In this document: in pieces, positions 1 through 64,000 of the stretch
Layout of the letters: each line of letters begins with the position of its first letter
How positions within the stretch are numbered: position 1 is the first letter of the stretch
Origin: Flavobacterium sp.
GTDB taxonomy: Bacteria; Bacteroidota; Bacteroidia; Flavobacteriales; Flavobacteriaceae
Length of the DNA: 64,000 nucleotides
Direction: 5' to 3'
Assembly (NCBI RefSeq): GCF_024710485.1
Contig: NZ_JANJUQ010000044.1
Coordinates: 1 to 64,000 of the forward strand
Translations under genes and position numbers: made by a program
Notes under the pieces: model-generated
Seen by the model: only the letters and a program-made list of their open reading frames with translations
Told to the model about the DNA's origin: nothing
Databases searched by the model: none

Positions 1-440
1 GCAATCAAGGCGGTGCCGGCAATTTGATTATTTGCGAAGTGGTAAAAATCCACATCAACGAGAGTGTTTTAGATGATAAAGGCGCGATAGACCAGAGCAA
101 AATTGACTTGGTTTCCCGTTTGGGCGGCAATTGGTATTCGCGTTCCAATGCCGGTTTGTTTGAAGTGGAAAAACCTTTGGTAACCTTAGGAATCGGCGTG
201 GATTCTATTCCGGATTTTATCAAAAAAAGCCCGATTTTCGACGGGAATGATTTGGGAAAATTAGGAAACGTAGAAGCCTTGCCAACCGAAGAAGAAATTG
301 CTATATTTGTACAACAAAATTTTGCCGTGAAAGGCGTTTTAAGCTCCGATGACGAGCAAAAAATCCACCAAAAAGCAAAAGAATATTTGAATAACAACGA
401 AGTACTCTCCGCCTGGAAAGTGCTTTTAGCAAAACAATAA
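1..440 (+). CDS. Flavin reductase-like protein, C-terminal part (start lies before the window)
   Basis: The frame is open from the window edge (first full codon at base 3) to a TAA at 438-440. A TTG at 24 could be read as a start but lies inside the upstream coding sequence, so this is a 3' fragment of about 145 codons. The opening residues GGAGN-IICEVVKIH and the later SRLGGNWYSR resemble the C-terminal half of flavobacterial flavin reductase family proteins, in which a split-barrel FMN-binding domain precedes a helical tail. Family members reduce or bind FMN. The FMN-binding half is not visible, so the substrate cannot be judged. The DUF3127 gene begins 12 bases downstream and may share its transcript. 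Confidence 0.72.
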   Translation, partial: NQGGAGNLIICEVVKIHINESVLDDKGAIDQSKIDLVSRLGGNWYSRSNAGLFEVEKPLVTLGIGVDSIPDFIKKSPIFDGNDLGKLGNVEALPTEEEIAIFVQQNFAVKGVLSSDDEQKIHQKAKEYLNNNEVLSAWKVLLAKQ

Positions 441-452
441 ACTAATTATATT

Positions 453-869
453 ATGGAAGTTATAGGTAAAGTTAAAGTAAATGGTGAAGTGCAATACTTT
501 TTGAATGGAAAAGTTGCTGTTAATGAAGAGGATAAGTCAAAAGCATCATTTAGAAAAAGAGAATTGGTAATTACAACAGAAGAGCAATATCCTCAAATAA
601 TTATGATTGAATTTATTCAAGATAAATGTGATTTGTTAAATTCAATTAATGTAGGTGAAAATGTAAAAGTTTCTATTAACTTAGGAGGAAGAGAATGGGT
701 GAATCCGCAAGGGGAGACTAAATATTTTAATTCTATAAAAGGTTGGAGAGTGGAAAAACTACAACCGGAAGCTCCCGCTGCATCCGGAATGGCGCCAATG
801 CCACCGGCCGAAGCATTTGCACCGGCTACGAACTTTAACGAAGAAGAGCACGACGATTTACCTTTTTAA
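453..869 (+). CDS. DUF3127 protein with an SSB-like acidic tip
   Basis: This 138-residue protein matches the Bacteroidota DUF3127 family: a KRELVITTEEQYPQ segment, then DKCDLL, then GREWVNPQGETKYFN, which together suggest a small OB-type beta barrel. A Pro/Ala-rich linker follows (about residues 108-128), and the chain ends in acidic residues closing with DDLPF. That layout copies single-stranded DNA-binding protein, whose DDDIPF-type tip recruits repair and replication enzymes. The function of the family is not established; nucleic-acid binding is inference. The N-terminal loop (about residues 13-31) seems longer than in relatives I remember. The gene follows the flavin reductase-like gene by 12 bases and is followed by a hairpin terminator. 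Confidence 0.85.
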   Translation: MEVIGKVKVNGEVQYFLNGKVAVNEEDKSKASFRKRELVITTEEQYPQIIMIEFIQDKCDLLNSINVGENVKVSINLGGREWVNPQGETKYFNSIKGWRVEKLQPEAPAASGMAPMPPAEAFAPATNFNEEEHDDLPF

Positions 870-903
870 TCTTTGATTAAAAAGTAATCAAATAACAAAT
901 TTC

Positions 904-942
904 AAATCCCAAATTCCAAAAATGGTTGTTTGGGATTTTTTA
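904..942 (+). terminator. Intrinsic terminator after the DUF3127 gene
   Basis: A ten-base arm at 904-913 (AAATCCCAAA) pairs with 929-938 (TTTGGGATTT) and runs into a T-rich stretch to 942. A second pair, 911-919 with 943-951, overlaps the first, so two alternative stems are possible. Confidence 0.75.
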
Positions 943-973
943 TTGGAATTTAAATTATTAGAATTTCTAACAG

Positions 974-1609
974 ATGCATTTCCTAACCAAAGACTTATAC
1001 TTTCCGCCGGTTGACGAAGCTTCCTATGAAGGCATTTTAGCCATCGGTGGTGATTTGTCGACTGAGCGATTGCTGTTGGCGTATCGCAACGGCATATTTC
1101 CTTGGTTTAATGAAGACGAACCTATCTTGTGGTGGTCGCCACCGGAACGAATGGTGGTAGTGCCGCAGTTGTACAAGGTGTCAAAGAGCATTCGGAATTT
1201 ATTGAATCGAAAGCAGTTTGAAGTTACGTTTAACCAAGATTTTGCGTCGGTTATCCGTAACTGTCAACAAATACCACGTAAAGAGCAAGACGGCACTTGG
1301 ATTACGGAAGATATTATTACTTCATACACCAAATTACACCAAATGGGTTTGGCAAAATCAGTAGAAGTATGGCAAAATGGTGACTTGGTAGGCGGATTGT
1401 ACGGGGTGGATTTGGGACATGTTTTTTGTGGGGAAAGTATGTTTTCTAAAGTGTCGAATGCGAGTAAGATTGCGTTTGTAACTTTAGTACAATATTTAAA
1501 AGACCACAACTATAAATTACTCGATTGCCAAATTCACAATGAGTATTTGGAGCAATTGGGCGCTTTTGAGATTTCACGCGATACTTTTATTAAAGTCCTG
1601 AAGAGTTAG
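974..1609 (+). CDS. aat: Leucyl/phenylalanyl-tRNA-protein transferase
   Basis: Aat moves Leu or Phe from a charged tRNA onto proteins with N-terminal Arg or Lys, marking them for ClpS/ClpAP degradation (N-degron pathway, cytoplasm). The 211-residue product shows family signatures: FPPVDEA near the N-terminus, GILAIGGDLS, the FPWF and WWSPPERMVV segments, and the C-terminal VGGLYGV-LG-VF-GESMFS block. Length is slightly below that of the E. coli protein. The ATG at 974 has no clear Shine-Dalgarno sequence, which is usual here. It converges on tag across a palindromic spacer. Confidence 0.96.
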   Translation: MHFLTKDLYFPPVDEASYEGILAIGGDLSTERLLLAYRNGIFPWFNEDEPILWWSPPERMVVVPQLYKVSKSIRNLLNRKQFEVTFNQDFASVIRNCQQIPRKEQDGTWITEDIITSYTKLHQMGLAKSVEVWQNGDLVGGLYGVDLGHVFCGESMFSKVSNASKIAFVTLVQYLKDHNYKLLDCQIHNEYLEQLGAFEISRDTFIKVLKS

Positions 1610-1668
1610 TCACAGTTTACAGTCGCAGTTTACAGTCTTTCTGACTACTGTGACTGCGACTGAACACT
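1608..1668. repeat. Palindromic word-repeat between aat and tag
   Basis: The spacer between two convergent genes is made of the repeated word CAGT-TTACAGTC (1611-1637), followed after five bases by an imperfect inverted copy at 1643-1668 (GACT-ACTGTG-ACTGCGACTG). The best arm is AGTCGCAGT at 1621-1629 against ACTGCGACT at 1653-1661, each with partly pairing flanks. It can fold on either strand and may act as a two-way terminator, although it has no long T-run. Confidence 0.7.
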
Positions 1669-2227
1669 ATTTTCGCTTCCAGCAATCTTCCACGTGATCA
1701 TTGACCATTCCTGTGGCTTGCATGTGCGCGTAGACTACGGTGGAGCCTACAAACTTAAATCCGCGTTTTTTCAAATCTTTACTAATGGTGTCAGACAGCG
1801 GTGTGGTAGCCGGAACATCGGCCAATGTTTTGGGTTGGTTGTCGATAGGTTTTCCGCCGGTAAAATTCCAAATGTAGTTAGAGAAGCTGCCAAATTCTTC
1901 CTGAACTTTGATAAAGGCAATGGCATTGGCAATCGTGCCTTGGATTTTGAGTCGGTTTCGAATGATTCCGGTGTCTTTCATTAATTTCTCTACTTCATAG
2001 TCATCAAATACGGCTACCGTTTTATAATCAAAATCGGCGAACGCTTTCTTGAAGTTTTCTCTTTTCTTCAAAATGGTGTACCAACTCAGTCCGGCTTGAA
2101 AAGTTTCCAAGACTAAAAACTCGAACAATTTGGCGTCGTCGTATACCGGATTTCCCCACTCGGTGTCGTGGTAATGGCGGTATAAATCGTCTTTTTCGCA
2201 CCAAGTGCAGCGTATTTTATTTTCCAT
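1667..2227 (-). CDS. tag: DNA-3-methyladenine glycosylase I
   Basis: Tag removes 3-methyladenine from alkylated DNA, the first step of base excision repair. The 186-residue product carries the zinc-binding residues of the family: Cys7 in RCTW, the His in YHDTEWG, and the His and Cys of NDHVEDC near the C-terminus. The LETFQAGLSW motif of the helix-hairpin-helix core is intact. Its ATG (2225-2227) lies inside the end of yhhQ, an overlap of 11 bases, so the two genes are probably co-transcribed. Confidence 0.97.
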   Translation of the reverse strand: MENKIRCTWCEKDDLYRHYHDTEWGNPVYDDAKLFEFLVLETFQAGLSWYTILKKRENFKKAFADFDYKTVAVFDDYEVEKLMKDTGIIRNRLKIQGTIANAIAFIKVQEEFGSFSNYIWNFTGGKPIDNQPKTLADVPATTPLSDTISKDLKKRGFKFVGSTVVYAHMQATGMVNDHVEDCWKRK

Positions 2228-2867
2228 CTTTGGCTATGTATTTTTGGATTAAGTAATGTCCCAAATAGATGAAAGGCGTCATTCCAACGGCGATAAGTAA
2301 CTTGACTGTATAACCCGTTAATCCCGAAATGATATACGTTTTAGTGTCCATAATACCCGGAATCCAAAAAGCAATCCCTAAAACTATAAAACTGTCAAAA
2401 AATTGAGAGATTACGGTAGAACCGGTACTTCTGAGCCAAATCATTTTGTTGCCTGTTCTTCTTTTAACAAAATGAAAGATGGTCACGTCTATCAATTGAG
2501 AGGCTAAGAAGGCGATAATACTGCCTAGTATAATTAACTGACTTTGTCCGAACACTGCATTGAACTGTTCCGAAGAGACCGAACTGATTGCGGTAGACGG
2601 AATTTGCATCGCAAAATGCAGAATAATAAAGGTGTAAGCGATGAGTCCTGCAGTGATGAAGGAAAGTTTTCGTACGCCTTTTTCTCCGAAGTATTCATTA
2701 ATCAAATCGGTGGTAACAAATACTATCGGCCAAGGCAGAATACCGATGCTCATTACTGCGGAGCCTACATCGATGAGTTTGCCGCCTATCAGTTCAGCTA
2801 CAATAGCATTAGTGATGAATATGCCGGCTAAAACAACATAGACGGTGTCTTTTTTTGATTGGAACAT
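2217..2867 (-). CDS. yhhQ: Queuosine precursor transporter (YhhQ family)
   Basis: This is an inner-membrane protein with about six hydrophobic segments of the vitamin uptake transporter family, thought to import queuine or preQ precursors for tRNA queuosine synthesis. Recognisable segments are FITNAIVAELIGGKLI, the PWPIVFVTTDLINEYFGEKG block and SQLIDV-IFHFVKRRTG. I place the start at the ATG at 2867 (MFQSKKD). The frame extends to a TTG at 2888, but a TAnnTTTG promoter element overlaps that codon. It is divergent from the M3 peptidase gene and overlaps tag downstream. The queuosine enzyme queG lies elsewhere in this window (40.6 kb). Confidence 0.92.
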   Translation of the reverse strand: MFQSKKDTVYVVLAGIFITNAIVAELIGGKLIDVGSAVMSIGILPWPIVFVTTDLINEYFGEKGVRKLSFITAGLIAYTFIILHFAMQIPSTAISSVSSEQFNAVFGQSQLIILGSIIAFLASQLIDVTIFHFVKRRTGNKMIWLRSTGSTVISQFFDSFIVLGIAFWIPGIMDTKTYIISGLTGYTVKLLIAVGMTPFIYLGHYLIQKYIAKDGK

Positions 2868-2885
2868 ACTTGTGCAACTTTTTCT

Positions 2886-2893
2886 CAAATGTA
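2886..2893 (-). promoter_or_regulatory. -7 promoter element of yhhQ-tag
   Basis: On the minus strand this reads TACATTTG, an exact TAnnTTTG element, ending about 19 bases before the yhhQ ATG. No clear -33 TTG is seen. Confidence 0.5.
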
Positions 2894-2941
2894 GTCAATA
2901 ATAGGCTAAGATTTAAAGTAGTCTTTCATGCAAATTTTAAG

Positions 2942-2949
2942 TACATTTG
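2942..2949 (+). promoter_or_regulatory. -7 promoter element of the M3 peptidase gene
   Basis: TACATTTG matches TAnnTTTG and lies 17 bases before the ATG at 2967. It is downstream of an earlier in-frame ATG at 2928, which argues against that longer start. A -33 element is not obvious. Confidence 0.5.
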
Positions 2950-2953
2950 AAAA

Positions 2954-2959
2954 AAGGAG
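2954..2959 (+). promoter_or_regulatory. Shine-Dalgarno-like sequence before the M3 peptidase gene
   Basis: AAGGAG is placed seven bases before the ATG at 2967. Such a clear ribosome-binding site is uncommon in this window, and it decides the start. Confidence 0.6.
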
Positions 2960-2966
2960 AATCAAA

Positions 2967-5081
2967 ATGAAAAAAATACTATTAACATTGCTTATGAGTG
3001 TTCCTGTTGTAACTACTAATGCCCAAACGAATCAAAATCCGTTACTAGCAGATTGGAAAGGTCCTTACGGAGGAGTTCCGGCTTTTGAAACCTACGCTAT
3101 AAAAGATTTCAAGCCGGCCATCGAAGCTGCTATTGCTGAAAAGTTGAGCGAATATGATAAGATTGCGAACAATTCGAAAGCGCCGACATTTGAAAACACT
3201 ATCGTCGCCATGGAAAGAGCAGGTAAAAAATTATCCCAAGTAAAGGCAATATTTGATTTGTACAGTTCCAATTTAAACAGTCCGGAGTTTGAGCCGATAG
3301 AGACTGCCATGATGCCTAAGTTTTTTGAAACGAATAATAAGATTTACCAAAATGCCAAGCTTTTTAATCGAATAGCAACAGTATATCGTTCGGCTGAAAA
3401 GAATAAGTTAACGAAAGAGCAACAGCGCTTGGTATGGTATCACTATGCTAATTTTGTCAGAGAAGGTGCTCAGGCCGATGCCAAAAGTAAAGCGCGTATC
3501 GCCGAAGTTAATCAGGAATTGGCAGGGTTGTTTACCAAATTCAGTCAGAATCAATTGGCAGATGAAAGCAATTATTATTTAGTTTTAGAAACCGAGGCCG
3601 ATTTTGACGGATTGCCATCAGAGTTAAAAAATGCGGCGATAGCGGAAGCCAAAGAACGAAAACTTAACGTTATGGGTTGCATTGCCAATACCCGTTCGTC
3701 TGTTGAGCCTTTTTTGACTTTTTCCAACCGAAGAGATTTACGAGAAAAAGCTTTTCAGATTTTTGTGAGTCGTGGCGATAATAATAATGCTAACAACAAC
3801 AATGAAACGTTGGTAAAAATTCTTAAACTTCGTGCAGAAAAGGCTAAGTTGTTGGGATTTAAAACTTTTGCCGATTGGAGTTTGTCGAATACCATGGCGC
3901 AAAAACCGGAAAAAACAATTGATTTAATGATGTCGGTTTGGAATCCGGCTTTAGCCAAAGTAAAGGAAGATGTAGCCGAAATGCAAAAAATGGTTGATGC
4001 CGAAGGCGGTACATTTAAAATTGCGCCTTGGGATTATCGCTATTATGCCGAAAAAGTGCGTAAGTCCAAATTTGATGTTGATGCTAACCAGATTAAACCT
4101 TATTTGCAATTGGAAAAATTGAGAGAAGGCATGTTTTGGGTAGCCGGTGAAATATTTAATTTAAGCTTTAAACAAGTGAATGATGTACCCGTTTTTCATC
4201 CTGATGTACGCGTTTGGGAAGTGTCTGATAAGACTACGGGTAAAGTTGTAGGGTTGTGGTATTTTGATCCTTATGCGCGCAAAGGAAAACGCTCAGGAGC
4301 TTGGATGACTGCCTATCGTGAACAAAGCAAAATTAATGGTGATGTGCTGACTTTAGTGTCAAACAATTGCAATTTTATCAAAGGAAATGAAAACGAGCCG
4401 ATTTTAATTTCTTGGGATGATGCCAGTACCTTGTTTCACGAGTTTGGTCATGCCTTACACGGTTTGTGTTCGAATGTAAACTATCCAACGTTATCGGGAA
4501 CGAATACTCCACGAGATTATGTGGAATTCCCTTCGCAAATTTTGGAGCGATGGTTGGCTACTCCGGAAGTATTGAACCAGTTCGCCTTACACTATCAAAC
4601 CGGTATGCCAATGCCGATGTCGTTAGTAGAACGCATTGAAAAAGCTGCTACCTTTAATGAAGGGTTTTCTACCGTAGAAACCATTTCAAGCGCTTTGGTA
4701 GACATGAAATTGCATTTATTGGAGAATCCGAATATTGATCCGAAAGTCTTTGAAAAAGAAACTTTGGCCAGTTTGCGTATGCCGTCTGAAATTGTAATGC
4801 GCCATCGAATTCCGCAATTCGGGCATATCTTTTCGGGAGATGATTATGCCGCCGGATACTACAGCTATCTATGGGCCGATGTGATTAGTGCCGATGCGAC
4901 TGAGGCGTTTACTGTAGACGGGAAAGGATTGTATGATAAAGCAGTAGCCAAACGATTGTTAGAACATGTGTTTAGCGTAGGTAATACGGTAGATCCGGAA
5001 GAATCGTATAAAATATTCAGAGGGAAAGCTGCTTCGAGTGATGCTTTGATGCGCGCGAGAAGTTTTCCGGTAACAGAATAG
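2967..5081 (+). CDS. dcp: M3 family zinc metallopeptidase, dipeptidyl carboxypeptidase type, exported
   Basis: The enzyme cleaves peptides with a zinc ion held by HEFGH (about residue 491); the third ligand is the Glu of the following FPSQILERW. The surrounding FHEFGHALHGL and LSGTNTPRDYVEFPSQ blocks are very close to E. coli Dcp, so release of C-terminal dipeptides is likely. Starting at 2967 the protein begins MKKILLTLLMSVPVV-NAQ, a signal peptide, so it is periplasmic or surface-exposed. The 704-residue length is typical. A Shine-Dalgarno-like site and a promoter element support this start over the ATG at 2928. Confidence 0.95.
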   Translation: MKKILLTLLMSVPVVTTNAQTNQNPLLADWKGPYGGVPAFETYAIKDFKPAIEAAIAEKLSEYDKIANNSKAPTFENTIVAMERAGKKLSQVKAIFDLYSSNLNSPEFEPIETAMMPKFFETNNKIYQNAKLFNRIATVYRSAEKNKLTKEQQRLVWYHYANFVREGAQADAKSKARIAEVNQELAGLFTKFSQNQLADESNYYLVLETEADFDGLPSELKNAAIAEAKERKLNVMGCIANTRSSVEPFLTFSNRRDLREKAFQIFVSRGDNNNANNNNETLVKILKLRAEKAKLLGFKTFADWSLSNTMAQKPEKTIDLMMSVWNPALAKVKEDVAEMQKMVDAEGGTFKIAPWDYRYYAEKVRKSKFDVDANQIKPYLQLEKLREGMFWVAGEIFNLSFKQVNDVPVFHPDVRVWEVSDKTTGKVVGLWYFDPYARKGKRSGAWMTAYREQSKINGDVLTLVSNNCNFIKGNENEPILISWDDASTLFHEFGHALHGLCSNVNYPTLSGTNTPRDYVEFPSQILERWLATPEVLNQFALHYQTGMPMPMSLVERIEKAATFNEGFSTVETISSALVDMKLHLLENPNIDPKVFEKETLASLRMPSEIVMRHRIPQFGHIFSGDDYAAGYYSYLWADVISADATEAFTVDGKGLYDKAVAKRLLEHVFSVGNTVDPEESYKIFRGKAASSDALMRARSFPVTE

Positions 5082-5119
5082 AATATTGCCAAAAATCTGA
5101 GCATAGTGTTTCTCAAAAC

Positions 5120-5153
5120 AAAAACCCCGATTCTTTATGGAATCGGGGTTTTT
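5120..5153. terminator. Bidirectional terminator between dcp and the rplM-tsf operon
   Basis: A 14-base stem (5120-5133 with 5140-5153, core ACCCCGATTC / GAATCGGGGT) with a six-base loop has A-runs on the left and T-runs on the right. It can end transcription from both convergent sides. Confidence 0.9.
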
Positions 5154-5185
5154 ATATGTTGAATTAATAATTTTAATTCATAGGA

Positions 5186-6148
5186 TTAACCTAAAGAAAC
5201 TCTTTTGAAACCTGTAATTTCAACGTTGAAACCTTTTACATAATCCCCTACTTTTTTACTGTCATCTTTGATGAAGTTTTGATCCAATAAGGCTTTCTCT
5301 TGGTCTAAAGTAGTGTTGTCAGAGATGAAACGTTGTACTTTACCAGGAATAATTTTATCCCAAATTTGTTCCGGTTTGCCTTCCGCTTTTAATTCTGCTT
5401 TAGCATCTTCTTCCGCTTGTTTTAAAACTTCAGGAGTTAATTGAGAGAAAGAGATATATTTAGGAACATTTTTCAATGTTTTTCCTAAACGTTTTGCTTC
5501 TTCATTTTCTTTTTCGATTACAGCGATACGAGCAGCCAATTCAGAGGCAACGTAAGCAGGGTCAAAATCTTTGTAAGATAATGTTTCAGCACCCATAGAA
5601 GCTACTTGCATAGAGATGTCTTTGGTTAAAACATCAGCGTTGGCAACTGGTGCAGAAATAGCAGTTAGGGCAGCAATTTTATTTACGTGAACATAAGATC
5701 CAACGAAAGCGCCTTCTAAGATTTCGAAACCACCGATTTCGATTTTCTCACCGATAACACCGGTTTGCTCGATTAATTTTTCAGCTACAGTGATTCCGTT
5801 GAAATCAGAAGCTAAGAATTCTTCTAAAGAAGAGAAGTTGATTGCTCTTTCCACTAATTCTTTAGCCAAAGCAACGAAAGCTTCATTTTTACCTACGAAA
5901 TCTGTTTCACAGTTTAAAGTAAGGATGGCTCCTTTGGTATTGTCAGCATTGACAAAAGAAACAGCAGCTCCTTCAGAAGACTCACGGTCAGAACGGTTAG
6001 CGGCTACTTTTTGTCCTTTTTCTCTAAGGATTTGAATCGCTTTATCGAAATCACCTTCCGCTTCAACTAGCGCTTTTTTACAGTCCATCATTCCGGCACC
6101 TGTAGTTTGTCTTAATTTATTTACGTCTGCAGCAGTAATTGTTGACAT
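5186..6148 (-). CDS. tsf: Translation elongation factor Ts
   Basis: EF-Ts recycles EF-Tu by promoting GDP release. The 320-residue product starts MSTITAADVNKLRQTTGAGMMDCKKAL, the N-terminal UBA-like domain, and contains the TDFVGKNEAF motif that contacts EF-Tu. Its length is normal for Bacteroidota, which have a longer core than E. coli. It is the last gene of rplM-rpsI-rpsB-tsf, separated from rpsB by a 120-base spacer containing an inverted repeat, and ends at the bidirectional terminator. Confidence 0.99.
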   Translation of the reverse strand: MSTITAADVNKLRQTTGAGMMDCKKALVEAEGDFDKAIQILREKGQKVAANRSDRESSEGAAVSFVNADNTKGAILTLNCETDFVGKNEAFVALAKELVERAINFSSLEEFLASDFNGITVAEKLIEQTGVIGEKIEIGGFEILEGAFVGSYVHVNKIAALTAISAPVANADVLTKDISMQVASMGAETLSYKDFDPAYVASELAARIAVIEKENEEAKRLGKTLKNVPKYISFSQLTPEVLKQAEEDAKAELKAEGKPEQIWDKIIPGKVQRFISDNTTLDQEKALLDQNFIKDDSKKVGDYVKGFNVEITGFKRVSLG

Positions 6149-6190
6149 AATATTTTTTTGTTTTTTTAAATTGAAAACTCTTTTAAAAGT

Positions 6191-6260
6191 AAATTACGAA
6201 TTACGAATTTCAAATTACGAGTCATCATAATCCGTAATTTTTAATTCATAATTCGTAATT
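6191..6260 (-). repeat. Long imperfect inverted repeat between rpsB and tsf
   Basis: The arm at 6191-6210 is built from the word AATTACG(A) and pairs, with one internal mismatch over about 18 bases, with 6242-6260 (ATTCATAATTCGTAATT). Inner copies at 6212-6221 and 6231-6240 can extend the fold. In the tsf-proximal transcript this would form a long AT-rich stem just upstream of tsf, able to act as a processing site or partial terminator. The role is inferred. Confidence 0.65.
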
Positions 6261-6268
6261 ATTTTGTT

Positions 6269-7075
6269 TTACTCTTCAGTACTGTTTTCTGTAGCTTCTA
6301 CTTCAGGAGCTGCTTCTACAGCCGGAGCCGGAGCTGCAACTACTTCTACAGTTTCTTCAGCGTCAGTTTCAGGAGCAGCGTCAGCAGTTCTGTTGGCTAG
6401 TCCGTCTTTTACAGCGTCGGTTACTAAAGATAAAATTTTATCAATTGATTTTGAAGCATCATCATTGGCCGGGATAACGTAATCTACTTCACGTGGATCA
6501 GAGTTAGTATCAACCATTGCGAAAACTGGAATGTTTAATTTTTGTGCTTCTTTTATTGCGATATGTTCAGCTTTGATATCTACTACGAATAAGGCAGCAG
6601 GTAATCTAGACATGTCAGCGATAGAACCTAAGTTCTTCTCTAACTTAGCACGTAAACGATCAACTTGTAATCTTTCTTTTTTAGACAAAGTCATGAAAGT
6701 ACCGTCTTTTTTCATTTTATCAATAGAAGCCATTTTTTTAACGGCTTTACGGATAGTAACGAAATTGGTCAACATACCACCTGGCCATCTTTCAGTGATG
6801 TAAGGCATGTTGCATGCTTGTGCTTTTTCAGATACGATATCTTTTGCTTGTTTTTTGGTAGCTACGAAAAGTATTTTTCTACCGGAAGCAGCGATTTTTT
6901 TCAAAGCTTCGTTAGCTTCTTCAATTTTAGCTGCAGTTTTATATAGGTTAATGATGTGAATACCATTACGCTCCATATAAATGTAAGGAGCCATATTTGG
7001 GTCCCATTTACGAGTCATGTGTCCGAAGTGAACACCGGCTTCTAATAATTCTTTAACTTCAATTTTGTTTGCCAT
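6269..7075 (-). CDS. rpsB: 30S ribosomal protein S2
   Basis: S2 binds late to the 30S subunit and helps hold S1 where that protein is present. The product (268 residues from the ATG at 7075, MANKIEVKELLEAGVHFGH) has the family core MTRKWDPNMAPYIY, the ERWPGGMLTNF block and VDTNSDP. The frame runs 13 codons further upstream, but the family start is MANKIE. The C-terminus has an added tail of about 45 residues rich in Ala, Glu and Val, a length variation common in Bacteroidota. A 160-base leader separates it from rpsI. Confidence 0.99.
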   Translation of the reverse strand: MANKIEVKELLEAGVHFGHMTRKWDPNMAPYIYMERNGIHIINLYKTAAKIEEANEALKKIAASGRKILFVATKKQAKDIVSEKAQACNMPYITERWPGGMLTNFVTIRKAVKKMASIDKMKKDGTFMTLSKKERLQVDRLRAKLEKNLGSIADMSRLPAALFVVDIKAEHIAIKEAQKLNIPVFAMVDTNSDPREVDYVIPANDDASKSIDKILSLVTDAVKDGLANRTADAAPETDAEETVEVVAAPAPAVEAAPEVEATENSTEE

Positions 7076-7105
7076 TGTGTAATAGTTTACGTTCCGTTGG
7101 TTAGC

Positions 7106-7141
7106 AATTTTCAAGTAGCTCTTGCGATGGTCTTGAAAATT
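7106..7141 (-). promoter_or_regulatory. Stem-loop in the leader of rpsB
   Basis: AATTTTCAAG (7106-7115) pairs perfectly with CTTGAAAATT (7132-7141) around a 16-base loop. It is 30 bases upstream of the rpsB start in the transcript and has no T-run, so it is not a standard terminator. A ribosomal-protein binding site or processing site is possible. Confidence 0.45.
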
Positions 7142-7235
7142 TAGATGCTAAACTAATTCCTTTTTCAACAAAAAGAATATCGGCAACTTGTTTTTTAATT
7201 TCAATACTAAATGAACGAATAAAACTTCTAATCGA

Positions 7236-7622
7236 TTAACGTTTAGAGAATTGGAATCTCTTACGTGCTTTTTTCTGACCGAATTTTTTACGTTCAACCA
7301 TTCTTGGATCTCTGGTTAGTAATCCTTCTGGTTTTAGGATAGCTCTGTTTTCAGCTTCTACTTCGCACATTGCGCGAGCGATAGCCATTCTTACAGCTTC
7401 TGCTTGTCCTGTAGTACCACCACCATATACATTTACTTTTACGTCAAAGTTCTCAGCGTTGTTTGTCATAGACATTGGCTGTAATACTTTGTACTGTAAA
7501 GTAGCTGTTGGGAAGTAGTTGTTGAATTCTCTTTTGTTAACGGTAATTTTTCCTGTTCCTTCCGAAACATAGACACGTGCTACAGCACATTTTCTTCTAC
7601 CGATTTTGTGAATAACTCCCAT
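7236..7622 (-). CDS. rpsI: 30S ribosomal protein S9
   Basis: S9 sits in the head of the 30S subunit, its C-terminal tail reaching the P-site tRNA. The 128-residue product shows the family's GRRKCAVARVYV start, the YGGGTTGQAEAVRMAIARA block and the basic tail ending in KRFQFSKR. Its start codon shares one base with the rplM stop codon (TAATG), so the two are translationally coupled. Confidence 0.99.
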   Translation of the reverse strand: MGVIHKIGRRKCAVARVYVSEGTGKITVNKREFNNYFPTATLQYKVLQPMSMTNNAENFDVKVNVYGGGTTGQAEAVRMAIARAMCEVEAENRAILKPEGLLTRDPRMVERKKFGQKKARKRFQFSKR

Positions 7623-8077
7623 TACTTTAAGTCGTTAAGGTTTACGGTTTTCGGTTGTTGAGCAGCATGTTTGTGCTCTGGACCAACATTTACATTCAAA
7701 TTGCGGAATAATTCGGCGCCTAATTTGTTTTTAGGCAACATTCCTTTTACAGCTTTTTCCACTAATAATGCAGGGTTTTTTTGTTGCATTACTTTAGCAG
7801 TCAAGCTTCTTTGTCCTCCTGGGTAACCTGTGTGTCTGATGTACGTTTTGTCATCTAACTTGTTACCAGTCAAGTTGATTTTCTCTGCGTTGATAACAAT
7901 TACGTTATCTCCACAATCAACGTGCGGTGTATAACTTGGTTTGTATTTACCTCTCAAAAGCATCGCTACTTTTGAAGCTAAACGACCTAAGTTATGACCT
8001 TCAGCGTCTACAACAATCCATTGCTTGTCTGCATTGGCCTTGTTTACTGAAACTGTCTTGTAGCTTAATGTGTTCAC
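7622..8077 (-). CDS. rplM: 50S ribosomal protein L13
   Basis: L13 is an early assembly protein of the 50S subunit. The 151-residue product contains WIVVDAEGHNLGRLAS, the DNVIVINAEKI segment and GMLPKNKLG, all family hallmarks. It is the first gene of the minus-strand ribosomal operon, behind an excellent Bacteroidota promoter at 8123-8153. Confidence 0.99.
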   Translation of the reverse strand: MNTLSYKTVSVNKANADKQWIVVDAEGHNLGRLASKVAMLLRGKYKPSYTPHVDCGDNVIVINAEKINLTGNKLDDKTYIRHTGYPGGQRSLTAKVMQQKNPALLVEKAVKGMLPKNKLGAELFRNLNVNVGPEHKHAAQQPKTVNLNDLK

Positions 8078-8122
8078 AATAATTTATTTTAATTAAACAT
8101 TCCATCCCCAATAAAGGGGTTG

Positions 8123-8153
8123 CAAAAGTACAATTAAATATGATAAAAGCAAA
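8123..8153 (-). promoter_or_regulatory. Promoter of the rplM-rpsI-rpsB-tsf operon
   Basis: On the minus strand a TTTG (8153-8150) is followed after 19 bases by TACTTTTG (8130-8123), an exact Bacteroidota -33/-7 pair. Transcription should begin near 8117, giving a leader of about 40 bases. Confidence 0.85.
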
Positions 8154-8349
8154 TACCCTTTTTTAAATATTTTGCTAATCTACTGCTTTTTACCTAAAAA
8201 CCTTGACCGCAATGGACTTAACAGCTGCTTTATAATTTTGAAACTATTGAAAAACACTTCAAAAATCAGATTATTTATTGGGAACTTTCATTCAACGGTT
8301 AGAGGTTGCAGCAGAAATTTTACTATTTTTACACTTTAACTCAGAAAAA

Positions 8350-9375
8350 ATGAAGTCGAAAGCCACCTTAAAACAAATTGCCAAAGAGTTAGGCGTGTCA
8401 GTTTCCACCGTTTCCAAAGCACTTAACGGAAGTCCCGAAATTAGCGAGCCTACTAAACAACGTGTTCAGGAGTATGCCAAGTTAAAAAATTACAAGCCGA
8501 ATGTGATTGGTTTGAATCTTAAAAACCGTCGCACCAAAACCATAGGTGTCATCATTCCTAATATATTAAATTCTTTTTTTGCTAAGGTGTTCAGCGGCAT
8601 TGAAAAAGTGGCCGATGAGAAAGGGTATAAGGTTATCACTTGTATCTCCAATGAATCGTTGGAGAAAGAAATCAATGCGCTCGAAATGTTGAGCAACGGT
8701 ACTATAGATGGTTTTATTCTTTCTATAGCCGAAGAATCTCAAAAGTTGCAACAGTACAGTCACTTCACTTCCATCATCAACGAAGGCACGCCTATAGTTA
8801 TGTTTGATCGTATAGCCGATGAAGTCAATTGCGATAAAGTGGTAGTAGATGATTTCGAATCGGCGGTCAATGCTACCGAACATTTGATTAAAACCGGTTG
8901 TAAAAAAATTGCTTTGCTTTCGGCGATAGATAATTTAAGTGTTGGTAAGCTCAGAGCTAAAGGTTTTTACAAAGCCTTGGAAGATCACGGAATGAAAGCC
9001 GACGAAAACTTAATTATCTTAGCCAATACTAATGAAGAATTTAATGCTAAAATTGGTGGCTTTTTCATCAAAAATAAGCCCGATGGCGTTTTTGCTTTAG
9101 ACGAGCATGCATCGGTTACGGCCATGAAATTAGCGCTTCAAAACGGCTATAAAGTGCCGCAAGAATTATCATTGATTGGTTTTGCCGATGGTGTTTGGTC
9201 ACGCCGTATGACGCCAAGTTTGTCTACAGTGAGTCAGCACGGACCGGAAATAGGGGAAGTAGCGGCTAAACTTCTTATCGATAAATTAGAGAGCGAAGCC
9301 GAAACATACACCTACACTACTACTGTGATCAATACCGAATTACGACAACGCGATTCTACGAGAAAGTTATTGTAG
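8350..9375 (+). CDS. LacI/GalR-family transcriptional regulator
   Basis: The N-terminus (TLKQIAKELGVSVSTVSKALNG) is a LacI helix-turn-helix with its hinge helix, followed by a periplasmic-binding-like core (TIGVIIPNILNSFFAKVFSGIE, then VVDDFESA and PSLSTVSQHG). It should be a dimeric DNA-binding regulator that senses a small molecule, often a sugar. I chose the ATG at 8350 (MKSKATL); the frame extends 24 codons upstream but that sequence does not look coding. No sugar-use genes are adjacent, so its target is not local or is itself. Confidence 0.95.
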   Translation: MKSKATLKQIAKELGVSVSTVSKALNGSPEISEPTKQRVQEYAKLKNYKPNVIGLNLKNRRTKTIGVIIPNILNSFFAKVFSGIEKVADEKGYKVITCISNESLEKEINALEMLSNGTIDGFILSIAEESQKLQQYSHFTSIINEGTPIVMFDRIADEVNCDKVVVDDFESAVNATEHLIKTGCKKIALLSAIDNLSVGKLRAKGFYKALEDHGMKADENLIILANTNEEFNAKIGGFFIKNKPDGVFALDEHASVTAMKLALQNGYKVPQELSLIGFADGVWSRRMTPSLSTVSQHGPEIGEVAAKLLIDKLESEAETYTYTTTVINTELRQRDSTRKLL

Positions 9376-9407
9376 TTTTTAAAAAAGGATTTTCTTTTAG
9401 GTGTTTT

Positions 9408-9995
9408 TTACAAATCAAGGAAGTGTTTGAAAAATGACTTTTTGGTTTCAAGGTATTTTTTACTTTCCTCAGACGCCTTAATTTCAATGGGTATTCTGCC
9501 TTTTAACACAATCGGAGAGTTGTCAAAAACCGACAGTTTTTCGGGATTATTGGTCATTAAATAAACAGAACTCACTTTTAAATCCATCAAAATTTCCAGA
9601 GCTTCCTTAAAAGAGCGAGAGTCAGCCGGTAAGCCTAATGCCAGGTTAGCTTCAACCGTATCTTTCCCTTCTTCTTGCAGTTTATATGCTTTTAGTTTAT
9701 TGATAATGCCAATATTACGACCTTCTTGCCGCAAATAAATTAAGATACCTCCGTTTTCTTCAAAATAAGCCATCGCATTGTGAAGCTGTTTACCGCATTC
9801 ACATTTTTTGGAATGAAAAATATCACCGGTCAAACATTCGGAGTGAAAGCGAATGGGTATCGTAGTATTGAAATCGGTTTTTTCATGGATTAAAACGATG
9901 TGTGGCATCCAATCGTTTTCATCTTCAGAATAGGCAATAATTTTGAAATTCCCCCAATCCGTAGGTAAAATGGTTTCAACTTGGTTTTTCAGCAT
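9408..9995 (-). CDS. ribA: GTP cyclohydrolase II (single-domain)
   Basis: RibA opens GTP to the first riboflavin intermediate, using zinc. The protein is 195 residues, like the free-standing E. coli enzyme, and keeps the zinc cysteines in SECLTGDIFHSKKCECG, the catalytic IYLRQEGRNIG loop and the VEANLALGLPADSR segment. The start is the ATG at 9995 (MLKNQVE); an upstream TTG at 10022 coincides with a likely promoter element. Bacteroidota usually also have a fused RibBA, so this may be a second copy. No other riboflavin gene is nearby. Confidence 0.9.
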   Translation of the reverse strand: MLKNQVETILPTDWGNFKIIAYSEDENDWMPHIVLIHEKTDFNTTIPIRFHSECLTGDIFHSKKCECGKQLHNAMAYFEENGGILIYLRQEGRNIGIINKLKAYKLQEEGKDTVEANLALGLPADSRSFKEALEILMDLKVSSVYLMTNNPEKLSVFDNSPIVLKGRIPIEIKASEESKKYLETKKSFFKHFLDL

Positions 9996-10019
9996 TTTAT
10001 AGTTCTTTTTCCAGCAGTA

Positions 10020-10027
10020 CAAAATTA
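10020..10027 (-). promoter_or_regulatory. -7 promoter element of ribA
   Basis: The minus strand reads TAATTTTG, matching TAnnTTTG, about 25 bases before the ribA ATG. No good -33 partner is visible. Confidence 0.35.
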
Positions 10028-10167
10028 GCCAAAATCTTGGAAAGCCGACTTTAATGTCTATTAAACTTTAGTACAGCTTTTATTTTTAACACAAGATAAA
10101 AGAGTAAACATTTTCACGCAACCTATTGCAGATTTTGGTATCATTGCATTATTAATACACTATTTTT

Positions 10168-10695
10168 ATGAAAGTTATCAAATTGATTGTATTGACGTTA
10201 CTCCTTGGGATGCCATTTTTGTCTAGTGGTCAGCAAGCATTGGATGCCTTTGAAATAGCCCGTAAAGGGACAATAAGTCAAGCCAAGGAAATACTGGAAA
10301 CCAATCCAAAAGCTTTCAATGTGGTCAATGAAAACGGATTTTCTCCATTAATCTTAGCTTGTTACCGAGGTAATAATGAAGTGGCTAAGTTTATCATTAC
10401 TCAAGGCGCCGACATCAATGTCAAAAGTGACATGGGTTCAGCATTGATGGCATGCATAGTAAAAGGGAATAATGAAACAGCCCAATTTTTAATTGCTAAT
10501 AAAGCCGATTTAAATCTTGTTGACAACCAAGGAACAACCGCACTAATGTATGCGGTTCAATTTAAAAACGTACCCATCATTAAACTGTTATTGGCTAATA
10601 ATGCCAATAAGGATTTGAAAGACAACAAAGGAAAGACGGCCTTTGAATACGCTGTTTTCTCCGGCGATGAAGCAATAATCAACCTTTTAAAATAA
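10168..10695 (+). CDS. Exported ankyrin-repeat protein
   Basis: The 175-residue product begins with a signal peptide (MKVIKLIVLTLLLGMPFLSSGQQ) and then has about four ankyrin repeats, seen as NGFSPLILACYRGNNEVAKF, a second unit around GSALMACIVKGNNETAQF, a third at GTTALMYAVQFKN and a last at GKTAFEYAVFSGDEA. Ankyrin repeats are protein-binding scaffolds; here it would act in the periplasm or at the surface. The next gene, a secreted DOMON protein, starts six bases after its stop, so the two are likely made together. The partner is not known. Confidence 0.9.
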   Translation: MKVIKLIVLTLLLGMPFLSSGQQALDAFEIARKGTISQAKEILETNPKAFNVVNENGFSPLILACYRGNNEVAKFIITQGADINVKSDMGSALMACIVKGNNETAQFLIANKADLNLVDNQGTTALMYAVQFKNVPIIKLLLANNANKDLKDNKGKTAFEYAVFSGDEAIINLLK

Positions 10696-10701
10696 CCAAA
10701 T

Positions 10702-11460
10702 ATGAAAAAAATTACACTTTTACTTTTATTGCCTTTTTTAGGTTTTTCCCAATCTAAAGTATCCAATACAGTGTCGGTTTCTAACAGTAATGTTACTATT
10801 TTACTAGACAATGACACTCAAACAGCCACTCTAACCTTAGTTGGTCCGTCGGATCGATGGTTAGCAGCACAATTCGGTTCTTTTTCAGGTGGAATGGAAG
10901 CCGGTAGCGATGTCGTTTATTATAACGGAACTGTTTTAGTTGACGCAACTCACGGTGGAATCGGTGTGGCTCCAACGGCCGATGCACAGAACAATTGGAC
11001 TGTTGCGACGAATACAGTTGCTTCAGGTGTCAGAACCATAGTAGCTACCCGACCTTTCAATTCTCCGGACGCGACCGATTATGACTTTAATTATAACAAT
11101 ACTACCATAGGAATTGCTTTAGCACAAGGAAATTCGGCTTCATTTAGTTTGGCTTATCACGGTGCGGCTAACAGAATATCAAATACGGCAGTTCCTTTTA
11201 CTACTTTGGGCGTTGAAGATTTTTCGCTGAACGCCACTCAAATTTATCCTAATCCGTCCAATGGAGATTTCTCCATTCAACTTAAAACTTCGTTAACCCA
11301 AGTTAACATTTACTCACAAACGGGTGCTTTTGTAAAAACCATTAAGGTTGAAGAAAGTGACAGTGCAACAGTTAGCGTAAACGGTTTATCCACCGGTGTT
11401 TATTTATTAGAATTGGTCAACAATACGAATAAGGCTTGGAAAAAAGTTATCATAAAATAA
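10702..11460 (+). CDS. Secreted DOMON-like protein with a T9SS type A sorting domain
   Basis: The 252-residue product has a signal peptide ending GFSQ, then a beta-sandwich of about 135 residues resembling a DOMON domain (WLAAQFG, GSDVVYY, ATRPFNS-DATDYDF, LAYHGAANR). Met65 and His153 fall where DOMON cytochromes bind heme b. From about residue 172 a type A C-terminal sorting domain follows (IYPNPSNGDF, VNIYSQTGAFV, LSTGVYLLEL, KKVIIK), the tag for export by the type IX system and attachment or release at the surface. Heme or sugar binding is inferred. It follows the ankyrin gene and ends at a hairpin terminator. Confidence 0.85.
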   Translation: MKKITLLLLLPFLGFSQSKVSNTVSVSNSNVTILLDNDTQTATLTLVGPSDRWLAAQFGSFSGGMEAGSDVVYYNGTVLVDATHGGIGVAPTADAQNNWTVATNTVASGVRTIVATRPFNSPDATDYDFNYNNTTIGIALAQGNSASFSLAYHGAANRISNTAVPFTTLGVEDFSLNATQIYPNPSNGDFSIQLKTSLTQVNIYSQTGAFVKTIKVEESDSATVSVNGLSTGVYLLELVNNTNKAWKKVIIK

Positions 11461-11479
11461 TTTGGTTTATAATTGTAGT

Positions 11480-11512
11480 AAAAAAGCCGAAGTCAATTAC
11501 TTCGGCTTTTTT
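11480..11512. terminator. Bidirectional terminator
   Basis: A 14-base stem (11480-11493 with 11499-11512, core GCCGAAGT / ACTTCGGC) with a five-base loop and flanking A- and T-runs lies between the convergent DOMON and serine hydrolase genes. Confidence 0.9.
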
Positions 11513-11513
11513 A

Positions 11514-12824
11514 TTATTCTTTAGTAAACTCAAACTCCATTCCGCCCTGCTTTAATACGAATTTATTATCGCCAAAAATCATTTGAATTCCGGCCGAATC
11601 AAAAACAAAATCGCTGTCACTTTTGGCAGTAAGCGGAAACGAACTCTGTCCTGTGGCTTGCGCAGTCAATTGGCCATCATTTTCTGCTATGGTGATTTTT
11701 ATCGGTATACTTTTAGAACTGTAAGTGCCTACATATTTAGCGAGTAGGGTTTCTGAAACGGCAAAGCCTTTTACATCTGGGAATTGGTAATCCTTTCCGT
11801 AATACAAACTCAGCACGCCAATCATAATGTCATTGCGATTGAAATTGTCTCCGTTAACCACTATGGCAAAACCGGTTTTTTCTTCGATGTTATAGCCGGC
11901 CGCAGCTCTGAAATTTTCAATGCCGCCGGTATGTCCGTAGAATTTTCGTTCTTCAAATGGAGCAATAACTAAACCTTTACCATAGCCGTCTTTAAAGGTT
12001 TTCATTTCTGATAAAGATGCTGCTGAGACGAGTTTACCATTAAAAAGTCCGCTTAGAAACAAATTTAAATCATCAGGAGTTGAGGCAATGGCGCCTGCAG
12101 CAAAAGCCAAGGAATTGTTCCATTCCGGTATTTTTTCCCATTGGTTTCCATTAAAAGTAAAGGAAAAGGCTTCGTTTTGGCTTGGATCAATCTTTACTGG
12201 GAACGAGGTGTTTTTTAAACCCAACTTTTTAACAATGCGGGAATTCAAGTTCTCGGCAAACGTTTTTTTTGTGATGTCTTCTACAATATAGCCTAATAAA
12301 TTGTAGTTCGAATTGCTGTATTTGAATTGCGAATCGGGTTCAAATGCCGAGGTATAGCCTTCGATGCGTTTGAGTAAATCGGCTTTTTTGTTTTCGATGT
12401 AAATGTATTGCGCTACCGTTGGATCATCGTTCAGGAAATCGGGAATCCCTGTTCTGTGGTGCAATAGCATGGCTATCGTGATTTTATCGGCATTAGCCAC
12501 TTTCGGATAAAATTGCGATAATTTGGTGTCGAGTGATAGCTTTTTCTCATCTACCAATTGCAGAATCATTGTAGCCGTAAAGGTTTTGGTGATAGAGCCG
12601 ATTTTGAGTTTGGTTGTATTGTCCAGTTTCTTTCCGCTTGACAGTTCCGCCCAACCATAAGCTTTGGAAAAGACAATTTTATCTTTTTCCAATATAGAAA
12701 GCGAACCCATAAACTTGTTATTGGTATATAAAAAGTTTAGTAAGCTGTCAATTTTCTGAAATTTATCGGTTTGGGCAAATGCCGATGATAATCCGAATAG
12801 GAATAGTAAGAGCAATTTTTTCAT
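11514..12824 (-). CDS. Serine hydrolase of the class C beta-lactamase / S12 family, exported
   Basis: The 436-residue protein starts with a signal peptide (MKKLLLLFLFGLSSAFAQ) and has the S12 serine acyl-enzyme motifs: Ser77-x-x-Lys80 in GSITKTF, Tyr169-Ser-Asn171 in KYSNSNYN, and HTGG as the third motif. Members are D-aminopeptidases, esterases or penicillin-binding proteins; resistance function cannot be inferred. A C-terminal beta-rich domain of about 100 residues (from about residue 335, YVGTYSSK) resembles the lipocalin-like tail of this group. It starts 24 bases after polA ends and may be co-transcribed with it. Confidence 0.92.
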   Translation of the reverse strand: MKKLLLLFLFGLSSAFAQTDKFQKIDSLLNFLYTNNKFMGSLSILEKDKIVFSKAYGWAELSSGKKLDNTTKLKIGSITKTFTATMILQLVDEKKLSLDTKLSQFYPKVANADKITIAMLLHHRTGIPDFLNDDPTVAQYIYIENKKADLLKRIEGYTSAFEPDSQFKYSNSNYNLLGYIVEDITKKTFAENLNSRIVKKLGLKNTSFPVKIDPSQNEAFSFTFNGNQWEKIPEWNNSLAFAAGAIASTPDDLNLFLSGLFNGKLVSAASLSEMKTFKDGYGKGLVIAPFEERKFYGHTGGIENFRAAAGYNIEEKTGFAIVVNGDNFNRNDIMIGVLSLYYGKDYQFPDVKGFAVSETLLAKYVGTYSSKSIPIKITIAENDGQLTAQATGQSSFPLTAKSDSDFVFDSAGIQMIFGDNKFVLKQGGMEFEFTKE

Positions 12825-12848
12825 GTTTACAATGGTTTATTTCGATAA

Positions 12849-15707
12849 TTAATGCGCTTCCAGCCAATTTTGGCCTACGCCCATTTCCACTTCTAATGGA
12901 ACCGACATCGTAAAGGCATTTTCCATTTCGTGTTTGATCATAGGCTTGATTTTTTCCAATTCAGAGTGGTGAACGTCAAACACCAATTCGTCATGAACCT
13001 GTAATAACATTTTAGATTTCCAATTTTCAGAGGTCAGTTTTCGGTGGATGTTAATCATCGCCAATTTGATGATGTCGGCGGCACTTCCTTGGATAGGCGC
13101 GTTAACTGCATTGCGTTCGGCAGCTCCACGAACCACTGCGTTGGCCGAATTGATGTCTTTTAAATAACGACGGCGGCCCAAAACCGTTTGCACATAACCA
13201 TGCTGACGGGCAAAATCGACTTGGTCGGACATGTACGATTTCAATTTCGGATAGGTTTTATAGTAAGCTTCAATCAAAGCGGCACTTTCGCTACGGGAAA
13301 GCGATGTTTGGTTACTTAATCCAAAAGCAGAAACCCCGTAAATAATTCCGAAGTTTACCGTTTTGGCATTGCTTCGTTGCTCTTTAGTTACGTTTTCTAA
13401 AGCTACGTTGAATACTTTGGCGGCAGTGCTGCGGTGAATGTCTTCGTTGTTTCTGAAGGCTTTAATCATGTTTTCTTCACCGGATAAAGCCGCAATAATA
13501 CGCAGTTCTATTTGAGAGTAATCCGCAGAAAGCAAACTGTAGTTTTCATCTCGAGCAATGAAGGCTTTTCGAATTAATCTGCCTCTCTCGGTGCGAATCG
13601 GAATGTTTTGCAAGTTCGGGTTATTGGAGCTCAAACGGCCGGTTGCGGCTACGGTTTGCATATAATCCGTATGAACGCGTTGGGTTTTTGGGTCGACTTG
13701 ATTCGGCAAGGCCTCAATGTACGTACTTTGGAGTTTGACCATTTGTCGCCACTCTAAAATATCTCTTACGATTTGGTGTTCGTTGGCCAAATAACTTAAT
13801 ACTTCTTCGCCGGTAGCGTATTGACCGGTTTTGGTTTTCTTTTGTTTGGCACCGCCGATTTTGAGTTTATCGAATAAAATGTCACCCAATTGTTTCGGAG
13901 ATGCTAAATTGAATTTTTCGCCGGCCGTTTCATAGATTTTTTGTTCAAAATCGATGATTTCTTTTTGCATATCGGCTGCCATGGCTTTGAGGAAGTTTAC
14001 GTCTAAGCGAATGCCTTCGGCCTCCATATCTGCGAGCACCGGAACGAGCGGAATTTCAATCTCATCGAATAGTTTTTTGGTGCCGACTTTCTCCAATATC
14101 GGTTGGAAATGTTCTTTAAGTTGCAACGTCACATCAGCATCTTCTGCAGCGTATTCTTTGATGTCTTCCAACGGAACTTCGCGCATCGACAATTGGTTTT
14201 TGCCTTTTTTACCAATGAGCGTTTCGATGGATTTGGGGGAATATTTCAAATAGGTTTCGCTCAACACATCCATATTGTGACGCATATCAGGATTGATGAG
14301 GTAATGCGCAATCATCGTATCGAAAAGCGGTCCTTTGATTTGAATGTCGTATTTGGCCAGTACTTTAAGGTCGTATTTCATGTTTTGCCCTATTTTTTCG
14401 ATGGCTTCATTTTCGAAAAACGGCTTGAATTTGAGAGCTAATTGTTGGGCTTCTTCTTGATTTTCAGGAAAAGGAACGTAAAACGCTTCGCCTTTGGACC
14501 AAGAGAACGACATGCCGACTAATTCCGCATTTAGCGCGTCAATTCCGGTAGTTTCTGTGTCAAAACATACAGATGATTGATTCATTAAATTCTGCAAAAA
14601 CAATTTCACACCCAATTCACCTTGGATAATCATGTAGTTGTGTTTGGTGTTTTCCAAGGTTGCGTAATAGGAGTGTTGTTTCGGTTCTCCGGTTGCTTCA
14701 TCCGAAAAACCAAATAAGTCAAATTGCTCTTCGTTCGTTTTTTTGGCTATTGGTTTCTTAACGGTTTTTTCGGTATTGCCATCGTCATTCCCATTGACTT
14801 CAATCTCGTCGTATTCTTTACCGGTGCCGAAGAGTTTGTCGAACTGCGCTTTCATTTGTCGGAACTCCAATTCTTGGAACAAGGCATCGGTTTTTTCCAC
14901 ATCGGGTTTTGATAATTCGAAATCGGTCGCATCGAAAGTTACCGGACAATCCAATAAGATGCGCGCTAATTTTTTAGACAGTATGCCAAGCTCTTTATTT
15001 TTTTCGATTTTATCTTTAAGTGCCCCTTTGAGTTTGTCGGTGTTTTCCAAAAGATTTTCCATCGTGCCGAATTCTTTCAGCAATTTTTTCGCAGTGACTT
15101 CACCAACGCCCGGGAATCCCGGAATATTATCGGCAGAATCGCCCATCATTCCCAAAAAGTCAATGACTTGTTCCGGTCTTTCAATTTCAAATTTTTCTAA
15201 AACTTCAGGTACGCCCCAAATTTCTATGTCGTTGCCCATACGAGCCGGTTTGTACATAAAAATGTTTTCGGAAACCAATTGGGCAAAATCCTTATCGGGA
15301 GTAACCATGAACACTTGATAGCCTTCTTTTTCAGCCTGTTTGGCTAAGGTTCCGATTAAATCATCGGCTTCGTAACCCGCTTTTTCCATAATCGGAATGT
15401 GCATCGCTTTCAGTAATTCTTGGATATATGGCACGGCAATTTTAATCGCTTCCGGAGTTTCATCGCGATGTGCTTTGTATTCTTGGTACATTTCGTTGCG
15501 GTAATCGCTGCCGCCTTTGTCAAAAGCTACTGCTAAATGGTCGGGTTTTTCGCGCTTAATAACATCCATCAAAGAATTCATAAAACCCATAATGGCTGAG
15601 GTATCCATGCCTTTAGAATTGATTCTCGGATTTTTAATAAAAGCGTAATAACCGCGGAAAATTAAGGCATAGGCGTCTAAAAGAAAAAGGCGTTTTTGTT
15701 GTGACAT
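12849..15707 (-). CDS. polA: DNA polymerase I
   Basis: PolA fills gaps and removes RNA primers in replication and repair. The 952-residue protein holds all three domains: an N-terminal 5' nuclease (LFLLDAYALIFRGYYAF, then GYEADDLIGT and GDSADNIPG), a 3'-5' exonuclease with an intact DTET motif at Asp383, and the polymerase with DYSQIELR (Asp729), the KTVNFGIIYGVS finger helix and HDELVF (Asp906). Unlike many PolI proteins that have lost proofreading, the exonuclease acids appear complete here. The ATG at 15707 gives the expected MSQQKRLFLLDAY start. Confidence 0.99.
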   Translation of the reverse strand: MSQQKRLFLLDAYALIFRGYYAFIKNPRINSKGMDTSAIMGFMNSLMDVIKREKPDHLAVAFDKGGSDYRNEMYQEYKAHRDETPEAIKIAVPYIQELLKAMHIPIMEKAGYEADDLIGTLAKQAEKEGYQVFMVTPDKDFAQLVSENIFMYKPARMGNDIEIWGVPEVLEKFEIERPEQVIDFLGMMGDSADNIPGFPGVGEVTAKKLLKEFGTMENLLENTDKLKGALKDKIEKNKELGILSKKLARILLDCPVTFDATDFELSKPDVEKTDALFQELEFRQMKAQFDKLFGTGKEYDEIEVNGNDDGNTEKTVKKPIAKKTNEEQFDLFGFSDEATGEPKQHSYYATLENTKHNYMIIQGELGVKLFLQNLMNQSSVCFDTETTGIDALNAELVGMSFSWSKGEAFYVPFPENQEEAQQLALKFKPFFENEAIEKIGQNMKYDLKVLAKYDIQIKGPLFDTMIAHYLINPDMRHNMDVLSETYLKYSPKSIETLIGKKGKNQLSMREVPLEDIKEYAAEDADVTLQLKEHFQPILEKVGTKKLFDEIEIPLVPVLADMEAEGIRLDVNFLKAMAADMQKEIIDFEQKIYETAGEKFNLASPKQLGDILFDKLKIGGAKQKKTKTGQYATGEEVLSYLANEHQIVRDILEWRQMVKLQSTYIEALPNQVDPKTQRVHTDYMQTVAATGRLSSNNPNLQNIPIRTERGRLIRKAFIARDENYSLLSADYSQIELRIIAALSGEENMIKAFRNNEDIHRSTAAKVFNVALENVTKEQRSNAKTVNFGIIYGVSAFGLSNQTSLSRSESAALIEAYYKTYPKLKSYMSDQVDFARQHGYVQTVLGRRRYLKDINSANAVVRGAAERNAVNAPIQGSAADIIKLAMINIHRKLTSENWKSKMLLQVHDELVFDVHHSELEKIKPMIKHEMENAFTMSVPLEVEMGVGQNWLEAH

Positions 15708-15843
15708 TGTAGTAAAAAATTATAAAGCGTAAAGGTAACGAAACTTTGTCTTCTGACAGGCAGAAAAAATTTAAGTTAAATTTAGTTAAATCGCGAATAA
15801 TTATGCCTGCTTTCTTTGTTATTTTGCCTAAAATTTGTGAGAC

Positions 15844-17076
15844 ATGTCACGTTGGATTTTCTTTTTCCTTTTTGTAGCCATAGTGGAAGTATATGCTTTT
15901 CAGGCACTTAAAACCATCACCAAAACCCGATGGATTTTAGTAGCTTATCAAGTGATTTCTTTGTTGGCTGTACTTTACATTGTTTTTCAATTTACCCAAT
16001 TTGACCGCAGAGTGGGTCAAAACAGCAAAACGTTAATCACTTTTGGATTGCTGTTATTGTTGTTTATTCCGAAACTGATTTTAACCAGCATCATGTTGTT
16101 GGAAGATGTATTCCGTATTTTTTCGGGTACGTTCACCTTCTTTTTTGTAGACAATCAAAAGGAGAGTTTTTTGCCCGACAGAAGGCGTTTTGTGAGTCAG
16201 GTTGCTCTGGTGATAGCTGCTATACCTTTTTCCTCATTGCTGTATGGAATGACCAAAGGCAAATACAATTTCAGAGTAATTAGGCAAACCCTTTTCTTTC
16301 CCGATTTGCCGGAAGCATTTGACGGGTTTACTATTACTCAGATTTCCGATATTCATAGCGGTAGTTTCGACAATGCCGAGAAAATAAATTATGCGGTTGA
16401 CTTGATTAACGAGCAAAATGCCGATATGCTTTTGTTTACAGGAGATTTGGTCAATACCCACGCTACGGAAATGCGTCCTTGGATTGATGTTTTTAATCGC
16501 ATTCAGCCTCACCAATACGGAAAGTTTTCGGTGTTAGGGAATCATGATTACGGCGAATACATTCAGTGGCCAAGTCAAGCAGCCAAAACCCAAAATTTTG
16601 AAGACATCAAAGATGTACACCGTCAAATCGGCTTTGATTTGTTGTTGAATCAACATACTAAAATCAAAAAAGGAGACAGTGAAATTGCTGTAGTCGGAGT
16701 AGAAAATTGGGGCAAGAACTTTAAACAAGCCGGCGATTTGAACAAAGCATCCGAGGGATTAACCAAAGAAGATTTTAAGATTTTGATGAGTCATGATCCA
16801 AGCCATTGGGAATATGAAGTGAAACACGATGACAAACACTATCAATTAACGCTTTCCGGTCACACGCACGGCTTACAGTTTGGTATAGAAATTCCGGGTA
16901 TCTTTCAATGGAGTCCGGTGCAATACGTTTACAAACAATGGGCCGGTTTATATGAAAATGTGGGGCGCTATATTTATGTGAATCGCGGTTTTGGTTTTCA
17001 TGCTTATCCGGGACGAGTTGGAATTTGGCCGGAAATCACGGTTTTTGAACTAAAAAAAGGGGAAAAAGTAGCATAA
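15844..17076 (+). CDS. Membrane-anchored metallophosphoesterase
   Basis: This 410-residue protein has about four hydrophobic segments in its first 130 residues, then a calcineurin-like phosphoesterase domain with the full metal set: SDIHSG, FTGDLV, GNHDYG, MSHDP and SGHTHG. It resembles the YkuE/YaeI group, some members of which hydrolyse UDP-diacylglucosamine or other envelope phosphoesters; the substrate here is unknown. It is divergent from polA and followed by the thioredoxin-like gene 74 bases downstream, which has its own promoter element. Confidence 0.93.
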   Translation: MSRWIFFFLFVAIVEVYAFQALKTITKTRWILVAYQVISLLAVLYIVFQFTQFDRRVGQNSKTLITFGLLLLLFIPKLILTSIMLLEDVFRIFSGTFTFFFVDNQKESFLPDRRRFVSQVALVIAAIPFSSLLYGMTKGKYNFRVIRQTLFFPDLPEAFDGFTITQISDIHSGSFDNAEKINYAVDLINEQNADMLLFTGDLVNTHATEMRPWIDVFNRIQPHQYGKFSVLGNHDYGEYIQWPSQAAKTQNFEDIKDVHRQIGFDLLLNQHTKIKKGDSEIAVVGVENWGKNFKQAGDLNKASEGLTKEDFKILMSHDPSHWEYEVKHDDKHYQLTLSGHTHGLQFGIEIPGIFQWSPVQYVYKQWAGLYENVGRYIYVNRGFGFHAYPGRVGIWPEITVFELKKGEKVA

Positions 17077-17090
17077 TTAGTTAAAAATGC

Positions 17091-17098
17091 TACATTTG
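17091..17098 (+). promoter_or_regulatory. -7 promoter element of the thioredoxin-like gene
   Basis: TACATTTG is an exact TAnnTTTG element 52 bases before the ATG at 17151. No TTG lies at the expected -33 distance. Confidence 0.45.
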
Positions 17099-17150
17099 TG
17101 GTTTAATAGTTCTTTTTCAACGGTAAAAGAAATAAAAATATTTTGGTTTT

Positions 17151-17447
17151 ATGTCAAAATTTGGAGAATTAATCAACGCTCAAGTACCTGTGTTAATTGA
17201 CTTTTACACAGAGTGGAACGAATCTTCAGTATCCATGCATCCTGTAATCAGAGATGTTGCTGCAGCGCTTGGTGATAAGGCAAAAGTGATCAAAATTGAT
17301 GTAGATAAAAATCAGGAGTTGGCCGATGCCTTGCGCATAAAAGGATTACCAACTTTGATGATTTACAAAGACGGTCAAATGGTTTGGAGACAATCAGGGG
17401 AATTAGATGCCAATACCATAATAGCTATAGTTCAGGAGCAACTTTAG
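17151..17447 (+). CDS. Thioredoxin-fold protein lacking both active-site cysteines
   Basis: The 98-residue product is a complete thioredoxin fold: beta strand PVLIDFYTEW, the KVIKIDVDKN strand, the cis-proline loop GLPTL (Pro67) and a C-terminal helix. Where thioredoxins have WCGPC it reads W-N-E-S-S (Trp22 to Ser26), so it has no cysteine at all and cannot exchange disulfides. It is cytoplasmic, with no signal peptide. Similar cysteine-free proteins are, as I recall, conserved in flavobacteria, which suggests a chaperone or scaffold role rather than decay. Its stop overlaps the end of the convergent deacetylase gene by four bases. Confidence 0.93.
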   Translation: MSKFGELINAQVPVLIDFYTEWNESSVSMHPVIRDVAAALGDKAKVIKIDVDKNQELADALRIKGLPTLMIYKDGQMVWRQSGELDANTIIAIVQEQL

Positions 17448-18085
17448 TTTAGCTTTTCACAAACGAATTCCTTTTTCTTCAGAAATGCCAAAGTTTTTGG
17501 TAAAACATATTCAAGGTTTTGCCATGCTTTAACGCTGTCGTGAAATACGATTATACTTCCGCTTTCTATATTGTTTACTACGTTTTCCAGGCATTTTTCG
17601 GGAGTAACAGTAGCGTCAAAATCCATACTTATCACATCCCACATAATGATTTTATAGCCTGAATGTCGCAGAGCTTTGGCTTGTGAGGGTTTTATTTTTC
17701 CGTAAGGCGGACGAAATAACCTAGTATTTGGTGTTTTTGTATTATAGTTGGCGATTACTTCTGCGCATTTTTCGGTGTTTTCTATATATTCTTCTAAAGA
17801 AGTTTGCCAGCCTTTTAAGTGGTTGAAAGTGTGGTTCCCTATGCTGTGATGGTCATCGATTATTTTTTGAAAAATCTCCGGATACTTTTGTATGTTGTCG
17901 CCTATGCAAAAGAAGGTGGCTTTGGCATTGAATTGATTTAATTGGTCCAAAACCCATTCAGTTACTTCCGGAATCGGTCCGTCATCAAAAGTTAAGTATA
18001 CTTTTTTTTCAGTATTAGGAATATCCCAAACATACTTCGGAAAGATAGTTTTGATGAACCGATTCGTTTTAACCCATAAACTCAT
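17444..18085 (-). CDS. Polysaccharide deacetylase family protein (NodB domain)
   Basis: The 213-residue protein carries the NodB motifs: TFDDGP with catalytic Asp34 and metal-binding Asp35, the HTFNH metal pair (His85, His89) and RPPYGKI. Such enzymes remove acetyl groups from peptidoglycan or surface polysaccharide GlcNAc residues. I use the ATG at 18085 (MSLWVKTNRF); the frame extends 16 codons upstream into a terminator hairpin. A signal peptide is not evident, so export is uncertain. The short distance to the upstream terminator implies a nearly leaderless transcript or readthrough. Confidence 0.93.
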   Translation of the reverse strand: MSLWVKTNRFIKTIFPKYVWDIPNTEKKVYLTFDDGPIPEVTEWVLDQLNQFNAKATFFCIGDNIQKYPEIFQKIIDDHHSIGNHTFNHLKGWQTSLEEYIENTEKCAEVIANYNTKTPNTRLFRPPYGKIKPSQAKALRHSGYKIIMWDVISMDFDATVTPEKCLENVVNNIESGSIIVFHDSVKAWQNLEYVLPKTLAFLKKKEFVCEKLN

Positions 18086-18100
18086 GGTATAAAAGTAAAA

Positions 18101-18138
18101 AAAATGTGCCGACGGAACGCATTCTATCGGCACATTTT
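18101..18138 (-). terminator. Terminator after the DUF2723 gene
   Basis: A perfect 12-base stem (18101-18112 with 18127-18138, core TGTGCCGA / TCGGCACA) with a 14-base loop is followed on the minus strand by a run of Ts. It lies only about 15 bases before the deacetylase start. Confidence 0.8.
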
Positions 18139-18153
18139 CAGATTTTAAAACAG

Positions 18154-21100
18154 TTATTCCAAATCTCTTCCGAAACGGGTAAAGCGTTGTACGTATGAGT
18201 TGAATATCGGTTTATTTTTGTTGTAGTATTCCAAATCGTTACGATTTTTCATTACTAATAATAAGCTTCTGTAACGCTCAATGTCAGTGATGATATCTGT
18301 GGCAATTCCGTTTTGAATAGACGGTTGAATGCCGGCAAAGTAGGTTAGATTTTGTTTGTATTTGTTCATCAATTTATCTAACAATTCACGTGCTTTCGCT
18401 TTTTCGCCTAATTCATAATAAGCAATGGCAAAAGGTTCTAACATGGTATAATATCCATAATAATCCATCGGCATTTTGGTCAGTGCTAAATCGATTATTT
18501 TTTTCGCTTTTTCAGTTTTTCCTTCGTTGATAAGCTCTTGGGTTAAGCGCGCCATGTTAGTGCGATAAGAAATACTGTTTTTACGGGTTTCAGGATCGTG
18601 GTAAATGGTTGTTAATTCACCGTTACCCCATTGCCATTGGGTTACCAAATCATACATTTTATCACTGTCAATTCGGCCCATATCATAAGGATTTTCTTTG
18701 TCGATAGGCGTTTTAATCGGCACTAGTTTGTATACTAAACCGTCCAATTGCAAGTAGTCTTTCATCCACAAATAATCGTCGTCACCAAAACTTCCTCCGG
18801 TAAAGTAGATTGGTCTTTCCCAGTTGTTGTTGGCCAAAATATCCAACATCATTAATCGGTTTTTGTATAGTGCACTTCCTTTGATGTCTAAATCAATGAA
18901 AGGAACAATAGAATCATTCAAAGCCGGATTGACCACTTTGTTTTTGATGATTGCGTTTTTGTCTACCGGGATTCTGATTTTATTGGTTGGATAGAAATGA
19001 ATGGTTTGTCCGTTTTGCAAATCAATGGTCGATTGTGGGTTTTTAATGAACTTGATAAAGTCTTTCACATCCCAACGCGCATCGGTTTTCGGAATATGGG
19101 CGACATAATCTAATTTGTCACCGACATATTCGCTATGGTCAAATGAAATGGGTAAACCTTTTGCTTCATAAGTTTTGAATTTCATTTGGTCGATGTACCA
19201 ATCGGTCATAAATAAACTCGTGTTTACAATTTTGACATCGGTTCGGATACCTTCAATTTCTTGTGCGTACCAGAGCGGGAAGGTGTCGTTGTCACCAATA
19301 GTGAATAAGATGGCATTAGGTTCACAAGAGTTGAGGTAGTTTTTAGCCATGGCTATGGCCGTATATCGGTTGGAGCGATCGTGGTCGTCCCAATTCTGAC
19401 TGGCCATTAAAATTGGTGCTGCTAAGAGTGATGCAGCAATGACAATAGGTCCGGCCAATTTCGACTTAATATAATCAGATACAATTTCATAAATCGCATA
19501 TACGCCGAAGCCTATCCATATAGCGAAAACATAAAATGATCCTACTAGGGCATAGTCGCGTTCTCTGGGTTCGAAAGGTCTTTCATTTAGGAAAACTTTT
19601 AGGGCGATACTGGTGAATAAGAACAGCACTAATAATACATAGAAACTTTTAATGTCTCTTTGTGCATGGTACATCAATCCGATTAATCCTAAGATGAACG
19701 GTAAGAAATAATAAACGTTTCTGCCTTTGTTATTGACTACATCGTCCGGAAGGTTTTCTTGTGAGCCTTTCCCGAGGTGGATTTCATCAATAAATTTGAT
19801 GCCGCTGATCCAGTTGCCGTCTAAGTTGTCGTATTTGCCTTGGATGTCGTTTTGTCTTCCTACAAAATTCCATAACAAATAACGACCGTACATGTAACCG
19901 AATTGGTATTCGCCCATGAACAATAGGTTATCAGCAGTTGATGGTTTCTCTACAACTAAATAATCACTGTATTTTTTCAGGAAATTTACATAGTCTTCAT
20001 TGTCGATTTGCTTCTGTGCATAAGCTGTTTTGAAATCGTTGATGTTTTTTTGCATTTCATCTTTCAACTGTGCTACGGCTTGCATGATTTGCTCGTCGCT
20101 CAGGCTGTCTAAATCAACCCCGTACTGCGCCAAATCTTCTTCATAAGGATAATTGTGATTCAGCGTAAATTTCGGTGGTCCTGTGAATTGGATGTAATTT
20201 TCTATATGATCTGTGCTCCACATTCTTGGTAAAACCGCTTTGTGATTGTCATCAGTATTTTGTTCGGCATTTTTGTAATTGTTTACAATCACATATTTGC
20301 CGGTTTTGTAATCTCTTTCGTAGTTAGGAGCTTTGTCTAAGTATGGTTGGTCTTCATCCAATCCGGCAAAAGCATCGGTGTATTGCGGACCATAAAATAA
20401 TGGATTGACACCGTATTGCTCACGGTTGTAGTAAGCCAAAACTTCGGCTGCATCTGAAGGTTTGTTTTCGTTGATTACCACATTGGCATTGGCTCGAATC
20501 GGCAACATCATCCAAGTAGAGAAACCGATTAATACAAAAAGAATACAAAGCAAAGCAGTGTTATAAAACGGATGGCCTTTTTCACGAGTATACTTTAATC
20601 CGAAATAGAAGAAGGCAATCACCAACAAAGCGGCAATGATAGTTCCTGAGTTGAAAGGTAATCCTATGCTGTTTACCATGAAAATTTCCATTTTACCAAA
20701 GAAGGCCAAGGTATAAGGTAATAACAACTTAAATATAAACAATAAGATGGCTACTATAATAATGTTGGCGATGATAAAACTCTTAACGGTTATTTCTTTG
20801 TAATTTTTGAAATAATACAAAAACCCGATAGACGGAATAGTTAACAGCGCCATAAAGTGCACCCCGAAAGAAAGTCCGATTAAAAGGGATATTAACAATA
20901 ACCAACGATTGCCTCTCGGATTGTGCATATCTTCTTCCCATCGCAAAGCTAGCCAAAACAACAACGCTATAAAAAGGGAAGCCATGGCATATACTTCTGC
21001 TTCAGCGGCACTCGCCCAAAAACTATCTGAAAAAGTAAAGGCAAGTGAGCCAACCAAGGAACTTCCCAAAACTACTATGGCTTTATTCTTGTCGAACTCG

Positions 21101-21432
21101 GTGTAAGAAGACACGATTTTTCTCAACAAGATAGAAGACGACCAATACATGAACAAAATGGTGAAAGCGCTCGAAAAAACTGAAGTCATATTTACCATTA
21201 AGGCAATGTGTTCTTTGCTGAATGCGAACATCGAGAAAAAGGCACCGATGATTTGAAATAATGGCGCTCCTGGTGGATGACCTACTTCTAATTTGGCTGC
21301 AGTAGAAATGTATTCACCACAATCCCAAAAACTCATAGTGGGTTCAACAGTTAACGAATAAGTGATTAAGGCAATGACAAAGGTTGTCCATCCTAAAAGG
21401 GTATTCCACTTGTTGAAGTTAAAATTCATCAT
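18154..21432 (-). CDS. DUF2723 / GT117-type membrane protein
   Basis: This 1092-residue protein has many hydrophobic segments in its first 350 residues and again around 590-690. The start, with TVEPTMSFWDCGEYI and LEVGHPPGAPLFQ, is the DUF2723 signature and resembles the acidic first loop of lipid-sugar-dependent (GT-C fold) glycosyltransferases. The C-terminal 150 residues are soluble, with TPR-like helices (TEKAKKIIDLALTKMP). The family includes TMEM260, an animal protein O-mannosyltransferase, so a role in envelope protein glycosylation is plausible but unproven. Start is one of two adjacent ATGs (21432 or 21429). A terminator follows. Confidence 0.9.
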   Translation of the reverse strand: MMNFNFNKWNTLLGWTTFVIALITYSLTVEPTMSFWDCGEYISTAAKLEVGHPPGAPLFQIIGAFFSMFAFSKEHIALMVNMTSVFSSAFTILFMYWSSSILLRKIVSSYTEFDKNKAIVVLGSSLVGSLAFTFSDSFWASAAEAEVYAMASLFIALLFWLALRWEEDMHNPRGNRWLLLISLLIGLSFGVHFMALLTIPSIGFLYYFKNYKEITVKSFIIANIIIVAILLFIFKLLLPYTLAFFGKMEIFMVNSIGLPFNSGTIIAALLVIAFFYFGLKYTREKGHPFYNTALLCILFVLIGFSTWMMLPIRANANVVINENKPSDAAEVLAYYNREQYGVNPLFYGPQYTDAFAGLDEDQPYLDKAPNYERDYKTGKYVIVNNYKNAEQNTDDNHKAVLPRMWSTDHIENYIQFTGPPKFTLNHNYPYEEDLAQYGVDLDSLSDEQIMQAVAQLKDEMQKNINDFKTAYAQKQIDNEDYVNFLKKYSDYLVVEKPSTADNLLFMGEYQFGYMYGRYLLWNFVGRQNDIQGKYDNLDGNWISGIKFIDEIHLGKGSQENLPDDVVNNKGRNVYYFLPFILGLIGLMYHAQRDIKSFYVLLVLFLFTSIALKVFLNERPFEPRERDYALVGSFYVFAIWIGFGVYAIYEIVSDYIKSKLAGPIVIAASLLAAPILMASQNWDDHDRSNRYTAIAMAKNYLNSCEPNAILFTIGDNDTFPLWYAQEIEGIRTDVKIVNTSLFMTDWYIDQMKFKTYEAKGLPISFDHSEYVGDKLDYVAHIPKTDARWDVKDFIKFIKNPQSTIDLQNGQTIHFYPTNKIRIPVDKNAIIKNKVVNPALNDSIVPFIDLDIKGSALYKNRLMMLDILANNNWERPIYFTGGSFGDDDYLWMKDYLQLDGLVYKLVPIKTPIDKENPYDMGRIDSDKMYDLVTQWQWGNGELTTIYHDPETRKNSISYRTNMARLTQELINEGKTEKAKKIIDLALTKMPMDYYGYYTMLEPFAIAYYELGEKAKARELLDKLMNKYKQNLTYFAGIQPSIQNGIATDIITDIERYRSLLLVMKNRNDLEYYNKNKPIFNSYVQRFTRFGRDLE

Positions 21433-21607
21433 AGAAATAGGATATGAGATAGGTTTATTTTTACGCTTACAAAGAAACTATTTTTTTTCACGTGATTTAA
21501 CCCGCTTTAATAAAAATTTATAAAACAGTTAACGGATTAATTTCAAGTTTATTATGGGTTTGGCAAAGAAAGTAAAACAAAAATTACCTAATTTTTTTTG
21601 AGAATTG

Positions 21608-21638
21608 TTTGTGTAGAAAAAAATTTGTTCTAAATTTG
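21608..21638 (+). promoter_or_regulatory. Promoter of tRNA-Gln
   Basis: TTTG (21608-21611), 19 bases, then TAAATTTG (21631-21638): an exact Bacteroidota promoter. Transcription would start near 21644, about 13 bases before the tRNA. Confidence 0.85.
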
Positions 21639-21656
21639 CACTCGCATTAAGCCAAT

Positions 21657-21727
21657 TGGTCTATGGTGTAATGGTAACACTACGGTTTTTGGTGCCGTCT
21701 TTCTAGGTTCGAGTCCTAGTAGACCAA
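21657..21727 (+). tRNA. tRNA-Gln (anticodon TTG)
   Basis: The acceptor arms TGGTCTA and TAGACCA pair with a weak first T-A pair, as is typical of tRNA-Gln. The anticodon stem ACGGT / GCCGT holds the loop TTTTGGT with anticodon TTG, and the T arm is CTAGG-TTCGAGT-CCTAG. The discriminator base is A and CCA is not encoded. The length of 71 bases is usual. It stands alone, with its own promoter and terminator. Confidence 0.97.
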
Positions 21728-21731
21728 CGAT

Positions 21732-21760
21732 AAATCCCGCTTCAAGCGGGATTTTTTGTT
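21732..21760 (+). terminator. Terminator of tRNA-Gln
   Basis: AAATCCCGC (21732-21740) pairs with GCGGGATTT (21746-21754) around a five-base loop and continues into a T-rich tail. Confidence 0.88.
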
Positions 21761-21776
21761 TTTATTTCATTCATAA

Positions 21777-21802
21777 AAAAAGCCGCATTAATGCGGCTTT
21801 TT
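21777..21802 (-). terminator. Terminator of the universal stress protein gene
   Basis: GCCGCAT / ATGCGGC, extended by A and T runs to a 12-base stem (21777-21788 with 21791-21802), lies just past the stop of the minus-strand gene. Confidence 0.85.
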
Positions 21803-21818
21803 GATTTGTATTTTATAA

Positions 21819-22643
21819 CTAAATTTTAAAAGTAACCACCGGTCTTACCGCGTGATTAACTAAATCTTCACTGATGCTGCCGTTAAAGAAATGTGCTAAG
21901 CCTTTTCTGCCGTGAGTACTCATTCCGATTAAGTCGGCATCGATACTGTTGGTAAAGTTCAAAACGCCGCTTTCAACGTTTACATCGTTGTAAATATGAG
22001 TAGAATATTTGTTGATGTTGAATCCTGCAATGAAAGAATTCATAATTTCATTAGCAATATGAGTTGGTTTGAAGCTGCTAGGTGTGTTTATCATGACCAG
22101 GTGTAATTCAGCGTCAAATTTATTAGCAAATTCTACTACTTTGGCAAAAGGTTTTTTAATTTCGTCTGAAAAATCAGAAGCAAAGACAAATTTTTTCACT
22201 TCAAAATCTCCGGCTTCTTTTTTGATGATTAATACCGGAATTTCAGAATTTCGGACTACTTTTTCAGCATTCGAACCGATAAACATTTCTTTGAAGCCAT
22301 TGGCGCCGTGAGAACCCATAACAATCAAATCAACATCATTTTTCTTGCTGATATTCATGATTCCGTCAAAAGCCAATTCAAATTGTATAATTTCAGAAAC
22401 TTTAATGCCTTCTAAACTCGGGTCGTCCATCAAGTCTTCTAAACGATTGATGGCTGCATTTTTGAAAAGCATAATTTCAGGTAATTCATGTCCGCTACCA
22501 ATAGCATCGCCTGCTTCACTGGGCAATTCTAACATGTGAAGTAAAAAGATTTCGCCGTTGTTCTTTCGGGCAATTTGAGCCGCAACTTTCAAGGCGTATT
22601 TGGCATGTTCTGAGAAGTCGGTTGGGACTAAGATTTTTTTCAT
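21819..22643 (-). CDS. Tandem universal stress protein (UspA family)
   Basis: Two Usp domains are fused in 274 residues. The first begins MKKILVPTDFSEHA and has the ATP-binding pattern GSHGANGF-...-GSNAEKV-...-PVLII. The second begins KFVFASDFSDE and ends in the related STHGRKGLAHFF-GS. Such proteins bind ATP and accumulate under stress or growth arrest; the specific job is unknown. It is divergent from rimP; a promoter-like pair is seen at 22685-22714. Confidence 0.95.
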   Translation of the reverse strand: MKKILVPTDFSEHAKYALKVAAQIARKNNGEIFLLHMLELPSEAGDAIGSGHELPEIMLFKNAAINRLEDLMDDPSLEGIKVSEIIQFELAFDGIMNISKKNDVDLIVMGSHGANGFKEMFIGSNAEKVVRNSEIPVLIIKKEAGDFEVKKFVFASDFSDEIKKPFAKVVEFANKFDAELHLVMINTPSSFKPTHIANEIMNSFIAGFNINKYSTHIYNDVNVESGVLNFTNSIDADLIGMSTHGRKGLAHFFNGSISEDLVNHAVRPVVTFKI

Positions 22644-22684
22644 AATATAAAAACGTAATTTTTGGATAGGATATTTTAACTCAA

Positions 22685-22714
22685 TAAAGGTATTATTTTT
22701 TTTTGATTCGGCAA
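22685..22714 (-). promoter_or_regulatory. Possible promoter of the universal stress protein gene
   Basis: On the minus strand TTG (22714-22712), 19 bases, then TACCTTTA (22692-22685), a one-base variant of TAnnTTTG. It overlaps the region of the divergent rimP promoter. Confidence 0.4.
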
Positions 22715-22720
22715 TGATTT

Positions 22721-22749
22721 TTTGATTTATAAAAAAATAACTATATTTG
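22721..22749 (+). promoter_or_regulatory. Promoter of the rimP-nusA-infB operon
   Basis: TTTG (22721-22724), 17 bases, then TATATTTG (22742-22749). Transcription should start near 22755, leaving a leader of about 58 bases. Confidence 0.75.
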
Positions 22750-22778
22750 CGCCGTTATTTACCATACAAATTAAATAA

Positions 22779-22805
22779 TGAGGGAAGCACTGCTTCCCTC
22801 TTTTT
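22779..22805 (+). promoter_or_regulatory. Terminator-like hairpin (candidate attenuator) in the rimP-nusA-infB leader
   Basis: GAGGGAAGC (22780-22788) pairs perfectly with GCTTCCCTC (22792-22800) around a three-base loop and is followed at once by five Ts (22801-22805). It has the form of an intrinsic terminator on the plus strand but lies between the operon promoter and the rimP start at 22814, with no plus-strand gene upstream to terminate. Because NusA itself enhances hairpin termination, feedback control of nusA is a natural hypothesis. The upstream ATG at 22778, in frame with rimP, would put the hairpin inside the gene and is less likely to be used. Confidence 0.65.
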
Positions 22806-22813
22806 ATACAACA

Positions 22814-23284
22814 ATGACATTTAAAGAAAAAGTTTCAAATTTAATAACAGAAGAATTGGCAAACAATTCCTCTTTGTTTTTGGTAGATTTGAGTGTTTCA
22901 GAGAGTTATAAAATTACCGTAACTTTGGATGGAGATCACGGCGTAACTCTACAGGATTGTATTGATGTTAGTCGAGCTGTAGAAAACAACCTTGACCGTG
23001 AGGAACAGGATTTTTCATTAGAAGTAGCGTCTGCAGGAGTTTCTTCGCCTTTAAAGTTGGTCCGACAATACAAGAAAAATATTGGTCGCACATTAAAAGT
23101 AAAAACTACGACCTCGGAAACTATCGAAGCTAAGTTGGAAGCAGCTAATGAGGAATATATTACTCTTGTTTGGACGGCAAGAGAACCAAAAAAAATAGGG
23201 AAAGGGAAGGAAACGGTCGAACACAAACGGGAAATCCCTTATTCAGAAATAAAAGAAGCAATTGTTACAATAATTTTTAATTAA
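22814..23284 (+). CDS. rimP: Ribosome maturation factor RimP
   Basis: RimP assists maturation of the 30S subunit. From the ATG at 22814 (MTFKEKV) the product is 156 residues with the family landmarks [53 protein letters not shown] and an SH3-like C-terminal half. The frame extends 12 codons further upstream through the leader hairpin, but the family start is MTFKEK. It is the first gene of rimP-nusA-infB, with nusA eight bases downstream. Confidence 0.96.
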
Positions 23285-23292
23285 AAACAGGC

Positions 23293-24534
23293 ATGGAAAA
23301 TATTGCATTAATCGAATCATTTTCAGAGTTTAAAGACGATAAACTTATTGATCGAGTAACGCTTATGGCGATTTTGGAAGATGTATTTAGAAACGCATTA
23401 AAAAAGAAATACGGTTCTGATGATAACTTTGATATCATTATCAATCCTGATAAAGGAGATATGGAAATTTGGAGAAATCGCGTGGTGGTAGCTGATGGAG
23501 AAGTGGAAGATGAGAACCAACAGATTGCCTTGTCTGAAGCACGTAAAATTGAGCCTGACTTTGAAGTTGGTGAAGATGTTTCAGAAGAAGTAAAATTAAT
23601 CGATCTAGGAAGAAGAGCGATTTTGGCTTTACGTCAAAACTTGATTTCTAAAATTCACGAACATGACAATACCAATCTTTACAAGCAATTTAAAGATTTA
23701 ATAGGTGAAATTTATACGGCCGAAGTACATCATGTTCGCCCAAGAGTTGTAATTTTGGTGGATGATGAAGGCAACGAAATTGTTTTGCCTAAAGAAAAAC
23801 AAATCCCGTCCGACTTTTTCCGCAAAGGCGATAACGTGCGCGGAATCATTGAAAGTGTTGAATTGAAAGGTAATAAGCCGCAAATCATCATGTCTAGAAC
23901 GGCAGATAAATTCTTGGAAAAACTATTTGAACAAGAAATTCCAGAAGTATTTGACGGTTTGATTATGATTAAAAAGGTAGTGAGAATTCCTGGTGAAAAA
24001 GCGAAAGTAGCCGTAGATTCTTATGATGACAGAATTGATCCGGTTGGCGCTTGTGTGGGAATGAAAGGGTCTCGTATTCACGGTATTGTTCGTGAGTTAG
24101 GCAACGAAAATATCGATGTAATCAACTACACCAGCAATTTGCCGTTGTACATCACCAGAGCTTTAAGTCCGGCTAAAGTTTCTTCTGTTAAAATCGACGA
24201 AGAGAAAAAAAGAGCCGAAGTATTTTTAAAATTAGAAGAAGTTTCTAAAGCCATCGGTCGCGGTGGTCATAACATCAAATTGGCCGGATTGTTAACCGGT
24301 TACGAATTAGACGTGATTAGAGAAGGAAGTGCTATTGAAGAAGATGACGTTGAATTAACAGAGTTCTCAGACGAAATCGACGGTTGGGTAATCGACGAGT
24401 TTGCTAAAATCGGTTTAGATACCGCTCGCAGCATCCTGAACCAAGACGTAGCCGATTTAGTGAGAAGAACTGATTTGGAAGAAGAAACTATCTTAGAAGT
24501 AATCAAAATATTGAAAGAAGAGTTTGAAGACTAA
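23293..24534 (+). CDS. nusA: Transcription termination/antitermination factor NusA
   Basis: NusA binds RNA polymerase and nascent RNA and modulates pausing, termination and antitermination. The 413-residue product has the N-terminal polymerase-binding domain, an S1 domain (about residues 135-200) and two KH domains with GACVGMKGSRIHGIVRELGNE and IGRGGHNIKLAGLLTG. The acidic C-terminal repeats of E. coli NusA are absent, as is usual in this phylum. It lies between rimP and infB. Confidence 0.98.
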   Translation: MENIALIESFSEFKDDKLIDRVTLMAILEDVFRNALKKKYGSDDNFDIIINPDKGDMEIWRNRVVVADGEVEDENQQIALSEARKIEPDFEVGEDVSEEVKLIDLGRRAILALRQNLISKIHEHDNTNLYKQFKDLIGEIYTAEVHHVRPRVVILVDDEGNEIVLPKEKQIPSDFFRKGDNVRGIIESVELKGNKPQIIMSRTADKFLEKLFEQEIPEVFDGLIMIKKVVRIPGEKAKVAVDSYDDRIDPVGACVGMKGSRIHGIVRELGNENIDVINYTSNLPLYITRALSPAKVSSVKIDEEKKRAEVFLKLEEVSKAIGRGGHNIKLAGLLTGYELDVIREGSAIEEDDVELTEFSDEIDGWVIDEFAKIGLDTARSILNQDVADLVRRTDLEEETILEVIKILKEEFED

Positions 24535-24576
24535 ACTTTCGCCAACACAACAATAAGTTAACATTAATTAGATTTT

Positions 24577-27330
24577 ATGTCTGAAGGAAATATTAGAATT
24601 AATAAAGTTTTAAGGGAATTAAATATTTCTTTGGAAAGAGCTGTGGATTATCTTAAGGATAAAGGGATTGCTATTGAAGCAAGTCCTAACACAAAAATTT
24701 CCGATGATGTATACAACATTCTTTGTGGTCAATTTGCCGGCGACAAAGGCAACAAAGAAGCTTCTAAAGGAATAAGCGAAGAGATCAGAAAAGAAAAAGA
24801 AGCCCTTCGTTTAGAAAGAGAAAAAGAAATTGAAGACAAGCGCAAACAGGAAGAGGAACGCCAACGTCTTGAGCTCATCAAAGCCAAAGCCGTAATCAGC
24901 GGACCGAAGCAAGTCGGAAAAATCGATTTAGAACCGAAGCAAAGTGTTGCTGCCCCGGAAACTCCTAAGATTACCGCGGAAAAATCAGAAAGTGTTACTC
25001 CAAAAAGTGAAGCAGCACCGGTAGCCGAGCCAAAAAAAGAGGCTCCAAAAGAAGTTGTTGCTCCTAAAGTAGTGGCTGCAAAGCCAGCGGATACAGCGGC
25101 AGATGAGACTATAACTACGCAATACCAAAAATTGTCCGGTGCCACTTTGACCGGTCAGGTAATTGATTTGTCTCAATTTAACAAGCCGAAAAAGAAGAAA
25201 GAAGAATTCAAGAAAGACAATGGTAAACCGGCTGCTGCTAACGGACAAAGTACTAATGCAAGTCAGAATGCCAACAAAAATAAACGCAAAAGAATTGCGC
25301 CGAAACCCGGAGACAAACCGGCTATAACAGGAGGCAATAATGCACAAGGCGGACCTTCTAAATTTGGCAATAAACCAGGCTTCCAAAAAGGGAATCGTCC
25401 GGCTATCGTTCAAAAAGTAGAGCCGACAGAAGAAGAGGTTAAAAACCAAATCAAAGAAACTTTAGAGCGTTTACAAGGAAAAGGAAACAAATCCAAAGCT
25501 GCGAAATACCGTAGAGACAAGCGTGATACACACCGTCAACGTTCGGAAGATGAAATGCAGGCGATGGAAGAAGGAAGCAAAATCCTGAAAGTAACCGAGT
25601 TTGTTACTGTAGGTGAAATTGCGACCATGATGGACGTGCCAATTACTAAAGTAATCGGAACTTGTATGACCTTGGGAATCATGGTAACCATGAACCAAAG
25701 ATTAGACGCCGAAACACTTTCTATTGTAGCCGATGAATTTGGTTATCAAGTAGAATTTATTACCACTGATATTGAGGAAAACCTTGAAGTAGTTGAGGAT
25801 AAACCGGAAGATTTAGTACACCGCGCGCCTATCGTAACCGTAATGGGTCACGTAGATCACGGTAAAACTTCCTTGTTGGATTACATTCGTAAAACCAATG
25901 TAATTGCAGGAGAATCCGGAGGAATTACCCAACACATCGGTGCTTACGGAGTAGAATTAGAGAATGGTCAAAAAATAACATTCTTGGACACGCCAGGTCA
26001 CGAAGCTTTTACCGCTATGCGTGCTCGTGGTGCTCAAGTTACTGATATTGCCATCATTGTTATTGCTGCGGATGACGACATCATGCCTCAAACCAAAGAA
26101 GCTATCAGTCATGCTCAGGCAGCCGGCGTTCCTATGATTTTTGCCATCAATAAAGTGGATAAACCTGCCGCTAATCCTGAAAAGATTAAAGAGCAATTGG
26201 CGGGAATGAATTTGTTGGTAGAAGACTGGGGTGGAAAATACCAATCACACGATATCTCAGCTAAAGCCGGAACCGGTGTGAAAGATTTATTAGAAAAAGT
26301 ATTGTTAGAAGCTGAATTGTTAGATTTGAAAGCAAATCCAAACAAACCTGCTGTAGGTACAGTAGTAGAGGCTTTCTTAGATAAAGGTCGCGGATATGTG
26401 TCAACTGTTTTGGTTCAAGCCGGAACATTAAAAGTAGGCGATTATGTATTGGCTGGGAAGAATCACGGTAAAGTAAAGGCCATGCACGATGAAAGAGGAC
26501 ACAATGTATTGGTGGCCGGTCCGTCAACGCCCATATCCATTTTAGGATTGGATGGAGCGCCAACAGCGGGTGACAAGTTCAATGTGTTTGAAGACGAAAG
26601 AGAAGCCAAACAAATCGCAGCCAAACGTACTCAATTATTGCGTGAGCAATCGGTTCGTACGCAAAAGCACATTACTTTGGCAGAAATCGGTCGTCGTATC
26701 GCTTTAGGACAATTCAAAGAATTAAATATTATCTTAAAAGGAGATGTTGACGGTTCGGTAGAAGCATTGTCTGATTCCTTCTCTAAATTGTCAACCGAAG
26801 AAATTCAAATCCGAATCATACACAAAGGTGTTGGTGCGATTACTGAGTCTGATGTATTGTTGGCTTCGGCTTCCGATGCAATTATTATCGGATTTAACGT
26901 TCGCCCTTCCGGAAACGCTAAACAATTGGCTGACAAAGAAGAAATCGATATCAGAAACTATTCAATTATTTACGATGCTATCGACGACTTGAAAGATGCG
27001 ATGGAAGGCATGTTGTCTCCGGAGATGAAAGAAGAAATTACCGGAACAGCTGAAATCCGTGAGCTTTTCAAAGTTTCTAAAGTGGGAACTATTGCCGGAT
27101 GTATGGTTACCGATGGTAAGATCTTCCGTAACTCTAAAATCCGTTTGATTCGCGAAGGAGTTGTTATTTACACCGGAGAATTGGCTACCTTAAAACGTTT
27201 TAAAGACGATGTGAAAGAAGTGTCTAAAGGATATGATTGCGGTATGCAAATCAAGAACTACAACGACATTCGTGAATACGATACTATCGAAGCTTTCCAA
27301 GAAGTGGAAGTGAAGAAAAAGTTGAAATAA
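24577..27330 (+). CDS. infB: Translation initiation factor IF-2
   Basis: IF-2 is the GTPase that places initiator tRNA on the ribosome. The 917-residue product has a short N-terminal IF2N domain ([19 protein letters not shown]), a long charged and Pro/Ala/Lys-rich linker (about residues 60-330), then the GTPase with GHVDHGKTS (from Gly424), DTPGHEAF and NKVD motifs, and two beta-barrel domains around IF2 domain 3. It is the last gene of its operon and ends at a strong hairpin. Confidence 0.99.
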
Positions 27331-27335
27331 CAAAT

Positions 27336-27367
27336 AAAAAAAGCCTCGAATTTCGAGGCTTTTTTTT
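27336..27367. terminator. Terminator after infB, shared with the SPOR gene
   Basis: GCCTCGAA / TTCGAGGC, extended by A- and T-runs, forms a long stem between two convergent genes. Its right edge overlaps the stop of the minus-strand gene. Confidence 0.9.
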
Positions 27368-27755
27368 ATTTATTTGGTTTGATTAAGAAAGCGGTTGGGT
27401 ATTTTTTCTTGAGTAAAACCAAGTTTTTTTCGGCTTCTATACGGGTTTTAAAATTACCTACCCAAACCTTGTATAATGGAGTGCTAAACACAATGGTGGC
27501 ATCTAAATTTTTAAACTCTTTTTTAAATTCAATCAAAGTCTTTTTTGAGTTTTCAGTGTCGCCGTTAAAGATCTGAATTTTATAACGATCATTAATAGTA
27601 ATTGAACTGTTAATTTTCCTTTTTTCATTTAGCAACTGTTCAAACCTAACATCTTGGTCGACGGTCACTTTTGCGTCTTGAGAAAAGCTTTTTTGACAAA
27701 TAAAGAAAACGATTGCGTAGAAAAAAAGAGGTTTTGTTTTGGCTGAAAATTCCAT
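27366..27755 (-). CDS. Exported SPOR-domain protein
   Basis: A signal-like segment (PLFFYAIVFFICQKSFSQ) is followed by a linker and a C-terminal SPOR domain of about 75 residues (RYKIQIFNGD-...-YKVWVGNFKTRIEAEKNLVLLKKKYPTAFLI). SPOR domains bind peptidoglycan stripped of stem peptides, often at the division site. I use the ATG at 27755 because the promoter element lies just upstream and would be inside the gene if the ATG at 27776 were used. The protein is 129 residues. Confidence 0.88.
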   Translation of the reverse strand: MEFSAKTKPLFFYAIVFFICQKSFSQDAKVTVDQDVRFEQLLNEKRKINSSITINDRYKIQIFNGDTENSKKTLIEFKKEFKNLDATIVFSTPLYKVWVGNFKTRIEAEKNLVLLKKKYPTAFLIKPNK

Positions 27756-27773
27756 AATGATTTGATTTTTATA

Positions 27774-27802
27774 CAAATGTAAAACTTAATAAATTAAACA
27801 AA
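27774..27802 (-). promoter_or_regulatory. Promoter of the SPOR-domain gene
   Basis: On the minus strand TTTG (27802-27799), 17 bases, then TACATTTG (27781-27774), an exact Bacteroidota promoter giving a leader of only about 12 bases. Confidence 0.7.
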
Positions 27803-27857
27803 ACAGGATTTGTTATTTAGAATTAATATAAATTGGTATTTATGATATATTTAAGGT

Positions 27858-27887
27858 TTTGAGAATAGTTCATAAGTCGTATTTTTG
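27858..27887 (+). promoter_or_regulatory. Promoter of the act-cox operon
   Basis: TTTG (27858-27861), 18 bases, then TATTTTTG (27880-27887). It would start transcription near 27893 and leave a leader of about 80 bases before actA. Confidence 0.75.
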
Positions 27888-27972
27888 TGCAAGTTTTAAA
27901 GAAAGCGTCGATTTTTAGCTGAAAATCTTTCAGAAAGAATCATGCCAACATTAGTCGATAATCATTTATTAT

Positions 27973-29313
27973 ATGAAAAAAATGGGTAACCATAATTCGA
28001 TTTCAAGGACAATAGTCTTCAGTTTAGCTTTGATGCTAACGTTCTCCTTCTCTTCATTTTCACAAGAAACTCCGGCAACAACTGATGCTGCAGCTCCTGC
28101 CGCAACAGATGCAGCCCCGGCAGCTGCCTCAGGAGGTGATCCGGTAGCTGGTAAAGCTTTGTTCAATTCGAATTGTGCGGCATGTCATGGTCTTGATAAA
28201 AAAATGACCGGTCCTGCATTGAGAGGTGTTTCTGCAAAGTATGACAAGGAATGGCTTTACAAATGGATTAATAACAGTTCGGCTCTTATCAAATCCGGAG
28301 ATGCTAAGGCTATCAAAATTTTTGAAGAGTATAACAAGTCAGTAATGACTGCTTTTCCTCAATTGTCAACAACAGATATAGACAACATCATTGCTTATAC
28401 CGATGAGAAAAAAGCGGAACCTGCTGCTGCAGTAGCTGCTGTGCCTGGAGCCGGTGGTGATGCTAATCAAGGAGGGATTTCCAACGATGTAATTCTTGGA
28501 GCCTTGGCTTTGGTGATGTTCATGTTGGTGGTGATGCTGTTCTTTGTGAACAATGTACTTACTAAAGTGGCTAAGTCTAACGGGATTGAATTGCCGTCTA
28601 AAGAAGGTGTTTCATTGTGGAAAGCTTTTGCTAAAAATCAATTTTTAGTGTTGGTGGCCTCAATCTTTTTGTTGTTGTCTAGTGGTTACTTTGTGTACGG
28701 ATGGATGATGCAGGTAGGTGTTGATCAGGATTATGCGCCTATTCAACCAATTCACTTCTCTCATAGAATTCACGCCGGTAGTAATGGTATCGATTGTAAA
28801 TACTGTCACTCTGCTGCCAGAGTTAGTAAGAATGCAGGTATTCCTTCGTTGAATGTGTGTATGAACTGTCACAAGAATATTGCTGAAGTAGCTGATACTA
28901 CTGCAACACCTGAGTATACCAAAGCATTTTATGATGGCGAGATTCAAAAGTTGTATGATGCTGTAGGTTGGGATAAAGCTACTCAAAAATACACGGGTAA
29001 AACTAGTCCGGTTAAATGGGTTAGAATACATAATTTGCCTGATTTTGCTTATTTCAATCACTCTCAACACGTAACTGTGGCTGGTATCGAATGTCAGAAA
29101 TGTCACGGTACGGTTCAAGAGTACGAAATTCAGAAGCAATTTGCGCCTCTAACTATGGGATGGTGTATCCAATGTCACCGTGAGACCGATGTTAAGATGG
29201 AGGGTAATGCCTATTACACTAAAATTCACGAAGAGCTTTCTAAAAAGTATGGTGTAGACAAGTTGACTGCAGCACAAATGGGAGGTTTAGAATGTGGTAA
29301 GTGCCACTATTAA
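27973..29313 (+). CDS. actA: Alternative complex III subunit ActA: pentaheme cytochrome with an N-terminal monoheme domain
   Basis: Alternative complex III oxidises menaquinol and passes electrons to the terminal oxidase. The 446-residue protein has a signal peptide, an Ala/Pro-rich linker, and a cytochrome c domain with CAACH at residue 68 and a likely Met ligand in MTAFPQL. Two hydrophobic segments (about 172-195 and 215-240) follow, then five more heme sites: CKYCH (275), CMNCH (296), CQKCH (374), CIQCH (398) and CGKCH (441). The last five are the standard ActA set; the first makes six. It is the first gene of an eight-gene operon; the ATG at 27982 is an alternative start. Confidence 0.93.
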   Translation: MKKMGNHNSISRTIVFSLALMLTFSFSSFSQETPATTDAAAPAATDAAPAAASGGDPVAGKALFNSNCAACHGLDKKMTGPALRGVSAKYDKEWLYKWINNSSALIKSGDAKAIKIFEEYNKSVMTAFPQLSTTDIDNIIAYTDEKKAEPAAAVAAVPGAGGDANQGGISNDVILGALALVMFMLVVMLFFVNNVLTKVAKSNGIELPSKEGVSLWKAFAKNQFLVLVASIFLLLSSGYFVYGWMMQVGVDQDYAPIQPIHFSHRIHAGSNGIDCKYCHSAARVSKNAGIPSLNVCMNCHKNIAEVADTTATPEYTKAFYDGEIQKLYDAVGWDKATQKYTGKTSPVKWVRIHNLPDFAYFNHSQHVTVAGIECQKCHGTVQEYEIQKQFAPLTMGWCIQCHRETDVKMEGNAYYTKIHEELSKKYGVDKLTAAQMGGLECGKCHY

Positions 29314-29345
29314 TCAAATTATTAAGAAGCTAATATTTATATACG

Positions 29346-32300
29346 ATGTCATCGAACAAAAAATACTGGAAAAGTGTTGAGGAACTAAACGAAAATAGTT
29401 CTATTGTTGAGACGCTTAGAAATAATGAGTTCTCAGAACCAATCCCAACGGATGAGTTTTTGTCTGATAAAGAATCCTTATCCTCTTCTTCAACAACTCG
29501 TCGTGATTTCTTGAAATACGTTGGATTTAGTACAGCAGCTGCCACTTTGGCTGCTTGTGAAGGTCCTGTGCACAAATCAATTCCTTACGTTTTACAGCCG
29601 GAGCAAATAATTCCGGGAGTAGCAGATTATTTTGCGACTTCAATGTTTGATGGATTTGATTTTGCCAATTTATTGGTAAAGTCACGTGAAGGTCGTCCGA
29701 TTAAAATTGAAAACAATACTATAGCTGGTGCTAAGTTCACTGCCAATGCCAGAGTTCATGCTTCGGTTTTGTCTTTGTATGACAACACACGTCTTAAAGT
29801 AACCAAAGTAGATCAGAAAGATGCTACTTGGGCAGCGGCTGATATGAAAATCAAAGCCAGTTTGGCTGATGCGAAAGCAAAAGGCGGTCAAGTGGTGTTG
29901 TTGACTAATACTTTAGCGAGTCCTTCTACTGAAAAGTTGATTGCTGAGTTCATCGCACAAAATCCAAATGCTAAGCATGTGGTGTATGATGCGGTTTCTG
30001 AGTCAGCTGCTTTGGATGCTTTTGAAGCAGTTTACGGTGAAAGAGCTTTAGTTGATTATGATTTTTCAAAAGCAAATACTATAGTTTCCGTTGGAGCTGA
30101 TTTCTTAGGAGATTGGCAAGGTGGCGGATACGATACCGGTTATGCTCAAGGCAGAATTCCTCAAAAGGGGAAAATGTCTAAGCATTACCAATTTGAAGCT
30201 AACATGACTTTGTCGGGTGCTGCTGCGGATAAAAGAGTCCCAATGAAAGTGGCTGACCAAAAATTGGCCTTAGTGAAAATTTATAATATAGTTACTGGAG
30301 CTTCAACGAGTGTTGGTAAAGTTGCTAACGATGATTTAGTGACTAAAGCGGCACAACAATTAAAAGCTGCAGGTGCAAAAGGTCTTTTAGTTTCCGGTAT
30401 TCAAGATAAAAATGCACAATTGTTAGTGTTGGCCATTAACCAGGCTTTGGCAAGTGAGGCGTTTTCTACTGCCGGAACTCGTCAAATCAGAAAAGGATCT
30501 GATGCCAAAGTGACCCAATTGTTGGCGGACATTAATGCAGGGAATGTACATACTTTAATCATGAGTGGTGTTAACCCTGTTTATACTTTAGCCAATGGTA
30601 AAGCCTTTGCTGAAGGATTGAAAAAAGTAAAATTATCAGTAGCGTTCTCTTTGAAAGAAGATGAAACAGCTTCTGTTACCAATATTGCTGTTCCTGCACC
30701 TCATTACTTAGAGTCATGGAACGATTTAATGTTAACCAAAGGAACCTATTCTATTGTTCAACCAACCATTCGTCCGTTGTTCAGTTCTAAACAATTCCAA
30801 GAAGGATTGTTGTCATGGACAGGGAATAGTGCTTCTTATTATGATTATATCAAAGCCAATTCAGCAGCTTACTTAAACGGATTGACTTGGAACAAAGCTG
30901 TTCATGACGGTGTAGCTCCAGGTGTTGCTGCTCCGGCTTCTGCAGGTTCAGCTGATTATGCTGCTGCTGCTGCTGCTTTAGCACAATCTAAGACATTAGC
31001 CAATTTCGAATTGGTATTGTATACGAAAACCGGTATGGGAGACGGTCAACAAGCCAATAACCCATGGTTACAAGAATTCCCGGATCCGATTACCAGAGTG
31101 TCTTGGGATAATTACTTAACGGTTTCGAAAGTTGATGCTGAAAAGTTAGGCTTGAAAAATGAAATTGTGGCCAATGGTGGTTTAGACGGAAGTTATGCTA
31201 CAGTAAAAGTAGGTTCAACTTCTATCACGGCTCCGGTTATTGTTCAACCTGGTCAAGCGGTAGGTACTATCGGTTTGGCTTTGGGTTACGGTAAAACAGC
31301 CGGATTAAAAGAAGAAATGCAAGTAGGTGTTAATGCTTACGCTTTATATAACAACTTTGACAATGTTCAGTCGGCTACACTAACTAAAGCTGACGGTAAC
31401 CATGAGTTTGCTTGTGTTCAATCACAAAAAACATTAATGGGTAGAGGTGATATTATCAAAGAAACAACCTTAACGGTTTTCACTGCTAAGTTTGATGATC
31501 CTGAAGTATGGAACCCAACACCAATGGTTTCTTTAGATCATAAAGAAGTACCTGCTACCTCTGTAGATTTATGGGAATCTTTTGATCGTTCCGTAGGACA
31601 TCATTTTAACTTGTCAATCGATTTAAATGCTTGTACCGGTTGTGGTGCTTGTGTGATTGCTTGTCATGCAGAAAACAACGTGCCTGTAGTTGGAAAATCG
31701 GAAGTTAGAAGAAGTCGTGATATGCACTGGTTGCGTATTGACAGATACTATTCTTCTGAGGAGACTTTTGAGGGTGATAACAAGAAAAAAGACGAGTTCG
31801 ACGGTTTATTCGGAGATAAAGGTTCATTGGGTGGTTTTGGTCAAATGGAAAACCCAAGTGACAACCCTCAAGTGGTATTCCAACCGGTAATGTGTCAACA
31901 TTGTAATCACGCGCCATGTGAAACTGTATGTCCTGTGGCTGCTACTTCTCACGGTCGTCAAGGTCAAAACCAAATGGCATACAACCGTTGTGTGGGTACT
32001 CGTTACTGTGCTAACAACTGTCCGTACAAAGTACGTCGTTTCAACTGGTTCTTATACAGCAACAACAGCGAGTTTGATTTCCACATGAATGATGACTTAG
32101 GTCGTATGGTGGTGAATCCTGATGTAAACGTTCGTTCACGAGGGGTTATGGAGAAATGTTCAATGTGTATCCAAAAAACACAATTAACTATCTTAACGGC
32201 AAAACGAGAAGGTAGAGAAGTTGGTGTAGATGAATTCCAAACGGCATGTTCTGCTGCTTGTACTACAGGCGCAATGGTTTTCGGAGATGTGAACAACAAA

Positions 32301-32408
32301 GAAAGCAAAATTGCTAAGTTAGCCGAAGACAAAAGAATGTACCATTTGTTAGAAAGTGTTGGAACCAAACCAAATGTTTTCTATCACGTTAAAGTTAGAA
32401 ATACCTAG
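29346..32408 (+). CDS. actB: Alternative complex III subunit ActB (iron-sulfur, molybdopterin-oxidoreductase-like)
   Basis: The 1020-residue protein fuses a large molybdopterin-oxidoreductase-like domain, which in this family carries no cofactor, to a C-terminal ferredoxin-like part beginning near Cys763. That part has four cysteine clusters (CTGCGACVIAC, CQHCNHAPCETVC, the RYCANNCPY group and CSMCIQ with CSAACTTG), suiting three [4Fe-4S] and one [3Fe-4S] centres. Near the N-terminus a twin-arginine motif (Arg52-Arg53, RRDFLK) is followed by a lipobox ending at Cys71, so it is probably a Tat-exported lipoprotein. It relays electrons toward the ActA hemes. Confidence 0.96.
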   Translation: MSSNKKYWKSVEELNENSSIVETLRNNEFSEPIPTDEFLSDKESLSSSSTTRRDFLKYVGFSTAAATLAACEGPVHKSIPYVLQPEQIIPGVADYFATSMFDGFDFANLLVKSREGRPIKIENNTIAGAKFTANARVHASVLSLYDNTRLKVTKVDQKDATWAAADMKIKASLADAKAKGGQVVLLTNTLASPSTEKLIAEFIAQNPNAKHVVYDAVSESAALDAFEAVYGERALVDYDFSKANTIVSVGADFLGDWQGGGYDTGYAQGRIPQKGKMSKHYQFEANMTLSGAAADKRVPMKVADQKLALVKIYNIVTGASTSVGKVANDDLVTKAAQQLKAAGAKGLLVSGIQDKNAQLLVLAINQALASEAFSTAGTRQIRKGSDAKVTQLLADINAGNVHTLIMSGVNPVYTLANGKAFAEGLKKVKLSVAFSLKEDETASVTNIAVPAPHYLESWNDLMLTKGTYSIVQPTIRPLFSSKQFQEGLLSWTGNSASYYDYIKANSAAYLNGLTWNKAVHDGVAPGVAAPASAGSADYAAAAAALAQSKTLANFELVLYTKTGMGDGQQANNPWLQEFPDPITRVSWDNYLTVSKVDAEKLGLKNEIVANGGLDGSYATVKVGSTSITAPVIVQPGQAVGTIGLALGYGKTAGLKEEMQVGVNAYALYNNFDNVQSATLTKADGNHEFACVQSQKTLMGRGDIIKETTLTVFTAKFDDPEVWNPTPMVSLDHKEVPATSVDLWESFDRSVGHHFNLSIDLNACTGCGACVIACHAENNVPVVGKSEVRRSRDMHWLRIDRYYSSEETFEGDNKKKDEFDGLFGDKGSLGGFGQMENPSDNPQVVFQPVMCQHCNHAPCETVCPVAATSHGRQGQNQMAYNRCVGTRYCANNCPYKVRRFNWFLYSNNSEFDFHMNDDLGRMVVNPDVNVRSRGVMEKCSMCIQKTQLTILTAKREGREVGVDEFQTACSAACTTGAMVFGDVNNKESKIAKLAEDKRMYHLLESVGTKPNVFYHVKVRNT

Positions 32409-32447
32409 TATCAATAAGTAATTAATTAAGAAACAATATAAAGGATT

Positions 32448-33857
32448 ATGTCGTCTCATTACGAAGCACCCATTAGAAAACCTTTAGTTATAGGTGATAA
32501 AACTTATCACGATGTAACTGTAGATGTAGCCGCTCCGGTGGAAGGAAGAGCCAATAAACAGTGGTGGACTGTATTTTCTATCGCATTAGCCGCTTTCCTT
32601 TGGGGGATAGGTTGTATTATCTACACCATCTCAACAGGAATCGGTACATGGGGATTGAATAAAACCATTGGTTGGGCTTGGGATATCACCAACTTCGTTT
32701 GGTGGGTAGGTATCGGTCACGCCGGTACATTGATCTCTGCTGTATTATTATTATTCCGTCAAAAATGGAGAATGGCCATTAACCGTTCGGCTGAGGCGAT
32801 GACCATCTTCTCGGTAATCCAAGCCGGTTTATTCCCAATCATCCACATGGGTCGTCCTTGGTTAGCTTATTGGGTAGTGCCAATTCCAAACCAATTCGGT
32901 TCATTATGGGTTAACTTTAACTCACCACTTCTTTGGGACGTATTTGCGATTTCAACTTATTTATCTGTTTCATTAGTATTCTGGTGGACAGGGTTATTAC
33001 CGGATTTCGCCATGTTGAGAGACAGAGCAGTAACACCTTTTGCCAAAAAAATATACACTATCGTATCATTCGGATGGAGCGGTAGAGCTAAAGATTGGCA
33101 ACGTTTTGAAGAAGTATCCTTAGTATTGGCCGGTTTGGCTACTCCGTTAGTACTTTCTGTACATACTATCGTATCCTTTGACTTTGCTACTTCGGTAATT
33201 CCGGGTTGGCATACCACCATCTTCCCTCCGTATTTCGTTGCCGGTGCAGTATTCTCAGGTTTTGCCATGGTAAACACCTTGTTAATTATCATGAGAAAAG
33301 TTTCAAACCTTGAAGCTTACATCACCATCCAACATATCGAGTTGATGAACATTGTAATCATGATTACAGGTTCCATTGTAGGGGTTGCTTACATCACCGA
33401 GTTATTCGTGGCTTGGTATTCAGGAGTAGAGTATGAGCAATACGCTTTCTTAAACAGAGCAACAGGACCTTACGCTTGGGCTTATTGGGCGATGATGACT
33501 TGTAACGTTTTCTCTCCACAGTTCATGTGGTTCAAAAAATTAAGAACCAGTATCATGTTCTCATTCGTAATCTCTATTGTGGTTAACATCGGAATGTGGT
33601 TTGAGCGTTTCGTAATCATCGTAACCTCATTGCACAGAGATTACCTTCCGTCATCTTGGACTATGTTCCAACCGACGTTTGTTGACATTGGTATCTTCAT
33701 CGGAACTATTGGTTTCTTCTTTGTGTTATTCTTATTGTATGCGAGAACTTTCCCTGTGATTGCACAAGCAGAGGTTAAAACAATTTTGAAATCTTCCGGA
33801 GAAAATTACAAAAGACAAAGAGAATTAGAAGGTCATAATCATTCAGATAAACATTAA
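32448..33857 (+). CDS. actC: Alternative complex III subunit ActC (NrfD-like quinol-binding membrane subunit)
   Basis: This 469-residue integral membrane protein has about ten transmembrane segments and NrfD/PsrC-like signatures (FVWWVGIGHAGTLISA, HMGRPWLAYW, HTIVSFDFA). In the complex it binds menaquinol and may take part in proton translocation. It lies 39 bases after actB, and actD starts 8 bases after its stop. The C-terminal tail is His-rich (GHNHSDKH). Confidence 0.97.
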   Translation: MSSHYEAPIRKPLVIGDKTYHDVTVDVAAPVEGRANKQWWTVFSIALAAFLWGIGCIIYTISTGIGTWGLNKTIGWAWDITNFVWWVGIGHAGTLISAVLLLFRQKWRMAINRSAEAMTIFSVIQAGLFPIIHMGRPWLAYWVVPIPNQFGSLWVNFNSPLLWDVFAISTYLSVSLVFWWTGLLPDFAMLRDRAVTPFAKKIYTIVSFGWSGRAKDWQRFEEVSLVLAGLATPLVLSVHTIVSFDFATSVIPGWHTTIFPPYFVAGAVFSGFAMVNTLLIIMRKVSNLEAYITIQHIELMNIVIMITGSIVGVAYITELFVAWYSGVEYEQYAFLNRATGPYAWAYWAMMTCNVFSPQFMWFKKLRTSIMFSFVISIVVNIGMWFERFVIIVTSLHRDYLPSSWTMFQPTFVDIGIFIGTIGFFFVLFLLYARTFPVIAQAEVKTILKSSGENYKRQRELEGHNHSDKH

Positions 33858-33865
33858 TAATTGCT

Positions 33866-34393
33866 ATGAGTAGTAATAAAGTTATACACGCAATATACAA
33901 TGATGATGATGCATTAATGCACGCGGTTCACCAAACCCGTTCAGCTCACCATCATATTGAGGAAGTTTATACTCCTTTTCCGGTACACGGATTAGACAAA
34001 GCTATGGGATTGGCTCCAACAAGATTAGCCATCTGTGCTTTTATCTACGGATGTATTGGTTTATCAGTAGCCACTACCATGATGAATTATATTATGATAT
34101 CTGATTGGCCGCAAGATATTGGAGGAAAACCAAGTTTTAGTTACATCCAAAACATGCCGGCTTTTGTACCGGTTATGTTTGAGATGACGGTTTTCTTTGC
34201 AGCGCACTTGATGGTTATCACTTTTTATATGAGAAGTAAATTGTGGCCATTCAAACAAGCGGAAAATCCTGATGTAAGAACAACCGATGACCACTTTTTA
34301 ATGGAAGTAGCCGTTCACGGTGACGAATCTGAAATGGTTAAATTCTTCGAAGGAACCGGAGCAGTTGAAGTGAAAGTAATTGAAAAGCATTAA
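33866..34393 (+). CDS. actD: Alternative complex III subunit ActD (DUF3341)
   Basis: The 175-residue protein shows the DUF3341 layout: an N-terminal soluble part ending in VYTPFPVHGLDKAMGL, then two hydrophobic segments (about residues 52-75 and 94-120) and a soluble C-terminus ending in a ferredoxin-like fold. ActD lies beside ActC in the complex and is not known to hold cofactors. Spacing to both neighbours is under 10 bases. Confidence 0.95.
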   Translation: MSSNKVIHAIYNDDDALMHAVHQTRSAHHHIEEVYTPFPVHGLDKAMGLAPTRLAICAFIYGCIGLSVATTMMNYIMISDWPQDIGGKPSFSYIQNMPAFVPVMFEMTVFFAAHLMVITFYMRSKLWPFKQAENPDVRTTDDHFLMEVAVHGDESEMVKFFEGTGAVEVKVIEKH

Positions 34394-34401
34394 TATTAGA
34401 T

Positions 34402-34965
34402 ATGAAAAGTTTATTTAGAACCGCACTTGTATTAGGCATCATGGTTTCAGTATCTTCTTGCAAAGACGATTTGAAACCTAACTATCAGTACATGCCTAAT
34501 ATGTACGAATCAGTAGCCTACGAAACCTATTCAGAATCTGATGCTTTCAATTCTCCTACCGGTGAGAAAGGTAAGGAAGGCCAAATCCCAGCAGACGGTG
34601 CTATTAAAAGAGGTTTTGTGCCCTACGAAGTACCGAATACTCCGGAAGCCTTAGCTATGTTAAAAGCTACCAATCCGAAATCACCATTGGATTCTACGCA
34701 AGTTGATATGAAAAAAGCAGAAGAACTTTACGGTATTTATTGCGCTATTTGTCACGGAACAGAGGGTAACGGTAAAGGGAAACTAGTACAACAAGAGAAA
34801 TTCTTGGGTGTTCCGAGTTATGCTGACAGAGTAATTAATGAGGCTAGTATTTTCCATGTGGTTACTTACGGTTTGAACTCAATGGGTTCTCATGCCAATC
34901 AAATGAGTCAAGAAGAACGTTGGTTGGTTTCCGCTTATGTAATGCAACTTAAAAGCAAATTATAA
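34402..34965 (+). CDS. actE: Alternative complex III subunit ActE (monoheme cytochrome c lipoprotein)
   Basis: The 187-residue protein has a lipoprotein signal with Cys20 in SVSSCKDD, and one heme-binding CAICH at residue 114 with a probable Met ligand in the later SMGSHANQM. It is thought to carry electrons from ActA to the oxidase. The middle contains RGFVPYEVPNTPEAL, typical of this subunit. It sits between actD and actF. Confidence 0.96.
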   Translation: MKSLFRTALVLGIMVSVSSCKDDLKPNYQYMPNMYESVAYETYSESDAFNSPTGEKGKEGQIPADGAIKRGFVPYEVPNTPEALAMLKATNPKSPLDSTQVDMKKAEELYGIYCAICHGTEGNGKGKLVQQEKFLGVPSYADRVINEASIFHVVTYGLNSMGSHANQMSQEERWLVSAYVMQLKSKL

Positions 34966-34992
34966 TTGTAGAACAAACAGATTGTTATAGAT

Positions 34993-36324
34993 ATGTATAC
35001 ATTTTCAAGTAAATTAAAAACCTTTTCTTTTGTCCTAATGATCATTGGTGTTCTTGGGATTGGTTATGGTTTTTTAACTGCACCAAAAACTATCCAAGAT
35101 GTTGAGACTATTTTGGCATCTGATAGTCACGGACATTCTAATGCTCACGATGCAGCAGCTACTCATGATGCTCATGGAGCTGAAGCAGGTCACGATGCAA
35201 AAGCTACCGCTGAGCACACCGAGCACTTAGAGCACGTTCTACACCAATTACAAAACAAACCGTGGGCAGCCTTGTATGTAGCATGTCTGTTCTTTATGTT
35301 AATTGCCTTAGGAGCTTTGGCTTTCTATGCCATTCAACAAGTAGCACAAGCAGGTTGGTCTCCGGTTTTATTCCGAGTGATGCAAGGCATAACCGCTTAT
35401 TTGTTACCGGGTTCAATTATTTTCTTTGTATTGTTGCTTTTATCAGGTTTCCACTTTAATCATTTGTTTATTTGGATGGATGAAGAAGTTAGAGCAACAG
35501 ACGAATTAATTCAAGGTAAAGCCGGTTATTTGAACTTCCCATTCTGGATTATCAGAGCGGCTGTATTCATCTTTGGATGGAACTTGTACAGACATTTATC
35601 AAGAAAGAATTGTTTGGCTCAAGACGAAGCTACTGATAATACTTTCTACAAAAAGAATTTCAAAATGTCTGCTGCATTTTTAGTATTCTTCATTGTGTCT
35701 GAATCTATCATGTCATGGGATTGGATTATGTCGGTTGATCCGCATTGGTTCAGTACATTGTTCGGTTGGTATGTTTTTGCCAGTTTCTTTGTGAGCGGTA
35801 TCACTGTAATCTCAATGGTTACTATATACCTAAAATCAAAAGGATATTTAGAAAATGTAAATTCAAGTCACATCCACGATTTATCTAAATTCATGTTTGG
35901 TATCAGTGTGTTTTGGACTTACCTATGGTTCTCTCAATTCATGTTGATTTGGTACTCTAACATTCCGGAAGAGGTAACTTATTTCAAAACTCGTATCGAA
36001 GATTTCGGTTTGCCTTTCTGGGGTGCGGTTGTAATGAATTTCATTTTCCCGTTCCTAGTATTAATCAACACCGATTTCAAACGTATCTCATGGATTATCG
36101 TTATGGCTGGTATTGTAATCCTATTAGGTCACTATGTTGATTTCTTCAACATGATTATGCCTGCAACGGTAGGGGATCAATGGTTTATTGGAGTGCCTGA
36201 GATTTCTTCAATCTTATTCTTCCTTGGCTTGTTTATTTTTGTAGTATTCACTGCCTTGACTAAAGCACCATTGACACCGAAACGCAATCCTTTTATTGAA
36301 GAAAGTAAACATTTTCATTATTAA
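34993..36324 (+). CDS. actF: Alternative complex III subunit ActF (second NrfD-like membrane subunit)
   Basis: This 443-residue membrane protein has about ten transmembrane segments and resembles ActC. Between the first and second hydrophobic segments (about residues 45-87) is a His-rich stretch with repeated HDA, AHD and HGA words, about 14 histidines, perhaps binding copper or zinc. Family segments such as SWDWIMSVDPHWFSTLFGWYV and FWTYLWFSQFMLIWYSN are intact. coxB begins 20 bases after its stop. Confidence 0.96.
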   Translation: MYTFSSKLKTFSFVLMIIGVLGIGYGFLTAPKTIQDVETILASDSHGHSNAHDAAATHDAHGAEAGHDAKATAEHTEHLEHVLHQLQNKPWAALYVACLFFMLIALGALAFYAIQQVAQAGWSPVLFRVMQGITAYLLPGSIIFFVLLLLSGFHFNHLFIWMDEEVRATDELIQGKAGYLNFPFWIIRAAVFIFGWNLYRHLSRKNCLAQDEATDNTFYKKNFKMSAAFLVFFIVSESIMSWDWIMSVDPHWFSTLFGWYVFASFFVSGITVISMVTIYLKSKGYLENVNSSHIHDLSKFMFGISVFWTYLWFSQFMLIWYSNIPEEVTYFKTRIEDFGLPFWGAVVMNFIFPFLVLINTDFKRISWIIVMAGIVILLGHYVDFFNMIMPATVGDQWFIGVPEISSILFFLGLFIFVVFTALTKAPLTPKRNPFIEESKHFHY

Positions 36325-36343
36325 TATTTAAAGTAAATTACAA

Positions 36344-37534
36344 ATGACAACTTTTTTGATACTTATAGTTGTAGTCTTATTGGCAGTTGCCCTATGGCAG
36401 TTAACTAAAATATTCGACTTAACTCAAGTTGGTGGTGGAAATGTTAATGACACTCAAATTGCAGATGATAATGATAACAAAGTAAACGGTTATTTGATGT
36501 TTGCCTTTTTAGGTTTCATCTATCTCACTACAATTTTGTGTTTGCTAAACTATAGCGATTTACCGCTAATCGGTGATTCTGCTTCTGAGCATGGTCCGCA
36601 AGTTGATAACTTGATGATGATTTCGTTAGTGCTTATCTTCATTGTGCAAACTGTTACTCAAGCTTTATTACACTACTTTGCATTTAAATACAGAGGAAGA
36701 CAAGGACAAAAAGCTTTATACTTCGCTGATAATAACAAATTAGAGTTTATCTGGAGTATTATTCCTGCAATTGTTCTAGCCGGTTTGATTTTGTACGGAT
36801 TATATGCTTGGACAAACATTATGTTCATTGATGAGAAAGACGAGCAAGATGCTATCGTAATCGAATTATATGCGCAACAATTTAAATGGGAAGCTCGTTA
36901 TGCCGGTGCAGATAATGTATTGGGTAAAGCAAACGTTAGATATATTGAAGGTGTAAACAACTTAGGGGTTGATTTGTCTGACCCAAATGCACAAGATGAT
37001 TTTACATCTGCAGAATTACACATCCCTAAAGGAAAAAGAGTAGTTTTCAAAATGCGTTCTCAAGACGTATTACACTCGGCTTACATGCCGCACTTCAGAG
37101 CACAAATGAACTGTGTTCCTGGTATGGTTACTACGTTCTCTTTCATTCCTACCATGACAACGGCTGAGATGAGAGAAAAACCTGCTATGATTACAAAGGT
37201 GGCTAACATCAATGCTATTAGAGCCAAGAAAAGTGAGAAGCTAGTGGCTGAAGGTCAAACAGCTTTAGATCCTTACACTTTCGATTATTTATTATTATGT
37301 AATAAGATCTGTGGTTCTTCTCACTACAATATGCAAATGAAAATTGTTGTAGATACACCGGAAGAATACGCCGCATGGTTAAAAGAAAATTCTGCTAAAA
37401 CAATTGTTCAAGCAGTAAAAACAGCAGCTGCTGAAGCCAAAGCTTCTGAAACACCTGCTGCTCCTTCAAAAGATTCATCTTCAACTGCCGGTAAAGACAC
37501 TACAGTAGTTGCCCAAGCAGAACCAAAACAGTAA
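36344..37534 (+). CDS. coxB: Cytochrome c oxidase subunit II (CuA)
   Basis: CoxB takes electrons through the binuclear CuA centre. The 396-residue protein has three hydrophobic stretches and a CuA domain whose ligands are visible: His in VLHSAYMPHFR, then C319-NKI-C323-GSSH327-YNM330. The residues between the two cysteines differ from the common SEL, but all metal ligands are present. There is an extended N-terminal region with an extra membrane helix and a low-complexity C-terminal tail rich in Ala, Ser and Thr. It follows actF, linking the complex III and oxidase genes. Confidence 0.97.
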   Translation: MTTFLILIVVVLLAVALWQLTKIFDLTQVGGGNVNDTQIADDNDNKVNGYLMFAFLGFIYLTTILCLLNYSDLPLIGDSASEHGPQVDNLMMISLVLIFIVQTVTQALLHYFAFKYRGRQGQKALYFADNNKLEFIWSIIPAIVLAGLILYGLYAWTNIMFIDEKDEQDAIVIELYAQQFKWEARYAGADNVLGKANVRYIEGVNNLGVDLSDPNAQDDFTSAELHIPKGKRVVFKMRSQDVLHSAYMPHFRAQMNCVPGMVTTFSFIPTMTTAEMREKPAMITKVANINAIRAKKSEKLVAEGQTALDPYTFDYLLLCNKICGSSHYNMQMKIVVDTPEEYAAWLKENSAKTIVQAVKTAAAEAKASETPAAPSKDSSSTAGKDTTVVAQAEPKQ

Positions 37535-37557
37535 TTAAATTTAAAAGTTTATAATAT

Positions 37558-39351
37558 ATGTCAGCTCACAACCACGATCACGGTCACGACGCACACGAAC
37601 ACCACCATAAAGACACCTTTATTACTAAATATATTTTTAGTATTGATCACAAGATGATATCAAAACAATATTTGATTACAGGTATCATTATGGGGATCAT
37701 TGGTGTAGGGATGTCAATGCTTTTCAGAATGCAATTGGCTTGGCCTGAAGAATCTTTTAAAATTTTCAGCTTCTTCTTAGGTGAGCGTATGGCTCCGGGA
37801 GGTGTTATGAATAATGAAACCTATTTAGCATTGGTAACCATACACGGAACCATTATGGTATTCTTTGTATTGACTGCCGGTCTAAGCGGAACTTTCAGTA
37901 ACTTATTAATTCCATTGCAAATTGGAGCTAGAGACATGGCTTCAGGATTCCTGAATATGGTTTCCTACTGGTTGTTCTTCCTTTCAAGTGTAGTAATGGT
38001 TATTTCCTTGTTTGTTGAATCAGGACCGGCATCAGCAGGTTGGACAATTTATCCTCCGTTGAGTGCTTTGCCTCAAGCTATGTCTGGTTCAGGAGCAGGG
38101 ATGACATTGTGGTTAGTTTCAATGGCTATCTTTATTGCGTCTTCATTGCTTGGTTCTTTGAACTACATTGTAACTGTAATCAACCTTAGAACTAAAGGGA
38201 TGTCGATGACAAGAATGCCACTTACCATTTGGGCTTTCTTTATCACTGCTATCATTGGAGTTATTTCTTTCCCTGTATTGTTATCAGCAGCTTTGATGTT
38301 AATCATGGACAGAAGCTTCGGTACTTCATTCTTCCTATCTGATATTTATATCGCCGGTGAAGTATTGCATTACCAAGGAGGTTCTCCGGTATTGTTCGAA
38401 CACTTATTCTGGTTCTTAGGACACCCTGAGGTTTATATCGTATTGTTACCGGCTTTGGGAATTACTTCCGAAATTATTGCTACTAACTCTCGTAAACCAA
38501 TCTTCGGTTACAGAGCGATGATCATGTCTATCATTGCCATTGCTTTCTTGTCAACTATCGTTTGGGGTCACCATATGTTTATCTCCGGTATGAATCCATT
38601 CTTAGGATCTGTATTTACTTTCACCACTTTGTTGATTGCCATACCTTCTGCGGTAAAAGCGTTCAACTACATCACTACTTTGTGGAAAGGTAACTTACAA
38701 TTAAATCCTGCGATGTTGTTTTCTATCGGTTTGGTGTCCACTTTCATTACAGGTGGTTTAACCGGAATTATTTTAGGAGACAGTACTTTGGACATCAACG
38801 TACACGATACTTACTTTGTTGTGGCTCACTTCCACTTAGTAATGGGTATCTCTGCACTTTACGGAATGTTTGCAGGTATCTACCATTGGTTCCCAAGAAT
38901 GTTTGGTAGAATGCTAAATAAAAACTTAGGTTATGTACACTTCTGGGTTACTGCAGTTTGTGCTTACGGGGTTTTCTTCCCAATGCACTTTATCGGTATG
39001 GCCGGATTACCAAGAAGATATTACTCTAACACAAGCTTCCCGTTATTTGACGACTTACAAAACGTAAACGTTATCATTACAACCTTTGCTCTAGTAGGAG
39101 GTGCATTCCAATTGGTATTCTTGTGGAACTTCTTCCATAGTATTTTCTACGGTAAGAAATCGGTGCAAAACCCATGGAGATCTAACACTCTTGAGTGGAC
39201 TGCTCCTGTTGAACACATCCACGGTAACTGGCCGGGTGAAATTCCTGAAGTACACAGATGGCCTTATGACTACAGTAAACCGGGTCACGATGATGATTTT
39301 GTTCCTCAAAACGTACCAATGAAACCGGGTGAAGAAGTATTACATCACTAA
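37558..39351 (+). CDS. coxA: Cytochrome c oxidase subunit I
   Basis: CoxA holds low-spin heme a and the heme a3-CuB site where oxygen is reduced. In 597 residues the key histidines are seen in THGTIMVFF, in LGHPEVYIVLLPALG (His289, with the cross-linking Tyr), in WGHHMF, and in HDTYFVVAHFHLVMG. About 12 transmembrane segments are present. The first 20 residues carry about nine histidines (HNHDHGHDAHEHHH), maybe a metal-handling tail. It is the last gene of the act-cox operon and is followed by a terminator. Confidence 0.98.
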   Translation: MSAHNHDHGHDAHEHHHKDTFITKYIFSIDHKMISKQYLITGIIMGIIGVGMSMLFRMQLAWPEESFKIFSFFLGERMAPGGVMNNETYLALVTIHGTIMVFFVLTAGLSGTFSNLLIPLQIGARDMASGFLNMVSYWLFFLSSVVMVISLFVESGPASAGWTIYPPLSALPQAMSGSGAGMTLWLVSMAIFIASSLLGSLNYIVTVINLRTKGMSMTRMPLTIWAFFITAIIGVISFPVLLSAALMLIMDRSFGTSFFLSDIYIAGEVLHYQGGSPVLFEHLFWFLGHPEVYIVLLPALGITSEIIATNSRKPIFGYRAMIMSIIAIAFLSTIVWGHHMFISGMNPFLGSVFTFTTLLIAIPSAVKAFNYITTLWKGNLQLNPAMLFSIGLVSTFITGGLTGIILGDSTLDINVHDTYFVVAHFHLVMGISALYGMFAGIYHWFPRMFGRMLNKNLGYVHFWVTAVCAYGVFFPMHFIGMAGLPRRYYSNTSFPLFDDLQNVNVIITTFALVGGAFQLVFLWNFFHSIFYGKKSVQNPWRSNTLEWTAPVEHIHGNWPGEIPEVHRWPYDYSKPGHDDDFVPQNVPMKPGEEVLHH

Positions 39352-39367
39352 TTCATTGACAAAATAT

Positions 39368-39399
39368 AAAAAAGCCTTTCCTAACCGAAAGGCTTTTTT
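39368..39399 (+). terminator. Terminator of the act-cox operon
   Basis: AAAAAAGCCTTTC (39368-39380) pairs with GAAAGGCTTTTTT (39387-39399) around a six-base loop. Confidence 0.92.
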
Positions 39400-39400
39400 A

Positions 39401-39427
39401 TTGGCAACCAACTTTGTTATATATTTG
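39401..39427 (+). promoter_or_regulatory. Promoter of ruvB
   Basis: TTG (39401-39403), 16 bases, then TATATTTG (39420-39427). Transcription is predicted within a few bases of the ruvB ATG at 39432. Confidence 0.5.
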
Positions 39428-39431
39428 TGAG

Positions 39432-40454
39432 ATGAATGAAAATTTAGATCCAACCAACCAACGCTTCAACCCCGAAGAGCTCGACCTCGAGAAAAAATTG
39501 AGACCACTCAATTTTGATGATTTTACCGGTCAAGATCAGGTTTTGGAGAATTTGAAAATCTTTGTAGAAGCCGCTAATTTGCGTCAAGAGGCTCTCGACC
39601 ATACTTTGTTTCACGGACCTCCTGGTTTAGGGAAAACCACTTTGGCTAATATTTTGGCTAACGAGTTAGGTGTTGGCATCAAGATTACTTCGGGACCCGT
39701 TTTGGACAAGCCTGGTGATTTAGCCGGTTTGTTGACTAATTTGGACGAAAGAGATGTTTTGTTCATAGACGAAATTCATCGTTTGAGTCCGGTAGTGGAA
39801 GAATACTTGTATTCCGCAATGGAGGATTTCAAAATCGATATCATGATTGAATCCGGACCCAATGCCAGAAGTGTCCAAATCAATCTTAATCCTTTTACTC
39901 TGGTTGGTGCCACAACCCGTTCGGGTCTTTTAACCGCCCCGATGCGCGCTCGTTTCGGTATCCAAAGTCGTTTACAATATTACAATACAGAATTGTTAAC
40001 TACCATAGTTCAGCGTAGTTCAAGTATACTTAAAATGCCTATAACTATGGAAGCCGCTATCGAAATTGCAGGGCGTAGCCGAGGAACACCTCGTATTGCG
40101 AATGCTTTACTCAGACGAGTACGTGATTTTGCCCAAATTAAAGGCAATGGTAAAATCGATGTTGAAATTGCCCGTTTTTCACTAAAAGCACTTAATGTAG
40201 ACGCCCACGGTTTAGACGAAATGGACAATAAAATACTCACCACTATCATCGAAAAATTCAAAGGTGGTCCGGTCGGATTATCTACCTTAGCCACAGCCGT
40301 TTCCGAAAGCGGTGAAACAATTGAAGAAGTATACGAACCTTTTTTAATCCAAGAAGGTTTTATCGTCAGAACACCGCGTGGTCGAGAAGTCACAGAGAAA
40401 GCCTATAAGCACCTGGGTAAGATCAACCCAAATATTCAAGGTGGATTATTTTAG
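39432..40454 (+). CDS. ruvB: Holliday junction branch-migration ATPase RuvB
   Basis: RuvB is the hexameric motor of the RuvABC resolvase. The 340-residue product has Walker A ([11 protein letters not shown]), Walker B (LFIDEIHRL), the sensor segment [18 protein letters not shown] and the C-terminal winged helix ([11 protein letters not shown], then [12 protein letters not shown]). The start is MNENLDPTN at 39432; the frame's earlier TTG or ATA-region start lies in the promoter. Its partner ruvA is 3.5 kb downstream. The 3' side holds a GC-richer palindromic element. Confidence 0.98.
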
Positions 40455-40573
40455 GGCATTTCCCTTCGGGCAGTCGGCTTTCGCCTCGTGTCCCTACGGG
40501 TCGGGTTTTCCGCACTCGCTTTTTTTGCTGCACAAAAAAGAGCTCAAACAATCGCTCCAACCCCTAATGCACC
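40455..40573. repeat. GC-rich palindromic intergenic element
   Basis: The 119 bases between ruvB and queG differ sharply from the rest of the window in GC content and pattern: CCCTTCGGG (40462-40470), CCCTACGGG (40492-40500), then a hairpin with CGCTTTTTTTG against CACAAAAAAGAGC (about 40517-40543). It codes for nothing convincing. Similar chains of CCCTTCGGG and TTTTTG/CAAAAA words occur as dispersed repeats in flavobacterial genomes, from memory. Confidence 0.6.
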
Positions 40574-41497
40574 ATGAACTCAAGTAAAGAGAAATATACC
40601 CAATTCATCAAAGCCGAAGCCAAGCGCCTCGGTTTTATGGCTTGCGGTATTTCCAAAGCTGAGTTTTTAGAAGAGGAAGCTCCGCGATTAGAACGTTGGC
40701 TAAAACAAAACTATCACGGACAAATGGGTTATATGGAAGAGTATTTTGACAAGCGCTTGGATCCAACCTTATTAGTTCCCGATTCTAAAAGTGTCATCTC
40801 TTTATTGGTCAACTATTATCCTTCCGAGTTTCAAAATGCGGATACCTATAAAATTTCAAAATATGCTTACGGTAAAGATTACCATAACGTCATCAAGAAA
40901 AAAGTTGTTAAGATTTTAAAATCTATCAAAAGAGAAATTGGCGATTTCTCGGGTAGGGCTTTTGTCGATATGGCACCCATCATGGACAAAGCTTGGGCCG
41001 CTAAAAGTGGATTGGGATGGATTGGGAAAAACAGCAATTTGATCACCCAAAAAGTAGGTTCATTCTATTTCATAGCCCAGTTGGTCATCGATTTAGAACT
41101 GGAGTATGACAATCCCACAACAGATCACTGCGGTACTTGTACGGCATGTATCGACGCTTGTCCAACACAAGCTATAGTGTCACCCTATATAGTAGACGGT
41201 AGCAAGTGTATTTCCTATTATACCATCGAACTTAAAGAAAATATTCCCTCTGAAGTGAAAGGTAAATTCGACGATTGGATGTTCGGTTGCGATGTTTGCC
41301 AAGATGTTTGCCCGTGGAATAAATTTTCAAAACCACACCAAGAACCGGCTTTTAAAGCTTATCCTGAACTGTTGTCTTATTCCAAAAAAGACTGGGAAGA
41401 AATCACCGAGGAAACTTTTGCTAAAGTTTTCCCCAATTCACCACTCAAACGAGCCCAATGGGAAGGAATCAAGAAAAATATTAACTTTTTAAAGTAA
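40574..41497 (+). CDS. queG: Epoxyqueuosine reductase
   Basis: QueG performs the final step of tRNA queuosine synthesis, reducing epoxyqueuosine with cobalamin and two [4Fe-4S] clusters. The 307-residue product has the flavoprotein-like [11 protein letters not shown] start of its core, [16 protein letters not shown], and both ferredoxin motifs [16 protein letters not shown] and [11 protein letters not shown]. The E. coli protein is longer because of a C-terminal HEAT repeat region, which seems missing here, as in some Bacteroidota. Together with yhhQ at 2.2 kb it shows that the organism uses queuosine. Confidence 0.97.
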
Positions 41498-41548
41498 AAT
41501 TGGTAGTAAAAGAAACGGCTAAAAGTTTCCATATTTCGCTCAGTCTTC

Positions 41549-41556
41549 TACCTTTG
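41549..41556 (+). promoter_or_regulatory. -7 promoter element of maeB
   Basis: TACCTTTG is an exact TAnnTTTG match 25 bases before the maeB ATG. A clear -33 TTG is not seen. Confidence 0.45.
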
Positions 41557-41581
41557 TAAGTCATAATAAAACTACTCTCAA

Positions 41582-43873
41582 ATGAACAAATATAGTAAGC
41601 GCAGAGAAGCCCTTTTATACCACGCAAAACCTGCACCCGGTAAAATTCAAGTGGTGCCGACCAAAAAATACGCTACCCAAAGAGACTTGTCATTAGCCTA
41701 TTCTCCGGGTGTGGCAGAGCCTTGTTTAGAGATTGCTAAAGACGTTAATAACGTTTATAAATACACTGCTAAAGGAAATTTAGTAGCGGTTATCAGTAAC
41801 GGAACGGCTGTTTTAGGATTAGGAGATATCGGTCCGGAAGCTTCCAAACCGGTAATGGAAGGGAAAGCTTTATTGTTTAAAATCTTCGCAGGAATTGATG
41901 TATTCGATATTGAAATAGATACGAAAGATGTCGATAAGTTCATAGAAACAGTAAAAAATATTGCGCCGACTTTCGGTGGAATCAACCTGGAAGATATTAA
42001 AGCACCGGAATCTTTTGAAATCGAAAGGCGTTTGGTGGAAGAGTTGAATATTCCGGTAATGCATGATGACCAACACGGAACTGCTATCATCTCCTCGGCG
42101 GCTCTATTGAATGCTTTAGAATTGGCGAAAAAGAATATAGCCGATGTAAAAGTTGTCGTATCCGGAGCCGGTTCTGCTGCTTTGGCTTGTGCCAATTTAT
42201 ATATTTTGTTAGGCATCAAACCTGAAAATATTGTGATGTTTGATAGTCGTGGAATACTTTCTCCGGAGAGAACTACGCTGTCTGAATTGCAAAAAAAATA
42301 CGCAAATGGTAAAGAAGGAACAACCTTGGAAGAGGCTTTAGTAGGTGCCGATATTTTCTTAGGACTTTCTGCGGGTAATATTTTAACCCCTGAAATGTTG
42401 TTGGGCATGGCTAAAAATCCAATCGTATTTGCCATGGCGAATCCTTTACCGGAAATTGATTATAATTTGGCAATCGCTACCCGAAAAGATATTATTATGG
42501 CAACCGGACGTTCAGATCATCCTAATCAGGTGAACAATGTTTTAGGATTCCCCTATATTTTCCGTGGTGCGCTAGATGTCAGAGCTACCAAAATCAACGA
42601 AGAAATGAAAATGGCTGCGGTGCGTGCCTTGGCGGAATTGGCCAAAGAACCGGTGCCGGAACAAGTAAACATTGCTTACGGAGAAACCCGATTGAACTTC
42701 GGGAGAGACTATATTATTCCAAAACCATTTGATCCGAGATTAATCACTAAAGTAGCCCCGGCAGTAGCCAAAGCCGCTATGGACTCGGGTGTAGCCTTAC
42801 ATCCGATAACCGATTGGGAAAAATACGAAGAGGAATTGTTAGAACGATTAGGTTCTGATAATAAAATGGTTCGCTTATTAACCAATCGTGCTAAAACAGA
42901 GCCGAAACGTGTGGTTTTTGCCGAAGCTGATCATCTGGATGTGTTGAAAGCGGCCCAAATTGCTTACGAAGAAGGTATCGCACATCCGATTTTGTTAGGG
43001 AACAAAGAGTTGATTTTAGAGTTAAAAGAAGAGCTTGGATTTGATGCTGATGTGCCGATTTTTGACCCGAAAACCAAAGAAGAAGACGAGCGTCGAATGA
43101 AATATGCCGATATTTATTGGAAGTCGAGACAGCGCCGTGGTATTTCTTTGTTGGACGCCCAAAAATGGATGCGTGAGCGCAATTATTTTGCGGCTATGAT
43201 GGTCAATGAAGGCGATGCAGATGCTATGGTTTCAGGGTATTCCAGAAGTTATCCGACTACTGTAAAACCTTTGATGCAATTGATTGGAAAAGCGCCCGGA
43301 ATTTCCCTCATTGCTACCACCAATATGATGATGACCAACCGCGGACCGATGTTTTTATCCGATACGGCCATCAATCCGAATCCAACTGCCGATGAGTTGG
43401 CCAAGATTGCCTTGATGACCGCTAAAACAGTGAGAATGTTTGGAATGGAGCCGGTTATTGCAATGGTTTCGTTTTCAAATTTTGGTTCTTCTTCTCATGA
43501 AAGCGCTACCAAAGTGAGACAAGCCGTAGCTTACTTACACGAATATTATCCGGATTTAATTGTTGATGGTGAAATCCAAACCGATTTTGCCTTAAATCCA
43601 GAAATGCTTAAAAATAAATTCCCTTTCTCAAAATTAGCCGGTAAAAAAGTGAACACCTTGGTTTTCCCTAATTTGGAAGCAGCCAATATCAACTACAAGT
43701 TGTTAAAAGAACTTTACAAAGTTGATTCTATCGGTCCAATCATGTTGGGTATGAGTAAAGCAGTACATATTTTCCAATTAGGAGCGAGTGTGGAAGAGAT
43801 GGTGAATATGGTTGCGGTAGCTGTAGTTGATGCCCAAGAAAAGGACAAAAGAAAGAAAGTGTCTGAAAAATAG
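41582..43873 (+). CDS. maeB: NADP-dependent malic enzyme with a phosphotransacetylase-like domain
   Basis: The enzyme decarboxylates malate to pyruvate, supplying NADPH. Residues 1 to about 415 are the malic enzyme domain (SLAYSPGVAEPCLEIAKD, GDIGPEASKPVMEGKA, VVSGAGSAALACANL, FAMANPLPEIDY). The rest, to residue 763, is a phosphate acetyltransferase-like domain (VFAEADHLDVLKAA, the SGYSRSYPTTVKP segment, FSNFGSSSHESATKV), which in this family is probably regulatory, sensing acetyl-CoA. Length and order are typical of MaeB. It stands between queG and ruvA with its own promoter element. Confidence 0.98.
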   Translation: MNKYSKRREALLYHAKPAPGKIQVVPTKKYATQRDLSLAYSPGVAEPCLEIAKDVNNVYKYTAKGNLVAVISNGTAVLGLGDIGPEASKPVMEGKALLFKIFAGIDVFDIEIDTKDVDKFIETVKNIAPTFGGINLEDIKAPESFEIERRLVEELNIPVMHDDQHGTAIISSAALLNALELAKKNIADVKVVVSGAGSAALACANLYILLGIKPENIVMFDSRGILSPERTTLSELQKKYANGKEGTTLEEALVGADIFLGLSAGNILTPEMLLGMAKNPIVFAMANPLPEIDYNLAIATRKDIIMATGRSDHPNQVNNVLGFPYIFRGALDVRATKINEEMKMAAVRALAELAKEPVPEQVNIAYGETRLNFGRDYIIPKPFDPRLITKVAPAVAKAAMDSGVALHPITDWEKYEEELLERLGSDNKMVRLLTNRAKTEPKRVVFAEADHLDVLKAAQIAYEEGIAHPILLGNKELILELKEELGFDADVPIFDPKTKEEDERRMKYADIYWKSRQRRGISLLDAQKWMRERNYFAAMMVNEGDADAMVSGYSRSYPTTVKPLMQLIGKAPGISLIATTNMMMTNRGPMFLSDTAINPNPTADELAKIALMTAKTVRMFGMEPVIAMVSFSNFGSSSHESATKVRQAVAYLHEYYPDLIVDGEIQTDFALNPEMLKNKFPFSKLAGKKVNTLVFPNLEAANINYKLLKELYKVDSIGPIMLGMSKAVHIFQLGASVEEMVNMVAVAVVDAQEKDKRKKVSEK

Positions 43874-43928
43874 TTTTGTAATATTGTTCAGATATTGTAA
43901 AGTGATGATGTCAGTTGAAGAATTTTGC

Positions 43929-43936
43929 TATATTTG
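43929..43936 (+). promoter_or_regulatory. -7 promoter element of ruvA-sprA
   Basis: TATATTTG matches TAnnTTTG and ends 18 bases before the ruvA ATG at 43955. No TTG stands at the usual distance. Confidence 0.45.
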
Positions 43937-43954
43937 GATTAGATTAAGGTTAAA

Positions 43955-44536
43955 ATGATTGCACATATTCAAGGAAAATTAGTTGAAAAAACACCGACTG
44001 ATGTGGTGATAGACTGCAATGGAGTAGGCTATCATATCAATATTTCATTGCATACGTTTTCATTGCTTCCGCAATCGGATTATATCAAATTGTATACTTA
44101 TCTTCAAATTAAGGAAGATGCCCATTCTTTATACGGATTTGTAGAAAAATCGGAGAGAGAACTCTTTAAATTGCTTTTGTCTGTATCAGGAATTGGTGCT
44201 GGAATTGCGCGTACCATGTTGTCTTCCTTGGATCCTAAACAAATAATTCAGGCTATAGCCGGAGGTGATGTGGGAACCATCCAATCTATCAAAGGGATTG
44301 GCAATAAAACCGCTCAAAGAGTGATATTGGATTTAAGAGATAAGGTGCTAAAAATATACGACTTAGATGAAATTTCTGTGGCACAACACAATATTAACCG
44401 AGAAGAATCGTTATCTGCTTTGGAGGTGTTGGGTTATGTTAGAAAAAATGCCGAAAAAGTGGTCGATAAAATCCTAAAAGATAATCCTGAGGCATCAGTG
44501 GAAACCATCATCAAACAAGCATTAAAAAATTTATAA
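43955..44536 (+). CDS. ruvA: Holliday junction DNA helicase subunit RuvA
   Basis: RuvA tetramers bind the four-way junction and load RuvB. The 193-residue product has the OB-fold start MIAHIQGKLVEKTPTDVVIDCNGVGYHI in family form, two helix-hairpin-helix motifs (SGIGAGIARTML and KGIGNKTAQRVILDL) and the C-terminal RuvB-binding three-helix domain. sprA begins three bases after its stop, so sprA may depend on its transcript. Confidence 0.98.
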   Translation: MIAHIQGKLVEKTPTDVVIDCNGVGYHINISLHTFSLLPQSDYIKLYTYLQIKEDAHSLYGFVEKSERELFKLLLSVSGIGAGIARTMLSSLDPKQIIQAIAGGDVGTIQSIKGIGNKTAQRVILDLRDKVLKIYDLDEISVAQHNINREESLSALEVLGYVRKNAEKVVDKILKDNPEASVETIIKQALKNL

Positions 44537-44539
44537 TTC

Positions 44540-47500
44540 TTGAAAACAACATACGCATTTAATCACTTTTTTACTTTGAGAAATTTTCTTTTCGGAATCC
44601 TATTGTTGACAGGATTTTCCGCTTTTTCTCAAGTTAATCCAGCCCCACAAGACAGCACAGGTTACAATACCGGTAGGGTGCAGATTAAAAATCCAAAAAG
44701 TATAGTAAATGCTTATACTTACGACCCAATAACCAACAGATACATTTACACCAGTACTTTTGAAGGGTTTAACATCAATTATCCGATTATTCTAACGCCT
44801 AAAGAATACGAAGAATTGGTGATGCGCGAAGCCATGCGCGATTACTTCAAGAAAAAATCTGATGCTATAGACGGGAAAAAAGACGGAAGCGAAGCCGCTA
44901 AAAAAGACTTACTCCCGAGATACTACGTGAATTCAGGTTTCTTTGAAACCATTTTCGGTTCCAATACCATCGATGTAAAACCTACGGGTTCTGTCGAAAT
45001 GGATTTAGGGGTTCGATATACCAAACAAGACAATCCGGCTTTTTCTCCTCGAAACAGAGCACAAACCACATTCGATTTCGACCAAAGAATCAGCATGAGT
45101 TTAATGGGGAAAGTAGGAACGCGTTTGAATGTGAATGCTAATTACGACACCGAATCTACTTTTGCTTTTCAAAACTTAATCAAGTTAGAATATACGCCAA
45201 CAGAGGACGACATTATTCAAAAAATTGAAGTAGGTAACGTGAGCATGCCTTTGACTAATTCTCTCATTCGAGGAGCGCAAAGTTTGTTCGGGGTGAAAGC
45301 CCAATTGCAATTTGGTAAGACCAGTGTGACAGGGGTGTTTTCGGAACAAAAATCGCAAACCAGATCGGTAACTGCTCAAGGCGGCGGAACCATTCAGGAT
45401 TTCGAAATTTTTGGATTGGATTACGACTCTGACCGACACTTTTTCTTATCGCAATACTTCAGAAACAAATACGACGACGCACTTAAGAATTATCCGTTCA
45501 TTAATAGTCGTGTACAAATTACCCGTATTGAGGTTTGGGTAACCAATCGCCAAAATCGTGTAAGCCAAACCAATAACAACTTAAGAAATATCATTGCCTT
45601 GCAGGATTTGGGAGAGGCCCGATTGTCCGGATTAACAGACAGTCAAATTGTAGCTTTGAATCCGACAGATATTAATAACAACTTCTTCACTACGCCGCCT
45701 GACCCTACGGTGGATTCTCCTTCAGACAATAGCAACAATAAGTATGATCCGGATTTAATTAACACCGGAGGCGGGTTGTTGAACGGTAACATCAGAGATA
45801 TAGTGACTTCAAGCGCCGGCTTTAATAACATAGTGCCGGTTGATGAAGGTACCGATTATTCTAAACTAGAAAACGCCCGAAAATTAGCGCCAAACGAGTA
45901 TACTTACCATCCTCAATTGGGTTATATTTCCCTGCAACAGCGTTTGGCTAACGATGAAGTTTTAGCCGTGGCTTATCAATATACTGTAGGAGATCAGGTG
46001 TATCAAGTAGGGGAGTTTGGAACTGACGGAGTTGATGCTACTGTATTCGACGGAACCGATGCCGCTAACCCTACGGTTTCTTCTCAAAGTTTGATTTTGA
46101 AAATGCTGAAAAGTAATTTGACCAATGTTCAAAAACCTATTTGGAATTTGATGATGAAAAACATCTACCAAATTCCGGGCGCTTTTCAATTGCAACAAGA
46201 AGATTTCAGATTAAATATTTTATACACTGATCCGTCACCAATTAATTACATCAGTCCGGTAAACGGGGTGCCTTTCCCGGCTACAACCGATCCGGAGATG
46301 GTGGTTTCGGAAACGCCGCTGATTAAAGTGTTTAATGTTGACCGATTGAACTTTAACAACGATCCGCAGGCCGGAGGAGATGGTTTCTTCGATTTTATGC
46401 CGGGAATGACCGTAGACCAACAAAATGGTAGAATTATATTCACCACAGTAGAACCTTTCGGGAAATTGATTTTCGATAAATTAAAATTGGGCGCCGAAGA
46501 TTACTACGATGTCAATTCTTATAACGGTAACCAACAAAAATATGTTTTCCGAAGCATGTACGCCAGCACACAAGCCGGAGCTTTACAAGATGCGGATAAA
46601 AATAAATTCCAATTAAAGGGGCGATTCAAATCGGCCGGTGGTGACGGTATTCCTATTGGTGCTTACAATGTACCGCGAGGTTCAGTTGTGGTAACTGCCG
46701 GAGGTAGAGTATTGCAAGAAGGTGTGGATTACAGTGTGAATTACCAAGCAGGAAGAGTGCAGATTTTAGATCCTTCACTGCAAGCGTCTAATACGCCAAT
46801 TCAAGTTTCGGTAGAAAACAATGCCACCTTCGGACAACAAACCCGAAGATTTATGGGATTCAATGTAGAGCACAAGTTTTCCGATAAATTCATGGTGGGC
46901 GGTACTTTTATCAAAATGACGGAAAGACCGTTCACTCAAAAATCCAATTATGGTCAGGAATCGGTTAACAACACTATTTTCGGATTTAATGCCAATTATT
47001 CAACCGAAGTTCCGTTTTTAACCCGATTGGCCAATAAGTTACCCAATATTGATACCGATGTGCCTTCTAACGTATCCTTCAGAGGAGAAGTAGCTTTCTT
47101 GAAACCGGATACCCCAAATGCCGACCAGTTCCGTGGCGAGCCAACAGTTTATGTCGATGATTTCGAAGGTTCTCAAACCACTATCGACATGCGTTCTCCA
47201 TTGTCTTGGAGTTTGTCCAGTGTCCCTAAGTGGCAAGCCGGCGTAGATTACAGCGATTTTGGTTCTGCCCTAGTCGGTTTGGATTATGGTTACAAAAGAG
47301 CCAAATTAAACTGGTATACGATTGACCCGACTATTTATGTGCAAACCCCTAATGAAATTGGACAAGACGGAATTTCATTGAACAGTACCAGAAGGGTTTT
47401 TAACCGCGAGTTGTTCCCTGACTTAGAGTTACAAGTAGGGCAGCAAACCGTTATCAATACCTTGGATTTAACATATTATCCGAGAGAACGTGGTCCGTAT

Positions 47501-50500
47501 AATTATAATCCTGAAGCATTGAACCCTTCCGGATTTAGCGCGCCGCAAGAAAATTTTGGTGGAATTACCAGAGCCATCAACTCAACCAATTTCGAACAAA
47601 GTAACGTAGAGTACATCCAATTTTGGGTAATGGATCCATATTACGATCCGGCTAATCCAACCGTTTTACCAAGTCCATCCAATGTGGGAAGCTTGTATTT
47701 CAATTTAGGAGAAATCTCAGAAGATATACTGAAAGACGAACGTAAACAATACGAAAACGGATTGCCGGCCAGTAACAGTACATCATTGGTTAGTCCTACC
47801 GTTTGGGGTAGAGTACCTTCTTCCCAATCGTTGATTTATGCTTTTGATGTTGATGGCGGCAACCGTTCTTCACAAGACGTTGGTTTAGATGGTGTTGATG
47901 ATGATGGAGAAAGAAGTTTACCGAACATTGGTGCTTTTGCCACTTTGGATGACCCGGCGGCGGATAACTACCAATACTTTTTAAGTGCGCCCGGCTCTAC
48001 TGTTTTTGAACGCTATAAAAATTACAACGGATTACAGGGCAATTCTCCTGTAGCCGTGTCTGATACCAATCGTGGTTCAACGACTTTGCCGGATGTAGAA
48101 GACATCAATCGTGACAACACCATGAACACGGTAAATGCATACTACGAATACAAAATCAACATTCAGCCAAACATGCAGGTTGGGCAAAACTTCATTACCG
48201 ATGTAAGAGAAACAAACATCGATTTACCTAATGGAGTGACAACCTCTGCTCGCTGGTACCAATTTAAAATTCCGGTAACTCAGCCAACTACAACAGTTGG
48301 TAGTATTTCCGATTTCCGTTCTATTCGTTTTATGAGAATGTTCATGACCGGATTTACCGATCCAATTACGCTTCGTTTCGGAGCCTTAGATTTGGTTCGT
48401 GGTGAATGGAGACGTTACGACCAATCTTTCCAACCTACCGACAGTGATCCGAATGACGACAATACCAATTTTGACGTATTGGCAGTGAACCTCCAGGAAA
48501 ATGCGTCTCGCTTACCTATTCCTTACGTATTGCCTCCGGGTGTTATTCGCGAGGAAGTAGGGAACGGAAACCAAGTGATTAGCCAAAATGAGCAATCTTT
48601 ATCTTTGAGAGCATCAGGTAACGGTTTGGAAGTTGGCGACTCAAGAGCGGTATTCAAAAACGTGAATGTTGACATGCGTCAATTCAACAAATTGAAAATG
48701 TTTTTACATGCCGAGGCTTTACCGGCGCCAACCGATCCAACCCCACTGTTAGACGACCAAATGACTGCATTCATTCGTTTTGGAAACGATTTCACCAATA
48801 ACTTCTATCAAGTTGAAATTCCGTTAAAAGTTACACCTGAAGGGTCAACACGTCCGGAAGAAATTTGGCCGGAAGAAAATGAATTAAGCGTTGCCATGTC
48901 TTTGTTAACCCGAATGAAAGTCTTGGCGATGAGCATCGATCCGTCCACTTTACCAATAGAAGGGATTTATTATCCGGATGACGACGGTTCATTACCTGAT
49001 GGAGACGGAGATGTGAAATTGCGTTTGGGAATTAAAGGGAATCCTAACTTCGGTTTGGTCAGAACCTTAATGGTAGGAATCAAAAACAACCACACTGATA
49101 GAATTCGCGGCGAAGTTTGGTTCAATGAGTTGCGCATAGCCGATATGAACAACAAAGGCGGTATGGCCGCTGTGGTAAACATGGATGCTAACATGGCCGA
49201 TTTTGCTACGGTTTCCGCTACCGGTAGAATGAGTACCATTGGTTTTGGGGCTTTAGAGCAAGGGCCAAACGAGAGAAGCCGAGAAGATGTACAACAATAT
49301 AATTTGGTAACCAATTTTAGTTTAGGTAAACTTTTGCCTAAAAAATGGGGCATTAATTTGCCGTTCAATTATGCCGTTGGAGAAGAAACTATTACGCCAG
49401 AATACGATCCTTACAATCAAGATATTCGCTTACAACAATTATTAGCCAATACTTCAGACGCTGCGGAAAGAGACAATATCGAAAACCGAGCGATAGATTA
49501 TACCAAGCGTACCAGTATCAATTTCATCGGAGTAAAAAAAGAACGCGCCCCGGAACAAAAGCAACGCATTTACGATCCGGAAAACTTAACGCTTTCTTAT
49601 TCGTACAATGAAGTGCTAAAACACAATTATGAAATTGAAAACTTCATCGACCAACAAGTGACTGCTACAGTAGATTATACTTATGCATTTAAACCTAAAT
49701 CAGTAGAGCCTTTCAAGAAAAGTCAGTTTTTAAAGAAAAGTAGCTATTGGAAGTTGTTAAGTGATTTTAATTTCAATTTCTTACCGGCAAATATTTCTTT
49801 CAGCAGTAATATTATTCGTCAGTACAACCGCCAACAGTTCCGCCAAGTAGATGTAGACGGAATTCCGTTAGATGCTTTGTACCGCAGAAATTACATGTTC
49901 AATTACCAGTACGGTTTCAACTACAATATCACCAAATCGCTTAAAGTAAATTATACTGCAGCATCAAACAATATTGTGCGTTCTTACTTAAACGAAGATA
50001 ACGTGCCGGACAACAGTTATACCGTTTGGACCGACTTTTGGAATATCGGTACGCCTAACTTACACAACCAACAAATTGTGGTCAACTACGAGTTGCCGAT
50101 AAATAAAATTCCATTGCTGTCTTTTGTAAAATCTACTTACTCTTATACCGGAAATTACAGTTGGCAACGTGCCTCATTGGCCTTAGCAGAAGTGGACGGG
50201 TACAACTTAGGAAACACCATTCAAAACGCCGGTTCTCACCGATTGAACACTGCGTTTAATATGGAATCTTTCTACAAATATATTGGTTTAGGAAAGAAAC
50301 CGGCGGCTCCGGCAGCAAGACCTGCAGCACTACCAAAGCCGGGAGAAAAAATAACCAATACCAAAGCCCAAACAGCAGCTAGTTCAAATGTTTTCTTAGA
50401 CGGCTTGAAAGGTGTTTTGACCAGCGTGAAGAATGTACAAATTAACTACACTCAAAATGAAGGAACTTTGTTGCCGGGGTTCTTGCCTAGCCTTGGATTC

Positions 50501-51811
50501 TTTGGTTCTTCAAAACCAACTTTAGGCTTTGTTTTCGGGATGCAGGATGATGTTCGTTACGAAGCAGCTAAAAGAGGTTGGTTGACCACTTACCCTGATT
50601 TTAACCAAAGTTACACCCAAGCCATTACCAAAACTTTGGAAATGACGGCTAATGTGGATTTATTCCCTGATTTTAAAATTGATTTAACTGCTAACAGAGC
50701 TTACACCGAAAACTATTCAGAACAATATGATGTGGATGAAACTACCGGAATGTACAATCCGCGTTCTCCTTATAGTTTTGGAAATTTCTCTATATCTACG
50801 GTAATGTTGGCCACCTCATTTGGTAAAAGTGATGAGAACGGTTCCGCCGCTTTTGATGATTTCAGAAACAATAGAGCGATTATTGCCGACCGTTTGGCCA
50901 CTCAATTCTACGGAACTACGGATTTCCCAAGATACGGCGATAATAATAATCCAATTCCGACTGATGTCAACGATCCGAGGTATAATTTCTATACGGCAAA
51001 CCAAGGTTTCCCGATTGGTTTTGGTAGAAATAACCAAGCAGTTTTGATACCGGCTTTCCTAGCGGCTTATACCGGTGCTTCTGCCGATGCAGTTTCATTG
51101 GGGACTTTCCGCAGTTTCCCTATTCCTAACTGGAATATGAAGTATAATGGATTGATGCGTTACAAATTCTTCAAAGACCGATTCAAGCGTTTCTCTATCC
51201 AGCACGCTTATCGCGCTTCTTATACCATCAACTCGTTCCGTTCTAACTTTGATTACGATCAAAACCCGGGGTCACAAGACAATGGTGGATTTGGGAACTT
51301 CTTTAACAAAACTATTGTAGCGAATATCAACTTGGTGGAACAATTCAATCCGTTGGTGAGAGTAGATTTCGAGATGAAAAATTCCTTCAAGATTTTGGCC
51401 GAAATGAAGAAAGACCGAAGCTTATCGATGAGTTTCGACAACAACTTGTTAACCGAAGTGCAAGGTCATGAATACATCATCGGGTTGGGTTACCGATTCA
51501 AAGATGTGATTTTTTCTTCTCAGTTGGCCGATAATCCAACCGGTATTATCAAGAGCGACATCAATGTAAAAATCGATTTCTCTTATAGAAATAACAAAAC
51601 CATAGTGCGTTATCTAGATTACGATAATAACCAATTGGGTGGTGGTCAAAACATTTGGTCGGCCAAAGTAACAGCAGATTACTCTTTCAGTAAAAACTTA
51701 ACGGCTATTTTCTTCTACGATCATTCGTTCTCTAAGCCGGTAATTTCCACATCGTTCCCAATGACAAATATCAGAACCGGATTTACGATGCGTTATAATT
51801 TCGGAAATTAA
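44540..51811 (+). CDS. sprA: SprA, main outer-membrane channel of the type IX secretion system
   Basis: SprA forms the very large (36-strand) beta barrel through which type IX cargo leaves the cell, and is needed for gliding. The 2423-residue product is close to the family's usual length. It has a signal peptide (FLFGILLLTGFSAFSQ), many beta-strand pairs, the conserved VDDFEGSQTTIDMRSP and WNELRIADMN-type segments, and ends in a beta-signal-like MRYNFGN. The start is a TTG at 44540 (then KTTYAFNHF). No usable ATG occurs before residue 94, and only this start includes the signal peptide. It directly follows ruvA. Confidence 0.96.
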   Translation: MKTTYAFNHFFTLRNFLFGILLLTGFSAFSQVNPAPQDSTGYNTGRVQIKNPKSIVNAYTYDPITNRYIYTSTFEGFNINYPIILTPKEYEELVMREAMRDYFKKKSDAIDGKKDGSEAAKKDLLPRYYVNSGFFETIFGSNTIDVKPTGSVEMDLGVRYTKQDNPAFSPRNRAQTTFDFDQRISMSLMGKVGTRLNVNANYDTESTFAFQNLIKLEYTPTEDDIIQKIEVGNVSMPLTNSLIRGAQSLFGVKAQLQFGKTSVTGVFSEQKSQTRSVTAQGGGTIQDFEIFGLDYDSDRHFFLSQYFRNKYDDALKNYPFINSRVQITRIEVWVTNRQNRVSQTNNNLRNIIALQDLGEARLSGLTDSQIVALNPTDINNNFFTTPPDPTVDSPSDNSNNKYDPDLINTGGGLLNGNIRDIVTSSAGFNNIVPVDEGTDYSKLENARKLAPNEYTYHPQLGYISLQQRLANDEVLAVAYQYTVGDQVYQVGEFGTDGVDATVFDGTDAANPTVSSQSLILKMLKSNLTNVQKPIWNLMMKNIYQIPGAFQLQQEDFRLNILYTDPSPINYISPVNGVPFPATTDPEMVVSETPLIKVFNVDRLNFNNDPQAGGDGFFDFMPGMTVDQQNGRIIFTTVEPFGKLIFDKLKLGAEDYYDVNSYNGNQQKYVFRSMYASTQAGALQDADKNKFQLKGRFKSAGGDGIPIGAYNVPRGSVVVTAGGRVLQEGVDYSVNYQAGRVQILDPSLQASNTPIQVSVENNATFGQQTRRFMGFNVEHKFSDKFMVGGTFIKMTERPFTQKSNYGQESVNNTIFGFNANYSTEVPFLTRLANKLPNIDTDVPSNVSFRGEVAFLKPDTPNADQFRGEPTVYVDDFEGSQTTIDMRSPLSWSLSSVPKWQAGVDYSDFGSALVGLDYGYKRAKLNWYTIDPTIYVQTPNEIGQDGISLNSTRRVFNRELFPDLELQVGQQTVINTLDLTYYPRERGPYNYNPEALNPSGFSAPQENFGGITRAINSTNFEQSNVEYIQFWVMDPYYDPANPTVLPSPSNVGSLYFNLGEISEDILKDERKQYENGLPASNSTSLVSPTVWGRVPSSQSLIYAFDVDGGNRSSQDVGLDGVDDDGERSLPNIGAFATLDDPAADNYQYFLSAPGSTVFERYKNYNGLQGNSPVAVSDTNRGSTTLPDVEDINRDNTMNTVNAYYEYKINIQPNMQVGQNFITDVRETNIDLPNGVTTSARWYQFKIPVTQPTTTVGSISDFRSIRFMRMFMTGFTDPITLRFGALDLVRGEWRRYDQSFQPTDSDPNDDNTNFDVLAVNLQENASRLPIPYVLPPGVIREEVGNGNQVISQNEQSLSLRASGNGLEVGDSRAVFKNVNVDMRQFNKLKMFLHAEALPAPTDPTPLLDDQMTAFIRFGNDFTNNFYQVEIPLKVTPEGSTRPEEIWPEENELSVAMSLLTRMKVLAMSIDPSTLPIEGIYYPDDDGSLPDGDGDVKLRLGIKGNPNFGLVRTLMVGIKNNHTDRIRGEVWFNELRIADMNNKGGMAAVVNMDANMADFATVSATGRMSTIGFGALEQGPNERSREDVQQYNLVTNFSLGKLLPKKWGINLPFNYAVGEETITPEYDPYNQDIRLQQLLANTSDAAERDNIENRAIDYTKRTSINFIGVKKERAPEQKQRIYDPENLTLSYSYNEVLKHNYEIENFIDQQVTATVDYTYAFKPKSVEPFKKSQFLKKSSYWKLLSDFNFNFLPANISFSSNIIRQYNRQQFRQVDVDGIPLDALYRRNYMFNYQYGFNYNITKSLKVNYTAASNNIVRSYLNEDNVPDNSYTVWTDFWNIGTPNLHNQQIVVNYELPINKIPLLSFVKSTYSYTGNYSWQRASLALAEVDGYNLGNTIQNAGSHRLNTAFNMESFYKYIGLGKKPAAPAARPAALPKPGEKITNTKAQTAASSNVFLDGLKGVLTSVKNVQINYTQNEGTLLPGFLPSLGFFGSSKPTLGFVFGMQDDVRYEAAKRGWLTTYPDFNQSYTQAITKTLEMTANVDLFPDFKIDLTANRAYTENYSEQYDVDETTGMYNPRSPYSFGNFSISTVMLATSFGKSDENGSAAFDDFRNNRAIIADRLATQFYGTTDFPRYGDNNNPIPTDVNDPRYNFYTANQGFPIGFGRNNQAVLIPAFLAAYTGASADAVSLGTFRSFPIPNWNMKYNGLMRYKFFKDRFKRFSIQHAYRASYTINSFRSNFDYDQNPGSQDNGGFGNFFNKTIVANINLVEQFNPLVRVDFEMKNSFKILAEMKKDRSLSMSFDNNLLTEVQGHEYIIGLGYRFKDVIFSSQLADNPTGIIKSDINVKIDFSYRNNKTIVRYLDYDNNQLGGGQNIWSAKVTADYSFSKNLTAIFFYDHSFSKPVISTSFPMTNIRTGFTMRYNFGN

Positions 51812-51854
51812 GAAAGTTTTAAACCAAAGATTTTAATAATCTGTCGAGAAATCA

Positions 51855-51862
51855 TACTTTTG
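51855..51862 (+). promoter_or_regulatory. -7 promoter element of gcvH
   Basis: TACTTTTG is an exact TAnnTTTG element 36 bases before the gcvH ATG. No -33 TTG is clear. Confidence 0.4.
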
Positions 51863-51898
51863 AAGAAATTTTAAAACAACAACTAAACAAGCTGAATG

Positions 51899-52279
51899 AT
51901 GAACATACCAAGCAACTTAAAGTATACAAAAGACCACGAATGGGTTTCAATTGACGGCGATGTAGCCACTGTAGGCATCACAGATTTCGCCCAAAAAGAA
52001 TTAGGAGATATCGTTTACGTGGAAGTGGAAACATTAGACCAAACTTTAAATAAAGACGAAGTTTTCGGAACAGTTGAAGCTGTAAAAACAGTTTCTGATT
52101 TGTTTTTGCCATTATCTGGTGAAATTTTAGAATTCAACGAGGATTTAGAGGTAAACCCGGAGAATGTTAACTCAGATCCTTATGGTAAAGGTTGGATGAT
52201 TAAAGTGAAAATTGCCAATACTGCTGAGATAGAGGAATTACTGGATAGCGATGGGTACAAACAACTCATTGGTGCTTAA
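51899..52279 (+). CDS. gcvH: Glycine cleavage system H protein
   Basis: GcvH is the lipoylated carrier that shuttles the aminomethyl group between the glycine cleavage enzymes. The 126-residue product has the KYTKDHEWV start and the lipoylation loop [15 protein letters not shown] with Lys63 as the attachment site. An ATG stands immediately before (51896), so either start is possible; MNIPSNLKY fits the family. Its 3' end overlaps the next gene by 29 bases. Confidence 0.97.
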
Positions 52280-52643
52280 AAATACAACACTAAGTCTGGC
52301 CATCGGCTGGACTTTTTTAGTTTTAGTCCTTTGCTTGGTCAAGTTCAACGATTTGCCGGCCATCAAAGTTTCCGGTGCTGATAAGTATGTGCATTTTATA
52401 TTTCATTTTACTTTCACACTGCTCTGGGGTTTTTACAGTCGATTGCGACTGGGGAAAGTGGCTTGGAAAAGTTTAGCTTGGATTGTCTTAATCTCTTTGG
52501 GCTACGGAATTCTAATTGAATTTTTACAAGAAACCTTGACCCAAACTCGTAAAGCGGATGTAAAGGATGTGTTGGCCAATTTTGCGGGAGCATTTACTGC
52601 TTTCTTGGGCTTGGTTGTTTTCAAACCAAGACCAAGCAGTTGA
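52251..52643 (+). CDS. VanZ-like membrane protein
   Basis: The 130-residue product has four hydrophobic segments and the VanZ-family pattern: [19 protein letters not shown] in the second segment and the conserved [11 protein letters not shown] with the later [13 protein letters not shown]. The role of such proteins is unknown; VanZ itself affects glycopeptide tolerance, but no resistance is implied. The ATG at 52251 overlaps the end of gcvH by 29 bases, implying translational coupling. A hairpin follows. Confidence 0.9.
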
Positions 52644-52672
52644 AACGGATTCCTATTTGGATAACGATACAG

Positions 52673-52708
52673 CCGTTTTCTTTTTTAAGAAGGAGACGGT
52701 TTTTTTTA
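52673..52708 (+). terminator. Terminator after the VanZ-like gene
   Basis: CCGTTTTCTT (52673-52682) pairs with AAGGAGACGG (52690-52699), using two G-U pairs, followed by eight Ts. Confidence 0.7.
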
Positions 52709-52753
52709 TACTTTTATGCCATGCATAAGTCCACCGAAAATATATTTTGATAT

Positions 52754-53497
52754 ATGAATATAAAACAATACCTCGATTCCACTTATCTCAAAACAGCAGC
52801 CCAAGCCGGTTTGACTGAAAAAGAAAATAATAGTGTTGTTGAAGGCTTTATTCAAGAAGCTATCAGCGAAGGTTTTAAATTGATAATGATTCGCCCTAAT
52901 CAAGTGAAAACAGCCGCTCAAATGATTGCTAAAGCTGATTCCAAATTGCTTGTCGGAACAGTGATTTCTTTTCCTGAAGGCACAAATTCGCTGGAAGAAA
53001 AATTAGCAGAAGCCCAAAAAGCCATCGAAGACGGAGTTGACGAATTGGATTATGTGTGCAATTACGAAGCCTTCAAAAGAGGTGAAATAGACTTGGTTAA
53101 AGAAGAGGTTTTACAAGGTACAAAATTAGCTTTCGACCATCATAAAGTTGCAAAATGGATTATTGAAGTGGCGGCTTTAACGGATGATCAAATCATTCAA
53201 ATTTCCGCATTAATCAAAAATGTAATCATGGCCAATTTCAAAGAAGATTGCTATCATAACGTTTTTGTCAAATCATCCACCGGATTCTACGTGACTGAAA
53301 ATAACAAACCCAACGGAGCTACCAAGCATACTGTGATTATGATGCTCGAAAATGCTTCGCCTTTACCGGTAAAAGCGGCCGGAGGAGTCCGAACTTATGA
53401 AGAAGCGGAAGAAATGATTCAATTAGGGGTTAAACGAATCGGTACCTCTTCAGCCAAAGCCATCGCAAACGGTGAAACAGCATCGGGCGGTTACTAA
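52754..53497 (+). CDS. deoC: Deoxyribose-phosphate aldolase
   Basis: DeoC splits 2-deoxyribose 5-phosphate into glyceraldehyde 3-phosphate and acetaldehyde in nucleoside breakdown. The 247-residue product has the Schiff-base lysine in VFVKSSTGFY and the second conserved lysine in PVKAAGGVRT, and starts with YLDSTYLK. remB begins 18 bases after its stop. Confidence 0.96.
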   Translation: MNIKQYLDSTYLKTAAQAGLTEKENNSVVEGFIQEAISEGFKLIMIRPNQVKTAAQMIAKADSKLLVGTVISFPEGTNSLEEKLAEAQKAIEDGVDELDYVCNYEAFKRGEIDLVKEEVLQGTKLAFDHHKVAKWIIEVAALTDDQIIQISALIKNVIMANFKEDCYHNVFVKSSTGFYVTENNKPNGATKHTVIMMLENASPLPVKAAGGVRTYEEAEEMIQLGVKRIGTSSAKAIANGETASGGY

Positions 53498-53515
53498 TTA
53501 CTTTATTCCTTATTC

Positions 53516-55630
53516 ATGAAAAAGATATTTTCCTTTATATTCTTGTTTTCTCTTATGGCTTCGGCCCAAGTTTTCAAAAAATCTACGGAAAGATTTCCGG
53601 TTTTTCCTGCTTGTGAAGGACAGGAGTTAAAAGCCTTAGAAACTTGTTTTTACAATCAGGTCCAGGATTTTGTGTATAATAATTTCAAAGTGCCTAATGC
53701 GCTACAAGAGAATAATTACAAAGGAAGTTTAATTGTTTTGTTTGAGGTAAACAACCAAGGTAATTTTAAAGTCATTTATGTTGATGCAGTTGAAGAATCA
53801 TTAGCAACTGAAAGCAAAAGGGTTTTTGGTCAGATGCCTAAAATCAGTCCGCCTACCTATAATGGCGAGCCAACTTATGCCAAATACACTATTAAGATTG
53901 GTATTCCATTGCAAAGTGCAGCTGAAATTCAGGCGCAAAAAGAAGCTGAATTGGCTGCAGAAAAAGCAGCTCAAGAATACAGACCGAATACGGCTTACTT
54001 GACGGAATTGGACAATATGAAGTACAACACTTTTTCTAATCCGCAATTTAAAAGCCATTTAAACATTCCGTTTTCACACAGTTATTATGCCCAGTTTGAC
54101 GACGAAATGAATCAGGTTGGCGCCAATAACCATACGGGTTCTAAACCTTATAGTTATGCGGATGTGTCCAAATATTACGATTTGACTTCTGAGAACCAAA
54201 AGCTGATGAAGAACAAGCAAGGCTGGTGGGGTAAAAAGCTTTGGAACGAAAATATGGTGCAAATTCAAGGCGAAGACTATTGGTTTACATTAAATCCGAT
54301 TTTGGATTTACAGTTCGGGAAAAGCGACCCGAGTGTAAGTAGCTATACCTACGTAAATACACGCGGAATACAATTTAATGGCGGTTTGGGAAGCCAACTT
54401 AATTTTACTACAACCATTTACGAAAGCCAAGGACGATTTGCCGATTATTTTAATCGATATGCTGAATCCATGGCACCCGACGGTGGAAATCCGGCCATTA
54501 TTCCGGGTATTGGGATTGCCAAAAGATTCAAAACAGATGCTTATGATTTTCCTTTAGCGGAAGCCAATTTGGCCTATACACCGAGTAAATTCATTAATAT
54601 GAATTTGGGTTACGGGCGCAATTTCATAGGTGACGGTTATCGTTCTTTATTGTGGAGCGATGGCGCGAGTCCGTATCCTTATTTTAAATTGAATACCACT
54701 TTTTGGAAAATTAAATACACCAATTTATATACTTGGCTGAAAGATGTTCGTCCGGATGCTACACTCGACCGAACATATGCTACCAAGTTTGCTGCGAGTC
54801 ATTATTTGAGTTTGAATGTTACCAATAAATGGAACATCGGTTTGTTTGAATCGGTGGTTTGGGCCAATAACAACAATCGTGGTTTTGATATGAGTTTTGT
54901 AAATCCGCTCATTTTTTATCGTTCGGTTGAATTTGCTTCGTCTTCCAGAAGTGGGAATGCGATGTTGGGATTGACTTCCAAATACAAATGGAACAATCAA
55001 ATTCAGTTTTACGGACAGTTCTTGTTGGACGAGTTTTCGTTAGATGATGTTCGTTCGGGCGATAAGAGTTGGAAGAACAAGTTCGGTTACCAATTGGGTG
55101 CGAAATACTTCCATGCGTTTAACATTAAAAATTTGTTGTTGCAGGCAGAATTCAATGCTGTTCGTCCGTATGTGTACGCGCATAGCGAGGCGATTACCAA
55201 TTACGGTCACAACAATCAAAGTTTAGGACACCAATGGGGTGGTAATTTAAGAGAATTCATCGCCATAGCCCGTTATCATAACGGTCGTTATTTTGCAGAT
55301 GCTAAAATTACAGTTGGTACTCGTGGTTTGGATTTTAATAATAGTAGCGACACCTTCAATTACGGAAGTGATATTTACCGCGATTATGATGAAGAAAGAC
55401 CGTTTAATACCGGAGTAGTTGTTGGTCAAGGAAATAAAACCAATGTGTTTATCGCCGATTTACAAGCGGGTTATTTAATTAATCCGGCCACCAACATGAA
55501 ATTGTACGGTAGTTTGATTTACAGAAATTTTTCACCGGCTACCGAGACTACTTTAGCGGTCAAAGAAAGTACTACTTGGTTTTCTCTAGGATTGCGATGT
55601 GATATCTTCAATTGGTATTTTGATTATTAA
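53516..55630 (+). CDS. remB: RemB-like gliding motility outer-membrane protein
   Basis: The 704-residue product has a signal peptide (MKKIFSFIFLFSLMASAQ), then a region of about residues 25-140 resembling the TonB C-terminal fold (FPACEG, LIVLFEVNNQGNF, AKYTIKIGIPL). A long barrel-like part rich in aromatic beta strands follows and ends WYFDY. The barrel resembles Wzi-type capsule assembly proteins. The place after deoC and gcvH, three genes from sprA, matches the locus of remB (Fjoh_1657, from memory) in F. johnsoniae, a protein linked to gliding. The molecular role is unknown. Confidence 0.78.
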   Translation: MKKIFSFIFLFSLMASAQVFKKSTERFPVFPACEGQELKALETCFYNQVQDFVYNNFKVPNALQENNYKGSLIVLFEVNNQGNFKVIYVDAVEESLATESKRVFGQMPKISPPTYNGEPTYAKYTIKIGIPLQSAAEIQAQKEAELAAEKAAQEYRPNTAYLTELDNMKYNTFSNPQFKSHLNIPFSHSYYAQFDDEMNQVGANNHTGSKPYSYADVSKYYDLTSENQKLMKNKQGWWGKKLWNENMVQIQGEDYWFTLNPILDLQFGKSDPSVSSYTYVNTRGIQFNGGLGSQLNFTTTIYESQGRFADYFNRYAESMAPDGGNPAIIPGIGIAKRFKTDAYDFPLAEANLAYTPSKFINMNLGYGRNFIGDGYRSLLWSDGASPYPYFKLNTTFWKIKYTNLYTWLKDVRPDATLDRTYATKFAASHYLSLNVTNKWNIGLFESVVWANNNNRGFDMSFVNPLIFYRSVEFASSSRSGNAMLGLTSKYKWNNQIQFYGQFLLDEFSLDDVRSGDKSWKNKFGYQLGAKYFHAFNIKNLLLQAEFNAVRPYVYAHSEAITNYGHNNQSLGHQWGGNLREFIAIARYHNGRYFADAKITVGTRGLDFNNSSDTFNYGSDIYRDYDEERPFNTGVVVGQGNKTNVFIADLQAGYLINPATNMKLYGSLIYRNFSPATETTLAVKESTTWFSLGLRCDIFNWYFDY

Positions 55631-56030
55631 ACCACTTTCTGTTTGTTTTTAATCGATAAAACTCGGTTTTGGAAGTCTGTTGAAAGGAATGGGGTTTTGA
55701 ACTTATTCTTTTGCTGTTTTTTGTTGCCATCCAATCGGCTATAGCAGCTTTTGTTTAACATTATTTTGTTTTTTTATTTCGATTTTGATTAAGGTTTCTT
55801 TTCTGAAGCTCTTCTGAATATTGTATTTTGTTGTTTTTCAGTATTTTGTGTTTTTTATTGGTTTTCAAACGATTGTTAAATATGTACTAAATTAAAGTTG
55901 ACAATTAATTTTTGTTTAACTTTGAGTTGTAAATATTAAACAAAATTAAGCCCCAAGTTTTAAGTCACTGTTTTGTTTAAAGTTATGTAGTAGAATTTTC
56001 AATCATTATAAACTTTAAAAATTAATTACT
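55631..56030 (+). other. AT-rich intergenic region before the FAS1 gene
   Basis: These 400 bases hold no convincing gene on either strand. They are strongly T-rich on the plus strand, with repeated TTTTG and GTTTAA words. A promoter pair lies at 55898-55924. I see no clear terminator after remB. Confidence 0.6.
55898..55924 (+). promoter_or_regulatory. Promoter of the FAS1 lipoprotein gene
   Basis: TTG (55898-55900), 16 bases, then TAACTTTG (55917-55924). The predicted start leaves a leader of about 100 bases. Confidence 0.55.
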
Positions 56031-56651
56031 ATGAAAAACTATCGCTTAAATTTGGGAACTTCCATCAAGGTTTTTGTATTAACAGCTTTCATGACATTTG
56101 GATTTACCTCTTGTTCCTCTGACGATAATGCCGTTGACAACAACACCAATGCAAAATTAACGATCAAAGAAACTTTTGATGCCTTGAATCGCGCTCCGGC
56201 TCCGGGAGCTTCTTCTATCGCCGGAATTGCGGTCAATGCTGGTTTTAATGAATTGGTTTCGGCATTGGTATATGTTGATTCAGAATTGGATGCAGGTTTA
56301 GTAAATCTGTTTGCTAACGGAACAGATCAGTATACAGTATTTGCGCCAACTGATGAGGCTTTTCAAAATTTATATGCTGCTCTGAATGTTTCAGATGTGA
56401 CTGAATTGCCGGCGCCGTTGGTTAGAGATGTTTTATTGTACCATGTAGTTGAAGGTAGAAGAGCAGCTAATAGTGTTGTGCCGAAACGTGGCACCAGAAC
56501 TATTACCACTCTTTTAGGAAGTCAATTTTCAGTAACGCCAACAGCGTCTATTAACGCTATTGGTAATACGGCTAATATTACTTCGGCCAATATTTCAGCC
56601 TCTAACGGGATTATTCACGTTATTGATGCGGTAATTCTGCCAATCAATTAA
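56031..56651 (+). CDS. Fasciclin (FAS1) domain lipoprotein
   Basis: The 206-residue protein has a lipoprotein signal with Cys28 (FGFTSCSSDD), then one FAS1 domain (about residues 60-206) with the YTVFAPTDEAF box, LLYHVVEG (the H2 box) and the closing NGIIHVIDAVILP. FAS1 domains mediate adhesion or bind proteins and polysaccharides at the surface. The SSDD after the lipid cysteine may direct it to the outer surface, as known for flavobacterial export signals. It stands alone, with its own promoter and a terminator. Confidence 0.95.
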   Translation: MKNYRLNLGTSIKVFVLTAFMTFGFTSCSSDDNAVDNNTNAKLTIKETFDALNRAPAPGASSIAGIAVNAGFNELVSALVYVDSELDAGLVNLFANGTDQYTVFAPTDEAFQNLYAALNVSDVTELPAPLVRDVLLYHVVEGRRAANSVVPKRGTRTITTLLGSQFSVTPTASINAIGNTANITSANISASNGIIHVIDAVILPIN

Positions 56652-56682
56652 GATTTTCCTTGCTTATTTTTGTTATTTAACC

Positions 56683-56716
56683 AGAGAGATCAAATTTTAA
56701 TTTGGTCTCTCTTTTT
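56683..56716 (+). terminator. Terminator after the FAS1 gene
   Basis: AGAGAGATCAAATT (56683-56696) pairs with 56699-56712, with one G-U pair, followed by Ts. Confidence 0.8.
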
Positions 56717-56868
56717 AGTGTAATATCCTTTGTTTCTGATGGGGAACTTCATATTCTCTGTAATTTAACAATGACCGGTTTTTGAGAGAGTTTTCAAAAA
56801 CTCGGAAATCGATAAATGTATCGTTGTTTTTTTATTATTTTAAAACAATCATTTTTTATGAATTGTTT

Positions 56869-56900
56869 TTTGCCAAATCGTTTTCTATAAAGTACCTTTG
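56869..56900 (+). promoter_or_regulatory. Promoter of the ctaB-cox cluster
   Basis: TTTG (56869-56872), 20 bases, then TACCTTTG (56893-56900). The transcript would start about 13 bases before the ctaB ATG at 56920. Confidence 0.7.
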
Positions 56901-56919
56901 CGCTAGCTTAAAAATAAGG

Positions 56920-57822
56920 ATGAACGCGACAGCAAATACATTTTCTTTCAAACAAATTGCTACCGATTTTAAAGAAATCACCAAAGCAGGTTTGGCTGTG
57001 AGCGTTGTTTTTTCATCCATAGCCGGTTATTTGCTTGGTATTGAGGATTTTCAGGGTTTGCAATGGCCCACTTTACTTATGCTGGCAGTTGGCGGTTATT
57101 GCATGGTTGGCGCTTCAAATGCGTTCAATCAAGTTATTGAAAAAGATTTAGACGCTTTGATGGATCGCACCAAAAATCGACCGGTGGCGTCGGGAAGAAT
57201 GGCGCCGAATCGCGCTTTATTTGCAGCTAGCTTACTGACTATAGTAGGATTGATTTTGTTATACATGATTAATCCTAAGTCGGCCATGTTTGGAGCGATT
57301 TCCATCTTTTTATATACCAGTATTTACACACCCTTAAAAACAGTTACACCGCTTTCTGTTTTTGTAGGTGCTTTTCCAGGCGCCATTCCTTTTATGTTGG
57401 GTTGGGTTGCCGCTACGGATCATTTTGGGATTGAGGCCGGAACGCTTTTTTTGATACAATTTTTTTGGCAGTTTCCTCATTTTTGGGCCATAGGTTGGTT
57501 TTTGTATGAGGATTACGAAAAGGCAGGCTTCTTCATGTTGCCAACGGGTAAAAAAGACACATCAACCGCTTTACAAACCATCTTGTATTCAGTTTGGTTG
57601 TTGGTAGCCTCTTTATTACCTTGTTTAGGATATACCGGAAAGTTGTTTATTTCTCCCGTAGCCGCCGGTATTGTATTTTTGTTGGGACTTTGGATGATTT
57701 TTTATGCGGTTAAGTTGTATCAATTGAGAACAGCCAAAGCTGCAAGAACACTAATGTTAGTTAGTGTTTCCTATATTACCTTGTTACAAATAGTTTATAT
57801 TACTGATAAATTTTTAAGATAG
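56920..57822 (+). CDS. ctaB: Protoheme IX farnesyltransferase (heme O synthase)
   Basis: CtaB converts heme B to heme O, the precursor of the heme A used by the oxidase encoded at 37.6 kb. The product is 300 residues from the ATG at 56920 with about eight membrane segments and the prenyltransferase motifs NAFNQVIEKDLDALMDRTKNRP and the later YEDYEKAG. The frame extends 46 codons upstream, but the promoter element at 56893 lies within that extension. The first subunit III gene starts three bases after its stop. No heme A synthase gene is seen in this window. Confidence 0.97.
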   Translation: MNATANTFSFKQIATDFKEITKAGLAVSVVFSSIAGYLLGIEDFQGLQWPTLLMLAVGGYCMVGASNAFNQVIEKDLDALMDRTKNRPVASGRMAPNRALFAASLLTIVGLILLYMINPKSAMFGAISIFLYTSIYTPLKTVTPLSVFVGAFPGAIPFMLGWVAATDHFGIEAGTLFLIQFFWQFPHFWAIGWFLYEDYEKAGFFMLPTGKKDTSTALQTILYSVWLLVASLLPCLGYTGKLFISPVAAGIVFLLGLWMIFYAVKLYQLRTAKAARTLMLVSVSYITLLQIVYITDKFLR

Positions 57823-57824
57823 TT

Positions 57825-58412
57825 ATGGCAACAATGATGTCGATAGACGAACACCAAGCCAGAAAGGCTCGTTCCCAAAAATTACTGTTGTGGTTTGCGA
57901 TGGCCAGTATGACCATGATGTTTGCCGGGATTACGAGTGCTTTTGTGGTCAGTAAGTCAAGAGAAGATTGGATGAAAGATTTTCAATTTCCCTCAGCTTT
58001 TTATTTTAGTACTTTGGCTATTATACTTTGTAGCGTAGCTTTCCACTCAGCGATAAAAGCCATTAAAAATAACAACAGAAGTCTAGTGACCGGCTTGCTT
58101 TTGAGTGTTTTAGGTTTGGGAATTGCTTTTGTTGTTTTACAGTTCATTGGTTTTGGACAGCTCATTGAGCAAGGATATTACTTTACCGGACCGGAGAGTA
58201 ATATTGCTACTACTTTCCTTTATGTAATTGCAGTTGTCCACTTGGCGCATCTTGCAGGAGGATTTATTTCGCTTTTAATCATAATTTATAATCATTTTAA
58301 ACAAAAATACAATTCAACTCAATTCCTTGGCATTGAGCTAGGTGCGATGTATTGGCACTTTCTTGATTTCTTGTGGATTTGTTTGTTTTTATTTTTATAT
58401 TTCTTTAAATAA
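57825..58412 (+). CDS. Cytochrome c oxidase subunit III-type protein (short form)
   Basis: This 195-residue membrane protein has about five hydrophobic segments and subunit III signatures near the end (VVHLAHLAGGFISL and MYWHFLDFLWICLFLFLYFF). Subunit III supports oxidase stability and proton uptake. It lies between ctaB and a longer subunit III, so the oxidase locus has two such proteins; this one resembles the CyoC/CtaE family in length. The ATG at 57825 is three bases after ctaB ends. Confidence 0.94.
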   Translation: MATMMSIDEHQARKARSQKLLLWFAMASMTMMFAGITSAFVVSKSREDWMKDFQFPSAFYFSTLAIILCSVAFHSAIKAIKNNNRSLVTGLLLSVLGLGIAFVVLQFIGFGQLIEQGYYFTGPESNIATTFLYVIAVVHLAHLAGGFISLLIIIYNHFKQKYNSTQFLGIELGAMYWHFLDFLWICLFLFLYFFK

Positions 58413-58423
58413 GAAAAAAAATC

Positions 58424-58431
58424 TAAATTTG
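58424..58431 (+). promoter_or_regulatory. Possible internal promoter element before the long subunit III gene
   Basis: TAAATTTG matches TAnnTTTG and lies 25 bases before the next start. No -33 TTG is seen. Confidence 0.35.
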
Positions 58432-58455
58432 GGAACTTTTTAACTAATAACTTTT

Positions 58456-59484
58456 ATGGGAGCTACAGTTACTACTGCAAATACAAACGAAAATACTTGG
58501 GGTGGCGGAAACGAACCAATGGGTGCCAGTTATGGTAAATTGATGATGTGGTTTTTCATCGTATCAGATGCCTTGACCTTCTCTGGTTTCCTTGCTGCTT
58601 ATGGATTTTCAAGATTTAAATTTATTGACAACTGGCCAATTGCCGACGAGGTATTTACTCACTTTCCGTTCTTGCACGGTGTAGATGCTCCGATGTACTA
58701 TGTGGCCTTGATGACTTTTATCTTGATTTTCTCCTCTGTAACGATGGTTTTGGCCGTTGATGCCGGACACCAAATGAAACAGAAAAAAGTGGCTTTTTAT
58801 ATGTTGCTTACTATTGTAGGAGGTTTAATATTCGTGGGCTCACAAGCTTGGGAGTGGAAAAACTTCATCAAAGGTGAGTATGGTGCTATTGAAACTAAAG
58901 GTGGAAGTATTATCCAATTCGTTGATAAAAACGGTAAGAGAGTTAAATTGGAAGACTTCGCGGTAGTTTTACCTGAAGCCAGAGAGCAACATAAAAGAAG
59001 TAATGGTATTTGGTTCGAAGGCGAATCAGCTTTACCAACTTACTCTGTTGCAGAAATCCAAGCAGGTTTCAAAGCACATCCTGAATTATTGGTAAGAACT
59101 GAAAAGATTTACAGAGATACTCCTGAAGATAAAGCCAACAAAGATTTACAACCGGGATTAAATAAAAATAAACACAGAGAGGTTTTAACCAGAGAAGCTT
59201 CGGAAGCTATGGTTGCCAATGCTCATTTAGTGGTTGAAGGTGCTAACTTAGAGCGAAATGAGTACGGAAACAAATTGTTTGCTGATTTCTTCTTCTTCAT
59301 TACCGGATTCCACGGATTCCACGTGTTCTCAGGAGTTGTTATCAATATCATCATTTATTTTAATGTTCTTTTGGGAACTTATGAAAGAAGAAAAAGCTAC
59401 GAAATGGTTGAGAAAGTTGGACTTTATTGGCACTTCGTTGATTTGGTTTGGGTATTCGTATTTACTTTCTTCTACTTAGTTTAA
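58456..59484 (+). CDS. coxC: Cytochrome c oxidase subunit III (long form with insertion)
   Basis: The 342-residue protein has subunit III segments on both sides (LMMWFFIVSDALTFSGF, VGSQAWEWKNFI, then FFFFITGFHGFHV and GLYWHFVDLVWVFVF). Between about residues 145 and 270 lies a hydrophilic insertion of roughly 125 residues, absent from ordinary subunit III, with many charged residues and no cysteines. It may face the periplasm and contact alternative complex III. It is followed by the subunit IV gene after 21 bases. Confidence 0.95.
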   Translation: MGATVTTANTNENTWGGGNEPMGASYGKLMMWFFIVSDALTFSGFLAAYGFSRFKFIDNWPIADEVFTHFPFLHGVDAPMYYVALMTFILIFSSVTMVLAVDAGHQMKQKKVAFYMLLTIVGGLIFVGSQAWEWKNFIKGEYGAIETKGGSIIQFVDKNGKRVKLEDFAVVLPEAREQHKRSNGIWFEGESALPTYSVAEIQAGFKAHPELLVRTEKIYRDTPEDKANKDLQPGLNKNKHREVLTREASEAMVANAHLVVEGANLERNEYGNKLFADFFFFITGFHGFHVFSGVVINIIIYFNVLLGTYERRKSYEMVEKVGLYWHFVDLVWVFVFTFFYLV

Positions 59485-59505
59485 TCATACAAAACATAGT
59501 ATATT

Positions 59506-59862
59506 ATGTCACACGCACACGAACATGTATCTAATACATCCAGAATCTGGAAAGTTTTTATCTTATTGTCTATAGTAACTATCATCGAGGTTGCCTTAGG
59601 GATTGTAAGACCTGAATTTTTATTCAATACTAACTTCTTAAGCATGAATTTGCTTAACTGGATATTCATCATATTAACATTATACAAAGCATACTATATT
59701 GTTTGGGCTTTCATGCACATGGAAGGTGAAAAAAGTAGTTTGCGATGGGCTGTAGTAGCCACGGTCGTATTCCTGGTTATTTATCTTGTATTCATCTTAT
59801 TAGTAGAAGGGGATTACGTTTATGAGGTTTTTAGAAATTCTACCATAAAATGGAATTTTTAA
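59506..59862 (+). CDS. coxD: Cytochrome c oxidase subunit IV family protein
   Basis: This 118-residue protein has three hydrophobic segments and the subunit IV-type middle (LLNWIFIILTLYKAYYIVWAFMHM in family form). It starts with the His-containing MSHAHEH. Such proteins help stabilise bacterial oxidases. It ends the subunit cluster, before a terminator. Confidence 0.93.
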   Translation: MSHAHEHVSNTSRIWKVFILLSIVTIIEVALGIVRPEFLFNTNFLSMNLLNWIFIILTLYKAYYIVWAFMHMEGEKSSLRWAVVATVVFLVIYLVFILLVEGDYVYEVFRNSTIKWNF

Positions 59863-59876
59863 CACTATATTAATTC

Positions 59877-59909
59877 AAAAAAAAGGGTACGCATTGCGTA
59901 CCTTTTTTT
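59877..59909 (+). terminator. Terminator after the subunit IV gene
   Basis: GGTACGC (59886-59892) pairs with GCGTACC (59896-59902), flanked by an A-run and a run of seven Ts. A TATTTTTG element (59909-59916) begins at its end and may serve the next gene. Confidence 0.85.
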
Positions 59910-59940
59910 ATTTTTGTACAGCTAATATTTTAGTCCTACT

Positions 59941-60597
59941 ATGAAAAAGAATCTGGTCCTTTTCGTTCTCTTTATCCTGCCAATCGTAGCCTATCTTTTC
60001 TTTGCTTCCGGAGTCAACAGTTTTATTACATTACCAACCATTACTCCAACTGTTCCTGATGTGAATTCGAAATGGAATTCCATGAATGGAGACAAGGTAA
60101 CCTTGAATAATAAAATTACTATCTTAGGTTTTCCCGGAGAAGATATTTTAGATAACAGCGGCAACTTTTTTACACTAAACCAAAAAATTTACAATAAGTA
60201 CAGAGAGTTCAAAGATTTTCAGATGGTGTTTGTAGCTCCCGAAGGAACGGAACAACAAGCCGAAAGACTTTTGAAAGAGTTAGGTAAAATATCCAATATG
60301 TCGGGTTATCATTTTGTCTTTGCTGCACCCGATGCAATCCAAGCTTATCACAATGAACTAAAATTGCTAGGGAAGTTGGATGATAAAACAGGCACGCCTT
60401 ATGTTTACATCATCGATAAAAAGAGAAATCTTCGTGGCAGAAAAGGGCATAGTGAAAAAGGGAAGCCGGAATACAAAGAAGGATACAACACTACATCAGC
60501 ATCCGATTTGCATAATGACATGATGGATGATGTAAAAATTATCTTGGCCGAGTATCGTTTGGCTTTGAAACGCAATAACGCCAATCGAAAAATCTAA
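59941..60597 (+). CDS. Membrane-anchored thioredoxin-like protein without active-site cysteines
   Basis: The 218-residue product starts with a signal anchor (LVLFVLFILPIVAYLFFASG). The rest follows a thioredoxin/peroxiredoxin-like outline (VTLNNKITILGFPGED, FQMVFVAPEG, the TPYVYIIDKKRNLRGRKG strand pair) but has no cysteine at all, so it is not redox-active. It is immediately before sco (1 base between) and is likely a diverged SCO-like partner in oxidase assembly. The name of the family is not known to me. The predicted topology is one N-terminal helix with the domain outside. Confidence 0.85.
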   Translation: MKKNLVLFVLFILPIVAYLFFASGVNSFITLPTITPTVPDVNSKWNSMNGDKVTLNNKITILGFPGEDILDNSGNFFTLNQKIYNKYREFKDFQMVFVAPEGTEQQAERLLKELGKISNMSGYHFVFAAPDAIQAYHNELKLLGKLDDKTGTPYVYIIDKKRNLRGRKGHSEKGKPEYKEGYNTTSASDLHNDMMDDVKIILAEYRLALKRNNANRKI

Positions 60598-60598
60598 T

Positions 60599-61282
60599 AT
60601 GAAAAATAAATCTTATATCGGTCTTTCTTTTATAGTGTTGATTTTCGGCATTATTTTTATTCCGAAGATTGTCAACAGAATCAAAAACAATACTGTGGTT
60701 CAAGGTGAGCGAATTGATGCAGTTTCCAATCACAAAAACTCGGAAAGCGATTTGTTGACTATAGGTAAAGCACCGCAGTTTGAGTTAACAGATCACAACG
60801 GTAACAAAATCACCAATGAGACTTACAAAGGGAAAGTCTATGTGGTAGAGTTTTTCTTCTCGACTTGTCCTTCCATTTGTCCGATCATGAATCGCAATAT
60901 GGCGGAAATACAAAATAAATTTTTCGGGAATCCAAATTTTGGCATCGCTTCTATAACCATCAATCCCGAATACGATACGGTGGAAGTATTGAAAGAACAC
61001 GCGGAGCATATCGGAGTAAAATCGTCCAACTGGCATTTAATGACCGGTGATAAAGAGTATATCTACAGCATTTCTAACAAAGGTTTCAACATTTACGCCG
61101 GACAAAACGGTAAAGCCGCCGGTGGTTTTGAACATTCCGGTTTGTTTGCTTTAATTGATAAAAAAGGGAACATCCGTTGTCGTAAAGACAAGTTCGGTAA
61201 TCCAATTATGTATTATGACGGATTGGAAAAAGTCGGAGTGAAAGCCATTATTGAAGACATTAAAAAACTGTTAAATGAGTAA
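60599..61282 (+). CDS. SCO-family copper chaperone for cytochrome oxidase
   Basis: SCO proteins deliver copper to the CuA site of subunit II. The 227-residue protein has one N-terminal membrane helix and a thioredoxin-like domain with copper ligands Cys90 and Cys94 (STCPSICP) and His179 (GGFEHSG). All three are present, so it should be active. The domain faces the periplasm. It starts one base after the preceding stop and overlaps the next gene by 8 bases, so the set is one operon. Confidence 0.96.
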   Translation: MKNKSYIGLSFIVLIFGIIFIPKIVNRIKNNTVVQGERIDAVSNHKNSESDLLTIGKAPQFELTDHNGNKITNETYKGKVYVVEFFFSTCPSICPIMNRNMAEIQNKFFGNPNFGIASITINPEYDTVEVLKEHAEHIGVKSSNWHLMTGDKEYIYSISNKGFNIYAGQNGKAAGGFEHSGLFALIDKKGNIRCRKDKFGNPIMYYDGLEKVGVKAIIEDIKKLLNE

Positions 61283-61868
61283 TTCTAAATCAACAACCCT
61301 GGAAAATAAGTTTAAAGGTTCTATAATTGCGGTTTCAGTTATTATACCAATAGCGGTAGCCGTATTGTTCTCAGTTAAGCTCAAAGATTTCGGCTTCGAC
61401 ATAGAACCATTGTCCTTTTTGCCGCCCATTTATGCCGGCATTAACGCTTTAACGGCTTTATTGTTGGTAATGGCTGTGATAGCCATAAAAAAAGGAAATC
61501 GTAAAGCTCACGAGCGTTTGATGACCACAGCGATAGCTTGTTCGGTGATGTTTTTAGTGATGTATGTTGCTTATCACATGACGGCAGATTCAGCCAAATT
61601 CGGCGACGTTAATTTCGACGGAAACTTAGACGACGCTGAAAAAGCAGCAGTAGGTTCTGTTCGGTATTTCTATTATTTTATTTTGCTCACACACATTATG
61701 CTCTCCGTTATCATCATTCCGATGGTGTTGTTTACTTATGTCAGAGCTTTAGCAGAACAATTCGATAAGCACAAAAAAATAGCCAAAATCACGTTCCCTA
61801 TTTGGCTGTATGTCGCGGTTACCGGAGTAGTAGTTTATTTGATGATATCACCTTATTATGCCAACTAA
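61275..61868 (+). CDS. DUF420 membrane protein, probable oxidase assembly factor
   Basis: The 197-residue protein has about five hydrophobic segments and DUF420 features (LPPIYAGINALTALLLVMAV, then MTTAIACSVMFLVMYVAYHMT). The B. subtilis and S. aureus relative CtaM/YozB is needed for assembly of aa3-type oxidases, from memory. Histidines near the membrane segments (the AYHMT and LLTHIMLS regions) may bind heme or copper. Its start overlaps sco by 8 bases, and its end overlaps the next gene. Confidence 0.92.
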   Translation: MSNSKSTTLENKFKGSIIAVSVIIPIAVAVLFSVKLKDFGFDIEPLSFLPPIYAGINALTALLLVMAVIAIKKGNRKAHERLMTTAIACSVMFLVMYVAYHMTADSAKFGDVNFDGNLDDAEKAAVGSVRYFYYFILLTHIMLSVIIIPMVLFTYVRALAEQFDKHKKIAKITFPIWLYVAVTGVVVYLMISPYYAN

Positions 61869-62103
61869 TTTTCTAATGCCGAGGGCAAAGTTTTCTAAGT
61901 TCTTCTTAGGGATTTGTATTTTCCTGTTAGGCGTTTCTGCCAATGCGCAATGTGCCATGTGCAGAGCTGCATTAGAAAGTTCGGGCAACACCGTTAAAGC
62001 TGAAGCCGTGAATGATGGGATTGTTTTTTTAATGGCAATTCCGTACATCATTGTAGCCGGAATTGGTTTTGTGGTGTATAAAATGTACTACAAGAAGAAA
62101 TAA
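61858..62103 (+). CDS. Small CAMC-motif membrane protein in the oxidase assembly operon
   Basis: The 81-residue product has a signal-like first helix ending ANAQ, then QCAMCRAALES with Cys32 and Cys35, and one C-terminal membrane helix (IVFLMAIPYIIVAGIGFVVYK). After cleavage the CAMC would be almost at the new N-terminus, outside the membrane. It overlaps DUF420 by 11 bases. Similar tiny proteins occur beside sco and DUF420 in other Bacteroidota, as I recall. A copper or thiol role in oxidase assembly is inferred from context and the CxxC alone. Confidence 0.85.
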   Translation: MPTNFLMPRAKFSKFFLGICIFLLGVSANAQCAMCRAALESSGNTVKAEAVNDGIVFLMAIPYIIVAGIGFVVYKMYYKKK

Positions 62104-62126
62104 CAAACTTACACTGAAGGTTAAGA

Positions 62127-63518
62127 TTATTCCATTCCGTCAATTTTAACGCTCATTTTGCCTGCTGTGGCAATAAACGCAATAATGGCTTTATCTGTGA
62201 TTTCTACTTTTTCAAATTCAAAGTCACCCATAGTGCCGTTGACAAAAACTCCCTTCATAGGAGAATAGTTGTTCAGGTAAGGCAACATACTCTTTTTGCC
62301 TTCTTCCAAATTGTCTTTGATGGAATAGCGACAGTTTTCCTGGATTTTTTTCAAAATGACACCTTGTAACAACCAATTCGCAGTTCGGGTAAGTAGTCCT
62401 TTAGAGTCCAAAACATAGTTCATTTGGTCGAAGTAAATTTCTTTGGTAATCGGATTGTAATTCGGGATTCCCGACAAATAAATGCTGCCGTTAATGCTGC
62501 CCGACATCTGGAGAGCCACAATAATCTTTCCGTCTTTTTGCCACAAAGCCACATTTTCAACCATTATTTTTCGGTTGCCGGAAGCAAATTCTTTTCCCTT
62601 GAAATTTGAAGTGATAATGCGAGAAGCACTTTCGTAAGTGGAAATGGCAACCACATTCGCCATAAATGAATTCGGGATTTTAGTCACTGCTTTAAATTGC
62701 ACCGCAGTGCGATCAAAAGTGTTTTTCGGTTGCAAACCTACCATCGTTTGCATATTGCACTTCAATCCCATGTCCATTTTAATTTGGGTTTTTTCCAACA
62801 CCGCATCGGTCACATACATTTCAATCGGAATCAATTTGAACCAGGTTTGGTATTGTTCACTGGTGATAAACGGCGTGCTCATTTTTTCGAGTACATCTAA
62901 AACGTAAGGTTTAAAATCGCAGGTACTTTCAATAGCTTCATCTATTTTTTTAGCCATTTTCGATTTGAATATCGATAGCGTAGGATTGATAATGTAAGTA
63001 ATCGGCACATTTTTACCGGCGACTAAGATAGTCGGACTTTCAGACCATTCAAAAGATTCGATTTTGGAAACGGTAGTCAATTTCCAATTGGACAATTTTA
63101 CGGAACTGGTCATGGTAATGGTGCCGTTTAAATTTATTTCACGCGTATCGTTCAAGCCCATGAAATCAGTGCCATATTTAAAGCGAGACCATATTTTAAG
63201 AGGCATAATCGTTTCAATTTTTCCGTTCTTTTCTGTTATGCGAATCGGAGCCGTTTTCCAAATCTTCATTTCTGTTTTGTCGTCTTGCAGATTAGAATCG
63301 TCATAAATTTGACCACTCAAAGTTTTGTTGAGCTGGCTTTCAATTTCTTTCAACGAAATTTCTAAAGGCATATTGATAAACGAAGTCTTGGTTTTATAAA
63401 CCATAGGTGCATCATTAGAAGGTAAAGGTTTTAAAGCTTCAATTTTTTGAGAAGTCGAACAACCGGCTAAAAGTGTCAGCAAACAAAGCACTAAAGCAGC
63501 GTATTTTAGAGAGAACAT
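62127..63518 (-). CDS. DUF4403 lipoprotein
   Basis: The 463-residue product has a lipoprotein signal with Cys20 (LLAGCSTSQ). The body matches DUF4403, a family of paired beta-rich repeats known mainly in Bacteroidota and Proteobacteria; the first repeat opens INMPLEISLKEIESQLN. The family has an SMP/BPI-like flavour suggesting lipid binding, which is inference. It converges on the CAMC protein gene and is divergent from the TolC-like gene. Function unknown. Confidence 0.88.
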   Translation of the reverse strand: MFSLKYAALVLCLLTLLAGCSTSQKIEALKPLPSNDAPMVYKTKTSFINMPLEISLKEIESQLNKTLSGQIYDDSNLQDDKTEMKIWKTAPIRITEKNGKIETIMPLKIWSRFKYGTDFMGLNDTREINLNGTITMTSSVKLSNWKLTTVSKIESFEWSESPTILVAGKNVPITYIINPTLSIFKSKMAKKIDEAIESTCDFKPYVLDVLEKMSTPFITSEQYQTWFKLIPIEMYVTDAVLEKTQIKMDMGLKCNMQTMVGLQPKNTFDRTAVQFKAVTKIPNSFMANVVAISTYESASRIITSNFKGKEFASGNRKIMVENVALWQKDGKIIVALQMSGSINGSIYLSGIPNYNPITKEIYFDQMNYVLDSKGLLTRTANWLLQGVILKKIQENCRYSIKDNLEEGKKSMLPYLNNYSPMKGVFVNGTMGDFEFEKVEITDKAIIAFIATAGKMSVKIDGME

Positions 63519-63637
63519 ATGCGGAAGATATTTTTCATCAAAAATAAAAGGAAATATTGTAATACTGCTGTAACAATAATAAAAAAACAGAGTCTAAAAC
63601 AATGTGTCTTTCTGTTACAACAAAAAGGCAAAAACAA

Positions 63638-63645
63638 TATCTTTG
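63638..63645 (+). promoter_or_regulatory. -7 promoter element of the TolC-like gene
   Basis: TATCTTTG is an exact TAnnTTTG match 38 bases before the ATG at 63684. No clear -33 TTG is present. Confidence 0.45.
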
Positions 63646-63683
63646 TTAAGTCACGAAAATTAGGTTGTAAAGCCTGTTTGCTT

Positions 63684-64000
63684 ATGAAAATAGTTTTTAA
63701 AAAATACTTTTTCTTGGGATTGTTAATGCTTTTAGGCGTAAAAGCTACAGCGCAAACCAAAAAATGGACCATTCAGGAATGTGTTGAGTACGCCCTAAAG
63801 AACAACATTTCGATTCAACAATCAGAACTCGATTTAAAAGCTACAGCTATCGACAAAAGAGCGGCTTTAGGTGCTTTTTTACCGAATTTAAATGGTGGCG
63901 CTTCGCATTCTTGGAATATTGGTTTGAACCAAAATATTACTACCGGTCTTTTAGAAAATCAGACCATACAGTTTACTTCGGCTAGTTTGAATTCCAGTGT
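63684..64000 (+). CDS. TolC-family outer-membrane efflux protein, N-terminal part (continues beyond the window)
   Basis: The frame opens at the ATG at 63684 and stays open to the window edge (about 105 codons). It begins with a signal peptide (FFLGLLMLLGVKATAQ), then KKWTIQECVEYALKNNISIQQSELDL, the first helix of TolC-type proteins, and a later RAALGAFLPNLNG that introduces the first beta strand. TolC proteins form the outer-membrane channel of tripartite efflux or type I export. The partner pump genes would lie downstream, outside the window. Confidence 0.93.
   Translation, partial: MKIVFKKYFFLGLLMLLGVKATAQTKKWTIQECVEYALKNNISIQQSELDLKATAIDKRAALGAFLPNLNGGASHSWNIGLNQNITTGLLENQTIQFTSASLNSS

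Follow-up and report, generated by a model that had tools for sequence, protein, structure and literature searches.

A conserved terminator-like hairpin before rimP-nusA-infB in Flavobacterium is a candidate NusA-responsive attenuator

NusA autoregulation in B. subtilis was reportedly worked out by Mondal in 2016. The available part of a review attributes it to NusA-stimulated termination in the leader (PMC12288461), and this leader is 180 nt long according to the available text of a 2010 survey (Naville & Gautheret 2010, PMC2965389). The same text describes the rimP-leader, a single hairpin with a G-rich 5′ arm, a C-rich 3′ arm and a T-stretch, which is found before rimP-nusA-infB, has no antiterminator, lies 4-130 nt from the gene and has the core GGGc(...)gCCC. 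There, RimP feedback was considered and NusA was preferred as the regulator, without a test in genomes that lack rimP. In S. agalactiae (gbs0413-gbs0418), an intrinsic terminator lies 31 nt after the rimP-nusA-infB start site, short and long transcripts are made from the leader, and negative feedback by NusA was proposed, as far as the available part of that study goes (PMC4448216). For E. coli, two terminators upstream of rimP are described in the available source text. The original prediction for the locus studied here had expected a mechanism different from that of E. coli. This expectation is not borne out, since the available parts of these sources describe or propose leader terminators or NusA feedback on rimP-nusA-infB for E. 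coli, S. agalactiae and B. subtilis. Closer to our locus, the available text on F. psychrophilum reports a structured 5′ element upstream of rimP that is transcribed, occurs in other Flavobacteriaceae genera and has no Rfam hit (Guerin 2021, PMC9723704). The words Bacteroidetes and Flavobacteri are absent from the main text of PMC2965389 in its available form, "nusA" is not mentioned in the available part of the B. thetaiotaomicron map paper, and the one rimP passage in the available part of an E. coli 3′-end paper concerns a Rho mutant and has no bearing on NusA. Among the matches listed, in which subscription journals are thinly covered, we found no other paper on a Bacteroidota mechanism for the rimP leader.

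The window, a stretch of 64,000 nucleotides of Flavobacterium sp. DNA, carries the operon, as assigned by Pfam, on the plus strand as rimP (22814..23284, 156 aa from the ATG at 22814), nusA (23293..24534, Pfam NusA_N and KH_5; the likely effector gene) and infB (24577..27330, encoding IF2, Pfam IF-2). Ahead of rimP, on the same strand, a predicted terminator stem-loop occupies 22780..22800, where GAGGGAAGC (22780-22788) and GCTTCCCTC (22792-22800) form a perfect stem of 9 bp around the loop ACT (22789-22791). A U-run of five (TTTTT, 22801..22805, plus strand) and then ATA follow, and the rimP ATG lies eight bases beyond TTTTT and 13 nt beyond the end of the stem. A perfect nine-base-pair hairpin with a three-base loop and five Ts between promoter and rimP, as originally predicted, is thereby confirmed at 22780-22805. 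The promoter −7 box, TATATTTG, was recognized from its sequence at 22742..22749 on the plus strand; TAnnTTTG is the sigma-A −7 box in F. psychrophilum according to the available text of PMC9723704. Judging from the position of the box, the start region and first transcribed bases are predicted at 22753..22759 (plus strand), transcription probably begins at about 22753-22756, and the predicted leader before rimP is ~60 nt long. The TTATT columns of the start region are invariant in our alignment of Flavobacterium-type loci (A1).

The hairpin is far beyond chance. RNA from 22754-22830, a stretch that also takes in a weak AU hairpin upstream, folds at −17.4 kcal/mol with a z of −4.72, and 0 of 200 shuffles were as stable. 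The AU hairpin (TTATTTA/TAAATAA, 22755..22778, plus strand) is possible and not well supported: 94.7% of its cells are paired, one pair shows a two-sided change, and three pairs are disrupted in a subgroup of 7 of the 57 distinct rows. With the helix broken in this subgroup, it is a weak candidate for an antiterminator.

The upstream neighbor of the leader is a divergent universal-stress-protein gene on the minus strand (22643-21819). Beyond it, 1 kb upstream of the leader, lies a plus-strand tRNA-Gln (TTG) at 21657-21728, followed by two terminator-like hairpins (21732-21754 and 21777-21802). The claim that no plus-strand gene precedes the hairpin thus stands for protein genes directly before it. 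A role as the tRNA-Gln terminator was rejected, as one gene and two hairpins intervene in the window and a promoter box lies ahead of the stem in loci that lack rimP. Gene callers can start at an in-frame ATG at 22778 and so read 12 extra RimP residues across the hairpin (22778-22813); this ATG is probably not the start of rimP. We also rejected the hairpin as a coding N-terminal extension from this ATG: the distance to the rimP ATG keeps the frame in 64 of 80 rows and breaks it in 16, and relatives including L097 and L098 do not have the ATG at 22778.

To follow the element across the genus, we retrieved 80 rimP loci, and alignment A1 consists of 79 of these and the window; L034 was omitted because its contig begins inside the hairpin. 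A hairpin with a T-run was found ahead of rimP in 80 of the 81 Flavobacterium-type loci. Some of the retrieved loci have no label finer than Flavobacteriaceae or Flavobacteriales, and L030 and L066 bear the names of other genera. The contigs of these two are labelled Bifidobacterium breve and Lentimicrobium, yet both have a Flavobacterium-type rimP and leader and look misbinned. Four paired variants of the stem occur, GAGGGAAGC, GAGGGGAC, GAGGCACGC and GAGGGGAGC, each with a matching 3′ arm, and a single row (L030) has one broken pair. Over the 57 distinct rows, both bases of four of the nine stem pairs change without loss of pairing, three pairs are invariant, and 96.9% of the hairpin cells pair. 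Pairing over the entire structure falls from 95.9% to 48-67% when its partner columns are slid. Alignment of rimP upstream regions had been proposed as a check on the original prediction, and its outcome is favorable, both in the covariation of the stem and in its conservation in relatives.

Beyond the genus, the covariance model R1 had matches with E up to 0.1 in 133 of the 249 genomes of the family, three of them with a second, weak match. The best-scoring 30 of the R1 loci all lie directly ahead of rimP, and 28 of these 30 are outside the genus. A RimP protein search of 30 of the 116 family genomes missed by R1 found rimP in 26, and 20 of these 26 loci have a terminator-like hairpin within 120 nt of the gene; in this sample, therefore, the misses mostly reflect sensitivity. 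A hairpin with a U-run within 120 nt before rimP was present in 22/25 loci of the order and 27/28 of the class, which gives 69/79 class loci outside the Flavobacterium type. The phylum set has a hairpin and U-run before rimP in 29 of 30 loci, with three (L204, L208 and L220) belonging to the same class and L208 being the same place as L185. In 193 of 193 loci, nusA comes after rimP. Three sites (L125, L130 and L193) lie more than 120 nt away and were left out of the 120-nt counts; a looser scan found a hairpin beside the start in each. The looser scan found none in 7 of the 79 loci (L119, L129, L138, L155, L159, L160 and L162), five of which pass the main scan. In L119, a hairpin stands ~103 nt ahead of rimP, separated from the gene by additional sequence.

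Shuffled regions gave few such sites: 2/810 for the Flavobacterium type, 7/260 for the family loci missed by R1, 4/250 for the order and 9/280 for the class (20/790 for family, order and class together), and 15/300 for the phylum. The inside-gene control passed in 2/81, 4/26, 0/25, 0/28 and 1/30 loci of the Flavobacterium-type, R1-missed family, order, class and phylum sets. The antisense control was not clean, with 63/81, 5/26, 3/25, 13/28 and 2/30 passing in the same five sets, since an inverted repeat in AT-rich surroundings also reads as a hairpin on the opposite strand. Direction is therefore judged from gene order and from the conservation of the U-run.

The sequence of the stem bears on whether termination is controlled by another protein that binds the G-rich/C-rich stem, such as IF2 or a ribosomal factor. 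Of 83 loci from the family, order and class, 4 of them Flavobacterium, 47 share the core GGGGAC..GTCCyC, a degree of sequence conservation that a plain terminator does not need, and infB remains next to nusA in the loci that lack rimP, as would suit IF2 as factor or target. On the other hand, the loop sequences vary among loci and the stem is replaced outside the class (L196-L225), for example by GTGGGG..CCCCAC and partly with reversed strand bias and a C-rich 5′ arm (CGCCCC..GGGGCG), while RimP itself is excluded where it is absent. We regard control by such a protein as very unlikely. The predicted terminator form is kept outside the class and the stem sequence is not. One family, f5 (L143-L147 and L149), has a different hairpin, AAGGC..GCCTT, and possibly an outer helix, ATTTAC/GTAAAT; in most of the six loci, the 3′ arm of this helix falls beyond the U-run.

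The leader is short. Exact TAnnTTTG occurs no more than 70 nt before the stem in 79/80 genus, 19/20 family, 22/22 order and 27/27 class loci, against a chance expectation of ~0.04 per 70 nt, and the end of the box is 11-31 nt from the stem in these sets. With the start site placed from the box, the leader RNA ahead of the stem would be some 5-27 nt in the class. The 11-31 nt gap excludes known riboswitch, T-box and leader-peptide designs in the class. This argument is valid for the class and not for the phylum, because exact TAnnTTTG occurs in only 6 of 29 phylum-set leaders. By Rfam and the box-to-stem spacing, there is no sensor domain or leader ORF between the predicted start and the terminator. 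No Rfam family scored above threshold at the window leader. For RF01770 (rimP), there was no match in 22700-22860 of the window at E up to 10 and none of 21 relatives was above the gathering score; sub-threshold matches to this family number 63 across the window's own genome at E up to 1. A plasmid search gave no match. The suggestion that the switch possibly has no other ligand is in keeping with these results: no ligand-binding part is visible, and covariation, the short gap between promoter and stem, and retention without rimP support a leader terminator.

Such an element is rare before genes in this genome. In 336 kb, hairpin and T-run sites were counted at 2 of 66 divergent leaders versus 31 of 53 convergent 3′ ends, the 66 excluding rimP with its hairpin because ATG 22778 was taken as the rimP start there. 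The U-run is five long in 79 of 80 Flavobacterium-type leaders, compared to a median of six at the 31 convergent 3′ ends of this genome, and this short run hints slightly at a weaker stop. Terminators that depend on NusA are generally weak ones. A point against NusA is therefore that the 9-bp stem is strong and that the sole pointer to weakness is the short U-run (5 versus a median of 6).

Genomes without rimP provide a natural experiment. The hairpin lies directly before nusA in 15 of 21 genomes that lack rimP there, under eight family labels, and the six without a hairpin are all 0.64 Mb or less. The NusA search covered 26 genomes with no RimP match and the rimP-bearing G200; 20 of the 27, including G200, gave a locus, and the 7 with no NusA match were left out of the rimP-less count. 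RimP was absent from the other 19 NusA loci by an HMM of 123 RimP sequences, four of these loci beginning at nusA at contig position 1. Pfam RimP (PF02576) had no match over cut-off in 16 of 16 whole genomes, 3 of which gave weak matches at E 0.03-0.2, and no match in G284, G292 and G300. In the first batch, 13 of 15 loci had a hairpin within the 200 nt ahead of nusA (shuffles, 12/750). Four genomes of ~0.63 Mb with nusA at contig position 1 showed no hairpin by eye at the contig end, the contig being taken as circular. The second batch was four further genomes with no Pfam RimP match, of which two (G425 and G426) were counted and both carry the hairpin before nusA; L279, whose contig begins inside nusA, and L280, whose RimP was missed by Pfam and found by HMM and whose sequence contains Ns, were excluded from the rimP-less count. 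As a control, the 200 nt ahead of nusA were scanned in rimP-bearing loci, and 0 of 193 had a site of this type. Among the 15 rimP-less hairpin loci, 14 have TAnnTTTG 9-51 nt before the stem. In the nine of these 15 chosen for a visible tRNA, the tRNA upstream was tRNA-Gln (TTG) in all nine; the neighborhood looks ancestral because the same tRNA is upstream in the window.

The element goes with nusA-infB. RimP as the sole effector was rejected, since it is missing in genomes that keep the hairpin. Such genomes independently indicate that nusA(-infB), rather than RimP, is what the widespread rimP attenuator serves. They also bear on a post-transcriptional role, in which the hairpin would shield the mRNA 5′ end or tune the start of rimP translation. 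At 13 nt from the rimP ATG in the window, it could be reached by an initiating ribosome. However, the spacing to the start codon varies, with the stem 20-145 nt from the nusA start in rimP-less genomes, and a U-run of 4 or 5 stands behind the stem throughout the genus set, which protection does not need. A post-transcriptional role is thus very unlikely. Another possible explanation is a fixed partial terminator that gives constant low read-through with no regulating factor. Neither an antiterminator nor a sensor is visible, and the terminator form persists from class to class under different stem sequences, as this explanation would have it. Yet a weak promoter would be a simpler route to the same result, retention across the phylum and without rimP suggests a regulated step, and NusA feedback on rimP-nusA-infB has been described or proposed in other phyla in the available texts. 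We consider a fixed terminator unlikely.

Very probably, the hairpin is an attenuator of nusA-infB, and feedback by NusA is the best explanation of a conserved leader terminator, with both termination here and its NusA dependence inferred from sequence. We propose a minimal attenuator, a partial terminator strengthened by NusA that exerts negative feedback on its own operon, and give this reading a probability of roughly 0.7. RNA polymerase would start ~25 nt before the stem and make the hairpin and U-run. A fraction would stop near 22805 and release a short RNA of ~50 nt, and the remainder would read into rimP-nusA-infB. NusA bound to the polymerase would strengthen the hairpin-dependent stop, so high NusA would lower the operon and low NusA would let more polymerase pass. 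The promoter and terminator, with ~50 transcribed nt, could be the whole regulator, sensing polymerase-bound NusA only through how often it stops. It is about an even bet that this unit is old in the phylum, is tied to nusA-infB and gauges NusA independently of the stem sequence. Its age and its tie to nusA-infB show in its presence, promoter included, before nusA in rimP-less genomes of eight family labels. If true, this NusA gauge could be transferred to any flavobacterium to report on free NusA. To our knowledge, few leader regulators have been worked out in Bacteroidota, and NusA has hardly been studied there. With this element, NusA feedback could be tested in the phylum on a minimal system that is already at hand.

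Compared with the rimP-leader, as described in the available text of PMC2965389, the window has the same position in the rimP-nusA-infB leader, a G-rich 5′ and C-rich 3′ arm, a T-stretch, no larger conserved element or antiterminator, and a distance to the gene (13 nt) within 4-130 nt. Against the core GGGc(...)gCCC, the window has GAGGGAAGC/GCTTCCCTC and much of the class GAGGGGAC/GTCCCCTC; GGG and CCC are present in the window stem, with AAG/CTT between them and the last C-G pair. Rfam RF01770 is named for the same gene, and the window is not over its gathering threshold. The F. psychrophilum element is alike by genus and gene, and the available text of PMC9723704 names it in a list without a mechanism. 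The S. agalactiae leader belongs to another phylum and its transcripts were measured, in the available part of that study, whereas those of the window are predicted. The same contrast holds for the B. subtilis leader, which is 180 nt and in which the effect of NusA was tested, according to the available sources, compared to ~60 nt predicted here. With the B. subtilis type, the window shares an element linked to the nusA operon, as its occurrence before nusA without rimP indicates. A leader terminator of the NusA operon is thus of an already known kind, and the new point is the genomes without rimP.
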